Assembly: GCA_023954045.1 (NCBI GenBank)
Contig: JAMLIR010000019.1
Location: 1 to 64,000 of the forward strand
Source: Burkholderiaceae bacterium
GTDB taxonomy: Bacteria > Pseudomonadota > Gammaproteobacteria > Burkholderiales > Burkholderiaceae_E
Direction: 5' to 3'
DNA length: 64,000 nt
Part shown: in pieces, positions 1-64,000 of the stretch
Numbering within the stretch: the first letter of the stretch is position 1
Layout: the number at the start of each line of letters is the position of its first letter
Notes under the pieces: generated by a model
What the model saw: only the letters and a program-made list of their open reading frames with translations
What the model was told of the DNA's origin: nothing
Database searches by the model: none
Translations under genes and position numbers: made by a program

Positions 1-602
1 CTGCGCGCCGCCTCGAGCGCGGGCGACGCGAAGAACGGGTCGCCGCGCAACCGCGCGAGCACCATCGGCGTCGCGTCGAACCCCCAGAACACCTCGCCTT
101 CGATCACCGTCGACGGCACGCCGAACACGCCGGCGGCCGCGGCCGCCTCGGTGTTCGCGCGCAGTGCCTGCTTGACCTGTGGCGCGTCGAGATCCGCCAG
201 CGCGACGCCGTACTCGTCGAGCAGGCGGCCGAACGCGTCGTCGTCGGTGGGCAACTGGCCGTCGCGCCAGACGAACGCGAACAGCCGCTGCACCACGTCG
301 ACCGGATTGCCCAGCAGGATCGACAGCCGCAGCAGTCGCAACGGCACGAACGGGTGCGCGGGCGGCAGCGCGAGCGGGATGCCGTGCGCGTGCGCGAGCC
401 AGGCGACGTGCTCGAAGGTCCAGCGGCGCTTCGGCTCGATCTCGGCCGGGCCCACGTTGCCGAAGTGCTGCAGCAGCCCGGCGAACAGCACCGGCCGGCA
501 ATTCAGCGTCGCGTGCGCGGCGAACGCGTCGAGCTTCGCGCTCTGCAGGTACGAGAACGGCGAGACGTAGTCGAAGTACCAGTCGAGGGTGGGCGTCTTC
601 AT
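1..602 (-). CDS. 2-hydroxychromene-2-carboxylate isomerase-like protein (DsbA/GST-kappa fold), 3' end outside window
   Basis: The reading frame starts at ATG 602 and stays open to base 1, giving about 200 residues; the stop lies beyond the left edge. The N-terminus contains DYVSPFSYL, the conserved motif of HCCA isomerases in which the Ser (residue 14) binds the glutathione thiol. The C-terminal half has GVFGVPSTVIEGEVFWG, the cis-Pro and W-G signature of the kappa-class GST/DsbA family. The family isomerises hydroxychromene carboxylates in naphthalene-type degradation, but many chromosomal homologues have unknown substrates. Its ATG overlaps the stop of the upstream crotonase gene (ATGA), so the two are probably cotranslated. 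The fold is secure; the precise substrate is not. Confidence 0.85.
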   Translation of the reverse strand, partial: MKTPTLDWYFDYVSPFSYLQSAKLDAFAAHATLNCRPVLFAGLLQHFGNVGPAEIEPKRRWTFEHVAWLAHAHGIPLALPPAHPFVPLRLLRLSILLGNPVDVVQRLFAFVWRDGQLPTDDDAFGRLLDEYGVALADLDAPQVKQALRANTEAAAAAGVFGVPSTVIEGEVFWGFDATPMVLARLRGDPFFASPALEAAR

Positions 603-1495
603 GGCCGGCGCGCCGGATCCGGGTCGGCCGCGGCGCGGTGCGGCGCCTCGGCCGTGGCGCCGGCGTCGGCAAAGTAGCGCAGCGGCACGAGGTCGGGGAA
701 CGAGGGCTCGCGCTTCCCGGCGCGCGCGCGAATCGCCTCGGCGACCGCCGCAGTGTCCCAGAGCCCGGATTGCAGCCAGCCCATCTGGCGCAGGCCGTCG
801 GCGACAGGGTGATCGCGCGCGTAGTCGATCGCCTGCTTGCTCGCCCAGACCGCGACCGGCGGCTTCGCGGCGATCTCGCGCGCGACCTGCATGACGCCGG
901 CCAGCATCGCGCCGGCGTCGTCGAAGACCTCGTTGACCAGTCCCAGCGCGAGCGCGCGCTCGGCCGGCAGCCGGCGACCGGTGTAGGCGAGCTCCCGCGC
1001 GACGCCTTCGGGAATCAGCTTCGGCAGCCGCTGCAGCGTCCCGAGATCGGCCGCCATGCCGATGTTGATCTCCTGGATGCAGAAGAACGCGTCGCGGGTG
1101 CCATAACGCATGTCTGCGGCGCAGACCAGGTCGACGCCGCCGCCGACGCATCCGCCCTGGATCGCGGCGAGCACCGGCATCCGCAGTTCGGCCAGCCGGT
1201 CGAGCGTGCGCTGCATGTCGGCGAGCATCGCCGCGATGTTCGCGCGCGCGGCCGCGCTCGAATCGTCGAGCGCGATCGACGAACTGAACGCGTCGAGCGA
1301 CATTCCGGCGCAGAAGTGCTTGCCGGCGGCGTCGAGGACCAGCGCGCGCGCCGGCGCGTCGCGCTGCAGCCTCGCGAGGACGTCGTCGAGCTCGCGCCAG
1401 AACTGCGGGTCGATCGCGTTCATCTGCTCGGGGCGGTCCAGCGTCAGCCGCGCGACGCGGTCGGCGATCTCGAGGCGGAATCGTGAGTAGGGCAT
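599..1495 (-). CDS. Enoyl-CoA hydratase/isomerase family protein, probably delta3,5-delta2,4-dienoyl-CoA isomerase
   Basis: 298 residues from ATG 1495, preceded by GGAG at 6 nt spacing; an ATG 33 nt further upstream is less likely because it adds a non-conserved leader. Crotonase oxyanion-hole segments are visible (AAGKHFCAGMSLDAF and GGCVGGGVDLVCAADMRY). The three acidic residues that define dienoyl-CoA isomerase (ECH1) appear to be present: Asp in GGGVDLVCAADMRY, Glu in CIQEINIG and Asp in AADLGTLQRLPK. This favours isomerisation of 3,5-dienoyl-CoA to 2,4-dienoyl-CoA during beta-oxidation of odd-position unsaturated fatty acids over a plain hydratase. It overlaps the downstream HCCA-isomerase-like gene by 4 nt. 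Confidence 0.9.
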   Translation of the reverse strand: MPYSRFRLEIADRVARLTLDRPEQMNAIDPQFWRELDDVLARLQRDAPARALVLDAAGKHFCAGMSLDAFSSSIALDDSSAAARANIAAMLADMQRTLDRLAELRMPVLAAIQGGCVGGGVDLVCAADMRYGTRDAFFCIQEINIGMAADLGTLQRLPKLIPEGVARELAYTGRRLPAERALALGLVNEVFDDAGAMLAGVMQVAREIAAKPPVAVWASKQAIDYARDHPVADGLRQMGWLQSGLWDTAAVAEAIRARAGKREPSFPDLVPLRYFADAGATAEAPHRAAADPDPARRP

Positions 1496-1594
1496 GTCGG
1501 TCTCCGTGCGATCCCGGGATGGTAGCAATCGCGCGCGCCCGCGCGCGCGGGCGGCGATCGGCTATGCTGCGCGCTTCATGTTCGAGGCCCAACC

Positions 1595-2320
1595 ATGACT
1601 AAAAAACCTCGCTCCGGGCAGCCCGCGCCGCAGCGCAGCTATCGCTACTACGAGCTGGTGATGGCCGGATTCGTCACCGTCTACATCTGCTCGAACCTGA
1701 TCGGCCCCGCGAAGGCGGTCCAGGTGCAACTGCCGGTGATCGGCGCGGCGACCTTCGGCGCCGGAGTGATGTTCTTCCCGATCTCGTACATCTTCGGCGA
1801 CATCCTCACCGAGGTCTACGGCTACGCGAAGGCGCGGCGCGTGATCTGGGCCGGCTTCGGGGCGATGAGCTTCGCCGCGTTCATGGCCTGGGCGGTGGTC
1901 CAGCTGCCCCCGGCGCCGGGATGGCCGCACCAGGACGCCTACGAGATCGCGTTCGGCAACGCCTGGCGCATCGTGCTGGCGTCGCTCACCGCCTACTTCT
2001 GCGGCGAATTCGTGAACTCGTTCGTGCTCGCGAAGATGAAGCTGATGACGCAGGGCCGGCACCTGTGGGCGCGCACGATCGGCTCGACGATCGTCGGCGA
2101 GGGGGTCGACTCGTCGCTGTTCTATCCGCTCGCGTTCTGGAACAGCGGCATCATCCCGAACGAGCTGATCCCCCAGCTGATGGTCTCGCAGTGGATCGGC
2201 AAGACGCTGGTCGAGGTGGCGTTCACGCCGGTGACCTACAAGGTGGTCGGGTTCCTGAAGCGGGCCGAGCACGAGGACTGGTACGATCGCGACACCGATT
2301 TCACCCCGTTCAGGCTCTAG
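1595..2320 (+). CDS. yhhQ: Queuosine precursor transporter (YhhQ/QueT family, DUF165)
   Basis: 241-residue integral membrane protein with about six hydrophobic segments. It carries the family-typical stretches FFPISYIFGDILTEVYGY, FCGEFVNSFVLAKMK and GEGVDSSLFYPLAFW, whose acidic and polar membrane residues are conserved in YhhQ. In E. coli YhhQ imports the 7-cyano/7-aminomethyl-7-deazaguanine precursors of queuosine for tRNA modification. Length matches the family. It stands alone, followed 27 nt later by an FtsX-type permease. Confidence 0.92.
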   Translation: MTKKPRSGQPAPQRSYRYYELVMAGFVTVYICSNLIGPAKAVQVQLPVIGAATFGAGVMFFPISYIFGDILTEVYGYAKARRVIWAGFGAMSFAAFMAWAVVQLPPAPGWPHQDAYEIAFGNAWRIVLASLTAYFCGEFVNSFVLAKMKLMTQGRHLWARTIGSTIVGEGVDSSLFYPLAFWNSGIIPNELIPQLMVSQWIGKTLVEVAFTPVTYKVVGFLKRAEHEDWYDRDTDFTPFRL

Positions 2321-2347
2321 CGCCCGCATGCGCGTCCCGTCCCTCCG

Positions 2348-4840
2348 ATGCAAGACCTGCTGCTGTCGCTGCGGCTGACGCGGCGCGACTGGCGCGCGGG
2401 CGAGCTGCGCCTGCTTCTGGCGGCGCTGGTCGTCGCCGTCGGCGCGATCGCCAGCGTCGGCTTCTTCGTCGACCGGATGCGCGGCGCGCTCGAGCGCGAG
2501 GCCGCGCAACTGCTCGGCGCCGACCTGGTCATCGGCTCGGACGCGGCCCCCGACGAGACGCTGGCCGCCGAGGCCGCCCGACGGGGCCTGCAGGTGGCGC
2601 GCACCGTCGTGTTCCCGAGCATGGCGCTGGCCGGCGGGATGCCGCAACTCGCTTCGGTGAAGGCGGTCAGCGACAACTACCCGTTGCGAGGCCGCGTGCG
2701 GGTCGCCGACGCTGCGGGCGCCGCCGACGAGGCGGCCGCGCGCGCGCCGGCGCACGGCGAGGTCTGGCTCGACCCGCAACTGGCGCAGGCGCTCGGCGTC
2801 GCGCCCGGCGGCACGGTCGCGTTCGGCGACGCGAGCTTTCGCGTCACCCGCCTGATCACGCTCGAGCCCGATCGCGGCACCGGCTTCGTCAACTTCGCGC
2901 CGCGCGCGATGTTCGCGATCGACGACCTGCCGGCGACGAAGCTGGTGCAGCCCGCCAGCCGCGTGCGCTGGCAGCTGATGTTCGCGGGAGATGCGGGCGC
3001 GGTTGCGGCGTTCGTGCAGTGGGCGCAGCCGCGGCTCGGGCGTGGCCAGCGCATCGAGTCGCTCGACAGCGGCAGGCCCGAGCTGCGCGCGACGCTGGAT
3101 CGCGCAGGGCAGTTCCTGTCACTGGTCGCGCTGCTTTCGGCGCTGATCGCGGCGGTGGCGATCGGTCTGGCGGCGCGGCGCTTTGCCGAGCGCCACCTGG
3201 ACGGCTGCGCGGTGATCAAGGCGATGGGGCTCGGCCACCGACGGCTGCTGAACCTGCTCGGCATGGAGCTGCTCTGGGTCGCGCTGGCGGGCGCGGCGCT
3301 CGGCATCGCGCTCGGCTGGGCCGTGCACTTCGGACTGGTCGCGGCGGTCGCGCCGCTGGTCGAAGTGCCGTTGCCCGCCGCCGGCTGGCTGCCTGCCGCC
3401 CAGGCGCTGGTCGTCGCGCTCGTGCTGATGGCGGGGTTCGGCGCCTGGCCGTTCCTGCGGCTCGCCGGCGTGCCGCCGCTGCGCGTGCTCAGGCGCGAAG
3501 TCGCCGCCGCACCGGCATCGGCCTGGATCGCCGTCGGCCTGGCGGCGGCGGCGTTCTGCGCCCTGCTGTTCTGGTTCGCCCGCGATCCGCGGCTCGCGGT
3601 GTTCTCGATCGGCGGCTTCGCGCTCGGCGCGCTGCTTTTCGTCGTCGTCGCGTTCGGGGCAGTGCGACTGCTCGAGCCGCTGCGCCACGCCGGGTTCGTC
3701 GCCGGCAGCCCCGCGCTGCGCCTGGCGTTCGCCTCGTGGTCGCGGCGACGGGCGATGACCGTCACGCAGACCGTCGCGCTGTCGGTCGGGCTGATGGCGC
3801 TGCTGCTGCTCACCGTCACCCGCACCGATCTGATCGACGGCTGGCGGCGCGCGAGCCCCCCCGATGCGCCGAACCGCTTCGTCGTCAACATCCAGCCTGA
3901 CCAGACTGCGGCGGTGCGAGCGGCGCTCGAAGCCGCCGGCGTGCGCGCGCCCGACCTGTCCCCGATGATCCGCGGCCGCCTGGTCACGGTGAACGGCAGG
4001 CCGGTGCGCCCGGAGGACTACGAGGGCGACCGCGCGCAGCGGCTCGTCGATCGCGAGTTCAACCTCTCGTACGCCGACCGGCTGCCCGGGCACAACACGA
4101 TCGTCGAGGGCCGGTGGTTCGCGCCGGGCGCGCACGAAGTGTCGGCCGAGCAGGGCATCATGACGACGCTCGGCCTCGCGCTCGGCGACGAGCTGGGCTT
4201 CGACGTGGCCGGAGAGATCGTGACCGTCCGCCTGACCAGCGTGCGCAAGGTCGCCTGGGACTCGATGAAGGTGAACTTCTTCATGATCCTCTCGCCGGCG
4301 GCGCTCGAGGGCAGGCCGCAGACGATGATCACCGCCTACCACCAGCCGGCGTCGTCGCCGGGGCTGGATCGCCAGCTGGTGCAACGCTTCCCGAACCTCA
4401 CGGTCTTCGACACCGGCAATCTGCTGCGGCAGGTGCAGACGATGCTCGACCAGGTGATCGGCGCGGTGCAGGTGCTGTTCGTGCTGGCGCTGGCCGCCGG
4501 GGTAGCCGTGCTCTGGGGCGCGCTCGCCAGCTCGCGCGACGAGCGGGTGCGCGAGGCGGGCCTGATGCGCGCGCTCGGGGCGTCGGGGCGCCAGCTCGCC
4601 TCGGCGCAGCTGATCGAGCTGGCGTTCAGCGGCGCGCTGGCCGGCACGCTGGCCGCCGCCGGATCGATCGCGATCGGCTGGGTCCTGGCCGACCAGGTGT
4701 TCCGCTTCGCCTACGAGCCGCGCTGGTGGGTGCTGCCGGCGGGCGCGGCGATCGGCGCCGGCCTGGCGCTGCTGGCCGGCTGGCTCAGCCTGCGCAGCGT
4801 GCTGCGGGTGCCGCCGCTCGCGACGCTGCGCGACGCCTGA
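2348..4840 (+). CDS. FtsX-like ABC transporter permease (YbbP type), without adjacent ATPase
   Basis: 830 residues with the MacB_PCD/FtsX plan doubled: an N-terminal membrane helix (about residues 20-45) followed by a periplasmic core domain, a first block of four helices (about 260-400), further helices, a second core domain (about 500-690) and a final FtsX block (about 700-825). The C-terminal helix pair DERVREAGLMRALGAS is typical of the coupling region. YbbP-type permeases normally pair with a YbbA/LolD-like ATPase and are thought to move lipids or envelope substrates. No ATPase gene lies beside it, so the partner must be elsewhere. Substrate unknown. Confidence 0.88.
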   Translation: MQDLLLSLRLTRRDWRAGELRLLLAALVVAVGAIASVGFFVDRMRGALEREAAQLLGADLVIGSDAAPDETLAAEAARRGLQVARTVVFPSMALAGGMPQLASVKAVSDNYPLRGRVRVADAAGAADEAAARAPAHGEVWLDPQLAQALGVAPGGTVAFGDASFRVTRLITLEPDRGTGFVNFAPRAMFAIDDLPATKLVQPASRVRWQLMFAGDAGAVAAFVQWAQPRLGRGQRIESLDSGRPELRATLDRAGQFLSLVALLSALIAAVAIGLAARRFAERHLDGCAVIKAMGLGHRRLLNLLGMELLWVALAGAALGIALGWAVHFGLVAAVAPLVEVPLPAAGWLPAAQALVVALVLMAGFGAWPFLRLAGVPPLRVLRREVAAAPASAWIAVGLAAAAFCALLFWFARDPRLAVFSIGGFALGALLFVVVAFGAVRLLEPLRHAGFVAGSPALRLAFASWSRRRAMTVTQTVALSVGLMALLLLTVTRTDLIDGWRRASPPDAPNRFVVNIQPDQTAAVRAALEAAGVRAPDLSPMIRGRLVTVNGRPVRPEDYEGDRAQRLVDREFNLSYADRLPGHNTIVEGRWFAPGAHEVSAEQGIMTTLGLALGDELGFDVAGEIVTVRLTSVRKVAWDSMKVNFFMILSPAALEGRPQTMITAYHQPASSPGLDRQLVQRFPNLTVFDTGNLLRQVQTMLDQVIGAVQVLFVLALAAGVAVLWGALASSRDERVREAGLMRALGASGRQLASAQLIELAFSGALAGTLAAAGSIAIGWVLADQVFRFAYEPRWWVLPAGAAIGAGLALLAGWLSLRSVLRVPPLATLRDA

Positions 4841-4841
4841 G

Positions 4842-5234
4842 TCACTGGGCCTGGAACATCTGCCGCGCCGCGTCGTCGGGCAGCTTGCAGATGCGGGCGG
4901 CCAGGTCGAACTGCCCGCCGCGCCGCTGGCAGTCGACGAACGGGTCGTGGCGCGGTGCCTCGGTGGTGCGGATCGGCGCCGGCGAGCCTGCCGGCCCTCC
5001 CGAGCGCTCGATGCCCGAGGCGACGACCTTCGGTTTCCAGACCTGCACGCGGCCTGCGCCGACGCAGGGCTCGTCGGAGAACACCGTGCGCCCGTCCTTC
5101 GTGGCGCAACGAAACACGGTTGTGCCGTCGGGCGCGCTCGCCGCGGCAGCGGCGATCGCCGGCATCGCAGCCAGCGCGGCCGCGGACAGGGCGAGCGGGG
5201 CGAGTGCGGGGAACTTCGTGACGGGGAACTTCAT
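4842..5234 (-). CDS. Small exported DUF4124-type protein
   Basis: 130 residues from ATG 5234, which has an excellent GGAGG ribosome site 5 nt upstream; ATGs further upstream lack one. Residues 1-28 form a Sec-type signal peptide ending near AIAAAAASA. The mature start GTTVFRCATKDGRTVFSDEPC is a DUF4124-like beta-hairpin with two cysteines. The C-terminus has a second Cys pair (VDCQRRGGQFD and ARICKL), plausibly a disulphide. It converges with the upstream permease, leaving one base between stops. Function unknown; a periplasmic location is inferred. Confidence 0.75.
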   Translation of the reverse strand: MKFPVTKFPALAPLALSAAALAAMPAIAAAAASAPDGTTVFRCATKDGRTVFSDEPCVGAGRVQVWKPKVVASGIERSGGPAGSPAPIRTTEAPRHDPFVDCQRRGGQFDLAARICKLPDDAARQMFQAQ

Positions 5235-5261
5235 GAGGGCCTCCTGACGGAGATTCCGCGT

Positions 5262-5290
5262 TTGGGAGCCGACCGACTCCCAAGTATGCT
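5262..5290 (+). promoter_or_regulatory. Putative rmuC promoter with an inverted repeat spanning the spacer
   Basis: TTGGGA (5262-5267) and TATGCT (5285-5290) are separated by 17 bp, each matching the sigma-70 consensus at four of six positions. A perfect 7-bp inverted repeat, TTGGGAG at 5262-5268 and CTCCCAA at 5277-5283, covers the -35 element and the spacer. Such placement fits an operator, though it could be a chance dyad. No T-run follows, so it is not a terminator. Confidence 0.4.
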
Positions 5291-5335
5291 CGCGGATATC
5301 GTGTTTTTCGACAAGCCTGAGCGAGCGAACCGACC

Positions 5336-6706
5336 TTGTCTGTGACCGAATTCCTTCCGATCGCAACCGTCGTGCTGGCCGCGATCGCGGTCGTGCTGCT
5401 GCTGGTGCTCGCGCTGCGGCGCGCCCCCGATCCGGCGCCGGCGCTCGACGAGCTCGCGCGGCTGAACCAGGCCCAGCTGCAGCAGCAGCGCGAGCTTCGC
5501 GAGGAGACCGCCTCGCAGGCGCGCGAGAACCGGCTCGAATTGTCCGCGTCGCTGGCCGAACTCGGTCGCAACCTGACGCACCAGATGGGCACGATCGCCG
5601 GCGTCCAGAACAACCAGATCGACGCGTTCGCGCAGCAGCTCACCAAGCTCACCGAGGCCAACGAGCAGCGGCTGGGCGCGCTGCGCGAGAGCAACGAGCA
5701 GCGGCTGAACGCGCTGCGCGAGGGCATCGAGCTGCGGCTCGAGGCGCTGCGCGAGACGCTCGAGCGGCGGCTGCGCGAGCTGCAGGGCGACAACGCGGCG
5801 AAGCTCGAGGAGATGCGCCGCACCGTCGACGAGAAGCTGCACGCGACGCTCGAGCAGCGGCTGGGCGCCTCGTTCAAGCAGGTGTCCGACCGGCTCGAGC
5901 AGGTCCACAAGGGCCTGGGCGAGATGCAGGCGCTGGCCTCCGACGTGGGCGACCTCAAGCGCGTGCTGACCAACGTGAAGACCCGCGGCACCTGGGGCGA
6001 GGTGCAGCTCGCGTCGCTGCTCGAGCAGCTGCTGGTGCCCGAGCAGTACGCCGCCAACGTCGCGCCGGTGCCCGGCTCGAACGAGCGCGTCGAGTTCGCG
6101 ATCCGCCTGCCGGGGCGCGGCGACGAGGCGCCGGTCTGGCTGCCGATCGACGCGAAATTCCCGCGCGAGGACTACGAGCGGCTGGTCATCGCGCAGGAGA
6201 AGGCCGACCCCGTGGCGGCCGAGGCGGCCGCGCGCCAGCTCGAGCAGCGGCTGCGCCTGGAGGCGAAGACGATCCGCACCAAGTACGTCTCGCCGCCCGA
6301 CACCACCGACTTCGCGCTGATGTTCCTGCCAACCGAGGGGCTGTACGCCGAAGTCGTGCGCCGCCCCGGGCTGATGGACGACCTGCAGCGCACCTGGCGA
6401 GTCGTGGTCGCCGGCCCGAGCACGCTTGCGGCGATCCTGTCGAGCCTGCAGATGGGCTTTCGCACGCTCGCGGTGGAGAAGCGCTCGAGCGAGGTCTGGC
6501 AGCTGCTCGGCGCGGTCAAGACCGAGTTCGGCAAGTTCGGCGACGTGCTCGCGAAGACCAAGGAGCAGATCGACCGCGCGAGCACGACGCTCGGCACGGC
6601 GGCGGTGCGCACCCGGGCGATCGAGCGCAAGCTGCGCGACGTCGAGTCGCTGCCCGACACGACCAGCGCGCAGCTGCTCGAGGACGACACCGGCGCCGCG
6701 TCCTGA
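5336..6706 (+). CDS. rmuC: DNA recombination protein RmuC
   Basis: About 456 residues. One N-terminal membrane helix (residues 4-24) is followed by a long coiled coil rich in Glu, Arg and Leu with heptad-like repeats (residues about 35-205). The C-terminal RmuC nuclease-like domain has TRGTWGEVQLASLLEQLL, LPIDAKFPREDYERL and FLPTEGLYAEV, all diagnostic. RmuC restricts inversions and other rearrangements at short repeats in E. coli. The start is uncertain: TTG 5336 and GTG 5342 are both possible and neither has a strong ribosome site. Confidence 0.92.
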   Translation: MSVTEFLPIATVVLAAIAVVLLLVLALRRAPDPAPALDELARLNQAQLQQQRELREETASQARENRLELSASLAELGRNLTHQMGTIAGVQNNQIDAFAQQLTKLTEANEQRLGALRESNEQRLNALREGIELRLEALRETLERRLRELQGDNAAKLEEMRRTVDEKLHATLEQRLGASFKQVSDRLEQVHKGLGEMQALASDVGDLKRVLTNVKTRGTWGEVQLASLLEQLLVPEQYAANVAPVPGSNERVEFAIRLPGRGDEAPVWLPIDAKFPREDYERLVIAQEKADPVAAEAAARQLEQRLRLEAKTIRTKYVSPPDTTDFALMFLPTEGLYAEVVRRPGLMDDLQRTWRVVVAGPSTLAAILSSLQMGFRTLAVEKRSSEVWQLLGAVKTEFGKFGDVLAKTKEQIDRASTTLGTAAVRTRAIERKLRDVESLPDTTSAQLLEDDTGAAS

Positions 6707-6788
6707 CGGCCGGGCCGCCGGGCCGGCGCCAGGTGGTCCGGGCAGGCCGGAGGGCCCAGGCGCGGCGTCGGGCGCGCCTCGCGCGGCG

Positions 6789-8108
6789 CTAACCCAGTAT
6801 CCGCAGCACGCCCAGCGTGATGATCGGGAACGCGATCAGGATCAGCACGCGGATGAAGTCGCTCAGCAGGAACGGCATCACGCCGCGGAACGACTCGGAC
6901 ATCGGCACCTCTGGCGCCAGCGAATTGATCACGAAGACGTTCAACCCGAACGGCGGGGTGATCAGCCCGACCTCGACGCAGATCAGCACCAGGATGCCGA
7001 ACCAGATCGCGGTGTGCTCGGGCGTCATCCCGAAGTCGAGCTTCATCACGATCGGGAACAGCACCGGGATCGTGATCAGGATCATCGACATCGAGTCCAT
7101 CACGCAGCCGAGCACCAGGTACATCAGCAGGATCAGCGCCAGCACCATCATCGGCGACAGGCCGCTGCTGGCGATCGAGGTCGCGGCCTGCGTCGGCATC
7201 TGCGTGATCGCCAGGAACGCGTTGAAGAGGTCCGCCCCGATCAGGATCAGGAAGATCATGCCGGTGAGCTTGGCCGTCGCGAGCAGGCACTCGACGAGCC
7301 CCTTCATCCGCATGCCGCCGCGCACGAAGGCGATCACGCCGGTGGCCGCGGCGCCGACGGCGGCGCCCTCGGTCGGCGTGAAGAAGCCGCCGTACATCCC
7401 GCCCATCATCACGACGAAGACGATGATGACCGGCGACAGCTCGAGCAGCGTCTTCAATTTCTGCGCGAGGCTCGCCTTCGGCCCGGCAGGACCGGCCTCG
7501 GGGTCGACGCGCACGACGACCGCGATCGCGATCATGTAGCCGATGGCGGCGAGGATGCCCGGCACCATTGCCGCGATGAACAGCTTGCCGATCGACTGCT
7601 CGGTGAGGATCGCGTAGATGACCAGCACCACCGACGGCGGGATCAGGATGCCCAGCGTGCCGCCCGCAGCCAGCGAGCCGGTGGACAGCGCCCCCGAGTA
7701 GTTCAGCCGCTTCATCTCGGGCAGCGACACGTGCGCCATCGTTGCGGCGGTGGCCAGCGACGAGCCGCAAATGGAGCCGAACGCCGCGCAGGCGCCGATC
7801 GCGGCCATCGCCACGCCGCCGCGCCGATGGCCGAGCCAGGCAGCCGCCGCGTTGAAGATGCCGGTCGACAGGCCCGATGCGGTTGCGAACGCGCCCATCA
7901 GCACGAACAGCGGAATGACCGACAGCGAGTAGCTCGCGGTCTGGAAGTAGGGCGCCGTGTTCATGTAGTTGAGCATCGGCTCGAGGCCCGACACCCAGAT
8001 GTAGCCGATGCCGCCCACCAGCAGCAGCGACAGCCCGACGTTGACGCCGATCACCAGCAGGCCGATCAGCACGCCGAACATCAGCAGCGAGATCTCCATC
8101 CCGCTCAT
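6789..8108 (-). CDS. dctM: TRAP transporter large permease (DctM)
   Basis: 439 residues from ATG 8108, with GGAAGGGAA just upstream; translation is coupled to dctQ through an ATGA overlap. It is a highly hydrophobic protein with a dozen or so predicted helices. DctM hallmarks include SGLSTGIFNAAAAWLGHRRG, GGTLGILIPPSVVLVIYA and FFTPTEGAAVGA. It forms the sodium-driven membrane channel of a TRAP system together with the small DctQ subunit and the periplasmic binding protein encoded upstream. Last gene of the SDR-dctPQM operon. Confidence 0.93.
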   Translation of the reverse strand: MSGMEISLLMFGVLIGLLVIGVNVGLSLLLVGGIGYIWVSGLEPMLNYMNTAPYFQTASYSLSVIPLFVLMGAFATASGLSTGIFNAAAAWLGHRRGGVAMAAIGACAAFGSICGSSLATAATMAHVSLPEMKRLNYSGALSTGSLAAGGTLGILIPPSVVLVIYAILTEQSIGKLFIAAMVPGILAAIGYMIAIAVVVRVDPEAGPAGPKASLAQKLKTLLELSPVIIVFVVMMGGMYGGFFTPTEGAAVGAAATGVIAFVRGGMRMKGLVECLLATAKLTGMIFLILIGADLFNAFLAITQMPTQAATSIASSGLSPMMVLALILLMYLVLGCVMDSMSMILITIPVLFPIVMKLDFGMTPEHTAIWFGILVLICVEVGLITPPFGLNVFVINSLAPEVPMSESFRGVMPFLLSDFIRVLILIAFPIITLGVLRILG

Positions 8109-8632
8109 CGGAATTCCCTTCCGCCGCGGGCCGCGCGCGCGACGCACACCAGCGTGAGCAGGGCCATCGACGCGACGATCGGCACGAACATCCACCAGGT
8201 GGGGATCTGCAGCATCATCGACATGTCGTTGAACTGGTACTGGTTGATGCCGCCCAGGGCCAGGCGCCAGGTCATCAGGCCGGCGACGATCGCGAACAGC
8301 ACGTCGCACAGCACGGCCAGGAAGCGGCGCACCGCGGGCGCGAACATGCCGACGAACATGTCGACGACGACGTTGCCGCCGCGCAGGTGGCAGTAGGGCA
8401 GCATCGCGAACACCGCGATCGCGGTGCCGCGCTCGGTCAGCTCGAAATCGCCGACCAAAGGGGACCCGAACACCGAGCGGCTGAGAATGCTGGCGACCGA
8501 AGCGGCAGTGAAGGCCAGCATGACCACGCCGCCGGCCACCGCCAGCCAGGTACAGGCGCGCTCGAGCGCGCGTTCGAGCCCGGGACGGGCCGCCGCACCG
8601 GTGTCGCCGGTGCGGCTGCCGCCCTCGCTCAT
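8105..8632 (-). CDS. dctQ: TRAP transporter small permease (DctQ)
   Basis: 175 residues from ATG 8632, which overlaps the dctP stop as ATGA. Four membrane helices are visible, with the family features FELTERGTAIAVFAMLPYCH and GGNVVVDMFVG between helices 1 and 3, and a last helix near MFVPIVASMALLTLVCV. Length is normal for DctQ. It pairs with DctM in the inner membrane. Confidence 0.9.
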   Translation of the reverse strand: MSEGGSRTGDTGAAARPGLERALERACTWLAVAGGVVMLAFTAASVASILSRSVFGSPLVGDFELTERGTAIAVFAMLPYCHLRGGNVVVDMFVGMFAPAVRRFLAVLCDVLFAIVAGLMTWRLALGGINQYQFNDMSMMLQIPTWWMFVPIVASMALLTLVCVARAARGGREFR

Positions 8633-9657
8633 TTCTCGTACTTCTTGATCAGCGCGACCGCTTCTTCGTACAGCGCCTTGCCGTTGGGCGTCTTGGCGAT
8701 CCAGGCGTCGGTCACCGGCTGCGTGACCTTGCGCCAGCGCGCCTTCTCCTCGGGCGACAGCGAGCCGAACGTGTGCCCCATCTCCTTGGCCTGCTGCAGG
8801 CCCGGCACTTCGGCGTCGTCCCAGGCCTTGCCCATCTCCTTGACGATGTTCGAGCCCGAGTTCTTGTCGATGACGGCCTTCAGGTCGGCGGGCAGGCTCT
8901 CGTACTTCTGCTTGTTCATCGCGACCATGAACACGGTCGTGTACAGGCCGGTCTCGGTGTGGAACTTCACCAGCTCGTTCAGCCGCTGCGGCCGCATGAC
9001 TTCCCACGGCACCGTGACGCCATCGGCGACGCCGCGCGACAGCGCCTCGTAGGCCTCGGGAAGGGGCATGCCCACCGGCGTGGCGCCGAGAAGCTTCAGC
9101 GCGTCGCCCACGGGCTTGGTGGGAAGGCGGATCTTCTTGCCCTGCAGGTCTTCCATCTTCGTGACCAGCTTGTCCTTCATGTGGACGAGGCCGGGCGCGT
9201 GGCAGTGCATCAGCAGCACGTGGACGTCCTTGAACTCGTCCTTCAGGTGCTTGTTGTAGAACTCCCAGATCGCCTGCGTCGTGGCTTCCGCGGTGGGCGC
9301 GGTCATGAAGGGCAGCTCGAACACCTCCGAGAGCGGGAAGCGGCCGGGCGTGTAGCCGGGCAGCGCCCACGCGATGTCGGCCACGCCGGTGCGCGCCTGG
9401 TCGAACAGCTGCGGCGGCTTGCCGCCGAGCTGCATCGCCGGGTAGATCTCGCACTTGATGCGCCCGCCGGAGTCCTTCTCGACGCGCTCGGCCCAGGGGG
9501 CGAACAGCTTCGTCTGGATCGGCGCCATCGGCGACAGGAAGTGCGACATCCGCAGCTTGATCGGCTCCTGCGCGGTGGCGGTCCGGCCGAGGCCCGCGAG
9601 GCCCAGGCCCAGTGCCGCGCCGGCCTGCAGTGCGGTGCGTCGTGATACGTGCGTCAT
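8629..9657 (-). CDS. dctP: TRAP transporter solute-binding protein (DctP), probable Tat export
   Basis: 342 residues. The N-terminus has SRRTALQAG followed by an Ala/Gly/Leu stretch, which resembles a twin-arginine signal. The mature part begins near QEPIKLRMSHFLSP. Family features include DIAWALPGYTPGRFPLSEVFELPF and the ligand-binding Arg region GKKIRLPTKPVGDALKLLG, where the Arg contacts a substrate carboxylate in characterised DctP proteins. The ligand is therefore likely an organic acid. It lies 52 nt downstream of the SDR gene in the same operon. Confidence 0.92.
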   Translation of the reverse strand: MTHVSRRTALQAGAALGLGLAGLGRTATAQEPIKLRMSHFLSPMAPIQTKLFAPWAERVEKDSGGRIKCEIYPAMQLGGKPPQLFDQARTGVADIAWALPGYTPGRFPLSEVFELPFMTAPTAEATTQAIWEFYNKHLKDEFKDVHVLLMHCHAPGLVHMKDKLVTKMEDLQGKKIRLPTKPVGDALKLLGATPVGMPLPEAYEALSRGVADGVTVPWEVMRPQRLNELVKFHTETGLYTTVFMVAMNKQKYESLPADLKAVIDKNSGSNIVKEMGKAWDDAEVPGLQQAKEMGHTFGSLSPEEKARWRKVTQPVTDAWIAKTPNGKALYEEAVALIKKYEK

Positions 9658-9709
9658 GCGTGTCTCCTCCTGGGATTTTTCGGACGGGTGGGACGATTGT
9701 AGCGGCGCG

Positions 9710-10456
9710 TCACCCTACCATGCTGAGGCCGCCGCTGACACTGAGGACTTGCCCGGTGACGTAGTCCGAGCGCGAGCTCGCGAAGAACGCGACCGCGTCG
9801 GCGATGTCGGAGGGCTTGGCGAAGCGGCGCATCGGGATCGCGCGCAGGAACGCCTCGCGGTGCTTCTCGGGAACGGCCTGCAGCAGCGGCGTGTCGGTGG
9901 GACCGGGGCAGACGCAGTTCGCGGTGATGTTGTAGCGTGCCATTTCCCGGGCGAGACCCTTGGTGAACGCGATCACGCCGCCCTTGGCGCCCGAATAGAC
10001 GGTCTCGCCGGTGCTGCCGACGCGCCCGGCGTCGCTCGAGACGTTGACGATCTTGCCGTGCTTGCGCTCGATCATGCCGGGCAGGAACGCGCGCACGACG
10101 CGCACCGTGCCCATGAAGTTCAGTTCGATCACCCGGGCGATGAACGCATCGTCGTTCTCGAGGAACGGCTGGATCTTCCCCCAGCCGGCGACGTTGGCCA
10201 CGATGTCGACGCGGCCGTGCCGCGCGAGCACCGCATCGCGAAAGGCGGCCACCGACGCGGGGTCGGTGACGTCGCAGCGCAGGTAATCGGCGCGCTGCCC
10301 CGCGGCCCGGATCGCGGCAGCGGCCTGTTCGCCCTTGTCGTCGGCGATGTCGCCGAGCACGACGGTGGCGCCGGCCTGCGCGAGGCCCTGCGCGGTGGCC
10401 AAGCCGATGCCGGAGGCGGCGCCGGTCACGATCGCGATGCTGTCGTCGAGCTTCAT
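9710..10456 (-). CDS. Short-chain dehydrogenase/reductase (SDR, classical)
   Basis: 248 residues from ATG 10456 with AGAGG at good spacing; a longer start at 10528 would read through the palindromic operator and is rejected. Cofactor motif TGAASGIG sits at residues 11-18, followed by an Asp at the end of beta-2 (LGDIADD) that predicts NAD(H). NVAG replaces the usual NNAG; the catalytic Ser is in NVSSDAG and Tyr/Lys are in YSGAK. It resembles 2-hydroxycyclohexanecarboxyl-CoA and 3-hydroxyacyl-CoA dehydrogenases. Being first in an operon with a TRAP importer suggests it oxidises the imported acid or its CoA ester; the substrate is unknown. Confidence 0.9.
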   Translation of the reverse strand: MKLDDSIAIVTGAASGIGLATAQGLAQAGATVVLGDIADDKGEQAAAAIRAAGQRADYLRCDVTDPASVAAFRDAVLARHGRVDIVANVAGWGKIQPFLENDDAFIARVIELNFMGTVRVVRAFLPGMIERKHGKIVNVSSDAGRVGSTGETVYSGAKGGVIAFTKGLAREMARYNITANCVCPGPTDTPLLQAVPEKHREAFLRAIPMRRFAKPSDIADAVAFFASSRSDYVTGQVLSVSGGLSMVG

Positions 10457-10513
10457 CCGGAATTCCTCTTTCGTGGGGCGCCGCCAGGGCGCCGGAATGG
10501 CGTGGGGACTGAC

Positions 10514-10531
10514 TGAATGAATGTTCATTCA
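10514..10531. promoter_or_regulatory. 18-bp palindromic operator, TetR-family type
   Basis: TGAATGAATGTTCATTCA has perfect 8-bp arms (TGAATGAA and TTCATTCA) around a central TG. It sits 58 bp upstream of the SDR start, where an operon promoter is expected. Operators of this form are characteristic of TetR-family repressors. No tetR gene lies in the window, so the regulator is unidentified. Confidence 0.6.
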
Positions 10532-10569
10532 TGGCGCGGAGAAAGTCAATCCTCGCGGGCGGGCGCCCG

Positions 10570-10589
10570 GGCAGGTTCCTGCCTTTTTT
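10570..10589 (+). terminator. Orphan terminator-like hairpin
   Basis: GGCAG and CTGCC pair around a four-base loop and are followed by six T at 10584-10589, the form of an intrinsic terminator on the plus strand. No plus-strand gene ends nearby, because the gene to the left runs leftward. It could end a short RNA or act as an attenuator upstream of aceA. Confidence 0.35.
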
Positions 10590-10598
10590 GCCGGCGAG

Positions 10599-10702
10599 AA
10601 TGTCTTTCCACAATAAGAAATTGACGCATCGCAACGCACCATCCCCATTTTTCATCGTGGCAAGCGCTTTGCCGGATCGTGAAATATTGGAAATAAGACA
10701 TT
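10599..10702. repeat. Spaced inverted repeat upstream of aceA
   Basis: AATGTCTT at 10599-10606 is repeated inverted as AAGACATT at 10695-10702. The sequence next to each arm is also similar (TCCACAATA against TTTCCAATA in the same orientation). Centre spacing is about 96 bp. Two sites for one dimeric regulator are possible. Confidence 0.3.
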
Positions 10703-10861
10703 GAAATAGAAGTGTAAAAAACTTCCGGCAATTCTTGATCCATCCCTGTTGCGACGCCGCACGTTTTCGGTAATCTGACGTTCATGCGCGCGGCCTCGCG
10801 TCGTCGTCGTCAGGACGCATGCGCAACGACTTCCAACACTCGACGCTCAAGGAGCCTGTCC

Positions 10862-12184
<1,323 letters not shown>

Positions 12185-12248
12185 AGCACTGCACGGGTCG
12201 AAGCCATTCGGGGGCGCGCCGCCGCGACGCGGCCGCCTCGCGAATGCG

Positions 12249-12277
12249 AAAAAGGCCGGCGATGAGCCGGCCTTTTT
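12249..12277. terminator. Intrinsic terminator after aceA
   Basis: A perfect 12-nt stem including AAAAAGGCCGGC and its complement encloses the five-base loop GATGA, with a T-run on the right arm and an A-run on the left arm. It should work in both directions. It lies 65 nt past the aceA stop and insulates aceA from the Tad locus. Confidence 0.9.
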
Positions 12278-12356
12278 CATTTCTGCGTCCTGCACGCGGC
12301 GCAAGCCCGCGGATGGTCGTGGAGGATCGGCCGAAGGGCTAGGCACTGCGTCGAAT

Positions 12357-12385
12357 GTTCACGGCGCGCGCTCGCGCCTATAAAT
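12357..12385 (+). promoter_or_regulatory. Putative promoter of the Tad pilus locus
   Basis: TATAAAT at 12379-12385 is a near-consensus -10 element in otherwise very GC-rich sequence. GTTCAC/TTCACG at 12357-12363 is a weak -35 with 15-16 bp spacing. It lies about 40 bp upstream of the pilin-like gene and just after the aceA terminator. Confidence 0.45.
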
Positions 12386-12422
12386 CTCCGTGCGCCTCTC
12401 GTCACACGCACAGGAGATCGAC

Positions 12423-12731
12423 ATGAACGCAGACCGCACGCTTCGCTTCCACGCCCCCGCCAGCTTCGCATCGCGGGGTAAGCCCAGCCGCCAGTCGGGC
12501 CAGGGCATGACCGAGTACATCATCGTCGTCGCACTGATCGCCGTTGCGGCGATCGGCGTCTACACGCTGTTCGGCCAGACGATCCGCAACCAGACGGCGG
12601 GCCTGGCGCTCGAGGTCGCCGGGCAGACCGCGTCGACGGCGATCGGCAACGCGCAGACCAACGCTACCACCGCCTCGACCAACGCCAACGTGCGCAAGGG
12701 GCTCGACAACTACGACGCCAACAATCGCTGA
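12423..12731 (+). CDS. Flp-type pilin-like protein
   Basis: 102 residues from ATG 12423, with AGGAG 7 nt upstream. A 26-residue basic leader ends in GQG and is followed by MTEYIIVVALIAVAAIGVYTLF. This matches a class III/type IVb prepilin cleavage site, with Glu at +3 and Tyr at +4 of the mature protein. The remainder is Ala/Thr/Asn-rich. First gene of the Tad locus and the best candidate for the major pilin. It is longer than classical Flp proteins (about 50-70 residues), so a minor pilin role is possible. Confidence 0.8.
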   Translation: MNADRTLRFHAPASFASRGKPSRQSGQGMTEYIIVVALIAVAAIGVYTLFGQTIRNQTAGLALEVAGQTASTAIGNAQTNATTASTNANVRKGLDNYDANNR

Positions 12732-12775
12732 GCCGGGCCGGCCCGCCGCCACCGCTGATGCCGGGAGCCGTCGCG

Positions 12776-14137
12776 ATGAAGCGCAATCGTCCGTGGCGCG
12801 GGCAGCGCGGCCAGGCGCTGGTGCTCGCGCTGGTGCTGCTGTTCGCGGGGCTGCTCGGGCTGTTCTTCATGTTCGGCACCGGCCAGGTGTCGGCGACCAA
12901 GCAGCGCCTGAACAACGCGGCCGACGCGGCCGCATACAGCGCCGCGGTCTGGCGCGCGCGGGTGCTGAACTTCCACGCCTACGCCAATCGCGCGATCGTC
13001 GCACAGGAGGTGGCGGTCGCGCAGGCGGTGACGCTCACGTCCTGGGCGAAGTACTTCGAGCGCTTCACCGCCAATGCTCGTGTGCTCGCCAGCGCGTGGC
13101 CGCCGGCGGCGCCGGTGCTTTCGGCGGCGGCGTCGGTGGCGGGCACGGCCCGCGAGCTCACCGAGCGCACTGCCGCCGACGAGATCGAGGCGCGCGCCGC
13201 GCCCGGCATCGGCTACAAGTCGCTGCTGCAGCGCAGCCAGGAAGCGCTGCAACTCGCGGCCGACACGTTCGGCCTGGGCGCGGTGGCGAACGAGGTCGCG
13301 CGCGCCAACGATCCCGCGTTCTTCGCGTTCGCGCTGGGCGACTCGGGCGCCTTCGGCAGGTTCACGCGCCGCTACGCGAGCGACGACGACCGCCGTCGGC
13401 TGCAGGGCGTGGTCGACGATTCGCTCGACGCCTTCGTGAAGGGGCCGCGGCGCGACGACCTGCGGCTGGTGCTGCTGCCGTCCTCGTGCTTCGGCACGAC
13501 CACCAGCTTCAGCCGCTGGTTCCGCTACTGGCGCAAGCGTGGCGGCACCACGATGTCGCCGGACCTCGAGCGCTGGCAGGCGGTCGACACCGGTTCGATT
13601 CACGACTACCGTCGCAGCGGCTGGTTCTTCTCGGGCTGTCGGGAGCGCGAATGGCTGCCTGTCGGTTGGGGCGGTGCCGAGGCGACCGACGGCGCGCCGC
13701 TGAACGCGGTGCTGGGCGATCCCGGCGGCACCTGGGACAACGGCGCGGCCACCTGGATGGCGGCCGCGTCGATGGCGGGGAGCGGCTACCCGGGGTTCGA
13801 GCGCTACAGCGGCATCGAGCGGGTGCGCGAACTCGACTTCGCCGCACTGGCCGACCAGCGCTTCCCGGTCACGCAGGTCGTCGTGCTGGCGCGCAGCGAG
13901 GGTGGCGACGTGCGCACCGCGAACGCGTTGAACGTCGGTACCGGCAGGCTGCGGCTGCGCGAGCGCTTCGCCGGCAACCGGCTCTGGGCGATGGCGGTCG
14001 GCGAGGTCTACTTCCGCCGTCCGCCGGGCGCGCCCGAGCGCATCGAATACGCGAGCCTGTACAACCCGTACTGGCAGGTTCGCCTTGCCGAGCCCACGAG
14101 CGCGCAGCGCGCGGCGGCGGTGGCCTATGTGCACTGA
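12776..14137 (+). CDS. TadG-like pilus assembly protein
   Basis: 453 residues from ATG 12776 with GGGAG 8 nt upstream. The N-terminus RGQALVLALVLLFAGLLGLFF is the TadG/TadE-type membrane anchor, followed by QRLNNAADAAAYSAAVW, the common putative Flp pilus-assembly TadG signature. The large C-terminal region (residues about 60-450) is predicted periplasmic and has no recognisable von Willebrand MIDAS motif. In Tad systems TadE/F/G are pseudopilins or envelope scaffolds for assembly. It overlaps the next gene by 11 nt. Confidence 0.8.
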   Translation: MKRNRPWRGQRGQALVLALVLLFAGLLGLFFMFGTGQVSATKQRLNNAADAAAYSAAVWRARVLNFHAYANRAIVAQEVAVAQAVTLTSWAKYFERFTANARVLASAWPPAAPVLSAAASVAGTARELTERTAADEIEARAAPGIGYKSLLQRSQEALQLAADTFGLGAVANEVARANDPAFFAFALGDSGAFGRFTRRYASDDDRRRLQGVVDDSLDAFVKGPRRDDLRLVLLPSSCFGTTTSFSRWFRYWRKRGGTTMSPDLERWQAVDTGSIHDYRRSGWFFSGCREREWLPVGWGGAEATDGAPLNAVLGDPGGTWDNGAATWMAAASMAGSGYPGFERYSGIERVRELDFAALADQRFPVTQVVVLARSEGGDVRTANALNVGTGRLRLRERFAGNRLWAMAVGEVYFRRPPGAPERIEYASLYNPYWQVRLAEPTSAQRAAAVAYVH

Positions 14138-14966
14138 GCGCCGCAGCCAGCGCGGGCAGGCGCTGGTCGAGACGCTGGTCGCGGCGCTGGTCCTGGTGCC
14201 GCTCGCGCTGCTCGCGATCCTGCTGGGCAAGTACCAGTCGATGCAGCAGGCCTCGATTGCCGCGTCGCGAACGCTTGCCTTCGAATGCACGGTCCGGCCG
14301 GGCGCGTGCGCGGACGCGGCCGCGCACGCGCAACTGGCCGACGACGTGCGGCGGCGTCACTTCGGACGGATCGACCGCGAAATCCTCAGCAACGACGTCG
14401 TAGCCGATCCGGCGCCGCCGGACGAGCGCAATCCGTTGTGGGCCGACCGTCGCGGACGGCCGCTGCTCGAGCGCTTCGCCGACGTCGGCGTCGCGCTCGC
14501 CGCGCCGCGCTTCGACGCCGGGCGATCCACGGCGGTCGGGCGCGCCGCGGGCGGCGCGGCCAGCCTGCTCGACCGGCTCGCGGGCCCGGCGCGATTCGGC
14601 CTGTCGATGACCGGCGGCCTGGTCGACGCACTGGTCCAGGTGCGCGTCTCGCCGAGCGAGTCGGACGACGCCGGATTCGCCCGGCTCGACTCGATGCCGC
14701 TCACGATGCGGGCGCACACCGTGGTGTTGTCCGATGCGTGGAACGCCTCGGGGCCGTATGGCCAGGCAGCGGGCCGCGTCGAGCCACGGGTCGAGCAGGG
14801 CAGTCGCCTCGACCCGGTGCACCAGGCGCAGATCGCGCTGGGCTACCAGCTCACGCAGTGGACGCTCGACCTGATGCACCTGGCTGGGCTCGAGCCCAGC
14901 GCCGGGGCGTACACGCCGCAACACGTCGACGTCGACCGCGTGCCGGCCGACCGGATCGCACCATGA
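14127..14966 (+). CDS. TadE-like pilus assembly protein
   Basis: 279 residues from ATG 14127, inside the end of the tadG-like gene. The N-terminal RGQALVETLVAALVLVPLAL has the prepilin-like pattern of TadE (a Glu five residues after the start of the hydrophobic run). The rest is soluble and predicted periplasmic, ending with a Pro-rich tail. Pseudopilin-type role inferred from family and context. Confidence 0.72.
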   Translation: MCTERRSQRGQALVETLVAALVLVPLALLAILLGKYQSMQQASIAASRTLAFECTVRPGACADAAAHAQLADDVRRRHFGRIDREILSNDVVADPAPPDERNPLWADRRGRPLLERFADVGVALAAPRFDAGRSTAVGRAAGGAASLLDRLAGPARFGLSMTGGLVDALVQVRVSPSESDDAGFARLDSMPLTMRAHTVVLSDAWNASGPYGQAAGRVEPRVEQGSRLDPVHQAQIALGYQLTQWTLDLMHLAGLEPSAGAYTPQHVDVDRVPADRIAP

Positions 14967-15727
14967 GGCAGGCAACGGTTCGCGGCGGCCGCGCGGGCCA
15001 TTGCGCCACCGCACTGGCGCTGGCGTTGCCACTGGCGGCGGGCGCCGCCGCGGCGCTCGCCACGGGCGGGAGCTGGGCGGCCGGGGACGCGGACGCGGCG
15101 CTGCCGGGGTTCGACCTGCGCCGCATCGTCGTACCGCGCGGCGAACTCGCCGGACACGCGATCGAGGTCAGCGAAGTCACGAGCCACCTCGATCCTTCGG
15201 ACGCGCTGGGTCGCGTCGAGCGCCGCTGGCGCGAGCACGACGGCGCCGAGGTGTTGCGCGCCGACAGCGGCGGGTGGGCGGTGCTGTCGCGGCGCACCCC
15301 GCACGGCTACGACACGCTGCAGCTGCGGGCGGCCGCGCGGGGCGGCGCGCAGGGGCTGCTCACGCAGTGGCGCGAGGCAAACGCCGGGCCCACGAGCGGC
15401 GCGTCCCTGCTGCACCTGCTGCCCGACGACGCGCACGCGGTGCGGCAACTGCGGTCGCGCGACGGGTCTGCCGCCGGCGCGCGCGAGGCCGAAACGCTGA
15501 TCGGTCGCCTTCCTCATTCGATCGACGAGGCCGAGCGACGCATCGAGCGCCACCTGCGTCGCGCGGGCTTCGTGGCCGCGCCGACGCCCGGCGCGCGGCG
15601 CCAGCTGTCCTGGCGCGACGATCGTGCGCGCTTCTTCCAGGCGCCGGGCGTCGAGTTGCTGGTCACGCTGCACGCGCAGTCGGAGGGCACCGGCGTCGTC
15701 CTCTACCACGTGCGCGCGACGCGATGA
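14963..15727 (+). CDS. Exported protein of unknown function in the Tad locus
   Basis: 254 residues, starting at ATG 14963, which overlaps the upstream stop (ATGA). A basic N-terminus and a long Ala/Leu stretch (residues 14-35) form a signal peptide. The mature part lacks recognisable motifs; it is rich in charged residues and mentions no cysteines outside the leader. Its place between the TadE-like gene and a second prepilin-like gene suggests an envelope role in the same machine. I do not recognise the family. Confidence 0.65.
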   Translation: MRQATVRGGRAGHCATALALALPLAAGAAAALATGGSWAAGDADAALPGFDLRRIVVPRGELAGHAIEVSEVTSHLDPSDALGRVERRWREHDGAEVLRADSGGWAVLSRRTPHGYDTLQLRAAARGGAQGLLTQWREANAGPTSGASLLHLLPDDAHAVRQLRSRDGSAAGAREAETLIGRLPHSIDEAERRIERHLRRAGFVAAPTPGARRQLSWRDDRARFFQAPGVELLVTLHAQSEGTGVVLYHVRATR

Positions 15728-15737
15728 CGGAGGACGC

Positions 15738-15902
15738 ATGAGATCGAGAACCCAGGGCGGCCAGTCGATGCTCGAGTACCTGATCGTGCTGATGCTCTTC
15801 GTGCTGGCGCTCACCGCCGGCCCGCACAGTCCGCTCGAGCGCCTCTTCGAGGCGTTCGGCGACCGGTACGAACGCTTCACCCACGCAATGTCGATGCCAT
15901 GA
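15738..15902 (+). CDS. Small second prepilin-like protein
   Basis: 54 residues from ATG 15738, with CGGAGG 5 nt upstream. The start MRSRTQGGQSMLEYLIVLML gives a short basic leader, a G-Q-S junction and the L-E-Y pattern, as in Flp pilins, followed by one membrane helix and an amphipathic tail. Its size matches Flp pilins better than the 102-residue protein at the head of the locus. It overlaps cpaB (ATGA). Either of the two could be the main pilin. Confidence 0.7.
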   Translation: MRSRTQGGQSMLEYLIVLMLFVLALTAGPHSPLERLFEAFGDRYERFTHAMSMP

Positions 15903-16918
15903 AGATGCCTGTCGCTCCGCTGCGCCGTGCCTGGACCTGGGCGCTTCGCCACCGCAGCTTGCTGCTGTTCGCCATGGCGCTGTCGTTCGGCGCGCTCGCG
16001 GTCTTCGGCGCGCGCGGCTACATCGCCGAGCGGCTCGAGGTCGAGATGGCACGGCTTCTGCCGAGGCAGGCGATGGTCGAGGTCGTCGTCGCGCGGCGCG
16101 ACCTCGGGCGCGGCGAACTCGTCGTGCCGGAGAACATGGCGGTGCGCGAGGTGCCGGCCGACTACGTGCCGGGCAGCGCCGTGCGCCCCGACCGGTTCGA
16201 GCAGCACGTCGGTTCGCGCCTCGATCAGCCGATGCGCAGCGGCGAGCCGCTGCTCGCGGGCGCGATCGTCGGCGCCGACGCGGGCAGCTTCTCCAGCCGG
16301 ATCCGGCAGGGAATCCGGGCCATGTCGATCCTCGTCGACGAGGTGAACTCCGTCTCCGGCATGCTGCAGCCCGGCGACCGCATCGACCTGCTGTTCTCGG
16401 TGCGGCCGCCGGTACCCGCGGGCCAGCCGGCGGCGCAGGAGGTCACCGCGACGCTGATGCAGGATCTCCCGGTACTCGCCACCGGGCGCCAGGTCCGCGC
16501 CGGCGCCGAAGAGGGCGGCGCGCCGCGACACTTCACCGCGATCACCGTCGAGGTCTCCCCCGAGCAGGCGCAGCAACTGATCGTCGCGCAGCGCACCGGC
16601 AAGCTCACGGCGATGCTGCGGCATCCCGAGGACAGGCAACCGCTGGGCGCACGCGCGCTCGACCTGAACGCGCTGCTGGGCATCGCCCGCCCCGGCTTGC
16701 CGCCGCGCGCCAGGCCGGCAACGCCAGGTCCCGAGATCATCGTCGGCGGGCGTGGCGCGCTCGTCGCACTGCGTGCGCCGTCGGCCGAGCCCGCCGCAGC
16801 GCCGATCGGGCCCGAACCCGGGAGGCGGGACGCGGAGCCGGACGGGGCAACGGCTCCGTCGTGGTCGCTGCATCGATTCGCCCCGGGCGGGGCCGCCAGA
16901 CAGGTGAAGCCGGAATGA
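15899..16918 (+). CDS. cpaB: Flp pilus assembly protein CpaB/RcpC
   Basis: 339 residues. A membrane helix spans about residues 20-40, followed by an SAF-type domain (VEVVVARRDLGRGELVVPENMAVREVP) and the RcpC/CpaB domain with GIRAMSILVDEVNSVSGMLQPGDRIDLLF, the strongest family signature. The C-terminal 70 residues are Pro/Ala-rich and low complexity. CpaB is a periplasmic or outer-membrane partner of the secretin. Overlaps its neighbours at both ends. Confidence 0.9.
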   Translation: MKMPVAPLRRAWTWALRHRSLLLFAMALSFGALAVFGARGYIAERLEVEMARLLPRQAMVEVVVARRDLGRGELVVPENMAVREVPADYVPGSAVRPDRFEQHVGSRLDQPMRSGEPLLAGAIVGADAGSFSSRIRQGIRAMSILVDEVNSVSGMLQPGDRIDLLFSVRPPVPAGQPAAQEVTATLMQDLPVLATGRQVRAGAEEGGAPRHFTAITVEVSPEQAQQLIVAQRTGKLTAMLRHPEDRQPLGARALDLNALLGIARPGLPPRARPATPGPEIIVGGRGALVALRAPSAEPAAAPIGPEPGRRDAEPDGATAPSWSLHRFAPGGAARQVKPE

Positions 16919-18225
16919 AACCGTACAGTCCCAGACAACGTCTTGCCGCGCTCGCGACGACCCTGTCGTGCCTCGCGTCCGGGCCGGGCGACGCGGCGGC
17001 GTCGACCGATTCGACATTGCCGCCGATTCCGATCGAGCTCTACGTGGGCCAGGTGCACCTGATCCGCGCCGGCGAGCTCAAGCGCGTGGCGGTCGGCAAC
17101 GGCAAGGTCATCCAGGCCACGGCGCTCGACGGCGGCCAGGTGCTGGTCATCCCCGAGGCGGCGGGACAGAGCACGCTTCACCTCTGGGGCAAGGACGGCA
17201 GCGAAACCAGCTTCGCGATCAGCGTCGTCCCCGCCGACGTCAATCGCCTGCTCGACGAGATCCGCGCGATGCTCGGCGAGTCGAGTCGCGTGCGCGCGCG
17301 CATCGTGGGCGACAAGGTCGTGCTCGAAGGCAGCGAGCTGTCCGAGGAGGAGGCGGCACGGATGACCGAGATCGCGCGGCGCTACCCGCAGGTGGTCAAC
17401 CTGATCAGCCGCGTCGGGCTCGAGCGCATGATCGAGATGGACGTGCGAATGCTCGAAATCCGCCGCGACCTGCTCGAGGACATCGGCGTGCGCTGGAACG
17501 GCAGCATGCAGGGGCCGAGCTTCGGAATCCTCGGGGACCTTCACCGCAGCCGCGCGTTCCGGCCCGGGGGCGCGGCCGCAGAGGCCGGCCTCGAGACGGG
17601 CACTCGGGTCGCCCCGTTCGCGACCGCGCTGGGCCTCGCCAGCTCGATCACCTCGGTCATCAACCTGCTGGTGCAGAACGGCGACGCCGTCGTGCTGGCC
17701 GAGCCGCGGCTGTCGTGCCGCAGCGGCGGCTCGGCGCGCTTCATCGCCGGCGGCGAGTTGCCGGTGCCGTTCGCGAGCGGCCTGGGGACCGTGTCGGTCG
17801 GTTTCAAGGAATACGGGGTGAAGTTCGACGTGAGTCCGGTGGCCAGCGAGTCCGGCGTCATCGCGGCGAAGATCGCGACCGAGATCTCGGCGATCAACTT
17901 CGAGATCCAGGTGCAGGACGTTCCCGGCCTGCTCAAGCGGCGGGCGGAAACCGAGGTGAACCTGCGCGAGAACGAGACGCTGGTCATCGCGGGCCTGCTC
18001 TCCGAGGAGTCGTCGAAGGCGATCGACCGCCTGCCCGGGCTGGGCGAGATCCCGATCCTGGGCAAGCTGTTCCGCTCGCGCGAGTTCCGCGACCGCAAGA
18101 CCGATCTCGTCGTGTTCATCACGCCGCGCTTCGTCGGTCCGGCGAGCGTCACGCAGCGCGAGGCGATCGAGCGTAGCGCGCAGCGCCTCGAGCAGGCGCG
18201 AGAACAGGTCCGGATGGCCGAATGA
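16915..18225 (+). CDS. cpaC: Tad secretin (RcpA/CpaC)
   Basis: 436 residues from ATG 16915 (ATGA overlap with cpaB). Signal peptide to about residue 25. The pilus-secretin N-domain (about 35-105) includes VGQVHLIRAGELKRVAVGNG. A middle domain with ERMIEMDVRMLEIRRDLLEDIGVRW leads into the secretin core (about 240-425), with VPFASGLGTVSVGFKEYGVK and the C-terminal GLGEIPILGKLFRSREFRD motif. It forms the outer-membrane pore for the Flp pilus. Confidence 0.93.
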   Translation: MKPYSPRQRLAALATTLSCLASGPGDAAASTDSTLPPIPIELYVGQVHLIRAGELKRVAVGNGKVIQATALDGGQVLVIPEAAGQSTLHLWGKDGSETSFAISVVPADVNRLLDEIRAMLGESSRVRARIVGDKVVLEGSELSEEEAARMTEIARRYPQVVNLISRVGLERMIEMDVRMLEIRRDLLEDIGVRWNGSMQGPSFGILGDLHRSRAFRPGGAAAEAGLETGTRVAPFATALGLASSITSVINLLVQNGDAVVLAEPRLSCRSGGSARFIAGGELPVPFASGLGTVSVGFKEYGVKFDVSPVASESGVIAAKIATEISAINFEIQVQDVPGLLKRRAETEVNLRENETLVIAGLLSEESSKAIDRLPGLGEIPILGKLFRSREFRDRKTDLVVFITPRFVGPASVTQREAIERSAQRLEQAREQVRMAE

Positions 18226-18226
18226 C

Positions 18227-19912
18227 ATGATCACGCTGATCGTCGAAGCCGAGGGCGAGGCGCCGCGCGCGTTGCGGCTCGGCCGATTCCCTTGCCGCAT
18301 CGGCCGGCAGGCCGACAGCGACGTGCGGCTCGCTGGCTGGCGCGTGGCGCGCCTGCACGCCGAAATCCACCGGATCGAGCACGGCTTCAAGCTGGTCGAC
18401 CGCGGCAGCCTGGGCGGCACCTGGGTCAACGGGGAGCGCATCGTCGAGTACGCGCCGCTCGACGACGACGACGAGATCGCGATCGCCGGCTACCGGCTGC
18501 GCGTGCACCCGCGCGCCGACGGACAGCCGTACGCCGCGGCGGCGGACGCCGCGGACGACATCGGCGCAGCCTGGCATCGCCGCCCGGCCAACGACGGGCG
18601 GGCACATGCGCCGTGGGAGGCGCTCGCACCCGGGGCAGGCCGCGCGGTGCACGGCGACCTCGAGTGGCGCCGGCTGCTGCACCGGCGCCTGCTCGCCGCG
18701 ATCGACCTGCGTCGCCAGGACATCCGGCAGTTGAGCGCCGGGCAGCTGCGCCAACAGGTGGAACAGCTGCTGCGCGAACTGCTGGAACGCGAGGGGGCGC
18801 TGCCCCCGGAGCTGGACCGGGAACGGCTGGTCGAGCAGGTTCTCGACGAGGCGGTCGGCCTCGGTCCGCTCGAGCCGCTGCTGCGCGACGACACGATCAC
18901 CGAGATCATGGTCAACACGCCCGACGAGGTCTACGTCGAGCGCGACGGGCGCCTCGAGCGCGCTGCGGCCGCGTTCACCGGCGAGGACGCGGTGCGCGCC
19001 ACGATCGACCGCATCGTGACGCCGGTCGGACGCCGGGTCGACGAGGGCTCGCCGATGGTCGACGCGCGGCTGCCCGACGGCTCGCGGGTGAACGCGGTCA
19101 TCGCCCCGGTGGCGCTCCGCGGGCCGGCGATCACGATCCGCCGCTTCAACCATCGGCTGTACGGGCCCCAGGATCTGGTCGAGATCGGATCGCTGTCGCA
19201 GCCGATGCTCGACTTCCTGGCGGTGTGCGTGCACACGCGCCGGAACATCGTCGTCTCGGGCGGCACCGGGTCGGGCAAGACGACGCTGCTGAACCTGCTT
19301 TCGAACCTCATCCCTGCGAACGAGCGCGTCGTCACGATCGAGGACGCGGCCGAGCTGCGCCTTGCGCATGCGCACCGCGTCAGCCTGGAAGCGCGGCCCG
19401 CCAACGCCGAGGGTCGCGGCCAGGTCACGATTCGCGACCTGGTGCGCAACGCGTTGCGGATGCGGCCAGACCGCATCGTCGTCGGCGAATGCCGCGGCGG
19501 CGAGGCGATCGACATGCTGCAGGCGATGAACACCGGCCACGACGGTTCGCTCACCACCGTGCACGCGAACAGTCCGCGCGACGTGGTCTCGAGGCTCGAG
19601 ACGATGGTGCTGATGGCCGACGTCGAGATGCCGGTGCTGGCGATCCGCGAGCAGATCGCCGCGGCGATCGACGTCGTCGTGCAGCAGGCGCGGATGGGGG
19701 ACGGGCGCCGGCGAGTCGTCGAGATCGTCGAGTTCACCGGCCTCGAAGGGCCGCGCGTGCTGACGCAACCGCTGTTCCGCTTCGACCGCCGCGCTTCGAC
19801 CGGCGTGGCGGGCGGTCGCTTCGTCGGCTGCAACAACGTGCCGCAGTTCTACGAGGCCTTGCGCGACGAAGGACTCGAGCTCGACCTCTCGGTCTTTCGG
19901 GAGGCGACGTGA
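18227..19912 (+). CDS. tadA: FHA domain-TadA (CpaF) fusion ATPase
   Basis: 561 residues. Residues 1-95 form a forkhead-associated domain (RFPCRIGRQADSDVRLAG, then RLHAEIHRI, then GTWVNGERI). After a linker the CpaF/TadA secretion ATPase begins (about 145-561): VEQVLDEAVGLGPLEPLLRDD, Walker A GGTGSGKTTLLN, Asp box VTIEDAAELRL, Walker B DRIVVGECRGGEAIDMLQAM and the His box HDGSLTTVHANSPRD. It powers pilus assembly at the inner membrane. The FHA domain would allow recruitment by phosphothreonine proteins; a Ser/Thr kinase and PP2C pair occurs at 38-40 kb, but no link is shown. Confidence 0.93.
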   Translation: MITLIVEAEGEAPRALRLGRFPCRIGRQADSDVRLAGWRVARLHAEIHRIEHGFKLVDRGSLGGTWVNGERIVEYAPLDDDDEIAIAGYRLRVHPRADGQPYAAAADAADDIGAAWHRRPANDGRAHAPWEALAPGAGRAVHGDLEWRRLLHRRLLAAIDLRRQDIRQLSAGQLRQQVEQLLRELLEREGALPPELDRERLVEQVLDEAVGLGPLEPLLRDDTITEIMVNTPDEVYVERDGRLERAAAAFTGEDAVRATIDRIVTPVGRRVDEGSPMVDARLPDGSRVNAVIAPVALRGPAITIRRFNHRLYGPQDLVEIGSLSQPMLDFLAVCVHTRRNIVVSGGTGSGKTTLLNLLSNLIPANERVVTIEDAAELRLAHAHRVSLEARPANAEGRGQVTIRDLVRNALRMRPDRIVVGECRGGEAIDMLQAMNTGHDGSLTTVHANSPRDVVSRLETMVLMADVEMPVLAIREQIAAAIDVVVQQARMGDGRRRVVEIVEFTGLEGPRVLTQPLFRFDRRASTGVAGGRFVGCNNVPQFYEALRDEGLELDLSVFREAT

Positions 19913-20775
19913 GCGCCGTGTCGTCCCCCGGCCTCTGGCCGGTGCTGTTCGCCGTGTTCGCCGCCGCCGCGGCGCTGCTCGGGGTCGGCACCCTGCTCGG
20001 GCAGCGGTTTGCCCGGCTGCATCGTCACCGCTTCGAGCACGCGGTCGGCGCCCGGATGCGCGAGTCGTTCCTGTTCGTCGACACCGCCCGCCTGTTCGTG
20101 CTTCAGCACGTCGTCACAGTCCTCGCGACGCTGGCCGCGTGGCTCGCGAGCGGCCGCTGGCAGGTCGCGTTGCTCGCGGCCCTGCTGGCCGGCGCGCTGC
20201 CTTCGCTGCTGTTGCGCAGGCTGCGTCGGCGCCGCGTCGAGTCGTTTCGCCAGCAGATGCCCGACCTGCTGATGCTGGTGGCGGGCGGCCTGCGCGCCGG
20301 CAGCAGCCTGGGGCAGGCGATCGCGCAGGCGGCGGCCGAGATCGGGCTGCCGGCGCGTCAGGAGCTCGGCCTGATGTTGCGCGAGCAACGGCTCGGCGTC
20401 GGGCTCGACGAATCGCTGGCCGGGCTCGTGCACCGGATGCCGATCGAGGAGACGACGCTGTTCGCGTCGGCGCTGCGGATCGGTGCCGAGGCCGGCGGCA
20501 GCATGGCGGCCACGCTCGAGTCGCTGGCCGAGGCGATGCGTCGCAAGCTGGCGATCGAGGGCAAGATCCGTGCGCTCACCGCGCAGGGCCGGCTGCAGGC
20601 CTGGGTGATGGGAGCGCTTCCTGCGGTGCTGGCCGCGCTGCTGTTCATGATCGAACCGGTGGCGATGCGCGCGCTGGTGGACACCTGGCAGGGCTGGGCG
20701 GTGTCGGCCACGGTGCTCGCGCTGCAGGCGGCCGGCGTCGCGATGATTCGCCGGATCGTGGCGATCGACATATGA
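19909..20775 (+). CDS. tadB: Tad inner-membrane platform protein TadB
   Basis: 288 residues from GTG 19909, overlapping the tadA stop as GTGA and preceded by GGGAGG at 5 nt. N-terminal helices, then a type II secretion F domain (RQQMPDLLMLVAGGLRAGSSL motif region, about residues 108-235), then two C-terminal helices. With TadC it forms the membrane platform worked by TadA. Confidence 0.9.
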   Translation: MSAVSSPGLWPVLFAVFAAAAALLGVGTLLGQRFARLHRHRFEHAVGARMRESFLFVDTARLFVLQHVVTVLATLAAWLASGRWQVALLAALLAGALPSLLLRRLRRRRVESFRQQMPDLLMLVAGGLRAGSSLGQAIAQAAAEIGLPARQELGLMLREQRLGVGLDESLAGLVHRMPIEETTLFASALRIGAEAGGSMAATLESLAEAMRRKLAIEGKIRALTAQGRLQAWVMGALPAVLAALLFMIEPVAMRALVDTWQGWAVSATVLALQAAGVAMIRRIVAIDI

Positions 20776-21650
20776 GCGGCTGGCTGCTGCTGTCGCTGGC
20801 CGCGATCTTCGTCGCGATCGTGGCGCTGCTCGCGGCGCTGGCGAGCGCCTGGACCGGGCCATTGCCGCCGGAACTCGTGCCCGCGTCGGCGCTGCCCCCG
20901 CTGTGGCGCCCCGCCTGGCCGCTCGTGCGCCGGCTCGCGCCCACGGCCGGCAAGCGGATGAGCGCGGTGCAGCGCGAGCGGCTGCGCGACGCGCTGTCCC
21001 GAGCGGGGCTCGATCGCGCGGTTGCCCCGGAACAGCTGCTCGCCGCGCAGGTCGTGGCGGGCGCCGCCGCGGGCGGCTTCGTTCTGCTTGCCGCCTGGCT
21101 CGGCGGCGTGCACGTCGGCTGGCTGGCGGCGCCGGCCGCGGTGCTCGGTGCGATGCTGCCGCGGATCGCGCTGCGCGACCGCGCCGCGCGCCGCCGACAC
21201 GCGATCCTGCGGCAGCTGCCGCACGACCTGGACCTGATCACGCTGGCGGTGGAGGCGGGCCTGAACCTGGGCGCGGCGCTCGGGCAGGCCGCGCAGCACG
21301 GGCCGCCCGGGCCGCTTCGCGACGAGTGGCAGCGGGTGCTGCGCGACGTGCGTGCCGGCCAGCCGCGCCACGAGGCGCTGCATGCGCTCGCCGCGCGGCT
21401 CGCGCTGCCCGCCGTCTCGAGCGTGGTGGCGGCACTGCTGGCGGCCGAGCGGCAGGGTGCCAGCCTCGCGCCGATCCTGCGCGCGCAGGCCGAGCAGCGG
21501 CGCACCGAGCGTTTCCTGCGTGCCGAACGGCTCGCGATGGAGGCGCCCGTCAAGATGCTGTTTCCACTGGTCGTGTGCATCTTCCCGGGCACCTTCGCGA
21601 TCCTGCTGTTCCCGGTCGTGCACCAGTTACTGCGCGAGGGCGTGCTGTGA
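20772..21650 (+). CDS. tadC: Tad inner-membrane platform protein TadC
   Basis: 292 residues from ATG 20772 (ATGA overlap with tadB). N-terminal helix, paired central helices, the T2SF domain (LPHDLDLITLAVEAGLNLGA), and the C-terminal motif KMLFPLVVCIFPGTFAILLFPV, which is typical of TadC. Partner of TadB. Confidence 0.9.
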   Translation: MSGWLLLSLAAIFVAIVALLAALASAWTGPLPPELVPASALPPLWRPAWPLVRRLAPTAGKRMSAVQRERLRDALSRAGLDRAVAPEQLLAAQVVAGAAAGGFVLLAAWLGGVHVGWLAAPAAVLGAMLPRIALRDRAARRRHAILRQLPHDLDLITLAVEAGLNLGAALGQAAQHGPPGPLRDEWQRVLRDVRAGQPRHEALHALAARLALPAVSSVVAALLAAERQGASLAPILRAQAEQRRTERFLRAERLAMEAPVKMLFPLVVCIFPGTFAILLFPVVHQLLREGVL

Positions 21651-22069
21651 GAAGCGGGCCGCCCACCCTGCACGAGCTGCGCTTCGCCGGCGCCGACGGG
21701 CAGCCGGCACGCATCCGGGTCGCGCGAGCGTGCAGCTTCGTCGCGCGGCTGCGCGGGCTCATCGGCCGGGCGCCGCCGGCGGCCGGGCACGGCCTGTGGA
21801 TCGAGCCCTGCTCGGCGGTGCACACCTTCGGCGTGCCCGGCTCGCTCGACCTCGTCTTTGTCTCCGACTGCATGGTCGTGCAGCGCATCGAAGCGGCGGT
21901 ACCGCCGCGGCGCATACGCATCGGCTCGGGCTCGCGCAGGGTGCTCGAGCTGCGCGCCGGTGAGGCGGCGCGGATCGGGCTTCGAGTTGGTGTGCGGCTC
22001 GAATGGGCGCGCGCGAGGCGCGCACGGGCTCCGACCCCGGAACATCCTGACCAGGGAGAGAATCGATGA
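21647..22069 (+). CDS. DUF192 family protein
   Basis: 140 residues from GTG 21647, overlapping the tadC stop as GTGA. The central part contains RLRGLIGRAPPAAGHGLWIEP, VHTFGVPGSLDLVFVS and RVLELRAGEAARIGLRVG, the signature pattern of DUF192 (a small beta-barrel). Unlike most DUF192 proteins it shows no signal peptide, so it is probably cytoplasmic. Function unknown; strict cotranslation with tadC and tadD points to a Tad-linked role. Confidence 0.8.
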   Translation: MRSGPPTLHELRFAGADGQPARIRVARACSFVARLRGLIGRAPPAAGHGLWIEPCSAVHTFGVPGSLDLVFVSDCMVVQRIEAAVPPRRIRIGSGSRRVLELRAGEAARIGLRVGVRLEWARARRARAPTPEHPDQGENR

Positions 22070-22899
22070 GACTCGCCATCCGCTGGTGCTTCGCGACGAT
22101 GTCCCTGAGGCGCGGCGTGCTGATGACTGCGGCGACCACCGCGGCGACGCTCGGCGCCTGCGCGACGCAGGCAACGCAGGCCGAGCAGGCCATCGATGCG
22201 GCGGCTCGCACGCCCGACGGATTGGTCGATGCCTTCGATCCACCGCGTTCCGTCCCGATGCCCGGTGCCGCTTCGACATCCGGCGCGGCTTCGCCGGGCA
22301 GTGCGCCGCCGACGCCCGTCGCCGGCACGGCCGCCCGTGCCGACCTCGCGCGGTTGCTCGACGAGGGCGAGGCGGCGTATCGAAGCCGGCGCAGCGACGC
22401 GGCGCTGGCCGCCTTCGAGCGGGTCGTGGCGCTCGATCCGGACAACGCGCTGGCCTGGCTGCGCATCGGCAACCTGCACCAGCAGCGCCGCGACTGGTTC
22501 AAGGCGCTGGGGGCCTACCGCCGCGTGGCCGCACGCTCGGGCGGCGAAGGCTTCGATCCGGCGCTGCGCGCCAAGGCGCTCTACAACCTCGCGATGATCA
22601 ACCTCGAATTGGCGCAGCAGACCCTTCGCACGCTCGAGCGCATCGGGCCGCCCGCGGCCGCCGCGGGCCCGCGCGAACCGCTGTCGGCGGCCGTGTCGGC
22701 GGCTCGGCGGCGCCTGGAGGCCTTCGCGCCGCGGGGCGAGGCCACTGCGCCGCAGGCCGGCACACCCGCGTCACCGGCTTCCGCACCCGCGCCGCGGGCG
22801 CCGTCGCGCGCCGCGACATCGCGCGCGACGCCCTCGCGCAGCGAGCCGGACCCCGAATTGCCGCGCATCGATTACATCCGAGGAGCGCCGCGGCCATGA
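22066..22899 (+). CDS. tadD: TadD-like TPR lipoprotein
   Basis: 277 residues; ATG 22066 overlaps the DUF192 stop and has GGGAGAG upstream. The leader ends in TLGAC, a plausible lipobox with Cys 32. Tetratricopeptide repeats follow (about residues 85-180, for example AAYRSRRSDAALAAFERVVA and DPDNALAWLRIGNLHQQRRD). The C-terminal 60 residues are Pro/Ala/Ser low complexity. TadD-type TPR lipoproteins help localise the secretin. Confidence 0.8.
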   Translation: MRLAIRWCFATMSLRRGVLMTAATTAATLGACATQATQAEQAIDAAARTPDGLVDAFDPPRSVPMPGAASTSGAASPGSAPPTPVAGTAARADLARLLDEGEAAYRSRRSDAALAAFERVVALDPDNALAWLRIGNLHQQRRDWFKALGAYRRVAARSGGEGFDPALRAKALYNLAMINLELAQQTLRTLERIGPPAAAAGPREPLSAAVSAARRRLEAFAPRGEATAPQAGTPASPASAPAPRAPSRAATSRATPSRSEPDPELPRIDYIRGAPRP

Positions 22900-24065
22900 G
22901 CGCGGGACACGCAGCGCGGTTCGCCGCGCGCGGCACCGCCTTCGTCGAGACACTGGTCGCCGTGCCGATCGTGCTGCTGCTCGGGTTGGGCGCGCTACAG
23001 TGGTCGCTGCTCTTTCACGCGCGCACCGCGCTCGAATACGCGCTGCTCGAGGCGGCGCGTGCCGGCAGCGTCGCCCAGGCGCGACCCGACGCGATCGAGG
23101 CTGGCCTGGCGCGCGGGCTGATGCCGTTCTGGTTCGGCATCGACGCGAGCAGCTCGTGGGCTTCCTCGGTCGCCGCGTCGAACGCGCAGCTGCGACAAGG
23201 GATCGCCGCGGGCTGGGTGTCGTGGCGCCAGTTGGCTCCCACAGTGGAGAGCTTCGGCGACTGGGGCGAGGCGGCGCGCGACGCGGCCGGCTATCCGGTC
23301 GCGAGCCTGGTCGAGATTCCCAACGACAGCCTGCAGTGGGCCTCGCTGCGGCAGCCGGCCGGCGGGGTCGCGGGCATGCGCGGCGACGAGCCGATCGGCG
23401 CTCGCTCGATGCAGACGCTGAACGACGCCAACCTGCTGAAGCTGGAGCTGCGCTACGGCGTGCCGATGAGCGTGCCGCTGGTCGGACGCATCGCCGTGTG
23501 GGTGATGCGCGTCGCCGACGGCTGCGAGGCCCCGTCCGGCCGCCGGCTCGGTACGGTCGATCTCGGCGTGCCCGCACCGGTGGGCGCGCCGCGCGCCTGG
23601 GCCTGCGCGATCTATCTCGCGCCCGATGCCGCGGGCAACCCGGTGCCACGCTGGCCGGTGCGTGCGAGCGCGACGGTACGCATGCAGAGCCCGGCGCGGC
23701 GCAGTGCGATGACGCCGCACCGGGCGCAGTCGCCGGTCTTCGGGGCAGCTGCAGGGCGAGGGACGGCCGGCGCCGGCGCGGAAGGGCCGGCGAGCACGGC
23801 AGGCACGACAGCCCCGGCGGGCGGCGTGGACAACGGCATCGGCGGCACGGACGACGAGTCCGCTATTCGCGGCGTGGGTACCGTCGTGCAACCAGCGTCG
23901 GCCGCAGTCGATGGCCCGGTGGCGGCGACCGCCGACAACGACGGAAGCAGCAGCCGAGCCGACAGCGGCTGGCTGGAAATCGGCGGCGAGCGGACGTTCT
24001 GGGTGCCCGGGGCATGCACCTGGTCGATCGACGATGGCCGGTCGGCTGCCACCCGCATTGTGTAA
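22896..24065 (+). CDS. TadE/TadF-like pilus assembly protein with low-complexity tail
   Basis: 389 residues from ATG 22896 (ATGA overlap with tadD). RGTAFVETLVAVPIVLLLGL is a TadE-type prepilin-like segment with Glu at the expected position. The periplasmic part extends to about residue 270. A roughly 90-residue Ala/Gly/Thr/Asp-rich tail ends in a short conserved-looking segment, GGERTFWVPGACTWSIDD. Last gene of the Tad locus; the stop at 24063-24065 is followed directly by the truncated epimerase. Confidence 0.72.
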   Translation: MSAGHAARFAARGTAFVETLVAVPIVLLLGLGALQWSLLFHARTALEYALLEAARAGSVAQARPDAIEAGLARGLMPFWFGIDASSSWASSVAASNAQLRQGIAAGWVSWRQLAPTVESFGDWGEAARDAAGYPVASLVEIPNDSLQWASLRQPAGGVAGMRGDEPIGARSMQTLNDANLLKLELRYGVPMSVPLVGRIAVWVMRVADGCEAPSGRRLGTVDLGVPAPVGAPRAWACAIYLAPDAAGNPVPRWPVRASATVRMQSPARRSAMTPHRAQSPVFGAAAGRGTAGAGAEGPASTAGTTAPAGGVDNGIGGTDDESAIRGVGTVVQPASAAVDGPVAATADNDGSSSRADSGWLEIGGERTFWVPGACTWSIDDGRSAATRIV

Positions 24066-24133
24066 GATCGGCGCCTTCGACCACCAGCGAACAGGCCTTC
24101 CCCGGGGCCTGCACGGGGGCGTCGCCGACGCGG

Positions 24134-24826
24134 ATGCCGTCCGTGGCACGGATCGAGGCGGCGCGGCAGGCGGGCGTCGAGCGCTTCGTCTACGCGTCCT
24201 CGAGTTCGGTCTACGGCGACCACGAGGCGCTGCCGAAGGTGGAAGACCGCGTGGGGCGCGTGCTCTCGCCGTACGCGGCCACGAAGGCGGCCGACGAACT
24301 GTTCGCCGACACCTGGGCGCGCGTCTACCGGATGACCTGCGTCGGGCTGCGCTACTTCAACGTCTTCGGCGCGCGCCAGGATCCCGACGGCACCTATCCG
24401 GCGGTGGTGCCGCGCTGGGCCGCATCGCTGCTGTCGGGCGAGCCGGTGTGGATCAACGGCGACGGACTGACCAGCCGCGACTTCTGCTACGTCGCCAACG
24501 CGGTGCAGGCGAACCTGCGCGCCGGGCTGGTCGGGTCGCTGCCGCGGCCGCACGAGGTGTTCAACGTTGCGGTGGGCGAGCGCACCACGCTGCTCGAGCT
24601 GTTCGAGGCGATCCGGCGCGCGCTGGCGGCCGTGGAGCCGTCACGGGCCGCAGCGCTGGCGGCGGTCGAGCCGCGGTTCCGCGACTTCCGCGCGGGCGAC
24701 GTGCGCCACTCGCTGGCCGACATCGGCCGCGCGCGCGAGCTGCTCGGCTACGCGCCGACACACCGGCTCGCGGACGGTCTCGCCGCGTCGATCGGCTGGT
24801 ATGTCGGCCGCCTCGCGACGCGCTGA
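24134..24826 (+). pseudogene. Truncated NAD-dependent sugar epimerase (WbpP/GalE-like), N-terminal half missing
   Basis: The 230-residue frame (from ATG 24134) begins in the middle of an extended-SDR sugar epimerase. It reads IEAARQAGVERFVYASSSSVYGD, then LSPYAATKAADELFADTW with the catalytic Tyr-x-x-x-Lys, then GLRYFNVFGARQDPDGTY and NGDGLTSRDFCYVANAV. The GxxGxxG NAD-binding Rossmann half, about 110 residues, is absent, and upstream DNA does not encode it in any frame. Closest in character to UDP-GlcNAc/UDP-glucuronate 4-epimerases. It abuts the end of the Tad locus, which suggests a deletion joint near 24.07-24.13 kb. Probably non-functional. Confidence 0.75.
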
Positions 24827-24846
24827 TTCCGCGCGGGCCGCGCCGA

Positions 24847-26196
24847 TCAGCGAATTCCGAAGCGGCTCAACAGGTCGTAGAGCGTTGGCCGACTGATACC
24901 GAGCAGGTCGGCGGCCCGCGCGACGTTGTCGTCGGCACGGGCCATTGCCTCGAGCACCGCCCCCCGCTCGGCTTGCTGCCGGACTTCGCGCAGGCTCGGC
25001 GGCTGCGCGCCTGCCGGTTCGAGGCCGAAGTCCGCCGCACGGATCGTGCCGCCTTCGGCCATGATCACTGCGCGTTCGGCGCGACCTTCGAGTTCGCGTA
25101 CGTTGCCCGGCCAGCGGTGACGGGCGATCGCCTCGACGGCATCTTCGCCCAGGACGAGCCGATGCCGGCCATGCAGGTTCGCGAAGCGGCGCACGAATGC
25201 TCGCGCGAGCAGCACCGCGTCGCCGGCGCGCTCGCGCAACGGCGGGACCGACACGATCACGCCGCCCAGTCGATGCAGGAGGTCTTCGCGAAATCGCTTC
25301 CTGGCGACGAGCGCGGGAAGATCGTGACGCGTGGCGCAGACGATCCGCGCGCCGACGGCAGAGCCGCTGGCTTCGTTCGCCTGTGCGGATTCGCGTTGCA
25401 GAAGCAGGTGCGACAGGCGCGACTGCAGCGGCAGCGGCAGTTCGGCGACGTCGTGGACGAAAAGCGTGCCGCCGCCAGCTGGCTTCGCCCGGCCCCTTGC
25501 TCGTCGCACGGGGGCCTCCGGTCTCTCGCCTGGCTCGGGATCCGTGCCGGATTCCGGCAGCGCCTCCGAGGCGTTGATGCGATCGACCGCGACGAAAGGC
25601 CCGGAGGCGTCCGGCGAGCGACGGTGAAGCGCGCGTGCCAGCATCGTCTTCCCGGTGCCGGGTTCGCCGGTCAACAGCATCGGGGTCCTGGACAGTGCGA
25701 GTTGCCCGATGCGGTGGCAGATCCGCAGCATGGCCGGATCGCGGGTGAGCAGACTGTCCGGGAACGGCCCCGCGAGGCTCGACGGACGAAGCCCCTGGTT
25801 CCTGCGCTCGAGTCGGGCCAGCCGGAACGCGCGATCGACGATCGTGTCGAGGACTTCGAGGTCCAGGGGGCCTGCGAGTACGTCGAAGGCGCCGGATTCG
25901 ACGAGGTCGGACGCGTATTCGTCGTCGTTCTCGCCGGCCAGCACGATCACTTTGGTCGACGGGGCGCATTTCAGCGTCTCGCGCAGCGTCGCCAGACCCT
26001 CGGGGTCGCCGTTCGGGTTCGGGCGCGCCCCGGCATTCAGGACGACCACCGGCGGCTCGTGGCGGCGCATCGCCGCGTGCGCGGCCGCGCGATCGTCTGC
26101 GAAGAGCAGATCGTAGCGAGCCAGGGCCCAGCGCATCTGCTTGCGCAGCTCGATCTCGTTGTCGAGGATCAGCAGGCGGGGGCGTGCCTCAGGCAT
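24847..26196 (-). CDS. Degenerate PrsR-like (PEP-CTERM-box) sigma-54 response regulator
   Basis: 449 residues from ATG 26196 with GGAG 7 nt upstream. Sequence and length match PrsR-type regulators: LLILDNEIELRKQMRWAL, EGLATLRETLKCAPSTKVIV and LDTIVDRAFRLARLE in the receiver, then an AAA+ domain with Walker A GEPGTGKTM and a C-terminal Fis helix-turn-helix (NVARAADLLGISRPTLYDLL). Several essential residues are gone. Asn 54 occupies the phospho-acceptor position, the receiver switch Lys is replaced (VLAGPLD), the GAFTGA sigma-54 contact loop is replaced by unrelated sequence, and Walker B is HD instead of DE (TLFVHDVAEL). The DNA-binding domain looks intact. Probably cannot activate sigma-54; might still bind DNA. 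Confidence 0.8.
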   Translation of the reverse strand: MPEARPRLLILDNEIELRKQMRWALARYDLLFADDRAAAHAAMRRHEPPVVVLNAGARPNPNGDPEGLATLRETLKCAPSTKVIVLAGENDDEYASDLVESGAFDVLAGPLDLEVLDTIVDRAFRLARLERRNQGLRPSSLAGPFPDSLLTRDPAMLRICHRIGQLALSRTPMLLTGEPGTGKTMLARALHRRSPDASGPFVAVDRINASEALPESGTDPEPGERPEAPVRRARGRAKPAGGGTLFVHDVAELPLPLQSRLSHLLLQRESAQANEASGSAVGARIVCATRHDLPALVARKRFREDLLHRLGGVIVSVPPLRERAGDAVLLARAFVRRFANLHGRHRLVLGEDAVEAIARHRWPGNVRELEGRAERAVIMAEGGTIRAADFGLEPAGAQPPSLREVRQQAERGAVLEAMARADDNVARAADLLGISRPTLYDLLSRFGIR

Positions 26197-26431
26197 CCGC
26201 GCTCCGCAGGTCCGGGTATGGCGTCGAAGCGTTCTTCCAGGCGGGCATGGCGATGCGTTCGGTCGTGCTGGCGGCTGGGAATCGGGTCGGAATGCGACCG
26301 CGGCGTCGACGACGCCGGCCTCCAGCGCCATGCGGTCGGGCGATCGGGGAGATGTTCGCCCGCGCAACGTCGGCACGCGATGACATACCTCACGGCGCGC
26401 GACGACCTGCCGTCTCGCGCGATCCGGCACC

Positions 26432-27253
26432 TCAGGGCAGTCTTGCCGCGCGCCGGGAGGCCAGCGGGTCCTGGCGAAAATAGTCACGAAACAGCGCATA
26501 CAGCGCCGGGTAGGCGCGCGCGAGCGCCGCTGGCGCCGTGAAGAAGGTCTCGGCGCTCACTGCGAAGAACTCGCCGGGGTCGGTGGCCGCGTAGGGGTCG
26601 AGCGGCAGGCGGTCGTACCAGGCGTCGGCGGCAGCGGATTCCGGGTCGACGTGGCGCGGAATCGCCGCTTCGATCCGGTCGAGTCTCGTGCAGAAATCCT
26701 CGTAGGCGTCGTTCATCGTGTGCGCCCAGCGGGCGCGCATCGCGCCGGGCAGCGGCGGCGCGCCGTCGGGCGAACCGTCCAGCATGTCGAGCTTGTGGAC
26801 GAATTCGTGGATCACTACGTTGTAGCCGACGTGGCCGGCGGCCGGATCGGCGTCGGGCCAGGACAGCACCACCGGCCCGCCCTCCATGGCCTCGCCGGCC
26901 AGCTCGTCGTCGTACTCGTGGACCACGCCGGCTTCGTCGACCTGCTTGCGCGGAGCGACGAAGCGGTCGGGATAGACGACGATCTCGACGAAGTCGCGGT
27001 AGCCGGACAGGCCCAGATGCAGCGCGGGCAGGCAGGCCTGCAGCGCGATCGCGATGCGCACCCGGTCGTCGATCACGAAGCCGGCCGCGCCGCTGAACTG
27101 CTTGGCGGCGAGGAAGGCCGCGCACTGGCTCCTCAGCAGCTCTCGCTCGGCCTCGTCCAGATGCGCCAGGAACGGCAGGCCGGCGGCGACGCGCCGCCAT
27201 GTCGCGGGGTCGATCGGTTCGGTTCGGGCAAGGCCCAGCAGTTTTCGCAGCAT
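26432..27253 (-). CDS. mtfA: MtfA-type zinc-dependent peptidase
   Basis: 273 residues. The M90 zinc motif HEFVH and the downstream third ligand Glu in the segment EFFAVSAETFF are visible, as are VVYPDRFV and VLSWPDAD of the MtfA family. In E. coli MtfA binds the Mlc repressor and so influences PTS glucose uptake; the peptidase role itself is conserved more widely. Starts at ATG 27253 with a weak ribosome site, divergent from relA. About 235 bp between it and the PrsR-like gene hold no recognisable feature. Confidence 0.9.
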   Translation of the reverse strand: MLRKLLGLARTEPIDPATWRRVAAGLPFLAHLDEAERELLRSQCAAFLAAKQFSGAAGFVIDDRVRIAIALQACLPALHLGLSGYRDFVEIVVYPDRFVAPRKQVDEAGVVHEYDDELAGEAMEGGPVVLSWPDADPAAGHVGYNVVIHEFVHKLDMLDGSPDGAPPLPGAMRARWAHTMNDAYEDFCTRLDRIEAAIPRHVDPESAAADAWYDRLPLDPYAATDPGEFFAVSAETFFTAPAALARAYPALYALFRDYFRQDPLASRRAARLP

Positions 27254-27270
27254 CGAGGATCCGTTGTGCT

Positions 27271-27299
27271 TCGGCAGGCGCCGCGCGCCTGCCTATAAT
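27271..27299 (+). promoter_or_regulatory. Putative relA promoter
   Basis: A perfect TATAAT lies at 27294-27299, 42 bp upstream of the relA start, in GC-rich DNA where it is unlikely by chance. The -35 region (TCGGCA at 27271-27276, 17-bp spacing) is poor, implying help from an activator. Confidence 0.5.
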
Positions 27300-27340
27300 C
27301 GGATGCGGGTGGCGAATCGATCAAGCGCGAGGCAAGTCCG

Positions 27341-29623
27341 ATGGGCACGCAGCCGGCCGTCGCCGGCGATACGGGAGTGCAGCCAGGCGCCGCGCACGAA
27401 GACGCGGCGCAGCGCGCGCTCGCGTGGATGCAGGAGCGCGCCGGTGACGCGGTCGGGCGCAGCGGCGAGCGCTATGTCGACCACGCCCGGGCGACGATCG
27501 CGATCCTTCGCGAGCTGGGCGTCGACGAGGCGGTGCTGGCGGCCGCGGCGCTGATCTCCCCGGCCGATCGCCTGCCGTTGCGCGACATCGCGGCGCAGTT
27601 CGGCGACGAGGTCGCGCGGCTGGTCGAAGCGATGCGGCAGATCCAGCGCCTGCGCGAGCTGCATTCGATGCCGGGCGCGGCCGGCCAGGGGCAGGCGGAG
27701 ACGCTGCGCCGGATGCTTCTGGCGATGGCGGCCGACATCCGCGTCGTGCTGCTGCGGCTGGCCTCGCGACTGCACACGCTGCGTTATCACGCGGCGCAGC
27801 GCCGCCCGCCCGACCCGGCGATCGCGCGCGAGACGCTCGAGGTGCTGGCGCCGCTGGCCAATCGCCTGGGCCTGTGGCAACTCAAGTGGGAACTGGAAGA
27901 CCTCGCGTTCCGCTTCCTCGACCCGGATACCTATCGCGAACTCGCGCGCCAGCTCGAGGAACGCCGCGCCGCGCGCGAGGCCTTCGTCGAGGTGGCGATG
28001 CAGCGCCTGCGCGCGGAGCTCGCGGCGGCCGGGCTGCGTGCCGAGGTCAGCGGCCGGCCGAAGCACCTGTACAGCATCTACAGCAAGATGCGCAGCAAGC
28101 GGCGCGCGCTCGACGAGATCAGCGACCTGCGCGGGCTGCGGGTGATCGTCGACACGGTCGCGCAGTGCTACACCGCGCTGGGCATCGTCCACGCGATCTG
28201 GACCCAGGTGCCGCAGGAGTTCGACGACTACATCGCGCGACCCAAGCCCAACGGCTACCGATCGCTGCACACCGTGGTGCTGGCCGACGACGGCCGGCCG
28301 CTGGAGGTGCAGATCCGCACCCGCGAGATGCATCGCTTCGCCGAGTACGGCGTTGCCTCGCACTGGCGCTACAAGGAGGGCGCGGCGGCGCCCGCACGAG
28401 GGGCGCGCGCGCCCGGGGCGGGGTACGAGGAGCAGATCGCCTGGATGCGCCAGCTGCTCGCCTGGCAGCGCGAGGTCGGGCAGGCGCTGGGCAGCGCACA
28501 GGCGGCCGGCACTGCGGGCGCACCGGCGGCGGCGCAGCAGGGCGCCTCGGGCCAGCCGTCGCCGCAGCCCGCAGTCGAGGAGCGCATCTACGTGCTCACG
28601 CCGCAGGCGCGGGTGATCGAGCTGCCGGCCGGCGCCACGCCGATCGACTTCGCCTATCACGTGCACACCAGCCTCGGGCATCGCTGCCGCGGCGCGCGGG
28701 TCGACGGCCACATGGTGCCGTTGAACACTCCGCTCCAGAGCGGCCAGACGGTCGAGATCGTCGCGGCGAAGGAGACCGGCCACGAAGGGCCGTCGCGCGA
28801 CTGGCTCAATCCCCAGCTCGGCTACGTGCGCAGTCCGCGCACCCGCAACAAGGTGCGCCAGTGGTTCAATGCGCTCGAGCTCGAGCGCGACACCGCCGCG
28901 GGCCGCGAGCGGGTCGAGCGGGTGCTGCAGCGCGAGGGGCGCACGGCGCTGGCGTTCGAGGAGCTGGCGCGCCGGCTCGGGTTCGAAGCGGCGGGGCCGA
29001 TGTTCGTCGCGGTGGCGCGCGACGAGGTCGGCGTGCGCCAGCTCGAGGACGCGGTGCGCGGCCCGGCGGCCGCGGCGGCCGGCGGTGCGCCGGCGGCCGT
29101 CCCCGAGCAGCCCCAGCTCGTCGCGCCGCGCCGCCGCGCGCGCGAGGCAGGCGGCCGCGGCGACGGCGTGCTGGTGGTCGGCATCGACTCGCTGATGACG
29201 CAACTGGCCCGCTGCTGCAGGCCGGTCCCGCCCGACGGCATCGTGGGCTTCGTCACCAAGGGTCACGGCGTGTCGGTGCACCGCGAGAATTGCGCGACCT
29301 TTGCGCGAATGGCCGATCGCGCGCCCGAGCGGGTCATCGAGACCGCGTGGGGCGAGGAGGCGCTGCGCGGCGGCCCCGAAGGGCGCGCGCGGCGGTTTCC
29401 GGCCGACGTGGAGGTGCGCGCCAGCGACCGGCCGGGCTTGCTGCGCGACATCACCGAGGTGTTCGCGCGCGATCGCCTGAACGTGACGGCGGTGCAGACG
29501 CTGTCGCGGCAGCAGGTGGCCAGCATGCGATTCACCGTCGAAGTGCCGGACGCGGGGCAGCTGGCCCGCACGCTCGCGGCCGTCCGCGAGGTGAACGGCG
29601 TCGTCCAGGCCCGGCGGCGCTGA
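27341..29623 (+). CDS. relA: GTP pyrophosphokinase RelA
   Basis: 760 residues, start ATG 27341 with GAGG at 8 nt. The N-terminal HD domain is degenerate: where SpoT has LLHDVIEDT this protein has AALISPADR, so hydrolase activity is lost. The synthetase domain (about 240-400) contains EFDDYIARPKPNGYRSLH; the EFDD form of the ExDD motif marks RelA-type synthetases. TGS (about 425-485), helical, zinc-finger-like (RCCRPVP region) and ACT (about 690-760) domains follow. Makes (p)ppGpp on stalled ribosomes. Confidence 0.95.
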   Translation: MGTQPAVAGDTGVQPGAAHEDAAQRALAWMQERAGDAVGRSGERYVDHARATIAILRELGVDEAVLAAAALISPADRLPLRDIAAQFGDEVARLVEAMRQIQRLRELHSMPGAAGQGQAETLRRMLLAMAADIRVVLLRLASRLHTLRYHAAQRRPPDPAIARETLEVLAPLANRLGLWQLKWELEDLAFRFLDPDTYRELARQLEERRAAREAFVEVAMQRLRAELAAAGLRAEVSGRPKHLYSIYSKMRSKRRALDEISDLRGLRVIVDTVAQCYTALGIVHAIWTQVPQEFDDYIARPKPNGYRSLHTVVLADDGRPLEVQIRTREMHRFAEYGVASHWRYKEGAAAPARGARAPGAGYEEQIAWMRQLLAWQREVGQALGSAQAAGTAGAPAAAQQGASGQPSPQPAVEERIYVLTPQARVIELPAGATPIDFAYHVHTSLGHRCRGARVDGHMVPLNTPLQSGQTVEIVAAKETGHEGPSRDWLNPQLGYVRSPRTRNKVRQWFNALELERDTAAGRERVERVLQREGRTALAFEELARRLGFEAAGPMFVAVARDEVGVRQLEDAVRGPAAAAAGGAPAAVPEQPQLVAPRRRAREAGGRGDGVLVVGIDSLMTQLARCCRPVPPDGIVGFVTKGHGVSVHRENCATFARMADRAPERVIETAWGEEALRGGPEGRARRFPADVEVRASDRPGLLRDITEVFARDRLNVTAVQTLSRQQVASMRFTVEVPDAGQLARTLAAVREVNGVVQARRR

Positions 29624-29638
29624 ACGCGGCGGCCGGCG

Positions 29639-29663
29639 CAGTCTGCCGGCTCAGTCTGCCGGC
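29639..29663. repeat. 12-bp tandem direct repeat at the mog stop
   Basis: CAGTCTGCCGGC occurs at 29639-29650 and again at 29652-29663, a 13-bp period. The second copy includes the last codons of mog. It fills the short gap between convergent relA and mog. Confidence 0.6.
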
Positions 29664-30256
29664 CTCGGTGGGCGCTGGGCCGACTTCGGGCGGAAAGCCT
29701 TGCAGACCGTTTCGTTCGTTTCGAGGTAGGGGGCGCCGATCAGGTCGAGGCAGTAGGGGATCGCGGCAAAGATGCCGTGCACCTTCTGGCCGCCGTCGGC
29801 ATCCTTCAGGCCTTCGAGGGTCTCGCGGATCGACCTGGGCTGGCCGGGCAGGTTGACGATGAGGGCGCGGCCGCGCACGACCGCGACCTGGCGCGAGAGG
29901 ATCGCGGTGGGCACGAAGTTCAGGCTGATCTGCCGCATCTGCTCGCCGAAGCCGGGCATCTCGCGCTCGCCGACCGCCAGCGTCGCGTCCGGCGTCACGT
30001 CCCGCGGGGCTGGGCCGGTGCCGCCGGTGGTGAGCACGAGGCTGCAACCCTCCTGGTCGACCAGCTCGACGAGGGTGCGCTCGATCTGCGCACGCTCGTC
30101 GGGGATCAGGCGCACGACCGGTTCCCAGGCCGTGGTCAGGGCGCTGGCGAGCCACTGCTGCAGCGCGGGGACGCCCTGGTCCGGGTAGACGCCTTGCGAG
30201 GCCCGGTCGCTGATCGACAGGAGGCCGATGCGGATCGGGTGGGTGGGGTCGGTCAT
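29651..30256 (-). CDS. mog: Molybdopterin adenylyltransferase
   Basis: 201 residues, close to E. coli MogA. The molybdopterin-binding signature VLTTGGTGPAPRDVTPDATL is present (about residues 75-95), as is the ISDRASQGVYPDQGVPAL N-terminal segment. It adenylates molybdopterin before molybdate insertion. Lies 28 nt downstream of darP, likely cotranscribed. Confidence 0.94.
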   Translation of the reverse strand: MTDPTHPIRIGLLSISDRASQGVYPDQGVPALQQWLASALTTAWEPVVRLIPDERAQIERTLVELVDQEGCSLVLTTGGTGPAPRDVTPDATLAVGEREMPGFGEQMRQISLNFVPTAILSRQVAVVRGRALIVNLPGQPRSIRETLEGLKDADGGQKVHGIFAAIPYCLDLIGAPYLETNETVCKAFRPKSAQRPPRPAD

Positions 30257-30284
30257 CGCGGTGGTTCTCCTCGTGCGGGCGGCG

Positions 30285-30785
30285 TCAGGCGAGCCGGTCG
30301 CGGATCTTGCGGAACAGCTCGCGAAACGCGCGCCCGGGGCCGCCGGCGGCCAGTTCGCCGCGCGCGCGCGGCACCAGCGGCTCGAGGCTCTCCCGGGTGT
30401 CGGGGTATTGCGCGAGCCAGTCGCCGAGCGCGCGATCGTCGGCCAGGATGCGCTCCCGCCACCGCTCGGCGGCGTGCATTACCGCGGTGGCCACCCGGTG
30501 CTCGCGGGTCTCGTCGGACAGGGCGTCGCGCAACGCCTCGGCGTCGATCTCGCGCATCAGCCGGCCGATGTACTGCAGCTGGCGCCGCCGGCCTTCGTGG
30601 GCGCGGATCGCGCGTGCCGTGCGCACCGCGTCGATCAGCTCGGGGGTGACCGGCAGCCGCTCGAGGCGCTCGTCGGCCAGCGGCAGCAGGCTCTCGCCGA
30701 GCGCCTGCAGCGCGAGCATCTCGCGCTTGCGCTGCGACTTGCTGGGCTCTTCGTTGCGCTGCGGATCTCGGGTGCGGGCGCTCAT
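30285..30785 (-). CDS. darP: Ribosome-associated DarP/YjgA protein (DUF615)
   Basis: 166 residues with the family segments PSKSQRKREMLALQALGESL, RRRQLQYIGRLMREID and the C-terminal RGELAAGGPGRAFRELFR. DarP associates with pre-50S particles and aids late assembly in E. coli. Divergent from pmbA, its usual neighbour in proteobacteria. Confidence 0.93.
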   Translation of the reverse strand: MSARTRDPQRNEEPSKSQRKREMLALQALGESLLPLADERLERLPVTPELIDAVRTARAIRAHEGRRRQLQYIGRLMREIDAEALRDALSDETREHRVATAVMHAAERWRERILADDRALGDWLAQYPDTRESLEPLVPRARGELAAGGPGRAFRELFRKIRDRLA

Positions 30786-30873
30786 GGCATGGGAAGCGGG
30801 ACTGCGCTGCTATGATACCCGGCCACCCATGGGCGGCGCGCGTTGCCGCCGGCCCTGCCGACTCACGTTCCGC

Positions 30874-32238
30874 ATGCCCACTGAAGCCCGCCAAACCATG
30901 TTCGAGTACGACCAGGCGCGATTGCGCGAGATCGCCGGGGCGGCGCTCGCCTTCGCGCGCGAGTTCGGCGCCAGCGGCGCCGCGGTCGACGTGTCCGAGA
31001 ACAGCGGCCTGTCGGTCAACGTGCGCAAGGGGCGCATCGAGACGATCGAACAGAACCGCGACAAGGGGCTCGGCGTCACCGTCTACGCGGGCCAGCGGAT
31101 GGGGCACGCCAGTTCCACCGATTTCTCGCCGGAGGCGCTGCGCGAGACGGTGAACGCCGCCTGGCAGATCGCGCGCTTCACCGCCGAGGATCCCTGCGCC
31201 GGACTGCCCGACGTCGACACGCTGGCCACCTCGCAGCCCGACCTGAAGGTGTTCCACCAGTGGCCGATCACGGTCGACGAGGCGGTCGAGATCGCCCGGC
31301 GCGCCGAGCGCGCCGCCTTCGACACCTCGCCGGCGATCGCCAATTCCGAGGGCGCGTCGGTCACGGTGAGCCACGGACACTTCGTCGCCGCCAATACGCT
31401 GGGCTTCGCGGGCGGCTATCGCTACAGCCGCCATTCGATCGCCTGCGCGCCGATCGCGCGCCGCCGCGGCGAGATGCAGCGCGACGACTGGTACTCGTCG
31501 CACTGCAATCCGGCCCGGCTGGCCGATCCCGAAGCGCTCGGGCGCTACGCGGCCGAGCGCGCGCTGGCGCGGCTGGGCTCGCGGCGACTGAGCACGCGGC
31601 GCGCGCCGGTGCTGTTCGAGGCGCCGCTGGCCTGCGGGCTGCTCGGCCACCTGGTGCAGGCGGCCAGCGGCGGCGCCTTGTACCGGAAGGCGAGTTTCCT
31701 GGTCGACGCGCTCGGCCAGAAACTGTTTCCGGCGCACGTCGACGTGGTCGAGGATCCGCACCGGCCCGGCGAGTCGGGCAGCACGCCGTTCGACAACGAG
31801 GGCGTGGCCACGCGGCGGCGCAAGGTGGTGGAGGCGGGCGAGCTCAAGGGCTACTTCCTGTCGACCTACTCGGCGCGCAAGCTCGGCATGAAGAGCACCG
31901 GCAACGCGGGCGGCTCGCACAACCTGTGGTTCGCGAGCCGCGCGAGGCGGCGCGGCGACTCCTTCGAGAAGATGCTCGCGAAGCTGGGCACCGGCCTGCT
32001 GGTCACCGACCTGATGGGCCAGGGCGTGAACTACGTGACCGGCGACTACTCGCGCGGCGCAAGCGGCTACTGGGTCGAGGGCGGGCGAATCCGCTACCCG
32101 GTGGAGGAAATCACGATCGCCGGCAACCTGCGCGACATGTTCCGCGGCATCGTGGCGATCGGCGCGGACGAGATCACCCGCGGCACGAAGCGCAGCGGCT
32201 CGGTGCTGATCGACGAGATGGCGATCGCCGGAAGCTGA
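30874..32238 (+). CDS. pmbA: Metalloprotease PmbA/TldE
   Basis: 454 residues from ATG 30874; ATG 30898 is an alternative and neither has a strong ribosome site. Recognisable segments are GLSVNVRKGRIETIEQNRDK, GHASSTDFSPEALRETV and, near the C-terminus, GVNYVTGDYSRGASGYWVEG and YPVEEITIAGNL. With TldD it forms a protease that trims peptides such as microcin and CcdA. As in other TldE proteins the HExxxH zinc motif of TldD is absent. Confidence 0.94.
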   Translation: MPTEARQTMFEYDQARLREIAGAALAFAREFGASGAAVDVSENSGLSVNVRKGRIETIEQNRDKGLGVTVYAGQRMGHASSTDFSPEALRETVNAAWQIARFTAEDPCAGLPDVDTLATSQPDLKVFHQWPITVDEAVEIARRAERAAFDTSPAIANSEGASVTVSHGHFVAANTLGFAGGYRYSRHSIACAPIARRRGEMQRDDWYSSHCNPARLADPEALGRYAAERALARLGSRRLSTRRAPVLFEAPLACGLLGHLVQAASGGALYRKASFLVDALGQKLFPAHVDVVEDPHRPGESGSTPFDNEGVATRRRKVVEAGELKGYFLSTYSARKLGMKSTGNAGGSHNLWFASRARRRGDSFEKMLAKLGTGLLVTDLMGQGVNYVTGDYSRGASGYWVEGGRIRYPVEEITIAGNLRDMFRGIVAIGADEITRGTKRSGSVLIDEMAIAGS

Positions 32239-32247
32239 GCCCGGCGC

Positions 32248-32475
32248 TCAGTGCACCCAGCCGGCCAGTTGCCGGCGCACCTCCCCGGGGTCGGGCGCGG
32301 CGTCGGGCGTAGCGCGGACGATCGGCCCGGGCGAGGCCGCCGGGTCGTCGAGCACCGCGACCGCTTCCGCCGGCGCCGGGGTCATCGCCGCCGCGGCGGC
32401 GCTGCATTCGTCGAGCAGTTCGTCGGCGTGGCGCACCAGAGCCAGGTAGCGGCGGAGCAGTCGGCGATCGGTCAT
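32248..32475 (-). CDS. Small hypothetical protein
   Basis: 75 residues from ATG 32475, with AAGGTG 7 nt upstream. The N-terminal third is helical and basic (MTDRRLLRRYLALVRHADELL), followed by a Pro/Ala-rich stretch. It sits convergent to pmbA and divergent from greB. I do not recognise it; codon use is compatible with a real gene. Confidence 0.45.
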   Translation of the reverse strand: MTDRRLLRRYLALVRHADELLDECSAAAAAMTPAPAEAVAVLDDPAASPGPIVRATPDAAPDPGEVRRQLAGWVH

Positions 32476-32631
32476 GGCGGGCACCTTGCGCGGAGCGAAC
32501 CCGGTCGGGGGTATGCTGCGATCGTCCGGCTCGCGGTCCCGGGTATCGAGGAACTGCGTCACGGACGGCGCGGTGCGGCCGCGGGCCGGCTGCGCACGCA
32601 GTGGCAGATGTCCGGTTCCGGAACAGAGGCA

Positions 32632-33189
32632 ATGAGCAAGGCATTCGTGAAGGACGACGCCGCGGACGACGCGGACGAGTTCGAGGCGGCCGAGGACGCG
32701 GCATCGCAGGCGCCGGGAGGGCGCAACTACATCACGCGCCAGGGCTACGAGCGGCTGAAGGCCGAACTGCTCGCGCTGATCGACGTCGAGCGTCCCGAGG
32801 TCGTGCGCGTCGTGTCGTGGGCCGCCTCGAACGGCGACCGCTCCGAGAACGGCGACTACATCTACGGCAAGAAGCGGCTGCGCGAGATCGACCGACGCAT
32901 CCGCTTCCTGACGCGGCGACTCGACGCCGCCGAGGTCGTCGATACCGAGCGGCAGCGCGACCTCGACCAGGTCTTCTTCGGCGCCACGGTGACCTATTTG
33001 CGCAACGGCGAGCGCGAGGAGACGGTGCGCATCGTCGGCGTCGACGAGGTGGATCCCGCCGCCGGCTGCGTGAGCTGGGTCTCGCCGGTCGCCCGCGCGT
33101 TGCTCAAGGCGCGCGAGGGCGACGTGGTGACGCTTCGCACGCCCAGCGGGATGGACGAACTGGAAGTGCTCTCGGTCGGCTATGGGTGA
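32632..33189 (+). CDS. greB: Transcription elongation factor GreB
   Basis: 185 residues from ATG 32632 (MSKAFVKDD, with AGAGG just upstream). Starts with an acidic extension of about 25 residues, then the Gre coiled coil with SNGDRSENGDYIYGKKRLREID, which contains the acidic tip used to stimulate RNA polymerase cleavage. The C-terminal FKBP-like domain includes VFFGATVTYL and VSWVSPVARALLKAREGD. The NGDYIYGKK form distinguishes GreB from GreA. Confidence 0.94.
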   Translation: MSKAFVKDDAADDADEFEAAEDAASQAPGGRNYITRQGYERLKAELLALIDVERPEVVRVVSWAASNGDRSENGDYIYGKKRLREIDRRIRFLTRRLDAAEVVDTERQRDLDQVFFGATVTYLRNGEREETVRIVGVDEVDPAAGCVSWVSPVARALLKAREGDVVTLRTPSGMDELEVLSVGYG

Positions 33190-33297
33190 CGGCGCACGGG
33201 CCGGTTCGCGCCGGCAGTGTGCGGAATTGCCGCGCAAAGCCATCGTTTCGATGCAGGATTGAAGGCGGGCGCGACAGCCCGGAGGGAGATTTCGATC

Positions 33298-34230
33298 GTG
33301 GGCGCCATCTATTTCGACCGCAGCATCCCTGACGACCAGAGACGCGCACGGCTCTACGAAGGCGACCTGTTCGTCTATTCGCCCAGCCCGGAATCCCTGG
33401 AGCTGGTCGCGCTCGCGCGGCAACTGCTCGCCAAGGCGTTCGACGGGCTCGATCCCGAGCTCGCGCAGCACGAAATGGACGTCCACCAGTATGCGGCGAT
33501 CCTGGCCAGGGCGAAGCCCGAATTCATTCATCACCCCGAGTGCAAGCGCCTGGTGCCGGCGATCCTTGCACGCCTGGGATGCGATCTGGACAAGGTCTAC
33601 TTCGACGTTCCCCGGATGCGCAGCTCGACGAGCCACGGATACCTGACCACCGGCATCGCCTATGCGTTCCATCCGCACCGGGACACCTGGTACTCGGCCC
33701 CGATGTGCCAGATCAACTGGTGGATGCCGATCTTCGAGATCGAGGCCGGCAACGCGATGGCGTTCCATCCGTACCACTTCGACAACCCGGTCGACAACGA
33801 CTCGGAGTGCTACGACTACCAGGCCTGGAACGCGTCCTCGCGCTTTACGGCCGCCCAGCACGTCGGAAAGGATACGCGGCGCCAGCCGCGGGCGACCGGG
33901 GCCATGAAGACCGATCCGAGCACCGTGGTCGTCGCGCCGCCGGGCGGGTTGCTGCTGTTCTCGGGGGCGCAGCTGCATTCGTCGATCCCGAACCAGACCG
34001 GCCGGACAAGGTTCAGCATCGACTTCCGGACGGTCCACGTCGGCGATCTTCGCTCGCTGGCGGGGGCACCCAACCTCGACTCGAAGTGCACGGGCTCCGC
34101 AATCGGCGACTACCTGAGGGGCAGCGACCTGTCGCACGTTCCCGAGGATGTGCAGGCGGTGTACCTGCCAGGTCACCCGCAGCCGGTCACGGGGCTGGGC
34201 CGCCCGACCGCGGACCTCAGCTACGGCTGA
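33298..34230 (+). CDS. Putative Fe(II)/2-oxoglutarate dioxygenase-like protein
   Basis: 310 residues from GTG 33298, preceded by GGAGGGAG; an upstream GTG at 33217 lacks a ribosome site. A double-stranded beta-helix iron site can be read: HRD in FHPHRDTWYSAPMCQ gives the His-x-Asp pair, and a distal His in SGAQLHSSIPNQ is followed by Arg in TGRTRFSIDFR, the usual 2-oxoglutarate contact. Resembles phytanoyl-CoA-type hydroxylases; the substrate is unknown. It lies between greB and spoT and its last 14 nt overlap the convergent spoT end. Confidence 0.65.
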   Translation: MGAIYFDRSIPDDQRRARLYEGDLFVYSPSPESLELVALARQLLAKAFDGLDPELAQHEMDVHQYAAILARAKPEFIHHPECKRLVPAILARLGCDLDKVYFDVPRMRSSTSHGYLTTGIAYAFHPHRDTWYSAPMCQINWWMPIFEIEAGNAMAFHPYHFDNPVDNDSECYDYQAWNASSRFTAAQHVGKDTRRQPRATGAMKTDPSTVVVAPPGGLLLFSGAQLHSSIPNQTGRTRFSIDFRTVHVGDLRSLAGAPNLDSKCTGSAIGDYLRGSDLSHVPEDVQAVYLPGHPQPVTGLGRPTADLSYG

Positions 34231-36466
34231 TTCGCGCGACCTCGGATAGCCGGCGCAGGTTTCGCATCACCTGCGCCAGGTGGACGCGATCGCGCACCAG
34301 GATCGCGAAGCGCAGCGTCGCGGATTCCGACGGATCCTCGTCCATCGCCACGTGGACGATGTTCGCTTCGCTGGCAGCGATCTCGGCGGCGACCTTGCCG
34401 AGCACGCCGCGGTCGTTGCGCACCTGCACCTCGATCCCGGTGCGGAACTGTCCGGCGACGTCGTCGGCCCAGTCGACATCGATCCAGCGCTCGGCGTCCT
34501 TTTCGCGCTGGCGGTGCGCGACCTTGCAGTCGGCGCGGTGCACGAACAGGCCGTGGCCGCCGCGCAGGTGGCCGATGATCTCGTCGCCCGGCAGCGGGTG
34601 GCAGCACGGCGAGTAGGTGACCGCCGCGCCTTCGGTGCCGTTGATCTGCATCGGCGCCGGCCGCGGCAGGATCAGCGTCGCTCCGGTGGGTTTTCCCGAG
34701 AACTGCAGCGCGATCGTGCGCGCGATCACCGGCGCGAGGCGCTTGCCCAGGCCGATGTCGGCGTACAGCTCTTCGCTGCTCTTCGCGCCGGCGTCGCGCG
34801 CGCCGCGGTCGATCGCCGCCGCGTCGAGCCCCGAGGCGTCGATGCGCAGCGTGGCGAGGGCCTGCTCGAGCAGGCGGCGCCCGAGGTCGACCGACTCCCG
34901 GTACTTCAGCGTCTTCAGGCACTGGCGGATGCCGGCGCGGGCCTTGCCGGTGCGCACGAAGCTGAGCCAGTTCGGGTTCGCCTTCGAGTTCGGGTCGGTG
35001 ACGACCTCGACGACGTCGCCGTTCTGCAGCTCGGTGCGCAGCGGAACCTGCCGCTGGTTCACGCGCGCCGACACCGCCTGGTCGCCGATGTCGGTGTGCA
35101 CGCTGTAGGCGAAGTCGATGACCGTGGCGCCGCGCGGCATCGCGCGGATCTGCCCGCGCGGCGTGAAGACGTAGACCGCGTCGGGGAAGAGGTCGACCTT
35201 GACGTGCTCGATGAACTCGAGCGAATCGCCGGTCTGGCTCTGGATGTCGAGCAGCGACTGCAGCCACTCGTGGGTGCGCTTCTGCAGGTCCGAGAAGCTC
35301 TCCTTCTCGGCCTTGTAGAGCCAGTGCGCGGCCACGCCCGATTGGGCGACGCGCTGCATCTCGCGCGTGCGGATCTGGAACTCGACCGGGGTGCCGAACG
35401 GGCCCACGAGCGTCGTGTGCAGCGACTGGTAACCGTTGATCTTCGGGATCGCGATGTAGTCCTTGAAGCGCCCCGGCACCGGCTTGTAGGTGGCGTGCAG
35501 CGCGCCCAGCGCCAGATAGCACTGCGGCACCGTGTCGACCAGCACTCGAAAGCCGTAGATGTCGAGCACCTGCGAGAACGACAACCGCTTGTCGCGCATC
35601 TTGCAGTAGATCGCGTAGAGGGTCTTCTCGCGCCCGAACACCTCGGCGTTGACCCCGGCTTCGGGAAGCGTCTTCTGCACGGTCTCCAGGATCTTGCCGA
35701 TCACCTCGCGGCGGTTGCCGCGGGCGGCCTGGACCGCCCTCTGCAGCGTGCGGTGCCGCCAGGGGTGCAGGTACTTGAACGACAGGTCGACCAGCTCGCG
35801 GAACAGCTCGTGCAGGCCGAGCCGGCTCGCGATCGGCGCGTAGATGTCGAGGGTCTCGCGCGCGATGCGGTGCTGCTTCTCGAGCGGCACCGCGTCGAGC
35901 GTCTGCATGTTGTGCAGCCGGTCGGCGAGCTTGATCAGGATGACGCGCACGTCGCGCGCCATCGCCAGCAGCATCTTGCGGAAACTCTCGGCCTGCTGCT
36001 GCTCCTTCGAGGCGAACTCGACGCGCTCGAGCTTGGACAGCCCGTCGACCAGCTCGGCCACGTGCGGGCCGAAGCGCTCGATCAGGATCTGCTTCGCGAC
36101 GGTCGTGTCCTCGATCACGTCGTGCAGCAACGCCGCCATCAGCGAATCGGCGTCGAGCTTCCAGCCGCAGAGGATTTCAGCGACCGCGATCGGGTGCGAG
36201 ATGTACGGCTCGCCGCTGGAGCGGAACTGGCCGAGATGCGCTTCGTCGCTGAAGCGGTAGGCCTCGCGAATGCGCCTGAGGTCGTCTTCCGACAGGTAGG
36301 CGCCGGCCTTGCGGGTGAGGCCCGCGAGCGACACGACCTGCCGTTCGTCGGCTACCGCGACGAAGCCGCTGTCGGCAAGCGCGGCCGGCGGGGCCTCCGG
36401 GGGCGCGGGTCGCTTGCGCCCGCGCCTGGCGGGCGTTGCGACGGGGGTGGTGTGCTGGTTGGCCAT
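34217..36466 (-). CDS. spoT: Bifunctional (p)ppGpp synthetase/hydrolase SpoT
   Basis: 749 residues. The HD hydrolase is intact, with ISHPIAVAEIL and MAALLHDVIEDT and further metal and nucleotide residues in LADRLHNMQTL. The synthetase has RFKDYIAIPKINGYQSLH; the RxKD form marks bifunctional Rel/SpoT enzymes, unlike the EFDD of RelA at 27 kb. TGS (DAVYVFTPRGQIRAMPRGAT), helical, zinc-finger-like (CCHPLPGD) and ACT domains complete it. Third gene of gmk-rpoZ-spoT, 37 nt after rpoZ. Confidence 0.97.
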   Translation of the reverse strand: MANQHTTPVATPARRGRKRPAPPEAPPAALADSGFVAVADERQVVSLAGLTRKAGAYLSEDDLRRIREAYRFSDEAHLGQFRSSGEPYISHPIAVAEILCGWKLDADSLMAALLHDVIEDTTVAKQILIERFGPHVAELVDGLSKLERVEFASKEQQQAESFRKMLLAMARDVRVILIKLADRLHNMQTLDAVPLEKQHRIARETLDIYAPIASRLGLHELFRELVDLSFKYLHPWRHRTLQRAVQAARGNRREVIGKILETVQKTLPEAGVNAEVFGREKTLYAIYCKMRDKRLSFSQVLDIYGFRVLVDTVPQCYLALGALHATYKPVPGRFKDYIAIPKINGYQSLHTTLVGPFGTPVEFQIRTREMQRVAQSGVAAHWLYKAEKESFSDLQKRTHEWLQSLLDIQSQTGDSLEFIEHVKVDLFPDAVYVFTPRGQIRAMPRGATVIDFAYSVHTDIGDQAVSARVNQRQVPLRTELQNGDVVEVVTDPNSKANPNWLSFVRTGKARAGIRQCLKTLKYRESVDLGRRLLEQALATLRIDASGLDAAAIDRGARDAGAKSSEELYADIGLGKRLAPVIARTIALQFSGKPTGATLILPRPAPMQINGTEGAAVTYSPCCHPLPGDEIIGHLRGGHGLFVHRADCKVAHRQREKDAERWIDVDWADDVAGQFRTGIEVQVRNDRGVLGKVAAEIAASEANIVHVAMDEDPSESATLRFAILVRDRVHLAQVMRNLRRLSEVARISRS

Positions 36467-36503
36467 GTCCGCGACGACCGAGGCGGAACCGGCCGTCTCG
36501 CCT

Positions 36504-36707
36504 CTAGGTCGGGACGCGTCGCAACATTTCCACCCCGACCTTGGCCGCGGCGATTTCGCGCAGCGCCGTGACCGTGGGCTTGTCCTTCGACTCGACCTTG
36601 GGTGCGTGGCCCTGCGCGAGCATGCGCGCGCGGTAGGTTGCCGCGAGCGTCAGCTCGAACCGGTTGGGGATTTGCTTCAGGCAGTCTTCGACGGTGATAC
36701 GGGCCAT
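36504..36707 (-). CDS. rpoZ: RNA polymerase omega subunit
   Basis: 67 residues starting [19 protein letters not shown] and containing [14 protein letters not shown], the canonical omega signature. Begins one base after the gmk stop. Omega promotes assembly of core RNA polymerase and contributes to a ppGpp-binding site, in keeping with the adjacent spoT. Confidence 0.96.
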
Positions 36708-36708
36708 G

Positions 36709-37356
36709 TCACACCTGCTTTCGCTTGGCGATGCCCAGAGCGGCGAACGTGGCCGGGTGCCGGGCTTGCTGTTTCGTGAACCTCAGCCGAGCCGCTTCGA
36801 CGATCGTTCTCAGATCGCCGAGCGCGCTCGCAAAGTCTTGATTAATAATAACATATTGAAAGCGGTGAGCCTGCTTCAGTTCGGCCTCCGCCGCGGCGAC
36901 GCGGCGCTCGATCACTTCGGCGCTGTCCTGGCCGCGCTGCGTGAGGCGCTCGCGCAGCACTCCGATCGACGGCGGCACGACGAAGATCCCGATCGCGTCC
37001 GGGAACAGCCTCTGCACCTGCACGGCGCCCTGCCAGTCGATCTCCAGCACGATGTCGACGCCGGCCTCGATCCGGTCCTCGATCCAGGCGCGCGAGGTGG
37101 CGTACAGGTTGCCGTGGACCTCGGCCCACTCGAGGAATTCGCCGGCTTCGCGGCGGCGCTCGAATCCGGCGGCGTCGACGAAGAAGTAGTCGCGGCCGTC
37201 GACTTCGCCGGGGCGCGGCGGCCGGGTCGTGAACGAGACCGACAGCTGCATCAGCGGCGCGTCTGCGAGCAGTGCGCGCACCAGCGAGGTCTTGCCTGCG
37301 CCCGAGGGCGCCGCGACGACGAACAGGCTGCCAGGACGCGGGTGGGGATCGGTCAT
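36709..37356 (-). CDS. gmk: Guanylate kinase
   Basis: 215 residues. P-loop [14 protein letters not shown] at residues 14-27, GMP-binding [20 protein letters not shown], and lid [17 protein letters not shown]. Phosphorylates GMP to GDP. Follows yicC by 16 nt and precedes rpoZ, the usual proteobacterial order. Confidence 0.97.
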
Positions 37357-37372
37357 GGGGCTGGCTGGCTCT

Positions 37373-38248
37373 TCATTCGACGTTCTGCACCTGCTCGCGC
37401 ATCTGCTCGATCAGGACCTTCAACTCGATCGACGCGCCGGTGAGGTCGATGGCGGCGGCCTTCGAGCCGAGCGTGTTGGCTTCCCGGTTGAACTCCTGCA
37501 TCAGGAAGTCGAGCCGCTTGCCGGCAGGACTGCCGGCGTCGAGAATGCGCCGCAACTCGTCGACGTGCGCCTGCAGCCGCGAGAGCTCTTCGGCGACGTC
37601 GATGCGCAGCCCGTAGGCGGCGACCTCCTGGCGCACCCGCGCCATGGTCTCCTCCATCGGCACCGGCGCTTCGGTCTGCTCGAGGGCGGCGCGCAGGCGC
37701 TCGACGAGCCTGGACTGCCAGGCCGCGAGCAGCTGCGGACCGCGCTGCTGCAGCGGCTCGATGATCGCGCAGACCGCCGCGGCCCGTTCGCGCAGGAACG
37801 CCGCGAGCTTCGCGCCTTCGCGAGCCCGGCTCGCGACGAATTCCGCCAGCGCCTCGCGCGCCGCGGCGAGCACGTCGGGCGCAAGCGTCTCGGCGCCGGC
37901 CGGCTCGCCCAGCAGTCCGGGCCAGCGCAGGATCTCGCCCACCGAAGGCGGGGTGGCCTCGGGGACGGCTGCGGCAACCCGTCGCGCCAGCCCGGCGACC
38001 TGGGCGAGCACGCGCGCGTCGAGGGGCGGCTCGGCGTCGGCGCGCGCGAGGGTGCGCAATCCGACGCGGCACTCGACCTTGCCGCGCTGGAGCGCGCCGG
38101 CGAGCAGCTCGCGCAGCGCCGGTTCGACCCCCCGCAGCTCGTCGGGGATGCGGAAGACGAGGTCGAGGAAGCGCGAGTTGACGCTGCGAATCTCGACGCT
38201 GACCTGCCCGGCCGGGGTGTCGCGCGTCGCCTGCGCGTAGCCGGTCAT
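37373..38248 (-). CDS. yicC: YicC family endoribonuclease-like protein
   Basis: 291 residues from ATG 38248 (MTGYAQATRDTPAGQVSVEI). Family signatures are RSVNSRFLDLVFRIPDELR, the central GSPAGKRLDFLMQEFNREANTLGSKA segment and the C-terminal VLIEQMREQVQNVE. YicC proteins are metal-dependent ribonucleases; in E. coli YicC has been linked to RyhB decay. First gene of the yicC-gmk-rpoZ-spoT operon. Confidence 0.95.
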   Translation of the reverse strand: MTGYAQATRDTPAGQVSVEIRSVNSRFLDLVFRIPDELRGVEPALRELLAGALQRGKVECRVGLRTLARADAEPPLDARVLAQVAGLARRVAAAVPEATPPSVGEILRWPGLLGEPAGAETLAPDVLAAAREALAEFVASRAREGAKLAAFLRERAAAVCAIIEPLQQRGPQLLAAWQSRLVERLRAALEQTEAPVPMEETMARVRQEVAAYGLRIDVAEELSRLQAHVDELRRILDAGSPAGKRLDFLMQEFNREANTLGSKAAAIDLTGASIELKVLIEQMREQVQNVE

Positions 38249-38365
38249 GCTCTGCAGGGGGCGCCGCTCGGCGGATCGTTGGCTCAAAGTGGTTCTTCGG
38301 GGGCGGGAAGTCTTTAGAATGCGCGGGTAGCGAACATCGACAGCCAGGACGGATTCCCCGACGCG

Positions 38366-39370
38366 ATGGGCACCCAGACGAACGCGCCGCTGCCCGAAGG
38401 GCACGAACTCGGCGGATACCGTATTGTAAGGAAGATCTCGAGCGGCGGATTCTCGATCGTCTACCTTGCCGAGGACGCGGGCGGCGAGAAGTTCGCGGTG
38501 AAGGAATACCTGCCGAGCGCGCTCGTCAAGCGCAGCGCCGGGCAGCTGGTGCCCGAGATCCCGGCGGCCAGCGAGGTCACGTTCCGCAACGGGCTGCGCT
38601 GCTTCTTCGAGGAGGGGCGCGCGCTGGCGCGCATCTTCCACCCGAACGTCGTGAGGGTGGTCAACTTCTTCCGCGCCAACGAGACCGTCTACATGGTGAT
38701 GGCCTGGGAGCGCGGGCGCAGCCTGCAGGAGCTGGTGCTGCGTCACCGCGGGCGCCAGCCCGGCAAGGCGGTGCTGCCCGAGCGCCACGTGCTGCGGGTG
38801 TTCAACCTGGTGATGAACGGCCTGCGCGAGGTGCACGCGAACCGGCTGCTGCACCTCGACCTGAAACCGGCCAACATCTATCTGCGGCTCGACGGCACGC
38901 CGCTTCTGCTCGACTTCGGCGCGGCGCGGCGCACGCTCGATGCCGAGCCGCAGAAGCTGTTTCCGATGTACACGCCCGGCTTCGCCGCGCCGGAGCTTTA
39001 CCGGCGCACCCAGCAGCTCGGGCCCTGGACCGACGTCTACGGAATCGGGGCGAGCATGCTCGGCTGCATGTCGGGGCAGCCGCCGCAGCCGGCCGACCAG
39101 CGCGAGCTCGAAGACAAGCTGCCGCAGGCGATCGACGCGCTGGCCGAGCACTATTCGCGCCCGCTGCTCGACCTCGTCTCCTGGTGCCTGAAGCTCGACC
39201 CGCTCGAGCGGCCGCAGAGCGTGTTCGCGTTGCAGCGCGCATTGCGGCGCATCCGCATGCCGGCCGAGCCCACGGCCAAGCCCGGCACCGCGGGCCGCTG
39301 GCTCGACACGCTCGCCGCGCGCGCCCGGGTGCGCCGGCGCGCCCCCGAGGACCTGACGCTGCCCGGCTGA
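38366..39370 (+). CDS. Ser/Thr protein kinase
   Basis: 334 residues with a complete Hanks-type kinase domain. Gly-rich loop [14 protein letters not shown], catalytic Lys in FAVKEYL, catalytic loop [16 protein letters not shown] in [10 protein letters not shown] and APE in [11 protein letters not shown] are visible. The HRD Arg is Leu (HLD), so it is a non-RD kinase and may not need activation-loop phosphorylation. No transmembrane or sensor domain. A PP2C phosphatase follows 23 nt later, giving a writer and eraser pair. A TAGAAT -10-like element lies at 38315-38320. Confidence 0.92.
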
Positions 39371-39393
39371 GCCGGCGGCGTCGCGCAGCCCGC

Positions 39394-40296
39394 ATGCGAT
39401 TCTCGATCTACCAGGACAGCCTGATCGGCGCGCGCGCGTCCAACCAGGACCGCATGGGGTATTGCTACACGCGCGACTGCCTGCTCATGCTCGTCGCCGA
39501 CGGGATGGGCGGACACATGCGCGGCGAGGTCGCCGCGCACCTCGCGCTGCAGGTCGCGGCGTCCACGTTCCAGGAGGACGCGCGGCCGACGCTGGCCGAT
39601 CCGCCGGCGTTCCTCGACCGGGCGCTGCGGCGCGCGCACCGCGAGATCCTGCGCTACCAGGACATGCACGGCCTGCCGGAGTCGCCGCGCACGACGATCG
39701 TCGCCTGCGTGGTGCAGCAGGGACGCGCGTGGTGGGCGCACGCCGGCGACTCGCGGCTCTACCTGCTGCGCGGCGGGCGGGTGATGCTGCGGACCCGCGA
39801 TCACTCCAAGGTGCAGAACCTGATCGACCTGGGGATGATCGACGAGCGCGACAGTGCCACGCACCCGGAGCGCAACAAGGTGCTGAACTGCCTCGGTTCG
39901 CCGTTCGAGCCGACGATCGAGCTCGGCGGCGACGTCGCGCTGCAGCCCGGCGACACGCTGATGCTGTGCAGCGACGGCGTGTGGTCCGCGCTGCCCGAAG
40001 ACGACCTGATCGAGCCATTGACCGCCGGGTCGGTGATGACCGGCGTGCCGCGGCTGGTGCAGCAGGCCGTCGGCCACGCGGGCCCGATGGCGGACAACGC
40101 GACGGCGCTCGCGATGACCTGGGAGGCCGAGGGCGTCGGCCTGTCGTCGGACGACGTACCCGACGGAGCGATCACGACGACGATCGCTGTCGGCCTGATC
40201 GACGAGACCGCGCCGGGCGACGCGATGACCGAGGACGAGATCGAGCGAACGATCCGCGAGATTCGCGAGGCGATCTCGCGGGCGGGCGGAGCCTGA
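39394..40296 (+). CDS. PP2C-type protein phosphatase
   Basis: 300 residues from ATG 39394. PPM metal-binding motifs are present: [44 protein letters not shown] and [12 protein letters not shown]. Start [20 protein letters not shown] is typical of the kinase-linked group. Probably reverses the adjacent kinase. A C-terminal acidic tail of about 45 residues follows the catalytic domain. Confidence 0.92.
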
Positions 40297-40310
40297 GAGG
40301 AGCCACGTCG

Positions 40311-41033
40311 ATGTCGATCCGTCCGAGCGGGCGCGCGCCCGATGCGCTGCGCCCGGTGCGCATCACCCGCGGCTACACGCGCCACGCCGAAGGCTCGGTG
40401 CTGGTCGAGTTCGGCGATACCCGGGTGCTGTGCACCGCGAGCGTCGAGGACAAGGTGCCGCCGTTCCTGCGCGGGGCGGGCCGTGGCTGGCTCACCGCCG
40501 AGTACGGCATGCTGCCGCGCTCGACGCACACCCGCACCGAGCGCGAGGCGGCGCGCGGCAAGCAGAGCGGGCGGACGCAGGAAATCCAGCGCCTGATCGG
40601 GCGCAGCCTGCGCGCCGTCTTCGACCTCGAGCGTCTCGGCGAGCGCACGATCACGCTCGACTGCGACGTCCTCCAGGCCGACGGCGGCACCCGCACCGCC
40701 GCGATCACCGGCGCCTTCGTCGCCGCGCACGATGCGGTGACCGGGCTGCTCGCCACGGGCGCGCTCGAGCGCACGCCGGTGCGCGACTTCGTCGCCGCCG
40801 TGTCGGTGGGGCTGTACGAGGGCACCGCGGTGCTCGACCTGGATTACGCCGAGGACTCGGCCTGCGACACCGACCTGAACGTCGTGATGACCGGCGCCGG
40901 CGGGTTCGTCGAGGTGCAGGGCACGGCCGAGGGCGACCCGTTCACCCGCGAGCAAATGGACCGGCTGGTGGACCTCGCGGCGGCCGGAATCCGCAAGCTG
41001 GTGCAGGCGCAGAAGGCCGCTCTCGGCGCATGA
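40311..41033 (+). CDS. rph: Ribonuclease PH
   Basis: 240 residues from ATG 40311 with GAGAGGAG upstream. Signature [19 protein letters not shown] and the phosphate-binding [17 protein letters not shown] and [18 protein letters not shown]. It trims tRNA 3' ends by phosphorolysis. It is followed by rdgB and hemW, a conserved order. Confidence 0.97.
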
Positions 41034-41076
41034 GCGTGCGGCCCGGCAGGGACGAGCGGGACGGAGACCGCGTCCG

Positions 41077-41763
41077 GTGAGGCTGCGGCGCGTCGTGCTG
41101 GCGTCGAACAATCCCGGCAAGCTGCGCGAGCTGTCGTCGCTGCTGGCGCCGCTCGGCCTGGAGCTCGAACCGCAGTCGGCGCTCGGCGTTCCCGAGGCCG
41201 AGGAGCCGTTCGGAACCTTCCTCGAGAACGCGCTGGCGAAGGCGCGGCACGCGAGCCGGCTGACCGGCCTGCCTGCGCTCGCCGACGATTCGGGCCTGTG
41301 CGTCGACGCGCTGGGCGGGCGGCCCGGGGTGCTTTCGGCCCGCTGGGCGCCGCGCGCCGCCGGTTCGCCGCCGCGCAGCGACGTCAGGGCCGCGCCCGCA
41401 GCGACCGCCATCGGCGCGGCACCCGGGTCCGCCAGTGCCGATGCCGCGAACAACGCGCAGCTGATCGCCGACCTCGCGGGCTGCACCGATCGCGCCGCGC
41501 ACTACTACTGCGTGCTCGTGCTGCTGCGGGCGGCCGACGACCCGCAGCCGGTCGTCGCCGACGCGAGCTGGCACGGCGAAGTCGTCGACACCCCGCGCGG
41601 CACGGCAGGCTTCGGCTACGATCCGCACTTCCTGCTTCCCGAACAGGGGTGCACCGTGGCCGAACTCGACCCGCAGCGCAAGAATCTCCTCGGCCATCGC
41701 GGGCAGGCGCTGCGCCTGCTCGTCGAGCGGCTGCGGCGCGACCGGCTCGTCGATCCGCGCTGA
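41077..41763 (+). CDS. rdgB: XTP/dITP pyrophosphatase (RdgB/HAM1) with an extra loop
   Basis: 228 residues from GTG 41077, with GGAG 10 nt upstream. SNNPGKLRELSSLL, FLENALAKARHASRLTGLPALADDSGL and GTAGFGYDPHFLLPEQG identify it. It hydrolyses non-canonical purine triphosphates. It is about 30 residues longer than typical RdgB because of an Ala/Pro-rich insertion (about residues 91-118, after SARWAP) ahead of the DAANNAQL helix. The insertion is in frame and not near the catalytic residues. Confidence 0.94.
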   Translation: MRLRRVVLASNNPGKLRELSSLLAPLGLELEPQSALGVPEAEEPFGTFLENALAKARHASRLTGLPALADDSGLCVDALGGRPGVLSARWAPRAAGSPPRSDVRAAPAATAIGAAPGSASADAANNAQLIADLAGCTDRAAHYYCVLVLLRAADDPQPVVADASWHGEVVDTPRGTAGFGYDPHFLLPEQGCTVAELDPQRKNLLGHRGQALRLLVERLRRDRLVDPR

Positions 41764-41773
41764 GCCGCACGGC

Positions 41774-43018
41774 ATGGCCCTTCCGCAGACGGTTCCGGTG
41801 CGCATCGGGCGCGCTGCGGGCCGCGCGTCGCGCGACGCGCCGGCCCCGACCGGCGTGCCTGCGCCGCCGCCGCTCTCGCTCTACGTGCACCTGCCGTGGT
41901 GCCTGCACAAGTGCCCGTATTGCGATTTCAATTCGCACGAGTGGCGCGGCGGCGGCAGCGATGCGCTGCCCGAGACGCGCTATCTCGACGCGCTGCAGGC
42001 CGACCTGGAGGCGGCGCTGCCGAAGGTGTGGGGCCGCGGCGTGTCCACCGTGTTCATCGGGGGCGGCACGCCGAGCCTGTTCTCGCCCGACGCGATCGAC
42101 CGGCTGCTGACGACGATCCGCACGCGGCTGCGGCTCGCGCCCGACGCGGAGGTGACGATGGAGGCGAACCCCGGCACGTTCGAGGCTCAGCGCTTCGCGG
42201 CCTATGCGCAGGCCGGCGTCACCCGGCTGTCGATCGGCGCCCAGAGCTTCCGCGACGACGCGCTGCGCGCGCTGGGCCGGGTCCACGATTCGCGCCAGGC
42301 GCGCGCGGCGATCGAAGAGGCAGCGCGCAGTTTCGCCAGCTTCAACATCGACCTGATGTACGCGCTGCCGGGCCAGACGCTGGCCGGCCTGCGCGCGGAC
42401 CTCGAGAGCGCGCTCTCGTTCGACCCGCCGCACCTGTCGCTGTACCACCTGACGATCGAGCCGAACACGCTGTTCGCGAAGCGGCCGCCACCGCTCCCCG
42501 ACGACGACCTGTCGGCCGACATGCTGGAACTCCTCGAGCAGGCGATGGGCGCGGCCGGGTTCGAGCGCTACGAGGTGTCGGCGTGGGCGCGCCCCGGCGC
42601 GCGTTGCCGGCACAACCTGAACTACTGGGAGTTCGGCGACTACCTCGGGATCGGCGCGGGCGCGCACGGCAAGCTCTCGTTCCACGACCGGATCGTGCGC
42701 GAGTCGCGCTTTCGACACCCCGAGCGATACATGCAGGCGGCGCTGGGCGGGGGTGCGATCGAGGAGGAGCGGATTCCCGGTTGCGACGAGCTGCCGTTCG
42801 AGTTCATGCTCAACGCGCTGCGCCTCACCGACGGCGTACCGGCGGCATTCTTTCCCGAACGCACCGGGTTGCCGCCGGCGGCGATCGAGCGCGAATGCGC
42901 GCGGGCGGTCGAGCGCGGGCTGCTCGACGCCGACCCGACGCGGATCCGCGCCACGCCGCTCGGGCTGCGTTTCCTGAACGACCTGCTCGCGATGTTCCTG
43001 AAGAGTCCGGCCCGGTAG
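41774..43018 (+). CDS. hemW: Radical SAM heme chaperone HemW
   Basis: 414 residues. The radical SAM motif is CLHKCPYCDF (CxxxCxxC), within SLYVHLPWCLHKCPYCDFNS, followed by FIGGGTPSLFSPDAID and GAQSFRDDALRALGRVH. The C-terminal HemN-like domain includes RHNLNYWEFGDYLGIGAGAH. It lacks the additional N-terminal part of HemN, so it is HemW rather than coproporphyrinogen oxidase. About 33 residues precede the core. Confidence 0.94.
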   Translation: MALPQTVPVRIGRAAGRASRDAPAPTGVPAPPPLSLYVHLPWCLHKCPYCDFNSHEWRGGGSDALPETRYLDALQADLEAALPKVWGRGVSTVFIGGGTPSLFSPDAIDRLLTTIRTRLRLAPDAEVTMEANPGTFEAQRFAAYAQAGVTRLSIGAQSFRDDALRALGRVHDSRQARAAIEEAARSFASFNIDLMYALPGQTLAGLRADLESALSFDPPHLSLYHLTIEPNTLFAKRPPPLPDDDLSADMLELLEQAMGAAGFERYEVSAWARPGARCRHNLNYWEFGDYLGIGAGAHGKLSFHDRIVRESRFRHPERYMQAALGGGAIEEERIPGCDELPFEFMLNALRLTDGVPAAFFPERTGLPPAAIERECARAVERGLLDADPTRIRATPLGLRFLNDLLAMFLKSPAR

Positions 43019-43046
43019 AGCCGGCATGCAAGAGGGAGGGGGATCG

Positions 43047-44714
43047 ATGCATTCGGTCAAGACCACGATGATGCCGGTGCCGCTGTCGCTGAACCGGCTG
43101 ATGGAGCACGCGGGGCGGCTGTTCCCCGAGTCGGAGATCGTCTCGCGCCTGCCCGACAAGTCGCTGCGCAGGCACCGCTACGCCGACTGGTACCGCCGCA
43201 CCCGGGCGCTGGCCGCCGCGCTGAAGAAGCTCGGCCTGCGCAATGGCGACCGCGTCGCCACGCTGTGCTGGAACCATCATGCGCACCTCGAGTGCTACTT
43301 CGGCGTGCCGGCGGCCGGCGGCGTCATGCACACGCTGAACCTGAGGCTCGCCCCCGACGACATCGGCTGGATCGCGCACCACGCGCGCGACCGCTTCCTG
43401 GTCGTCGACGACATCCTGTTGCCGCTGTACCGGCAGTTCGCCGCCCACCATCGCTTCGAGCGGGTGATCGTCTTTCCGTTCTCCGGCGCGCCGGTCGCGA
43501 CCCGGGCGGGCGATCCGCACGACGGCGAGCCGGCGGTCGACGACTACGAGGCGCTGCTCGCGCAGGCGCCGACCGACTTCGAGTACGCCGAGCACCACGA
43601 GGACGACCCGGTCGCGATGTGCTACACGTCGGGGACGACCGGAAAGCCCAAGGGCGTCGTCTACTCGCATCGCTCGACGGTGCTGCACTCGCTGAGCTGC
43701 GCGCTGCCCGACTACGTCGGACTGTCCTCGCGCGACGTGGTGATCCCGGTCACGCCGATGTTCCACGCGAACTCCTGGGGGATTCCGTACGCGGCAGTGA
43801 TGCTCGGCGCGAAGCTCGTGTTTCCGGGGCCGCACCTGCACCCCGACGACCTGCTCGACCTGATGCAGGACGAGCCCCCGACGCTGACGCTCGGCGTGCC
43901 GACGATCTGGCTGGCGCTGATCCAGGCGTTCGAGGCGAAGCCTGGCCGCTGGCGCCTGCCGGCGGGCATGCGCAGCATGGTCGGTGGTGCCGCGGTACCC
44001 GAGGCGCTGATCCGCCAGTTCGCGCGCCACGGCATCCACCTCGCGCAGGGCTGGGGCATGACCGAGACTTCGCCGATGGGGTCGTTGTTCTTCGAGAAGC
44101 CCGAACTGCGCGGGCGACTCGGCGAGGACGAGTGGTTCGCGCGCAAGGCGCTGGCCGGAATTCCCGGGCCGCTGGTCGAGGTGCGGATCATGGGCGACGA
44201 GGGCCCCTGCGCCTGGAACGGCCGCGACGTCGGCGAGTTGCAGGTCCGCGGGCCGTTCATCACCGGCTCGTACCACGGCGAAGCCCCGGGCGCCGACAAG
44301 TTCACCGCGGACGGATGGCTGCGCACCGGCGACGTCGCGGCGATCGATGCCAACGGCTACATCCGGATCGCCGACCGCACCAAGGACCTGATCAAGTCGG
44401 GCGGCGAGTGGATCAGCTCGGTGGACCTGGAGAACGCGATCATGGCGCACCCGGCGGTCGCCGAGGCGGCGGTCATCGCGATCGCGCATCCGAAGTGGAC
44501 CGAGCGGCCGCTCGCCTGCGTCGTGACGAAGCCCGGCGCCACGGTGACGGCCGACGAGCTGCGCGCGTTCCTGGCGCCGAAATTCGCGCGCTGGCAACTC
44601 CCCGATGCGTTCGAATTCATCGACGCGGTGCCGCGCACCTCGACCGGCAAGTTCTGGAAGTCGCGGCTGCGCGAGCGCTTCGCGGGCTGGCGCTGGCCGG
44701 AGTCGGCGGGGTAG
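43047..44714 (+). CDS. Fatty acid-CoA ligase (AMP-forming, AlkK-like)
   Basis: 555 residues from ATG 43047, which has a GAGGGAGGGGG ribosome site; ATG 43026 is poorer. AMP-binding motif YTSGTTGKPKGVVYSHRS, A5 region GWGMTETSP, A7/A8 GWLRTGDVAAIDANGYI and DRTKDLIKSGGEWIS, and A10 PRTSTGKFWK are all present. The profile resembles medium-chain acyl-CoA ligases of the AlkK type. Activates fatty acids for beta-oxidation. Confidence 0.9.
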   Translation: MHSVKTTMMPVPLSLNRLMEHAGRLFPESEIVSRLPDKSLRRHRYADWYRRTRALAAALKKLGLRNGDRVATLCWNHHAHLECYFGVPAAGGVMHTLNLRLAPDDIGWIAHHARDRFLVVDDILLPLYRQFAAHHRFERVIVFPFSGAPVATRAGDPHDGEPAVDDYEALLAQAPTDFEYAEHHEDDPVAMCYTSGTTGKPKGVVYSHRSTVLHSLSCALPDYVGLSSRDVVIPVTPMFHANSWGIPYAAVMLGAKLVFPGPHLHPDDLLDLMQDEPPTLTLGVPTIWLALIQAFEAKPGRWRLPAGMRSMVGGAAVPEALIRQFARHGIHLAQGWGMTETSPMGSLFFEKPELRGRLGEDEWFARKALAGIPGPLVEVRIMGDEGPCAWNGRDVGELQVRGPFITGSYHGEAPGADKFTADGWLRTGDVAAIDANGYIRIADRTKDLIKSGGEWISSVDLENAIMAHPAVAEAAVIAIAHPKWTERPLACVVTKPGATVTADELRAFLAPKFARWQLPDAFEFIDAVPRTSTGKFWKSRLRERFAGWRWPESAG

Positions 44715-44768
44715 CCTCGGCCTGGACCGGCGAATCTGAATCCGGCGTCAGGAATTACCGGAAACGAG

Positions 44769-44829
44769 TGCACCATAAAGGGGTGCGCCGCCATGAGTGC
44801 ACCGTAATGGAGCGCCCCGTTTTGGTGCG
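44769..44829 (+). promoter_or_regulatory. Cluster of three NtrC-box-like sites upstream of glnA
   Basis: Three imperfect dyads resemble TGCACC-N5-GGTGCA: 44769-44787 (both half-sites good but spaced two bases wide), 44798-44814 (TGCACCGTAATGGAGCG) and 44813-44829 (CGCCCCGTTTTGGTGCG). Their centres fall about 147, 119 and 104 bp before the predicted transcription start. Enteric glnA has NtrC sites near -140 and -108, so the geometry fits an enhancer. Confidence 0.75.
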
Positions 44830-44898
44830 AAGATCGACGGCAGGATGCCTGATCGCGGTGCAGTCGGTTCGAGACGCGGGCGGGGCGTCGCCGGCGCA

Positions 44899-44914
44899 TG
44901 GCACGGAACCTGCT
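44899..44914 (+). promoter_or_regulatory. Sigma-54 promoter of glnA
   Basis: TGGCACGGAACCTGCT matches the -24/-12 consensus TGGCAC-N5-TTGCA/T, with GG at 44900-44901 and GC at 44912-44913. The start is predicted near 44925, leaving a 5' leader of about 110 nt before the glnA ATG. Together with the upstream NtrC boxes it accounts for most of the 320-bp gap. Confidence 0.85.
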
Positions 44915-45035
44915 AGTTTGAGTCGCAGGCCGAATCGGCCGAGAATCGCGCGTTCACCGCCCCGCACGCCCCGGACCCGGGCAGGGCGAAGTCGCTTTCC
45001 GAAACCCCGACCCTCGAGAGCAGGAGAATTCCACG

Positions 45036-46448
45036 ATGGCCAGCGTCAAAGACGTGATGAAGATGATCGCGGACAACGAAGTCAAGTTCGTCGATCTGCG
45101 CTTCACCGATACCCGCGGCAAGGAGCAGCACGTTTCGGTGCCGACCAAGATGTTCGACGAGGACAAGTTCACGTCGGGCCACGCCTTCGACGGTTCGTCG
45201 ATCGCCGGCTGGAAGGGCATCGAGGCGTCGGACATGCTGCTGGTGCCGGACCCGGCCACCGCGAACATGGACCCGTTCCGCGAGGAAGCGACGCTGATCA
45301 TGACCTGCGACGTGGTCGAACCTTCGGACGGGAAGGGCTACTCGCGTGACCCGCGCTCGCTGGCCAAGCGCGCCGAGGCCTACCTGAAGTCGACCGGCAT
45401 CGGCGACACCGCCTACTTCGGCCCCGAGCCCGAATTCTTCATCTTCGACTCGGTGACCTGGAACGTCGACATGTCGGGCTGCTTCGTGAAGATCAACTCC
45501 GAGGAAGCGTCGTGGTCCAGCGGCAAGGACATCGAGGGCGGCAACCTCGCGCATCGCCCGGCGGTCAAGGGCGGCTACTTCCCGGTGCCGCCGGTCGACT
45601 CGTTCCAGGACATGCGCTCGGAGATGTGCCTGATCCTCGAGCAGATGGGAATCCCGGTCGAGGTGCACCATCACGAGGTGGCCGGCGCGGGCCAGAACGA
45701 GATCGGCACGAAGTTCTCGACGCTGGTGCAGCGCGCCGACTGGCTGCAGGCGATGAAGTACGTGGTCCACAACGTCGCGCACAGCTACGGCAAGACCGCC
45801 ACGTTCATGCCCAAGCCCATCGTCGGCGACAACGGGTCGGGGATGCACGTGCACCAGTCGATCTGGAAGGACGGCCAGAACCTGTTCGCCGGCGACAAGT
45901 ACGCCGGACTGTCGGACTTCTCGCTCTACTACATCGGCGGGATCATCAAGCACGCGCGCGCGCTCAACGCGATCGCGAACCCGGGCACCAACTCCTACAA
46001 GCGGCTGGTGCCGGGCTTCGAGGCGCCGGTCAAGCTCGCCTACTCGGCACGCAACCGGTCGGCGTCGATCCGCATTCCCTACGTGAGCAACCCGAAGGGC
46101 CGGCGCATCGAGGTGCGGTTCCCGGATCCGACCGCGAACCCCTACCTGCTGTTCTCCGCGCTGATGATGGCGGGCCTGGACGGCGTGCAGAACAAGATCC
46201 ACCCGGGCGAGGCCGCGGACAAGAACCTGTACGACCTGCCGCCGGAAGAGGAAGCGAAGATCCCGACCGTCTGCGCGTCGCTCGACCAGGCGCTCGATTA
46301 CCTCGACAAGGATCGCGAGTTCCTCACCCGCGGAGGCGTTTTCGGCAACGACATGATCGACGCGTACATCGAGCTGAAGATGGAAGAGGTCACGCGCTTC
46401 CGGATGACCACGCATCCGGTCGAGTTCGACATGTACTACAGCCTCTGA
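45036..46448 (+). CDS. glnA: Glutamine synthetase, type I
   Basis: 470 residues, start ATG 45036 with AGGAG. Signatures: [50 protein letters not shown] and the adenylylation site NLYDLPPEE, whose Tyr is modified by GlnE in the GSI-beta class. Assimilates ammonium into glutamate. Expression should rise under nitrogen limitation through NtrC. Followed by a terminator. Confidence 0.98.
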
Positions 46449-46464
46449 CGCACGCTGGGGGCCG

Positions 46465-46492
46465 ACGGGGCGGGCGACCGCCCCGTTTTCGT
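46465..46492 (+). terminator. Intrinsic terminator after glnA
   Basis: A 9-bp stem (ACGGGGCGG at 46465-46473 with CCGCCCCGT at 46478-46486) closes the tetraloop GCGA and runs into TTTCGTT. It lies 17 nt after the glnA stop. Confidence 0.85.
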
Positions 46493-46599
46493 TGGGGCGG
46501 CACCGCAAGCTCCGGCGGGCCCGCGCGCCGGCGGCCGCGCCCCGGCGGGGGCGCAGGTCGGGCGTTGCGCCCCGCAGATCGGTCGGCCGTTCGTCCGGT

Positions 46600-46628
46600 T
46601 TGAATCGCCGTGCATGCTGTCTTACACT
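46600..46628 (+). promoter_or_regulatory. Sigma-70-type promoter for the DUF4124-ntrBC unit
   Basis: TTGAAT (46600-46605) and TACACT (46623-46628) are separated by exactly 17 bp. It is placed after the glnA terminator and 24 bp before the DUF4124 start, so it supplies basal ntrBC expression independent of sigma-54. Confidence 0.6.
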
Positions 46629-46651
46629 GGCCCCGGACTTCCGCCCGCACC

Positions 46652-47182
46652 ATGACAATGCATCGCCTCGCAAGATCCGTTCGCGCCGCCTGTGTCTGCA
46701 TCCCGGCGCTGTGCCTTGCCGCGCCAGCGGCGGCGGAGGTCTACCGCTGCGACTCCGACAGCGGCGTGCCGGTCTACCAGGGCACGCCGAACGGCCGCAA
46801 TTGCCGCCAGATCGACCTCGCGCCGCTGACGACGATCCCGGCGCCGAAGCTGCCGGCGGCGAAACCCGCGGCCGGCGCTGCGGCCGGGCAGGGCGGCGCG
46901 GCCGCGCGCCCGAGCCCGAACGGCTTCCCGAAGGTGGACGCGTCGACGCAGCGCGAGCGCGACAGCGAGCGGCGACGCATCCTCGAGGAGGAGCTCCGCA
47001 AGGAAGAGTCGCGCCTGGCCGAGCTGAAGGCGGTCTACAAGAACGGCGAGCCCGATCGCCTCGGCGAAGAGCGCAATTACCAGAAGTACCTCGACCGGGT
47101 GCAGCGGCTCAAGGACGACATCGGCCGCTCCGAGGGCAACATCGCCTCGATCCGCCGCGAGCTCGCCGCGATCCGGGAATAG
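46652..47182 (+). CDS. DUF4124 exported coiled-coil protein
   Basis: 176 residues from ATG 46652 (ATG 46658 also possible). Signal peptide to about residue 30 (PALCLAAPAAA), then the DUF4124 hairpin EVYRCDSDSGVPVYQGTP with a Cys and a second Cys in NGRNCRQID. An Ala/Pro linker leads to a charged helix, likely coiled coil (residues about 105-175). A DUF4124 gene in this place is common in Burkholderiales between glnA and ntrB. Its stop TAG at 47180-47182 touches the ntrB frame. Confidence 0.8.
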   Translation: MTMHRLARSVRAACVCIPALCLAAPAAAEVYRCDSDSGVPVYQGTPNGRNCRQIDLAPLTTIPAPKLPAAKPAAGAAAGQGGAAARPSPNGFPKVDASTQRERDSERRRILEEELRKEESRLAELKAVYKNGEPDRLGEERNYQKYLDRVQRLKDDIGRSEGNIASIRRELAAIRE

Positions 47183-48282
47183 CGGCGATCGGCACCCCAG
47201 CGTCGCCCGCAAAACCGGCACGGCAGCGGCGCCGGCGCGACTCGTCGACGCGGCTCGACGGGCTCGAGCTGCTGGCGAGCGCGGTCGTCGTGCTCGACGC
47301 GGCCGGCAACACCGTCTTCCTGAACCAGGCGGCCGAGCAGCTGTTCGAAGTCTCGCAGCGGCTGGTCGCGGGCCAACCGTTCGCCCGGCTCTTCGTCGAC
47401 GGCGACGCGATCCAGCAGCTGTGCGCCGACGCGGGCGCCGGCGCTTTCGACGAGCGGCGCAGCGACCTCACGCTCGAGCGTCCCGGGCGCGAGCCGCAGC
47501 AGCTGTCGACCAGCGCGGTCGCGCTGGGCGGCGACCCCGGCGTGCTGCTGATCGAGTTCCGCGAGTTCGACCAGCGCTGGCGCGCCGATCGCGAGCAGCG
47601 CCTGATCGAATCGGCGAAGGCCAATCGCGAGCTGGTGCGCAACCTGGCGCACGAGATCAAGAATCCGCTCGGAGGCATCCGGGGCGCGGCGCAACTGCTC
47701 CAGTCCGAACTCGATTCGCCCGCGCTTCGCGAATACACGCAGGTGATCGTCAAGGAGGCCGACCGGCTGCAGGTGCTGGTCGACCGGCTGCTCGCGCCGC
47801 ACCGCGGCCCGCGGGTCGTCGGCGACGTCAACATCCACGAGGTCTGCGAGCGGGTGCGCTCGGTCGTGCTCGCCGAATTCCCGCAAGGGCTCGAGATCGC
47901 GCGCGACTACGACGCCAGCCTGCCCGAGTTCCGCGGCGACAAGGAGCAGTTGATCCAGGTGCTGCTCAACCTGGTGCGCAACGCCGCGCAGGCGATGCAC
48001 GGGCATGGGCGCATCCTGCTGCGCACCCGGATCGCCCGCCAGGTGACGATCGCCAGGCACCGGTGGAAGCTGGCACTGGATTTGCATGTGATCGACAACG
48101 GCCCGGGCGTGCCGGAGGAGATCGGGGAACGGATCTTCTTTCCGCTCGTCTCGGGCCGCGAAGGCGGAAGCGGGCTCGGGCTCACCCTCGCGCAGACCTT
48201 CGTGCAGCAGCACGGCGGCCTGATCGAATGCGAGAGCAAGCCGGGGCGCACCGACTTCCGGATCCTGCTGCCCCTGCCTTGA
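47179..48282 (+). CDS. ntrB: Nitrogen regulation sensor histidine kinase NtrB (start codon unclear)
   Basis: About 367 residues if read from 47179. PAS domain with ELLASAVVVLDAAGNTVFLN and EQLFEVSQR, H-box NLAHEIKNPLGGIRGAAQLL (His is the phosphorylation site), N-box LLNLVRNAAQAM and G-boxes DNGPGVPEEIGERIFFPLV and GSGLGLTLAQTFV. No ATG, GTG or TTG occurs in this frame between TTG 46801, deep inside the DUF4124 gene, and GTG 47290, which would delete part of the PAS domain. Candidates are ATA 47179, which overlaps the upstream TAG, ATC 47188 or CTG 47269. The product itself looks intact. Confidence 0.88.
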   Translation: MAAIGTPASPAKPARQRRRRDSSTRLDGLELLASAVVVLDAAGNTVFLNQAAEQLFEVSQRLVAGQPFARLFVDGDAIQQLCADAGAGAFDERRSDLTLERPGREPQQLSTSAVALGGDPGVLLIEFREFDQRWRADREQRLIESAKANRELVRNLAHEIKNPLGGIRGAAQLLQSELDSPALREYTQVIVKEADRLQVLVDRLLAPHRGPRVVGDVNIHEVCERVRSVVLAEFPQGLEIARDYDASLPEFRGDKEQLIQVLLNLVRNAAQAMHGHGRILLRTRIARQVTIARHRWKLALDLHVIDNGPGVPEEIGERIFFPLVSGREGGSGLGLTLAQTFVQQHGGLIECESKPGRTDFRILLPLP

Positions 48283-48294
48283 CCTGGGAAGACG

Positions 48295-49786
<1,492 letters not shown>

Positions 49787-49815
<29 letters not shown>

Positions 49816-50605
49816 TTGCGGACTGGCCGTCGTCGACGTCGATGTCGGCGACGACGGGGGCGTGGTCCGAAGGCTGCTCGCGCTTGCGCGGCTCGCGATC
49901 GATCCGGCATCCTCGCACGCGGTCCGCGAGGCCTTGCGGCACCAGGATGTGGTCGATGCGCAGCCCCGCGTTGCGGCGGAATGCCATCTGCCGGTAGTCC
50001 CACCAGCTGTAGGTCTTCGGCGGCTGATCGAACAGCCGGAACGCGTCGACGAAGCCGAGCGCGACGAGTCTCGCGAAGCGCTCGCGCTCGGCCGCCGAGC
50101 ACAGCACCTGCCCCTCCCAGGCCTTCGGGTCGTGCACGTCGCGGTCTTCGGGAGCGATGTTGAAGTCGCCCAGCAGCACCACCGGCAGCGCGGCGGGCCG
50201 GGCGAGCCAGTCGGCGAGCGCGTCGATCCAGCGCAGCTTGTAGTCGTACTTGTCGCTGCCGACCGCCTGGCCGTTCGGGAAGTACGCGCAGACGACGCGC
50301 ACGCCGGACAGGTCGGCGCTGATCAGCCGCTTCTGCTCGTCGGGAAACAGGGGGTTGCCGACGACGACCGACGAAGGGTCGCCGACCGTGTCGCGGCGGG
50401 CGAGGATCGCGACGCCGTTGTAGGTCGGCTGGCCGGCGAACGCGCACTCGTAGCCGAGCTCGGCGAGCTGCGAGTGCGGGAACTGCTCGTCGCGCAGCTT
50501 GGTTTCCTGCAGGCACAGCACGTCGACGGGGTTCTCGCGCAGCCAGTCGACGACGTGCGGCAGGCGGACCTTCAGCGAATTGACGTTCCAGGTGGCGATC
50601 TGCAT
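49787..50605 (-). CDS. xth: Exodeoxyribonuclease III
   Basis: 272 residues from ATG 50605 (MQIATWNVNSLKVRL). Catalytic segments: CLQETKLRDEQFP (metal Glu), CAYFPNGQAV, LLGDFNIAPEDRDVHDP, LRIDHILVP and SDHAPVVADI. AP endonuclease and 3' exonuclease for base-excision repair. The C-terminal 15 residues (from DVDDGQSAI) run over the ntrC end. Confidence 0.96.
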
Positions 50606-50693
50606 GGCTCGGGGCGGGGCGCTCGTCGGCCCGAGGATACCCGTTCCGGCCCGGTTAGACTTCGGTTGTCCGCACCGGGACAGGAGAATGCAG

Positions 50694-52151
50694 ATGCCGA
50701 ACACGGGCTTCGTCGAAGCGATGCGCAGCGCGCTCGGCGCGCAGTTGCCGGACATCGTCGTCGCGGTCGCGCTGCTGCTGCTCGGATGGGTCGCTGCGCT
50801 GGTCGCCGCCGCCGCCGTGCGTCGCGTGCTCTCGCTCGCGCAGCTCAACCGCAGGATCGCGCCGGTACTCGGGCACGCGCTCGACGCGGAGACCGGCACG
50901 TCGCGGCTCGCGTTCTGGTTCGTGCTCGCGGTGGCGCTCGCCGCCTCCGCGAACGTCCTCGATCTCCAGGCCATGTCGGAGCCGTTCGCCGAGATGATCG
51001 GCGTCGCGGTCGGCTACCTGCCGCAGCTGCTGGCGGCGCTCGTGCTGGCGCTGCTCGGATGGCTGCTGGCGCTGCTGGTGCGCAACGGGCTGACGAAGCT
51101 GCTGGACCGCACGACGATCGACGAGCGCCTGAGCGCCGAGGCCGGGATGGCGCCGATCAGCGACAGCATCGGCAACGTCGGCTACTGGGTCGTGCTGCTG
51201 CTGTTCCTGCCGATGATCCTCGGCGCGCTCGGGCTGCAGGGGCTGCTCGGGCCGGTGCGCGGGCTGTTCGACGCGCTGCTCGGGTTCCTGCCCGACCTGG
51301 TGCACGCGGCGATCGTCGTCGTGGTCGGCTACTACGTGGCGAAGATCGCGAAGGGCATCGTCGTGCACCTGCTGGCCGCCGTGCGGCTGCAGGCGGCCGC
51401 GCGCGCCCTCGGCCTCGGCGAGGCAGCCGACCTGCCTGCGCTGGCCGGGATGGTGGTCTTCTTCTCGATCTTCGTGCCGGCGCTGATCTCGGCGCTCGAT
51501 GCGCTGCAGGTCGAGTCGATCACGGGGCCGGCGCGGCTGCTGCTCAGCCAGTTCGTCTCGGCGCTTCCCGACCTGCTGGCCGCGGTGCTGATCGTCGGCG
51601 TCACCTGGTACGTCGCGCGGTTCGTCGCCGGGCTGGTGTCGAGCCTGCTCGAGGGCGCAGGCGTCGACCGGCTCGGCGAGCGGCTCGGCCTCGGTCCGGT
51701 GCTGGGCGGCCTGCGGCTCTCGCGACTGATCGGCCGGCTGCTGGTGTTCTTCGCAATGCTGTTCGCGCTGGCGCAGGCGGCCAACCGGCTGCGGATCGTC
51801 CAGCTGAGCGAACTGGTCGGCAGCTTCATCGTGTTCGGCGCCGACGTGCTGATGGGGACGACGATCCTGCTGGTCGGGTTGTGGCTGGCCAACCTGCTCG
51901 GCTCGGCGGTGGGACGCAGCGAACACCGCGACGCGCCCTGGCTCGGCGGCCTCGTGCGGGTCCTGATCATCGGCCTGGTGCTGGCGATGGGGCTGCGCTC
52001 GATGGGCGTGGCCGAGTCGATCGTCAACCTGGCGTTCGGCCTGACGCTCGGCGCGGTGGCGATCGCCGTCGCGCTGTCGTTCGGGCTCGGCGGCCGCGAG
52101 GCGGCCGGCAAGCTGATGGAGCGCTGGTTCTCGAAGCTGCGCCGCGATTGA
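50694..52151 (+). CDS. Mechanosensitive ion channel family protein with repeated TM-helix modules
   Basis: 485 residues from ATG 50694, which has AGGAG 7 nt upstream; ATG 50688 is too close to it. Very hydrophobic with around ten helices and recurring units such as LPDIVVAVALLLLGWVAALV, LPQLLAALVLALLGWLLALL, LPDLVHAAIVVVVGYYVAKI and LPDLLAAVLIVGVTWYVARF. These are the conserved TM-helix repeats found in some MscS-related proteins. The C-terminal GLGGREAAGKLMERW resembles the end of the MscS pore helix, but a full soluble MscS beta-domain is lacking. Confidence 0.8.
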   Translation: MPNTGFVEAMRSALGAQLPDIVVAVALLLLGWVAALVAAAAVRRVLSLAQLNRRIAPVLGHALDAETGTSRLAFWFVLAVALAASANVLDLQAMSEPFAEMIGVAVGYLPQLLAALVLALLGWLLALLVRNGLTKLLDRTTIDERLSAEAGMAPISDSIGNVGYWVVLLLFLPMILGALGLQGLLGPVRGLFDALLGFLPDLVHAAIVVVVGYYVAKIAKGIVVHLLAAVRLQAAARALGLGEAADLPALAGMVVFFSIFVPALISALDALQVESITGPARLLLSQFVSALPDLLAAVLIVGVTWYVARFVAGLVSSLLEGAGVDRLGERLGLGPVLGGLRLSRLIGRLLVFFAMLFALAQAANRLRIVQLSELVGSFIVFGADVLMGTTILLVGLWLANLLGSAVGRSEHRDAPWLGGLVRVLIIGLVLAMGLRSMGVAESIVNLAFGLTLGAVAIAVALSFGLGGREAAGKLMERWFSKLRRD

Positions 52152-52198
52152 GGGCGGCGAGCGGCGGTCGGCCTTGCACTACCCGGCCGCCCGGGCCG

Positions 52199-52876
52199 CT
52201 AGAACCGGATCGGGTTCTCGAAGCGCTCGCGCTGCGCCGGGATCAGCGACCCGCCGGGGCCCACGTCGGCCTGCGCCGACTTCGGCTCGCCCGCCTCGTC
52301 GCCGGCCTTCGCCTTCTCTTCCGGCGGGCTCATCGGCTCGAGCGTGCGCGCGAGATAGGTCGGCGGCAGCATCGACGAGCGCGGATACGCGGCCGCATCG
52401 AGCATCCGGTTCCACGCCCCGTCCTCGAAACCGACCATCCGGTCGGTGCCGACGGTCAACACCGGGAACTGCGAGGTGCCGAACTGCAGCGCGTTGAAAG
52501 CGCGCATGTCGGCGGCGTTCTGCACGGCCTTCTCGGTGAACGGCACGCCGCGCCGGCTCAGGTGGTCGCGACCCATCTCGCAGGGCTCGCAATTCGGGGC
52601 CGTGTAGAGCACGACCGGGTAGCGGCTGGTGGCCGAGCGCAGCGCGTAGGGCAGGCGGTGATCGCCCGAGGCCGGCGCCTCGGACGAATGCACGCCGGTC
52701 GGTGCGCGCACGACCCGGCGGCTGTCGACCGGCGGCGGACGGTCGGCGTAGTTCACGCGGCCATCGGCCCCGATCCACTTGTACTGGGCATGCGCCGCGG
52801 GCGCGGCGAGCGCGGCGGCCAGCGCGAGGCCGGCGAGCGCGACGGGGAAGGCGACTGCGGTCTGGCGGCTAAGCAT
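52199..52876 (-). CDS. DUF4124-glutaredoxin-like protein
   Basis: 225 residues from ATG 52876. Signal peptide (residues 1-30, ending AAHA), then a DUF4124 hairpin QYKWIGADGRVNYADRPPP, then a thioredoxin-fold domain with the CxxC motif APNCEPCEMGRDHL and cis-Pro region TSQFPVLTVG. Predicted periplasmic redox protein. It overlaps the prlC stop by 8 nt. The C-terminal 50 residues are charged and probably disordered. Confidence 0.85.
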   Translation of the reverse strand: MLSRQTAVAFPVALAGLALAAALAAPAAHAQYKWIGADGRVNYADRPPPVDSRRVVRAPTGVHSSEAPASGDHRLPYALRSATSRYPVVLYTAPNCEPCEMGRDHLSRRGVPFTEKAVQNAADMRAFNALQFGTSQFPVLTVGTDRMVGFEDGAWNRMLDAAAYPRSSMLPPTYLARTLEPMSPPEEKAKAGDEAGEPKSAQADVGPGGSLIPAQRERFENPIRF

Positions 52877-55004
52877 GGGACGGTTCCGGAGCGGATGCCT
52901 CGACCATTCCATTATGGCGAAGCAGGGCATCCAGTTCCGGGTCCCGTCCTCTGAACGCGCGAAACGAGTCGATGGCCGGTCGGCTGCCGCCGACCGACAG
53001 GATCTCGTCGAGGAAGCGCCGCCCCGTCTCGGCCACGCGGGCCGGGGCGTCCGGTTGCGCCATCGCTTCCTCGAACGCCGCATAGGCGTCGGCCGACAGC
53101 ACCTCGGCCCACTTGTAGCTGTAGTACCCGGCCGAGTAGCCGCCGGCGAAGATGTGCGAGAAGCTGTTCTGGAAGCGGTTCCACGGCGGCGGAACGACCA
53201 CCGCGACCTCGCGCCGCACCTCGTCGAGCACGTCCTGCACGCCTTGCCCGCCGCCGGGCCGGAATTCGGCGTGAAGTCGCATGTCGAAGAGCGCGAACTC
53301 GATCTGGCGCAATGTCGCCATTCCGCTCTGGAAGTTCTTCGCGGCGAGCATCCGGTCGAAGAGCTCGCGCGGCAACGGCTCGCCGGTCTCGACGTGCGCG
53401 CTCATCGAGGCGACGATCTCCCATTCCCAGCAGAAGTTCTCCATGAACTGGCTCGGCAACTCGACCGCGTCCCACTCGACGCCCGAGATGCCCGACACCG
53501 CGAGGTCGTCGACCCGCGTGAGCAGGTGGTGCAGGCCGTGGCCGAACTCGTGGAACAGCGTGGTCACGTCGTCGTGCGTGAGCAGTGCCGGGCGGCCGCC
53601 GACCGGCGGCTGGAAGTTGCAGACCAGGTAGGCCACCGGCGTCTGCAGCCTCGCCGCGCGGCGCCGGCGCGAGCGTGCGTCGTCCATCCAGGCGCCCGGC
53701 CGCTTCGACTCGCGCGCGTAGAGGTCGACGTAGAACTGCCCGACCAGCTGGCCGTCGCGCTCGATGCGGAAGAAGCGCACGTCGGGGTGCCACGCCGGCG
53801 CCTCGTCGGGCGCGATGCGCACCGAGTAGAGCCGCTCGATCAGCCGGAACAGCCCGTCGAGCACGCGCGGCAGCTGGAAATACTGCTTGACGGTCTGGTC
53901 CGAGAACGCGTAGCGCGCCTCCTTGAGCTTCTCGCTGGCGAAGGCGAGGTCCCAGGCCTGCGGGTCGGGCAGCGCAAGCTTCTCGGCGGCGAAGTGCCGC
54001 AACTCGGCCATGTCGCGCTCGGCGAACGGGCGGGCGCGCGCGGCGAGGTCGCGCAGGAACTTCATCACCTGCCCGGGCGACTCGGCCATCTTCGGCACCA
54101 GCGAGACCTGCGCGTAGTTGGCGTAGCCGAGCAGCTCGGCCTCCTCGTGGCGCAGCGCGAGCAGCTCGTCGATGATCGGCGCGTTGTCGAGCGCGGCGCC
54201 GGCCTCGCCCTCGGGGGCGAGCGCGTTCAGCGACGCACGCGTCGAATAGGCGCGGTACATCCGCTCGCGCAGCGGCCGGTGCGCCGCATACTGCATGACC
54301 GGCAGGTACGAGGGGAAGTGCAGCGTGAACGTCCAGCCCTCGTGGCCATCCTTCTGCGCGGCTTCACGAGCGGCGTCGAGCGCGTCGGCGTGCAGGCCGT
54401 CGAGTTCGGACGGGTCGGTGACGCGCAGCCTGAACGCGTTGGTGGCGTCGAGCACGTTCTCGGAGAACTTCTGCGCCAGCGCGGCCTGGCGGTCCTGCAA
54501 TTCGGCGAAGCGTTCGCGCGCCGGCGACTTCAGTTCGGCGCCGCCGAGCCGGAAGTCGCGCAGTGCATGGTCGACGATGCGACGGCGCACCGCCGGAAGC
54601 TGCGCGTAATCCGGCGACGCGGCGTACGCCTTGTAGCGGGCGAACAGCGCCTCGTGCTGCGAAAGCTCGGTCCAGAACTGGGTGACCCTCGGAAGGGTCG
54701 CGTTGTAGGCCTCGCGCAGCGGCGGCGTGTCGGCGACACCGTTCAGGTGACCGACCATCCCCCATGCGCGCCCGAGGCGCTCGGTGGCGTCCTCGAGCGG
54801 CTCGACGAACGCGTCCCAGGTCGCCGGCGTGGCCGGATCGGTGACTGCGGCGAGCGTCGCGCGGGCCTCGGCGATCAGCGAGTCGATCGCGGGGCCGATC
54901 TGCGCCGGATCGAAGTCGGCGAATCGCGGCAGGCCCGAGAAGTCGAGCAGCGGATTCACGGTGAGGGCGGTCGTCGTCCCGGGTGCGGCAGCTTGCATCG
55001 TCAT
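52869..55004 (-). CDS. prlC: Oligopeptidase A (M3 family)
   Basis: 711 residues. Zinc motif HEFGHGLHHLL with the third ligand Glu downstream in VEWDAVELPSQFMENFCWE. N-terminal MNPLLDFSGLPRFADFDP-like start (NPLLDFSGLPRFADFDP) and YSYKWAEVLSADAYAAFEE near the end are family typical. Degrades cytoplasmic oligopeptides and cleaved signal peptides. Cotranscribed with the glutaredoxin-like gene. Confidence 0.96.
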   Translation of the reverse strand: MTMQAAAPGTTTALTVNPLLDFSGLPRFADFDPAQIGPAIDSLIAEARATLAAVTDPATPATWDAFVEPLEDATERLGRAWGMVGHLNGVADTPPLREAYNATLPRVTQFWTELSQHEALFARYKAYAASPDYAQLPAVRRRIVDHALRDFRLGGAELKSPARERFAELQDRQAALAQKFSENVLDATNAFRLRVTDPSELDGLHADALDAAREAAQKDGHEGWTFTLHFPSYLPVMQYAAHRPLRERMYRAYSTRASLNALAPEGEAGAALDNAPIIDELLALRHEEAELLGYANYAQVSLVPKMAESPGQVMKFLRDLAARARPFAERDMAELRHFAAEKLALPDPQAWDLAFASEKLKEARYAFSDQTVKQYFQLPRVLDGLFRLIERLYSVRIAPDEAPAWHPDVRFFRIERDGQLVGQFYVDLYARESKRPGAWMDDARSRRRRAARLQTPVAYLVCNFQPPVGGRPALLTHDDVTTLFHEFGHGLHHLLTRVDDLAVSGISGVEWDAVELPSQFMENFCWEWEIVASMSAHVETGEPLPRELFDRMLAAKNFQSGMATLRQIEFALFDMRLHAEFRPGGGQGVQDVLDEVRREVAVVVPPPWNRFQNSFSHIFAGGYSAGYYSYKWAEVLSADAYAAFEEAMAQPDAPARVAETGRRFLDEILSVGGSRPAIDSFRAFRGRDPELDALLRHNGMVEASAPEPSHA

Positions 55005-55068
55005 GGTTTCGTTCGTCGAATCGTTCGGCCGGTTCGTCGCTCGTGCGCGGTCCGGCTTGCAGCGTGGG

Positions 55069-55920
55069 TCACCGCGCCGCGCGCTCGGCCGCCTCGATCG
55101 TGTTCACCAGCAGCATCGCTCGCGTCATCGGCCCGACGCCGCCGGGCACCGGCGTGATCCACCCGGCGACTTCGCGCGCGCTGTCGAAGTCCACGTCGCC
55201 GCACAACTTGCCGGCGGCGTCGCGGTTCATGCCGACGTCGATCACGATCGCGCCCGGCTTGACCATGTCGCCGGTGATCATCCTCGCCCGGCCCACCGCC
55301 GCGACGAGGACGTCCGCGCGGCGCGTGTGGGCCGCCAGGTCGCGCGTCCTGCTGTGGCAGATGGTGACGGTGGCGTCGGCCTGCAAGAGCAGCATCGCCT
55401 GCGGCTTGCCGACGATGTTGCTGCGGCCGACGACGACCGCCTCGGCGCCCCTCAACGCGGCCCCGGCGTGCTCGAGCATCTTCATGACACCGTACGGGGT
55501 GCACGGCCGGAAGCCGGGCTGCCCGGTCATCAGCGCGCCCGCGCTCGCGACGTGGAAACCGTCGACGTCCTTGGCCGGCGAGATCGCCTCGATCACCTCG
55601 TGCGCGTCGATCTGCGGCGGCAGCGGCAACTGCACCAGGATGCCGTGGACCGAGGGGTCGGCGTTGAGCGCGTGGATCCGCGCGAGCAGGGTCGCCTGCG
55701 TCGTGACGGCAGGCATCCGGTCGAGCGTCGATCGGATGCCCGACTCCTCGCAGTCCTTGACCTTGTTGCGCACGTAGACCATCGACGCCGGGTCCTCCCC
55801 GACGAGGATCACCGCGAGACCCGGCGGATGGCCGCGCGCGGCGAGGGCGGCTGCGCGATGCGCCATCCCGGCGCGGATGGATTTGGCGAGGGCTGCGCCG
55901 TCGAGGATCCTGGCGGTCAT
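55069..55920 (-). CDS. folD: Methylenetetrahydrofolate dehydrogenase/cyclohydrolase
   Basis: 283 residues. Catalytic Lys in [15 protein letters not shown], signature [17 protein letters not shown]-site [18 protein letters not shown] and C-terminal [15 protein letters not shown]. Provides formyl- and methylene-THF. Stands alone upstream of the prlC gene. Confidence 0.97.
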
Positions 55921-56002
55921 CGGATCGGTCCGTGCGGTGGGGGAAAGGGGCCTGCGTGCGCGCCCCGAACCCGGTCGAGTCTAGCACGCACGCCCGCTCG
56001 AC

Positions 56003-56032
56003 TTGCGCGTCGCAGCGATCGTGTCATATACT
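56003..56032 (+). promoter_or_regulatory. Promoter of the tRNA-Ala/tRNA-Glu unit
   Basis: TTGCGC (56003-56008) and TATACT (56027-56032) are spaced 18 bp apart, 14 bp before the mature tRNA-Ala 5' end. Confidence 0.6.
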
Positions 56033-56046
56033 CGCTGGCTTCTCGT

Positions 56047-56122
<76 letters not shown>

Positions 56123-56158
56123 CGCGGTTCACGAGAACAACCAGAAGAACAACGACGA

Positions 56159-56234
56159 GTCCCGTTCGTCTAGAGGCCTAGGACACGACCCTTTCACGGT
56201 TGTAACAGGGGTTCGAATCCCCTACGGGACGCCA
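56159..56234 (+). tRNA. tRNA-Glu (anticodon TTC)
   Basis: 76 nt. Acceptor GTCCCGT pairs with ACGGGAC; anticodon stem CGACC/GGTTG surrounds CTTTCAC, with anticodon TTC at 56193-56195. The T-arm is CAGGGGTTCGAATCCCCT and CCA is encoded. 36 nt after tRNA-Ala, so probably one transcript. Its 3' end is the likely attachment site of the element that follows. Confidence 0.97.
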
Positions 56235-56298
56235 GCCACTTCCCAAGTGGTTGATTGCACGAAGAATCAAGCCCAGCGCGGCTCTCCAGCCGGTCGGA

Positions 56299-56317
56299 GC
56301 GTACACAACGCGTACAC
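56299..56317. repeat. Two direct copies of GCGTACAC, 11 bp apart
   Basis: GCGTACAC at 56299-56306 and 56310-56317, one helical turn apart, 9 bp before the integrase start. Position suits a recombinase arm site or a repressor operator for int. Confidence 0.45.
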
Positions 56318-56325
56318 TTCGACGG

Positions 56326-57936
56326 ATGGAAGCGATGAAGAAGCCGCCCGGCGTTCACGTCGTCAAGCGCAAGCACTCCACGACCTACTACTTCCGTCGC
56401 CGCATCCCCGGCGACCTCGCTGACTTCTACCCGGAAGGGTGGATCACCGAGAAGCTGCCAGCCAGCCAAGCCGATGCATACGTCCGTGCCGCTGCCAAGT
56501 GGGCCGAGACTGACGCGGAGTTCGAGCAGTTGCGCGCCACCGGCTCGCGCTTCCGTCCCGCGTTGACCGATGCGGAGAAGGTCTTCATCGCCGAGTCAGT
56601 CCGACACGAACTCCTCGACGCCGACGACGAGCATTGGCGCTTCCGGCCGGATGAGCTGTCCGACGAGGCCTACGGCTACCAACTCTCCGACCTCTTTGAC
56701 GACGTAGATGCCGCACTGGTCGCGTCGGCGCCCATGTCGCGCGATCTGCAGCGACGCCTTCAAGCCTCACTGGAAGGCCTTGGCGTTCAACTGGATCCGC
56801 GCGGCGACGAGTTCAGGGATGTGGCGAGGGCCTACCTGCTCGCCGTCAAGGGTGCCCTGAAGGACATCGCACGGCGGCGCGCAGGGACAGCCAACCCGCC
56901 GACTCCTCCGCAGCCGCAGCCGCCAAAGAAGGCAAGAGCGCAGACTGAAGGCGAGCGCCTCGGCGATCTCATCGACTACTGGGCCAGGTACGGAGACCAG
57001 AAGCGAGAGAAGTCCATCGAGGAGGGCAGGGCCGCCGCGCGCCGCTTCGTGGCAGTGGTGGGCGATCTTCCCCTTCAGTCCATCGAGAAGGCCCACTTCA
57101 TCGCCTTTCGGGATGACCGTCTGAAGACCGTGTCGGGCAAGACCGTCAAGAAGGACGTGTCACTCCTTGCCGCAGCCTTCAATGTTGCCTTGGCGGACGA
57201 CAAGTTCGGGCTGAAGGTGAACCCGGCGGATCACCTGCGGATCCCTCTCGGTGAATCGAAGAAGCGCGGACAGTTCTCCGCCGGGCAACTGAAGACGATC
57301 TTCGAGTCCCCGGTCTTCACGAAGGGCGCGCGCCCCGAGGGCGGAAAGGGAGATACAGCCTTCTGGTTGCCACTGGTCGCACTCTTCACGGGGGCGCGTC
57401 TCACGGAGGCCGCATCGATCCGGCTGGACGAGATCGGCTCGGCGGACGGGATTCACTTCATCCACTTCCGGCACGACCCAGCGACGGGCAGGGTGCTGAA
57501 GGCGAATGCATCGGGGAACAAGCGGGTACCGATCCACTCGGAACTCGTTCGGCTGGGCCTGCTGGATCGAGTGAAGGCGCTCCGCAAGGCTGGCGAGACG
57601 CGCCTCTTCCCGGAACTCTGGCGGGGCAAGGTGAAGGACCCTGCCCACAAGTGGGGAGACTGGTGGCGTCGCTATCTCGACGGGCTGGGCCTCGATCAGG
57701 AAGGCCTTGGGGCGCACGCCTTCAGGCACACCTTCGTGTACCTCCTGCGGCAGGCAGGGGTCCCGGAGGATCAGAGGAATGCACTGACGGGGCACGCCGA
57801 CAAGTCGGTGAGTGCGCGTTACGGTGCGCTGGAAGGTTATCCGCTCGGGCCACTGAAGGAGGCTGTGGAGAAGCTGCGTCCGCTGGCGGGTCTTGCGAGG
57901 CCACTGACGGTGCCGCCGCCCGCATCTGGTCCGTGA
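56326..57936 (+). CDS. int: Site-specific tyrosine recombinase (integrase) with DUF6538-like N-terminus
   Basis: 536 residues from ATG 56326 (ATG 56335 is an alternative; TTG 56251 is possible but longer than needed). The N-terminus HVVKRKHSTTYYFRRRIPGD resembles the DUF6538 arm-binding domain. A SAM-like core-binding domain lies near residues 225-320. Catalytic residues are readable: Arg in TGARLTEAASIRL, HAFRHTFVYLLRQAG (His-x-x-Arg), His in ALTGHADKSV and Tyr in SARYGALEG. Expected to integrate at tRNA-Glu. Its stop abuts the convergent DUF2513 stop in the palindrome TGATCA. Confidence 0.95.
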   Translation: MEAMKKPPGVHVVKRKHSTTYYFRRRIPGDLADFYPEGWITEKLPASQADAYVRAAAKWAETDAEFEQLRATGSRFRPALTDAEKVFIAESVRHELLDADDEHWRFRPDELSDEAYGYQLSDLFDDVDAALVASAPMSRDLQRRLQASLEGLGVQLDPRGDEFRDVARAYLLAVKGALKDIARRRAGTANPPTPPQPQPPKKARAQTEGERLGDLIDYWARYGDQKREKSIEEGRAAARRFVAVVGDLPLQSIEKAHFIAFRDDRLKTVSGKTVKKDVSLLAAAFNVALADDKFGLKVNPADHLRIPLGESKKRGQFSAGQLKTIFESPVFTKGARPEGGKGDTAFWLPLVALFTGARLTEAASIRLDEIGSADGIHFIHFRHDPATGRVLKANASGNKRVPIHSELVRLGLLDRVKALRKAGETRLFPELWRGKVKDPAHKWGDWWRRYLDGLGLDQEGLGAHAFRHTFVYLLRQAGVPEDQRNALTGHADKSVSARYGALEGYPLGPLKEAVEKLRPLAGLARPLTVPPPASGP

Positions 57937-58311
57937 TCAACTGCCGCCCCCGAGAACATAGTCGAGCGCTGCTCTTCCGAGTGTCTTCACGACATCGAAG
58001 GTCAGTTCAACACCCTTGTCCTTGGCTGTTGCCTTGATGCGGTCCCAAACCGGCTTGCTGCGGATCGTGTCGAGCAACTCGTGGCCCTGCCATGTGAGGG
58101 CGGGAGAGATGATCGCCGGTCCTGAGTTCGTGGTGGCGTTGATGGCATCGATGAAGCCCGACCGCCACAGGAGTAGCGCGTGTTCGATCTTCGTCGGGTC
58201 CGCGTCGCCACCTCGGCCGCCGATGCCATATCCGTGCGCGTGCCGCTGAGCTTCGGTCAGTTGCTCGACCTCCAGAAGCACCTGCCGGATCACATCCCAG
58301 TCACGTTTCAT
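57937..58311 (-). CDS. DUF2513 domain protein
   Basis: 124 residues. MKRDWDVIRQVLLEVEQ at the start and LTWQGHELLDTIRSKPVWDRIK in the middle are the DUF2513 pattern, a family seen in prophages and mobile elements. The C-terminus GVELTFDVVKTLGRAALDYVLG is a helical tail. Function unknown. Confidence 0.8.
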   Translation of the reverse strand: MKRDWDVIRQVLLEVEQLTEAQRHAHGYGIGGRGGDADPTKIEHALLLWRSGFIDAINATTNSGPAIISPALTWQGHELLDTIRSKPVWDRIKATAKDKGVELTFDVVKTLGRAALDYVLGGGS

Positions 58312-58345
58312 TCAAGGCTCCTGTCGCGAAAACCAGGCCTTGGGA

Positions 58346-58642
58346 TCAAGTACCGTTAGCCACCAACGTCCGGCACTTGCTAGGGGTGAGATCGATGACG
58401 TAGAAGCCAGCCGACGGAAAGGCGGGGCACTCCTCGTCCCTGGCAATTTCAAGAACGACGCGCTGGTAGGCAGAAAAGTCGGACGGCACCGTGCGCGGAT
58501 TGAAGGTCGGCGGCGTCTTGCCGTACTTGACGACGAACTGTTTGAGATTCTCCACAGCCCATTCAATCCCCACTTCAACGCCCTCCGTGAGGCGTTCGCC
58601 GTTCTCTCTCTTGCCATCCTTGACGAAGTGAATGTTGGCCAT
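58346..58642 (-). CDS. Hypothetical protein of the element
   Basis: 98 residues from ATG 58642, which has a perfect AGGAGG ribosome site at 5-6 nt; longer frames upstream lack one. Mixed alpha/beta composition: ANIHFVKDGKRENGERLTEG, then PPTFNPRTVPSDFSAYQRVV, with Cys in DEECPAF and SKCRTL. No family recognised. The second frame at 58312-58659 is a shadow. Confidence 0.6.
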   Translation of the reverse strand: MANIHFVKDGKRENGERLTEGVEVGIEWAVENLKQFVVKYGKTPPTFNPRTVPSDFSAYQRVVLEIARDEECPAFPSAGFYVIDLTPSKCRTLVANGT

Positions 58643-58710
58643 TTCAACCTCCTGTGCAATCCAGCAATCGACCCCCCGTGTCCGACCAGTACCTTCGCGC
58701 GCGCCGATCG

Positions 58711-59106
58711 TTACCCGGAATTCTCGCCACTGTTCCCCCTCCCGGCCCGCCGAATTTGCGAGAAGGCAACCCACCCGGAAATCGCCGCGACGAGGGCGTA
58801 GAAGTTTCGATCTGTCGTGCGATCAGTCGTATCGAAACCCCGGCCAAGTTTCTGTTCGAGTGCACGGGCAGCACGAAGGTGGTGCTGATACGTCAGATCT
58901 CTGTTGCACCAGTCCGCCGGATTCAGTGCAATACAGCGGCGTTGCTCCTCCATCGCCTGTTCAGCGATCGAATGCGCCATTCGCTCGCTATATGCGCGCC
59001 GCTCAAGCGCGGCCGTAGTAGGATCAAGCTTGATGTGTTCCGAGTAGGCGCCATAGGAGGCCGCGACGCAAATTGCCAAGGAGATGAGTAGTGTGCGGTT
59101 GGACAT
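58711..59106 (-). CDS. Small membrane protein of the element
   Basis: 131 residues from ATG 59106. N-terminal helix TLLISLAICVAASYGAY (membrane anchor or signal), a soluble Cys-containing middle (RRCIALNPADWCNRDLTY, possible disulphide) and a C-terminal hydrophobic segment NFYALVAAISGWVAFSQI. Family not recognised. Confidence 0.55.
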   Translation of the reverse strand: MSNRTLLISLAICVAASYGAYSEHIKLDPTTAALERRAYSERMAHSIAEQAMEEQRRCIALNPADWCNRDLTYQHHLRAARALEQKLGRGFDTTDRTTDRNFYALVAAISGWVAFSQIRRAGRGNSGENSG

Positions 59107-59216
59107 TTGATTGGCGCGGTTGGAGATTCGGATGGAAATCCAGCAGAGGCCAGCGCGCCTACTCAACCTCTCGCGCTGAGCGGTGCACCAGCGGCACGCC
59201 GTCACCGGGCTGGCGG

Positions 59217-59636
59217 TCAGGTTTCCCGCACTTCCTCCGCCGCAAGCGGCGCGCCGCACTTCGACTTCCTGCACGCCGTCGGCGCGGGATCCCAGTGCCG
59301 CCCGCTGTACTCCTCGCCGCACTTCGGGCAGACCGCCCGCCACCCGATGACTACTTCGGCCAGTCGATAGCCGCTGTAAGCCATGAGGCGCGACACAAGG
59401 ACGCTCTGCTTCTCCGCGTCGTACTGGTCCCACGGGTCGATGATGACCGACCGGGTCGGGCGATGCAGTAGCCGGTACCGGCGAGAGGCCTCGCGCTTCT
59501 TCGTCACCGGGTCGATGGACGCCACGCTGAAATACTCAAGCCGGTAAGCCTCATCGGGCGATTCGTAGACAAGCTTGAGGTCGGGATTGTCGAGCCTCGC
59601 CCTGATGTTCTTCTTGCTGTCTTCCTCATTCAACAT
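59217..59636 (-). CDS. Hypothetical protein with C-terminal zinc-ribbon-like cysteines
   Basis: 139 residues. The C-terminus has CPKCGEEYSGRHWDPAPTAC followed by RKSKC, two CxxC-like pairs that could hold zinc. The N-terminal 95 residues are charged with aromatic-rich segments (YESPDEAYRLEYFSVAS, RYRLLHRPTRSVIIDPWDQY). Follows the exonuclease-BRCT gene by 18 nt and is probably cotranscribed. Function unknown; nucleic acid contact is a guess. Confidence 0.65.
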   Translation of the reverse strand: MLNEEDSKKNIRARLDNPDLKLVYESPDEAYRLEYFSVASIDPVTKKREASRRYRLLHRPTRSVIIDPWDQYDAEKQSVLVSRLMAYSGYRLAEVVIGWRAVCPKCGEEYSGRHWDPAPTACRKSKCGAPLAAEEVRET

Positions 59637-59654
59637 CTCGACCTTCCCTTGCCA

Positions 59655-60920
59655 TCAGTCAACGCGTACGCCGAGTGCAGTCCAGAACACCGATTCATGC
59701 ACGAGCGGGATCCCGTATGCGCGCGCCTTCTTCGCCTTGCCCGACTGCGAGAGCGGGTCAGATACGACCAGGTAGTTGAGCTTCTTGGTCACGTTGTCAA
59801 TGACCGTAACGCCCGCTTCGCTCGCTCTGCGCTTCGCCAACTCCCGCGAGATCAGTTCCCCGCCAATCGAGCAGGCGCTCTCACCAGTGAAGCAGACCGT
59901 CCGTCCAACATACTCATGCTGAACGCCGGCCCCCGCCGCCGGTTCGCTCCGAGACGGGATGGTTGCGGCATTGTGAAGGGATTCCTCCGCTTCTATCGCT
60001 GCCACGCTCGCGTCATCGAGTCCCACCAGGTGCGCCACGCGGGATAGATCCCTGCGTCCGCTTGCTGTCACAGGACCGTCCTGAAGTGCAGCGCGGACAA
60101 GCCGTCGAAGCCGATGGCGATGAATCTCCGCGATCTGGGATCGGCCGAGGTTCCATCGGTGCGCCATGCCGATCAGGGCCTCTCCCTCGCCCTCGTCTAT
60201 GTGACGATCCATGATCGCTCGACTGAGCAGATCGTCGTATTCAAGCACGCCCGCAGCAGAGCCGAGGTCGTCGGGAAACGCTGCTGCCCGGTCCATCAGT
60301 CGCTGCAGGTAGCCTGGGGGAGCGAGGCGGACACTCTCAGCCTGCTGCCGACTCATCAGCCTGCCGGCGTAAGCGTGGCCGATGCTCGGCCAAGGTACTG
60401 GGCGCCATCTCTCCAGTTCGACCGGATGGGTGTCTGGGCGGTGCATCAAGGCACTCAGTAGCCGAGCGGCTGCCCGCGCATCGTCGAGCGCGACGTGTTG
60501 GCTCCCCTGATATGGCACACCGTATCTCTGGCAGCAATCGATCAGACGGCCCCCGCCGGCCAAGCGCATGGTGCAAAGCTCGGGCACCTCGGGAAGGGTC
60601 ACGCCCGCCCTGCTGAACTCCGCCGCAAGGAAGGCCCGGTCGAATGAGACGTTATGACCGGCGAGTGCCGCCGAACCCTCAAGGCACTCGATCAGCGGCG
60701 CCATCACGTCAACGAACTTGGGTGCCCTTGCCAGATCGCTCGCGGAGACGCCATGGATGCTGACCGGCCCGACATCGCGCTCGGGATTTATGAGCGTACT
60801 CAGTTCGCGGACATCCTCACCCCGCTCATCAACGACCACCACGGCAAGCTCAATGACTCGGTCGTGACGGAACGGATTCAGTCCGGTGGTCTCAACGTCC
60901 ACAACCGCCACAAGCGTCAT
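59655..60920 (-). CDS. DEDDh exonuclease-BRCT domain protein
   Basis: 421 residues from ATG 60920 (GGGGGA about 8 nt upstream; an earlier start is weaker). Exonuclease domain (residues 1-175) shows the DnaQ-type motifs: VAVVDVETTGL (Asp, Glu), LAGHNVSFDRAFL (Asp) and QHVALDDARAAARLL (His, Asp). A helical middle region (about 215-325) with DRHIDEGEGEALIGMAHRW resembles TerB/tellurite-type helical folds only loosely. The C-terminal BRCT (about 340-420) reads YVGRTVCFTGESA, then KKLNYLVVSDPLSQSGKAKKA, like the NAD-dependent ligase BRCT. Probably processes DNA ends; its role in the element is unknown. Confidence 0.85.
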   Translation of the reverse strand: MTLVAVVDVETTGLNPFRHDRVIELAVVVVDERGEDVRELSTLINPERDVGPVSIHGVSASDLARAPKFVDVMAPLIECLEGSAALAGHNVSFDRAFLAAEFSRAGVTLPEVPELCTMRLAGGGRLIDCCQRYGVPYQGSQHVALDDARAAARLLSALMHRPDTHPVELERWRPVPWPSIGHAYAGRLMSRQQAESVRLAPPGYLQRLMDRAAAFPDDLGSAAGVLEYDDLLSRAIMDRHIDEGEGEALIGMAHRWNLGRSQIAEIHRHRLRRLVRAALQDGPVTASGRRDLSRVAHLVGLDDASVAAIEAEESLHNAATIPSRSEPAAGAGVQHEYVGRTVCFTGESACSIGGELISRELAKRRASEAGVTVIDNVTKKLNYLVVSDPLSQSGKAKKARAYGIPLVHESVFWTALGVRVD

Positions 60921-61047
60921 TGCAGGCAATCCCCCGCCCAGCGACCCAGTTGCAGTGGATGATCTCACCGTGGGCCGATACGTTTCAAGCCAGCCCGGCA
61001 GGGCGGGCGAAGCCGCTCAAGGACTGAGCGCGAACTGCTGAACAGAG

Positions 61048-61073
61048 AGGCCCCCCGATTTCTCGGAGGGCCT
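61048..61073 (-). terminator. Hairpin after the small-gene operon
   Basis: AGGCCCCCCGA (61048-61058) and TCGGAGGGCCT (61063-61073) pair with a single mismatch around a four-base loop. It lies 39 nt past the stop of the 108-residue gene, before the exonuclease gene. No clear T-run follows on either strand, so termination is uncertain. Confidence 0.4.
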
Positions 61074-61111
61074 TGGGTGGTTTCATGAAGGCGCGCTGCG
61101 TAGCAGCTACG

Positions 61112-61438
61112 TCAGTGCAGTCCTTCCCCAGCCCGCCTGCTGGCGCGTGTGAACCAGTCGGCGGGAAGGAGGGCCTTGCAGTTCGTCCACAGAGAGAAGG
61201 CCTTCGCGACCTCCCCGCGTGCCGAGGACTGCAGGGCAGCTTCGAGGAACCGCGAGGCCCGCCGGCGAGTGGCCTTGGATTCGACCATCGGCCAGCCTGA
61301 AGGGACCTCAAGGCCCACTGCAAGTTTCCCGCGAGCCTCCTCGGCCCAGCTTGCGATCCCACGCGAGAGTGCCAAGTCCCGTTCGATGTGGGCGATGATG
61401 CGGCGCCGTCTGGCGCGAGTCATCCGGTAGGTGGTCAC
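61112..61438 (-). CDS. Hypothetical basic protein of the element
   Basis: 108 residues; ATG 61438 overlaps the preceding stop as ATGA. Basic N-terminus YRMTRARRRRIIAHIERDLA, helical throughout, ending KALLPADWFTRASRRAGEGL. No family recognised. A small DNA-binding protein is possible from its charge. Confidence 0.6.
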   Translation of the reverse strand: MTTYRMTRARRRRIIAHIERDLALSRGIASWAEEARGKLAVGLEVPSGWPMVESKATRRRASRFLEAALQSSARGEVAKAFSLWTNCKALLPADWFTRASRRAGEGLH

Positions 61439-61659
61439 TGAACGCCCCCCGCAGGTTCCCGCCGGTACCAGGCATACGCCTTCAGGAGCCTGTAGATGGC
61501 TCGCACCTGGTGCCCGGTGGGTGTCGTGCCTGTGGCCTCGGCGTAGTCGAGGACGCGCCGCACGTCCTCAAGGGACTTGATCGCCTTGCGCGGGGCGGCT
61601 TGGGGCTTCGTGGCGTGGACGGTCCCGCACAGTCGCCGCGTCTTCGTCGGGATGCTCAT
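61435..61659 (-). CDS. Small hypothetical protein of the element
   Basis: 74 residues, ATG 61659 overlapping the preceding stop (ATGA). Contains SLEDVRRVLDYAEATGTTPT and RAIYRLLKAYAWYRREPAG, two amphipathic helices. Function unknown; coupled translation supports it being real. Confidence 0.6.
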   Translation of the reverse strand: MSIPTKTRRLCGTVHATKPQAAPRKAIKSLEDVRRVLDYAEATGTTPTGHQVRAIYRLLKAYAWYRREPAGGVQ

Positions 61660-61877
61660 TTGCGTCTCCTTTCATTGCGGTGGATCGCCCGTGGAAGAGG
61701 CAAGCGACCGGCACCGACATCGTTCCGGAAGGCCGCGATGCGGGCCACGATGTCTGCCTCCTTCGCTGCACTGGTGGGGTCTTCGAGGAACCATTCCAGT
61801 GCCTCGCGGACCTCGTTCGCGACCCTGAAGGTCTGGGAGATCGTTGGCGGTTGAAGGGCCACGATTCTTACTCCCAC
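61656..61877 (-). CDS. Small hypothetical protein of the element
   Basis: 73 residues from ATG 61877, overlapping the end of the frameshift-extension frame by 10 nt and the next gene by 4 nt. Contains FRVANEVREALEWFLEDPTS and a basic tail. Function unknown. Confidence 0.55.
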   Translation of the reverse strand: MGVRIVALQPPTISQTFRVANEVREALEWFLEDPTSAAKEADIVARIAAFRNDVGAGRLPLPRAIHRNERRRK

Positions 61878-62368
61878 TCGTAGGGCAGATTGCGGAACTC
61901 ACGGTCCATGCGCCGAAGGTTGTGGTCCGCCTGACGGAAGATGCCCTCGATGCCGTTGCCTTCGCAGCTCCGATCTCGCTTCTGCTGCTGCTGTGGACGC
62001 GCCTGCTGCTTGGCAGGGGCCTGGGAGGCCTTCAGAGCCGCTATGCGCCGCTGAACGAGCGCAGCCATGGGCTTGCTCGACTGTGTCCGTGCGACTGCCT
62101 CCGAGGCCTTGACGTAGGCCGCGCGGTCGTTCTTCAGTGCCCACTGCACGAACTCGGCGTGGAGGGCCTGGTTACCGTCGAAGAGTCGGGCTGCGATCAG
62201 TCTCGTGTGTGCGTCAACGAGTCGAAGGGCCATTTCGTAGGCTCGCTCGGGCGTCGTACCGATCTCCTTCGCGAGCGCCTCGCAGTCAACTTCGCCATTG
62301 CCCGCCAGGCCCTTCAAGACATGGTCGAGTGCCACGGCAGTCTGCTCGGGGGCGACCCCCTCGGTCAC
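61868..62368 (-). CDS. Downstream frame of a probable -1 frameshift pair
   Basis: Read alone, this frame has a GTG at 62368 with no good ribosome site and gives 166 residues. But it is open and coding-like much further upstream, to beyond 62566, with no ATG, GTG or TTG there. The pre-GTG part reads FDLDKDDTSVEATERLQAEF, an acidic coding-like stretch. Helical core (VALDHVLKGLAGNGEVDCEA to ALHAEFVQWALKNDRAAYVK), then a Gln-rich linker and a conserved-looking end MDREFRNLPYEWE. Best explained as the extension of the upstream gene through a slippery site; the fusion would be 366 residues. Confidence 0.6.
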   Translation of the reverse strand: MTEGVAPEQTAVALDHVLKGLAGNGEVDCEALAKEIGTTPERAYEMALRLVDAHTRLIAARLFDGNQALHAEFVQWALKNDRAAYVKASEAVARTQSSKPMAALVQRRIAALKASQAPAKQQARPQQQQKRDRSCEGNGIEGIFRQADHNLRRMDREFRNLPYEWE

Positions 62369-62526
62369 TCGCAGGATCTCGGCCTGGTCCTCCGGGTCCG
62401 CGAAGTCCTCGGCAGGGAACTCTGCCTGTAGACGTTCGGTTGCCTCGACTGAGGTGTCGTCCTTGTCAAGGTCGAAGGGCGTAGCTGCCTTGGGCAGCGC
62501 AGGTTCTGCGGCATCAGCAGGATTGA

Positions 62527-62572
62527 CCCCCTCTTCGGGGGCTTCGCCTGCCGTGCCGCTTACCGCTTTCCC
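62527..62572 (-). promoter_or_regulatory. Probable programmed -1 frameshift signal (slippery heptamer and hairpin)
   Basis: On the minus strand the last codons of the upstream frame are TCG GGA AAG CGG TAA, which contain G-GGA-AAG at 62572-62566, an ideal X-XXY-YYZ heptamer. A -1 shift moves ribosomes into the long open frame below. A CCCCC-GAAGA-GGGGG hairpin (62541-62527) follows, 24 nt downstream. Confidence 0.65.
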
Positions 62573-62967
62573 GACGGGGCACTCCCGGCAATCGAGAAGG
62601 AACCGTCATGGTTGCGTACGACCGCGCCAGCCGAGATCGCATCGCGGATCCGCACCTGCAGGCCTCCGAGATCGATCAGGTCGGCTTCGGTAATGTCCGC
62701 TCCAGTGCGGGCCGATCCGAATTGGCTACGGGCCGAAGCAATGCGTCCGTCTTCGGCGATGCCCTCGATGGCCGGCGCCGAGGTCGCGCTCATGTAGCTC
62801 GCCGCGCCGCCTTCAAGGATCTGGACTCGCTCGGCGGCCTTGACCATCCGCTCGGCGTGCTCCTGGCTGTCGCCTTCCTGTTTCGGGAAGAAGTTCACTC
62901 GGACTCCGCCGCCCATGAGCGGGTCGAATTGGACGGTGTGGTCGTTGCTGCTGTGTTCGTTGGACAT
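62560..62967 (-). CDS. Hypothetical protein, upstream frame of the -1 frameshift pair
   Basis: 135 residues from ATG 62967. Contains DHTVQFDPLMGGGVRVNFFP, a helical stretch HAERMVKAAERVQILEGGAA and a C-terminal part ADLIDLGGLQVRIRDAISAG followed by AGSAPSGKR. The zero-frame stop comes two codons after the slippery heptamer. No family recognised. The arrangement of short product and frameshifted long product recalls lambda gpG/gpGT, but no sequence similarity is claimed. Confidence 0.65.
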   Translation of the reverse strand: MSNEHSSNDHTVQFDPLMGGGVRVNFFPKQEGDSQEHAERMVKAAERVQILEGGAASYMSATSAPAIEGIAEDGRIASARSQFGSARTGADITEADLIDLGGLQVRIRDAISAGAVVRNHDGSFSIAGSAPSGKR

Positions 62968-63014
62968 GGTGGTCTTTCTCTGGTGTGTGTGGATGGGGTT
63001 TCACTCGGGCGCGT

Positions 63015-63404
63015 TTACGCCGCTGGCGGGGGCGATGCCTTGATCCCGCCCTTCGAGTGGACCGACGGGACCGGGATCTCCGGATAGCCCGCTGGTGGGG
63101 TGGCCGCACTGCGTGGCGGAATGACCCCTTGGGGGACGTCGGAAGGGGCCGGGAAGGGCAATGCGAGGCCCTGCGGGACCTTCGCGGGATTCGATGCTCG
63201 ATCTTCTTTGGCGAACTCAGGGCCGATGGTGGATACGACGTCGGCGATGCTCTTGATCATCGATGCTGAGAGATCGGGCAGGGCGGTCTCCTCCAGGTAC
63301 CGCTCGCACTTGTCGAGGAGCTTTCTTCGGAGAATCTGAACGTCGATCTTCCGGGGCCTGCCGCCTTTGTTGGTCGGAGGTGGATTGCTGTTGGTGCTGC
63401 TCAT
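63015..63404 (-). CDS. Hypothetical protein of the element
   Basis: 129 residues from ATG 63404, overlapping the previous stop as ATGA. The N-terminal NKGGRPRKIDVQILRRKLLD is a basic AT-hook-like GGRPRK followed by a helix, a start often seen in small terminase subunits and DNA-binding proteins. The C-terminal half is Pro-rich. Function not assigned. Confidence 0.6.
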   Translation of the reverse strand: MSSTNSNPPPTNKGGRPRKIDVQILRRKLLDKCERYLEETALPDLSASMIKSIADVVSTIGPEFAKEDRASNPAKVPQGLALPFPAPSDVPQGVIPPRSAATPPAGYPEIPVPSVHSKGGIKASPPPAA

Positions 63405-64000
63405 GCTTCGTACTGCTCCATGTTGTGGTCGTCTTCGTCGAAGTGATCGCACTGGCCGTGCTGTTCGCACTGCTCATCGACGGGCTTTCTGCGATACCGG
63501 CGCTTTCCGTTCCGTGCCCTGCGATCACGCTCAAGGGTCGTGATGATCAGAGACACAAGGGGGCCGATTCGTTCGAGGATGGCTCCGACCATCGCTCGCG
63601 AGCGGCGAAGGCTCCGTAGCTCCCCACCTCCTCGGTGCTTCAGCGGCGCCAGCTTGCCGAGGAGTCGCCCGACCTGGGCAGCGGTGTAGTCGCCGTCCTC
63701 GTACGCCTCGGGGTCAGTCCGCCACAGGTGGCAGTAGACGGCCGCAGTGATTGCGATGACGTCCAGAGGGTCTGCCCCGGCATTGGCGAGCCTGCGTAGG
63801 AGGTCGAGCTTCGGGTCTTCATGGACAGCTTTCGACCTGAAGAGACGCTGCAGGCCCTGCACGGCGACCTGAAGGCCCGGATGGTGGACCTGCATGGGGT
63901 CCTGCAGTAGATCCATGACCTCCTTCTGGATCCTCCTGATCGGCTCGGCTGGAAGGTGGCGCCGGCCGATGCCTCCGTACCGAGACCAAGCCGAGTAGTG
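63401..64000 (-). CDS. Hypothetical protein of the element, 5' end probably outside window
   Basis: The frame from stop 63401 is open to base 64000. An ATG at 63916 would give 171 residues, but its AAGGAGG lies only 2 nt away, and the upstream codons (SAWSRYGGIGRRHLPAEPIR, then RIQKEVM) look coding and continue a helix. I therefore treat it as partial. Later segments are LDVIAITAAVYCHLWRTDPE, TAAQVGRLLGKLAPLKHRGG and a basic region RRARNGKRRYRRKP with an acidic His-rich tail. No family recognised. Confidence 0.5.
   Translation of the reverse strand, partial: HYSAWSRYGGIGRRHLPAEPIRRIQKEVMDLLQDPMQVHHPGLQVAVQGLQRLFRSKAVHEDPKLDLLRRLANAGADPLDVIAITAAVYCHLWRTDPEAYEDGDYTAAQVGRLLGKLAPLKHRGGGELRSLRRSRAMVGAILERIGPLVSLIITTLERDRRARNGKRRYRRKPVDEQCEQHGQCDHFDEDDHNMEQYEA

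Follow-up and report, generated by a model that had tools for sequence, protein, structure and literature searches.

A putative programmed -1 frameshift gene of an apparently undescribed protein family in a tRNA-Glu-integrated island of a Burkholderiaceae bacterium

Are the two leftward reading frames found near the end of a stretch of Burkholderiaceae DNA two genes, or one gene that is read in two frames? The question is raised by positions 61868-62967 of the window (i.e., the whole stretch of 64,000 nucleotides that was analysed, contig JAMLIR010000019.1). In the initial annotation of this DNA, an upstream frame was placed at 62967-62560 and a -1 frame was extended from there to 61868, and these coordinates hold. 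The upstream or 0 frame (62560..62967, minus strand) starts with ATG and encodes the N part, a short product of 135 amino acids with homologues (P0005, P0006, and P0008). Its 3' end reads TCG GGA AAG CGG TAA, and comprises: (i) a slippery heptamer, G GGA AAG (62566..62572, minus strand); and (ii) a spacer of 6 nt, CGGTAA (62560..62565, minus strand), which contains the 0-frame stop codon. The -1 frame (61868..62569, minus strand) would add 233 residues after the slip, corresponding to a variable linker followed by a helical C part with the KASEAVARTQSSKPM motif. The predicted fusion has 366 residues, and both product sizes of the initial annotation (135 and 366 residues) were reproduced.

The heptamer is, as had been proposed, a perfect -1 slippery site: GGGAAAG lies in the X-XXY-YYZ phase and occurs only once in the 1,100-base gene. 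By itself, its presence is ordinary, as the 64-kb window contains three occurrences versus 3.8 expected; what counts for the signal is its phase, position and conservation, not the mere presence of a heptamer. A frame scan confirmed that the -1 frame is open from the heptamer to 61868 and that no ATG, GTG or TTG occurs in it for about 200 nt, until the GTG at 62368.

In our reading, the two frames very probably constitute one gene expressed by programmed -1 frameshifting, with a Shine-Dalgarno (SD)-like sequence and a stem as stimulators. Most ribosomes would stop at the TAA, giving the 135-residue protein, and a minority would slip back one base on G-GGA-AAG, with the Gly- and Lys-tRNAs re-pairing on GGG AAA, giving the 366-residue fusion. 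As in Escherichia coli dnaX, the slip would be stimulated by an SD-like sequence 9 nt upstream and by a long stem-loop 6 nt downstream, and its rate would be set by both elements. The tRNA-Lys set of the host, for which both search patterns used gave 0 hits, affects AAG slippage as well. Strong support for programmed -1 frameshifting comes from the sequence comparisons described below; that ribosomes shift, and how often, we infer from them.

The comparison set consists of four cassettes from three draft assemblies: (i) the window copy, W; (ii) C4, a paralogue on contig C4 of the same genome; (iii) J, a cassette on MAG contig JAKOVA010000039.1 (L003/L012), taken from a species-genome collection; and (iv) G052, a distant cassette (L017) in a genome of the same family, which was reached via the profile of the Zn-finger-like neighbour. 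W and C4, which come from one genome, share 48-49% identity in the N part and 47-51% in the C part. When the halves of G052 were aligned with the profiles of the other three in single hhalign comparisons, the N half gave an E-value of 1e-4 (probability 58%) and the C half an E-value of 1.7e-4 (probability 49%). On their own, these matches are modest evidence of relatedness; G052 also has its genes in the order of the other copies (Zn protein, short protein, N part, C part).

J is recorded as an actinomycete MAG (Actinomycetes label). Its contig is probably misbinned, because the flank beside its tRNA-Ala has an ORF in common with the flank of C4. At the DNA level, W and J are near-identical in two blocks, 62960-62861 (100/100) and 62390-62091 (299/300), and between 62810 and approximately 62440 their identity per block is 38-71%, with gaps. 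The pair thus looks like a mosaic in which blocks of 99-100% identity surround a half-diverged middle, as if they had been recombined between islands. Since they share recombined blocks, W and J are not fully independent.

The family is rare among the genomes searched. With P0001 or A1 as query, matches were obtained in 1 of 101 genomes of relatives, 1 of 399 of the order, 1 of 369 of the class and 3 of 398 of the phylum, and the strong ones belong to the window's own genome only. With the profile of the Zn protein, hits were obtained in 3 of 101 genomes of relatives, 3 of 74 of the family and 3 of 399 of the order, the own genome being included each time. Regarding the four other genomes with a match to this profile, G052 has the cassette, in G004 the match lies at a contig end, and in G432 and G173 the stretch read contains a Zn-finger-like relative with no frameshift gene beside it. 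Zn-finger-like relatives at a contig end or without an adjoining frameshift gene are located at L018:5587-5808, L031 and L032:10682-11395.

The junction itself is the best conserved point of the cassette. The initial annotation had suggested that conservation of the heptamer, the frame order and the gap be checked in relatives; heptamer, frame order and junction are kept in all four cassettes: within otherwise diverged sequence, TCGGGAAAG is identical and keeps its phase where the N frame stops, being placed directly before the stop codon in J and G052 and one codon before it in W and C4. When the region from -45 to +53 was divided into blocks of nine bases and compared without gaps, the block of the heptamer showed 93% identity (mean of six pairs), versus 26-52% in the ten flanking blocks. 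The most telling comparison is that between W and J, in which the signal is retained inside the stretch of only 38-71% identity.

This pattern bears on the possibility that a once single gene was broken by an indel or by an assembly error. Decay cannot be dismissed by function, since neither half belongs to a known family, and the assemblies are draft. Nevertheless, the same phase and heptamer are found in four cassettes from three assemblies, no in-frame fused homologue was present among the matches from the homologue searches, and the -1 frame of C4 keeps its coding character over a stretch without start codons. With the copies C4, J and G052 already contradicting it, a broken gene is a very improbable explanation.

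The coding character of C4 deserves a closer look. Between its last stop and a point 303 nt beyond the base at which the heptamer begins, the -1 frame of this paralogue contains no ATG, GTG or TTG, and along 100 codons of that stretch it differs from W at 32, 38 and 68 first, second and third codon positions, respectively (binomial P 8e-5 for the excess at third positions). Because the stretch has a coding bias, it is presumably translated, and in the absence of a start codon the conventional entry would be via the N frame. The initial annotation had described some 200 nt of W as coding-like and start-less; the start-less coding stretch is borne out by C4, but in the part of W that precedes its own GTG, taken alone, the coding character is weak (third positions account for 35 of the 80 differences from C4, P 0.03).

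In J and G052, the situation at the junction is different. The -1 frame of J reads AAA GTG there and that of G052 reads AAA GTG ATG, so that re-initiation is possible in both. It could then be argued that the cassette consists of two translationally coupled genes, with the downstream protein being produced by re-initiation near the stop and the GGGA or the upstream SD serving the start. G052 indeed reads TGATG with the ATG in the -1 frame, the GTG of J overlaps the stop, and frame transitions of this sort are known to result, among other causes, from coupling (PMC3711429). But W and C4 have approximately 200 and 300 nt after the site with no ATG, GTG or TTG, even though the stretch of C4 is coding, and in J the distance from the SD to the GTG is 16 nt, longer than usual. 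Furthermore, coupling leaves unexplained both the in-phase heptamer and the stem of 52-60 nt found 6 nt after it. Homologues with a separately started downstream frame, or without the heptamer, had been named in the initial annotation as evidence against frameshifting: possible starts do exist in J and G052, but both copies keep the heptamer. Since they keep it, and since lambda G/T, like J and G052, has a GTG after the same heptamer, frameshifting would be the common denominator of the four copies. For J and G052 this argument is suggestive, not proof. On balance, coupling seems improbable as a general account of the cassette.

Programmed frameshifting, on the other hand, would account for the stem. 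In W, a stem-loop of 52 nt (62508..62559, minus strand) with a 13-bp outer stem has a predicted energy of -36.7 kcal/mol. The C5/G5 hairpin reported in the initial annotation exists, but it is only the apical tip of this structure, which starts 6 nt after the heptamer. In C4 and J, as in W, the closed hairpin of highest stability begins at exactly this distance, and the lengths in W, C4 and J are 52, 60 and 58 nt, respectively; the energies of C4 and J are -40.8 and -36.6 kcal/mol, and the three hairpins amount to 0.63-0.71 kcal per nt. That of G052 is shorter (40 nt, -25.3 kcal/mol), and depending on whether its start is taken at 4 or 7 nt downstream its energy is -25.3 or -23.3 kcal/mol. The rules of Sharma and co-workers for -1 signals ask for a hairpin that starts 4-10 nt downstream and has at least 7.6 kcal/mol (PMC4066793); all four cassettes have such a hairpin, which starts at 4 or 7 nt in G052 and at 6 nt in the other three.

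Several controls indicate that these hairpins are unusual for their surroundings. Compared with 300 shuffles, the fold of +6..+75 has z-scores of -4.3, -5.0 and -4.6 (W, C4 and J), and the 60-nt window at the site is matched by 0.9, 0.3 and 0.3% of the windows of each gene. At random positions of the window's island, 1.5% of 400 have a hairpin of -35 kcal/mol or better 4-10 nt downstream. When codons were replaced by synonymous ones and the amino acids of the -1 frame were kept, 7, 0 and 61 of 1000 sequences were as stable as W, C4 and J, as were 17 of 1000 in the case of G052; this null is weakest in J (6.1%). The signal corresponds to the whole stem, since windows that cut off the outer stem are unremarkable in C4 and J: those from +21 give z-scores of -0.1 to +0.1 (C4) and -0.5 to +0.3 (J), and the windows of +6..+55 give p 0.06 in both. 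Between W and J, 13 of the 13 pairs of the outer stem are kept, two of them being exchanged on both sides in a compensated manner; the shuffle control of this covariation, which has two rows only, is not decisive, as 123 of 500 shuffles reach the level of W and J.

Upstream of the heptamer, W has an internal SD-like sequence, GGGAG (62582..62586, minus strand), 9 nt before it. The corresponding sequences are AGGAGG at 9 nt in C4, GGAGG at 10 nt in J and GGGGG at 10 nt in G052. All four are within 9-14 nt, the distance that PMC5009743 gives for internal SDs in -1 shifting, with CCUCC assumed as the anti-SD of the host. At that offset, the share of positions with an equal or better anti-SD pairing is 6.5% in the W gene, 0.7% in C4, 3.3% in J and 1.9% in G052. 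Over the four genes the combined Fisher P is 2e-4, a value to be read with two cautions: the site was picked once the sequences had been inspected, and CCUCC was assumed. Stronger SD-like places exist elsewhere in the W and J genes.

The spacings of both stimulators also bear on whether the two products could arise from slippage of the polymerase, a form of recoding that does occur in bacteria (PMC5009743). This is extremely unlikely here: the site is G3A3 only, with no long single-base run, and an SD and a stem-loop at ribosome-specific spacings play no part in transcriptional slippage.

Signals that combine an internal SD, a slippery heptamer ending in AAG and a downstream stem-loop are known from E. 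coli dnaX (available text of PMC7282821 and PMC5009743). The two cases differ in the heptamer (A-AAA-AAG in dnaX versus G-GGA-AAG here) and in the shift product, which is shorter than the normal one in dnaX (PMC5009743) and longer here. The likeness to dnaX concerns the signal, and dnaX was not named in any of the library searches. For E. coli, G_GGA_AAG is reported as one of the three heptamers with the highest efficiency when stimulators are present (PMC4066793). The orfA/orfB genes of the IS3 family also use -1 frameshifting with SD and hairpin stimulators, and, per nucleotide, the hairpins of W, C4 and J are more stable than the mean of the IS3 family, 0.452 kcal/nt (PMC4066793). Unlike orfA/orfB, neither frame of our cassette has a transposase domain: no transposase catalytic domain was found in either of them in searches of Pfam and NCBIfam.

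The heptamer itself has a parallel in lambda G/G-T. As claimed in the initial annotation, the G gene uses the same heptamer, which we located in the same phase in the lambda sequence, near the end of a frame of about 140 codons. One might then accept the frameshifting and regard the gene as a tail assembly chaperone pair of the gpG/gpGT type in a remnant prophage, given the shared heptamer, the similar size of the first frame and the position of the heptamer near its end. Against this, hhalign found no sequence similarity between both halves and lambda G and T (probability 0.2% each, with shallow profiles that make this a weak test), and the N part is predicted to consist mostly of strands. 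No match to capsid, portal, terminase, tape measure or tail proteins was obtained among the island proteins scanned, a set that omits some small ORFs, and no tape measure or tail genes were recognised. The neighbours of the cassette (Zn-finger-like, 151-aa, 73-aa and 74-aa ORFs) gave no tail match either, nor does the cassette lie in the tail-tube/tape-measure position. In lambda, moreover, no SD-like sequence is seen by eye at the corresponding place. A tail chaperone therefore appears very unlikely.

What, then, might the frameshift gene encode? The initial annotation had recognised neither half and suggested an undescribed family, which is supported within the resources covered: neither half had a convincing family match in Pfam, PHROGs, NCBIfam, PADLOC or PDB sequences. 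Likewise, among the papers listed on frameshifting in prophages and integrative elements, phage satellites, genomic islands and PICI, no title or abstract opening mentions such a gene. The structure models are weak (pLDDT 51 and 66); the AlphaFold model of the N part has mostly strands, with a pLDDT of 83-90 over about residues 71-120, and the C part is predicted to be all helical. Compared with three scaffolding proteins of the T7 gp9 type, the C part reached an hhalign probability of 0.3%. The KASEAVARTQSSKPM motif is identical in W, J and C4, but G052 retains it only in part (RTQS.K). Between the slip site and the C part, the amino acids of the linker vary, which would be expected if this stretch is under constraint chiefly at the RNA level. 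In summary, the recoding signal is dnaX-like and of a known kind, and the protein family appears to be undescribed.

By analogy with gpG/gpGT, two forms of which are needed in a set ratio (available text of PMC5009743), the C part would be an adaptor present on a small fraction of N-domain oligomers. We tentatively propose that the N part, which both forms share, either forms oligomers or binds a target common to them, that the minority C part is the adaptor, and that frameshifting fixes the ratio of both forms in an assembly step; a satellite-like island would need this step for DNA processing or for its mobilisation. We regard this as a working suggestion that is somewhat more likely to be wrong than right.

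The genomic setting is that of an integrated element. The initial annotation had assigned the gene to a tRNA-Glu element, and in fact the 3' end of the tRNA-Glu (56159..56234, plus strand), the integration site, is repeated over 20 nt at C11:70684-70703, which bounds an island of about 14.5 kb. A tyrosine integrase (56251..57936, plus strand) is located next to the tRNA. Upstream of the cassette are: (i) a neighbour of up to 151 aa (63015..63470, minus strand; conserved part from near 63407), found beside the cassette in all four cases; and (ii) a 245-aa protein with a Zn-finger/HNH-like N end (63401..64000, minus strand, extending to C11:64138), also present in the four. On the other side, an ORF of 73 aa (61656..61877, minus strand) overlaps the end of the -1 frame and is kept in J, as is an ORF of 74 aa (61435..61659, minus strand), the latter as part of a longer ORF. 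The island also encodes a DUF2513 protein, a serine recombinase and a helicase-like protein related to YonV of phage SPbeta (33.5% identity), which is matched by 55 records of phages and 28 of plasmids.

In G052 (L017 and L022:5103-6904), the cassette is near the same tRNA-Glu and beside a similar integrase; the contents between cassette and integrase differ. Those of J and C4 adjoin a tRNA-Ala, near which the script used for the window found no attachment repeat; C4 is truncated by the end of its contig. The frameshift gene looks like it belongs to the shared part of tRNA-integrated islands, and the defence genes would be their cargo.

Phage satellites are described as elements of 7-20 kb with an integrase and replication genes and without structural genes in the available text of PMC13376191. 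The anatomy of the window's island fits such a satellite: it shares with PICI and the like its size of about 14.5 kb, the attachment repeats, the integrase, a phage-type helicase and the fact that no structural gene was recognised among the proteins scanned. It differs from them in that no satellite marker gene was recognised. It is conceivable, at slightly below even chances, that the cassette is a core gene of tRNA-integrated, possibly satellite, islands, in which frameshifting would set the ratio of short to extended protein in an island-specific machine for assembly, replication or packaging.

The best-known cases of conserved programmed frameshifting in bacteria and in the mobile elements they carry are insertion sequences, tail chaperones, dnaX, prfB and csoS2. 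If our reading is true, the present gene would be controlled by frameshifting although it is neither part of an insertion sequence nor a tail chaperone, and its protein family would be new to description; a gene that is shared by islands and keeps a three-part signal through divergence would add that family to the known list. The 366-residue product would escape gene callers, since two of the four copies lack a start codon for the C half at the junction. The four variants also provide a natural G-GGA-AAG cassette useful for reporter work, and the locus points to an undescribed type of island carrying candidate defence genes.

One of these candidates, a DEDDh exonuclease-BRCT protein (59655-60968, minus strand), corresponds to the PADLOC candidate defence PDC-S48 (E 2e-109) and has a close relative in J. 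Beyond the window, near the far end of the island, there is a gene for an OLD-like AAA-TOPRIM protein (L004:16416-18140, i.e., C11:68415-70139), and an ORF of 113 aa sits between this gene and the attachment repeat.
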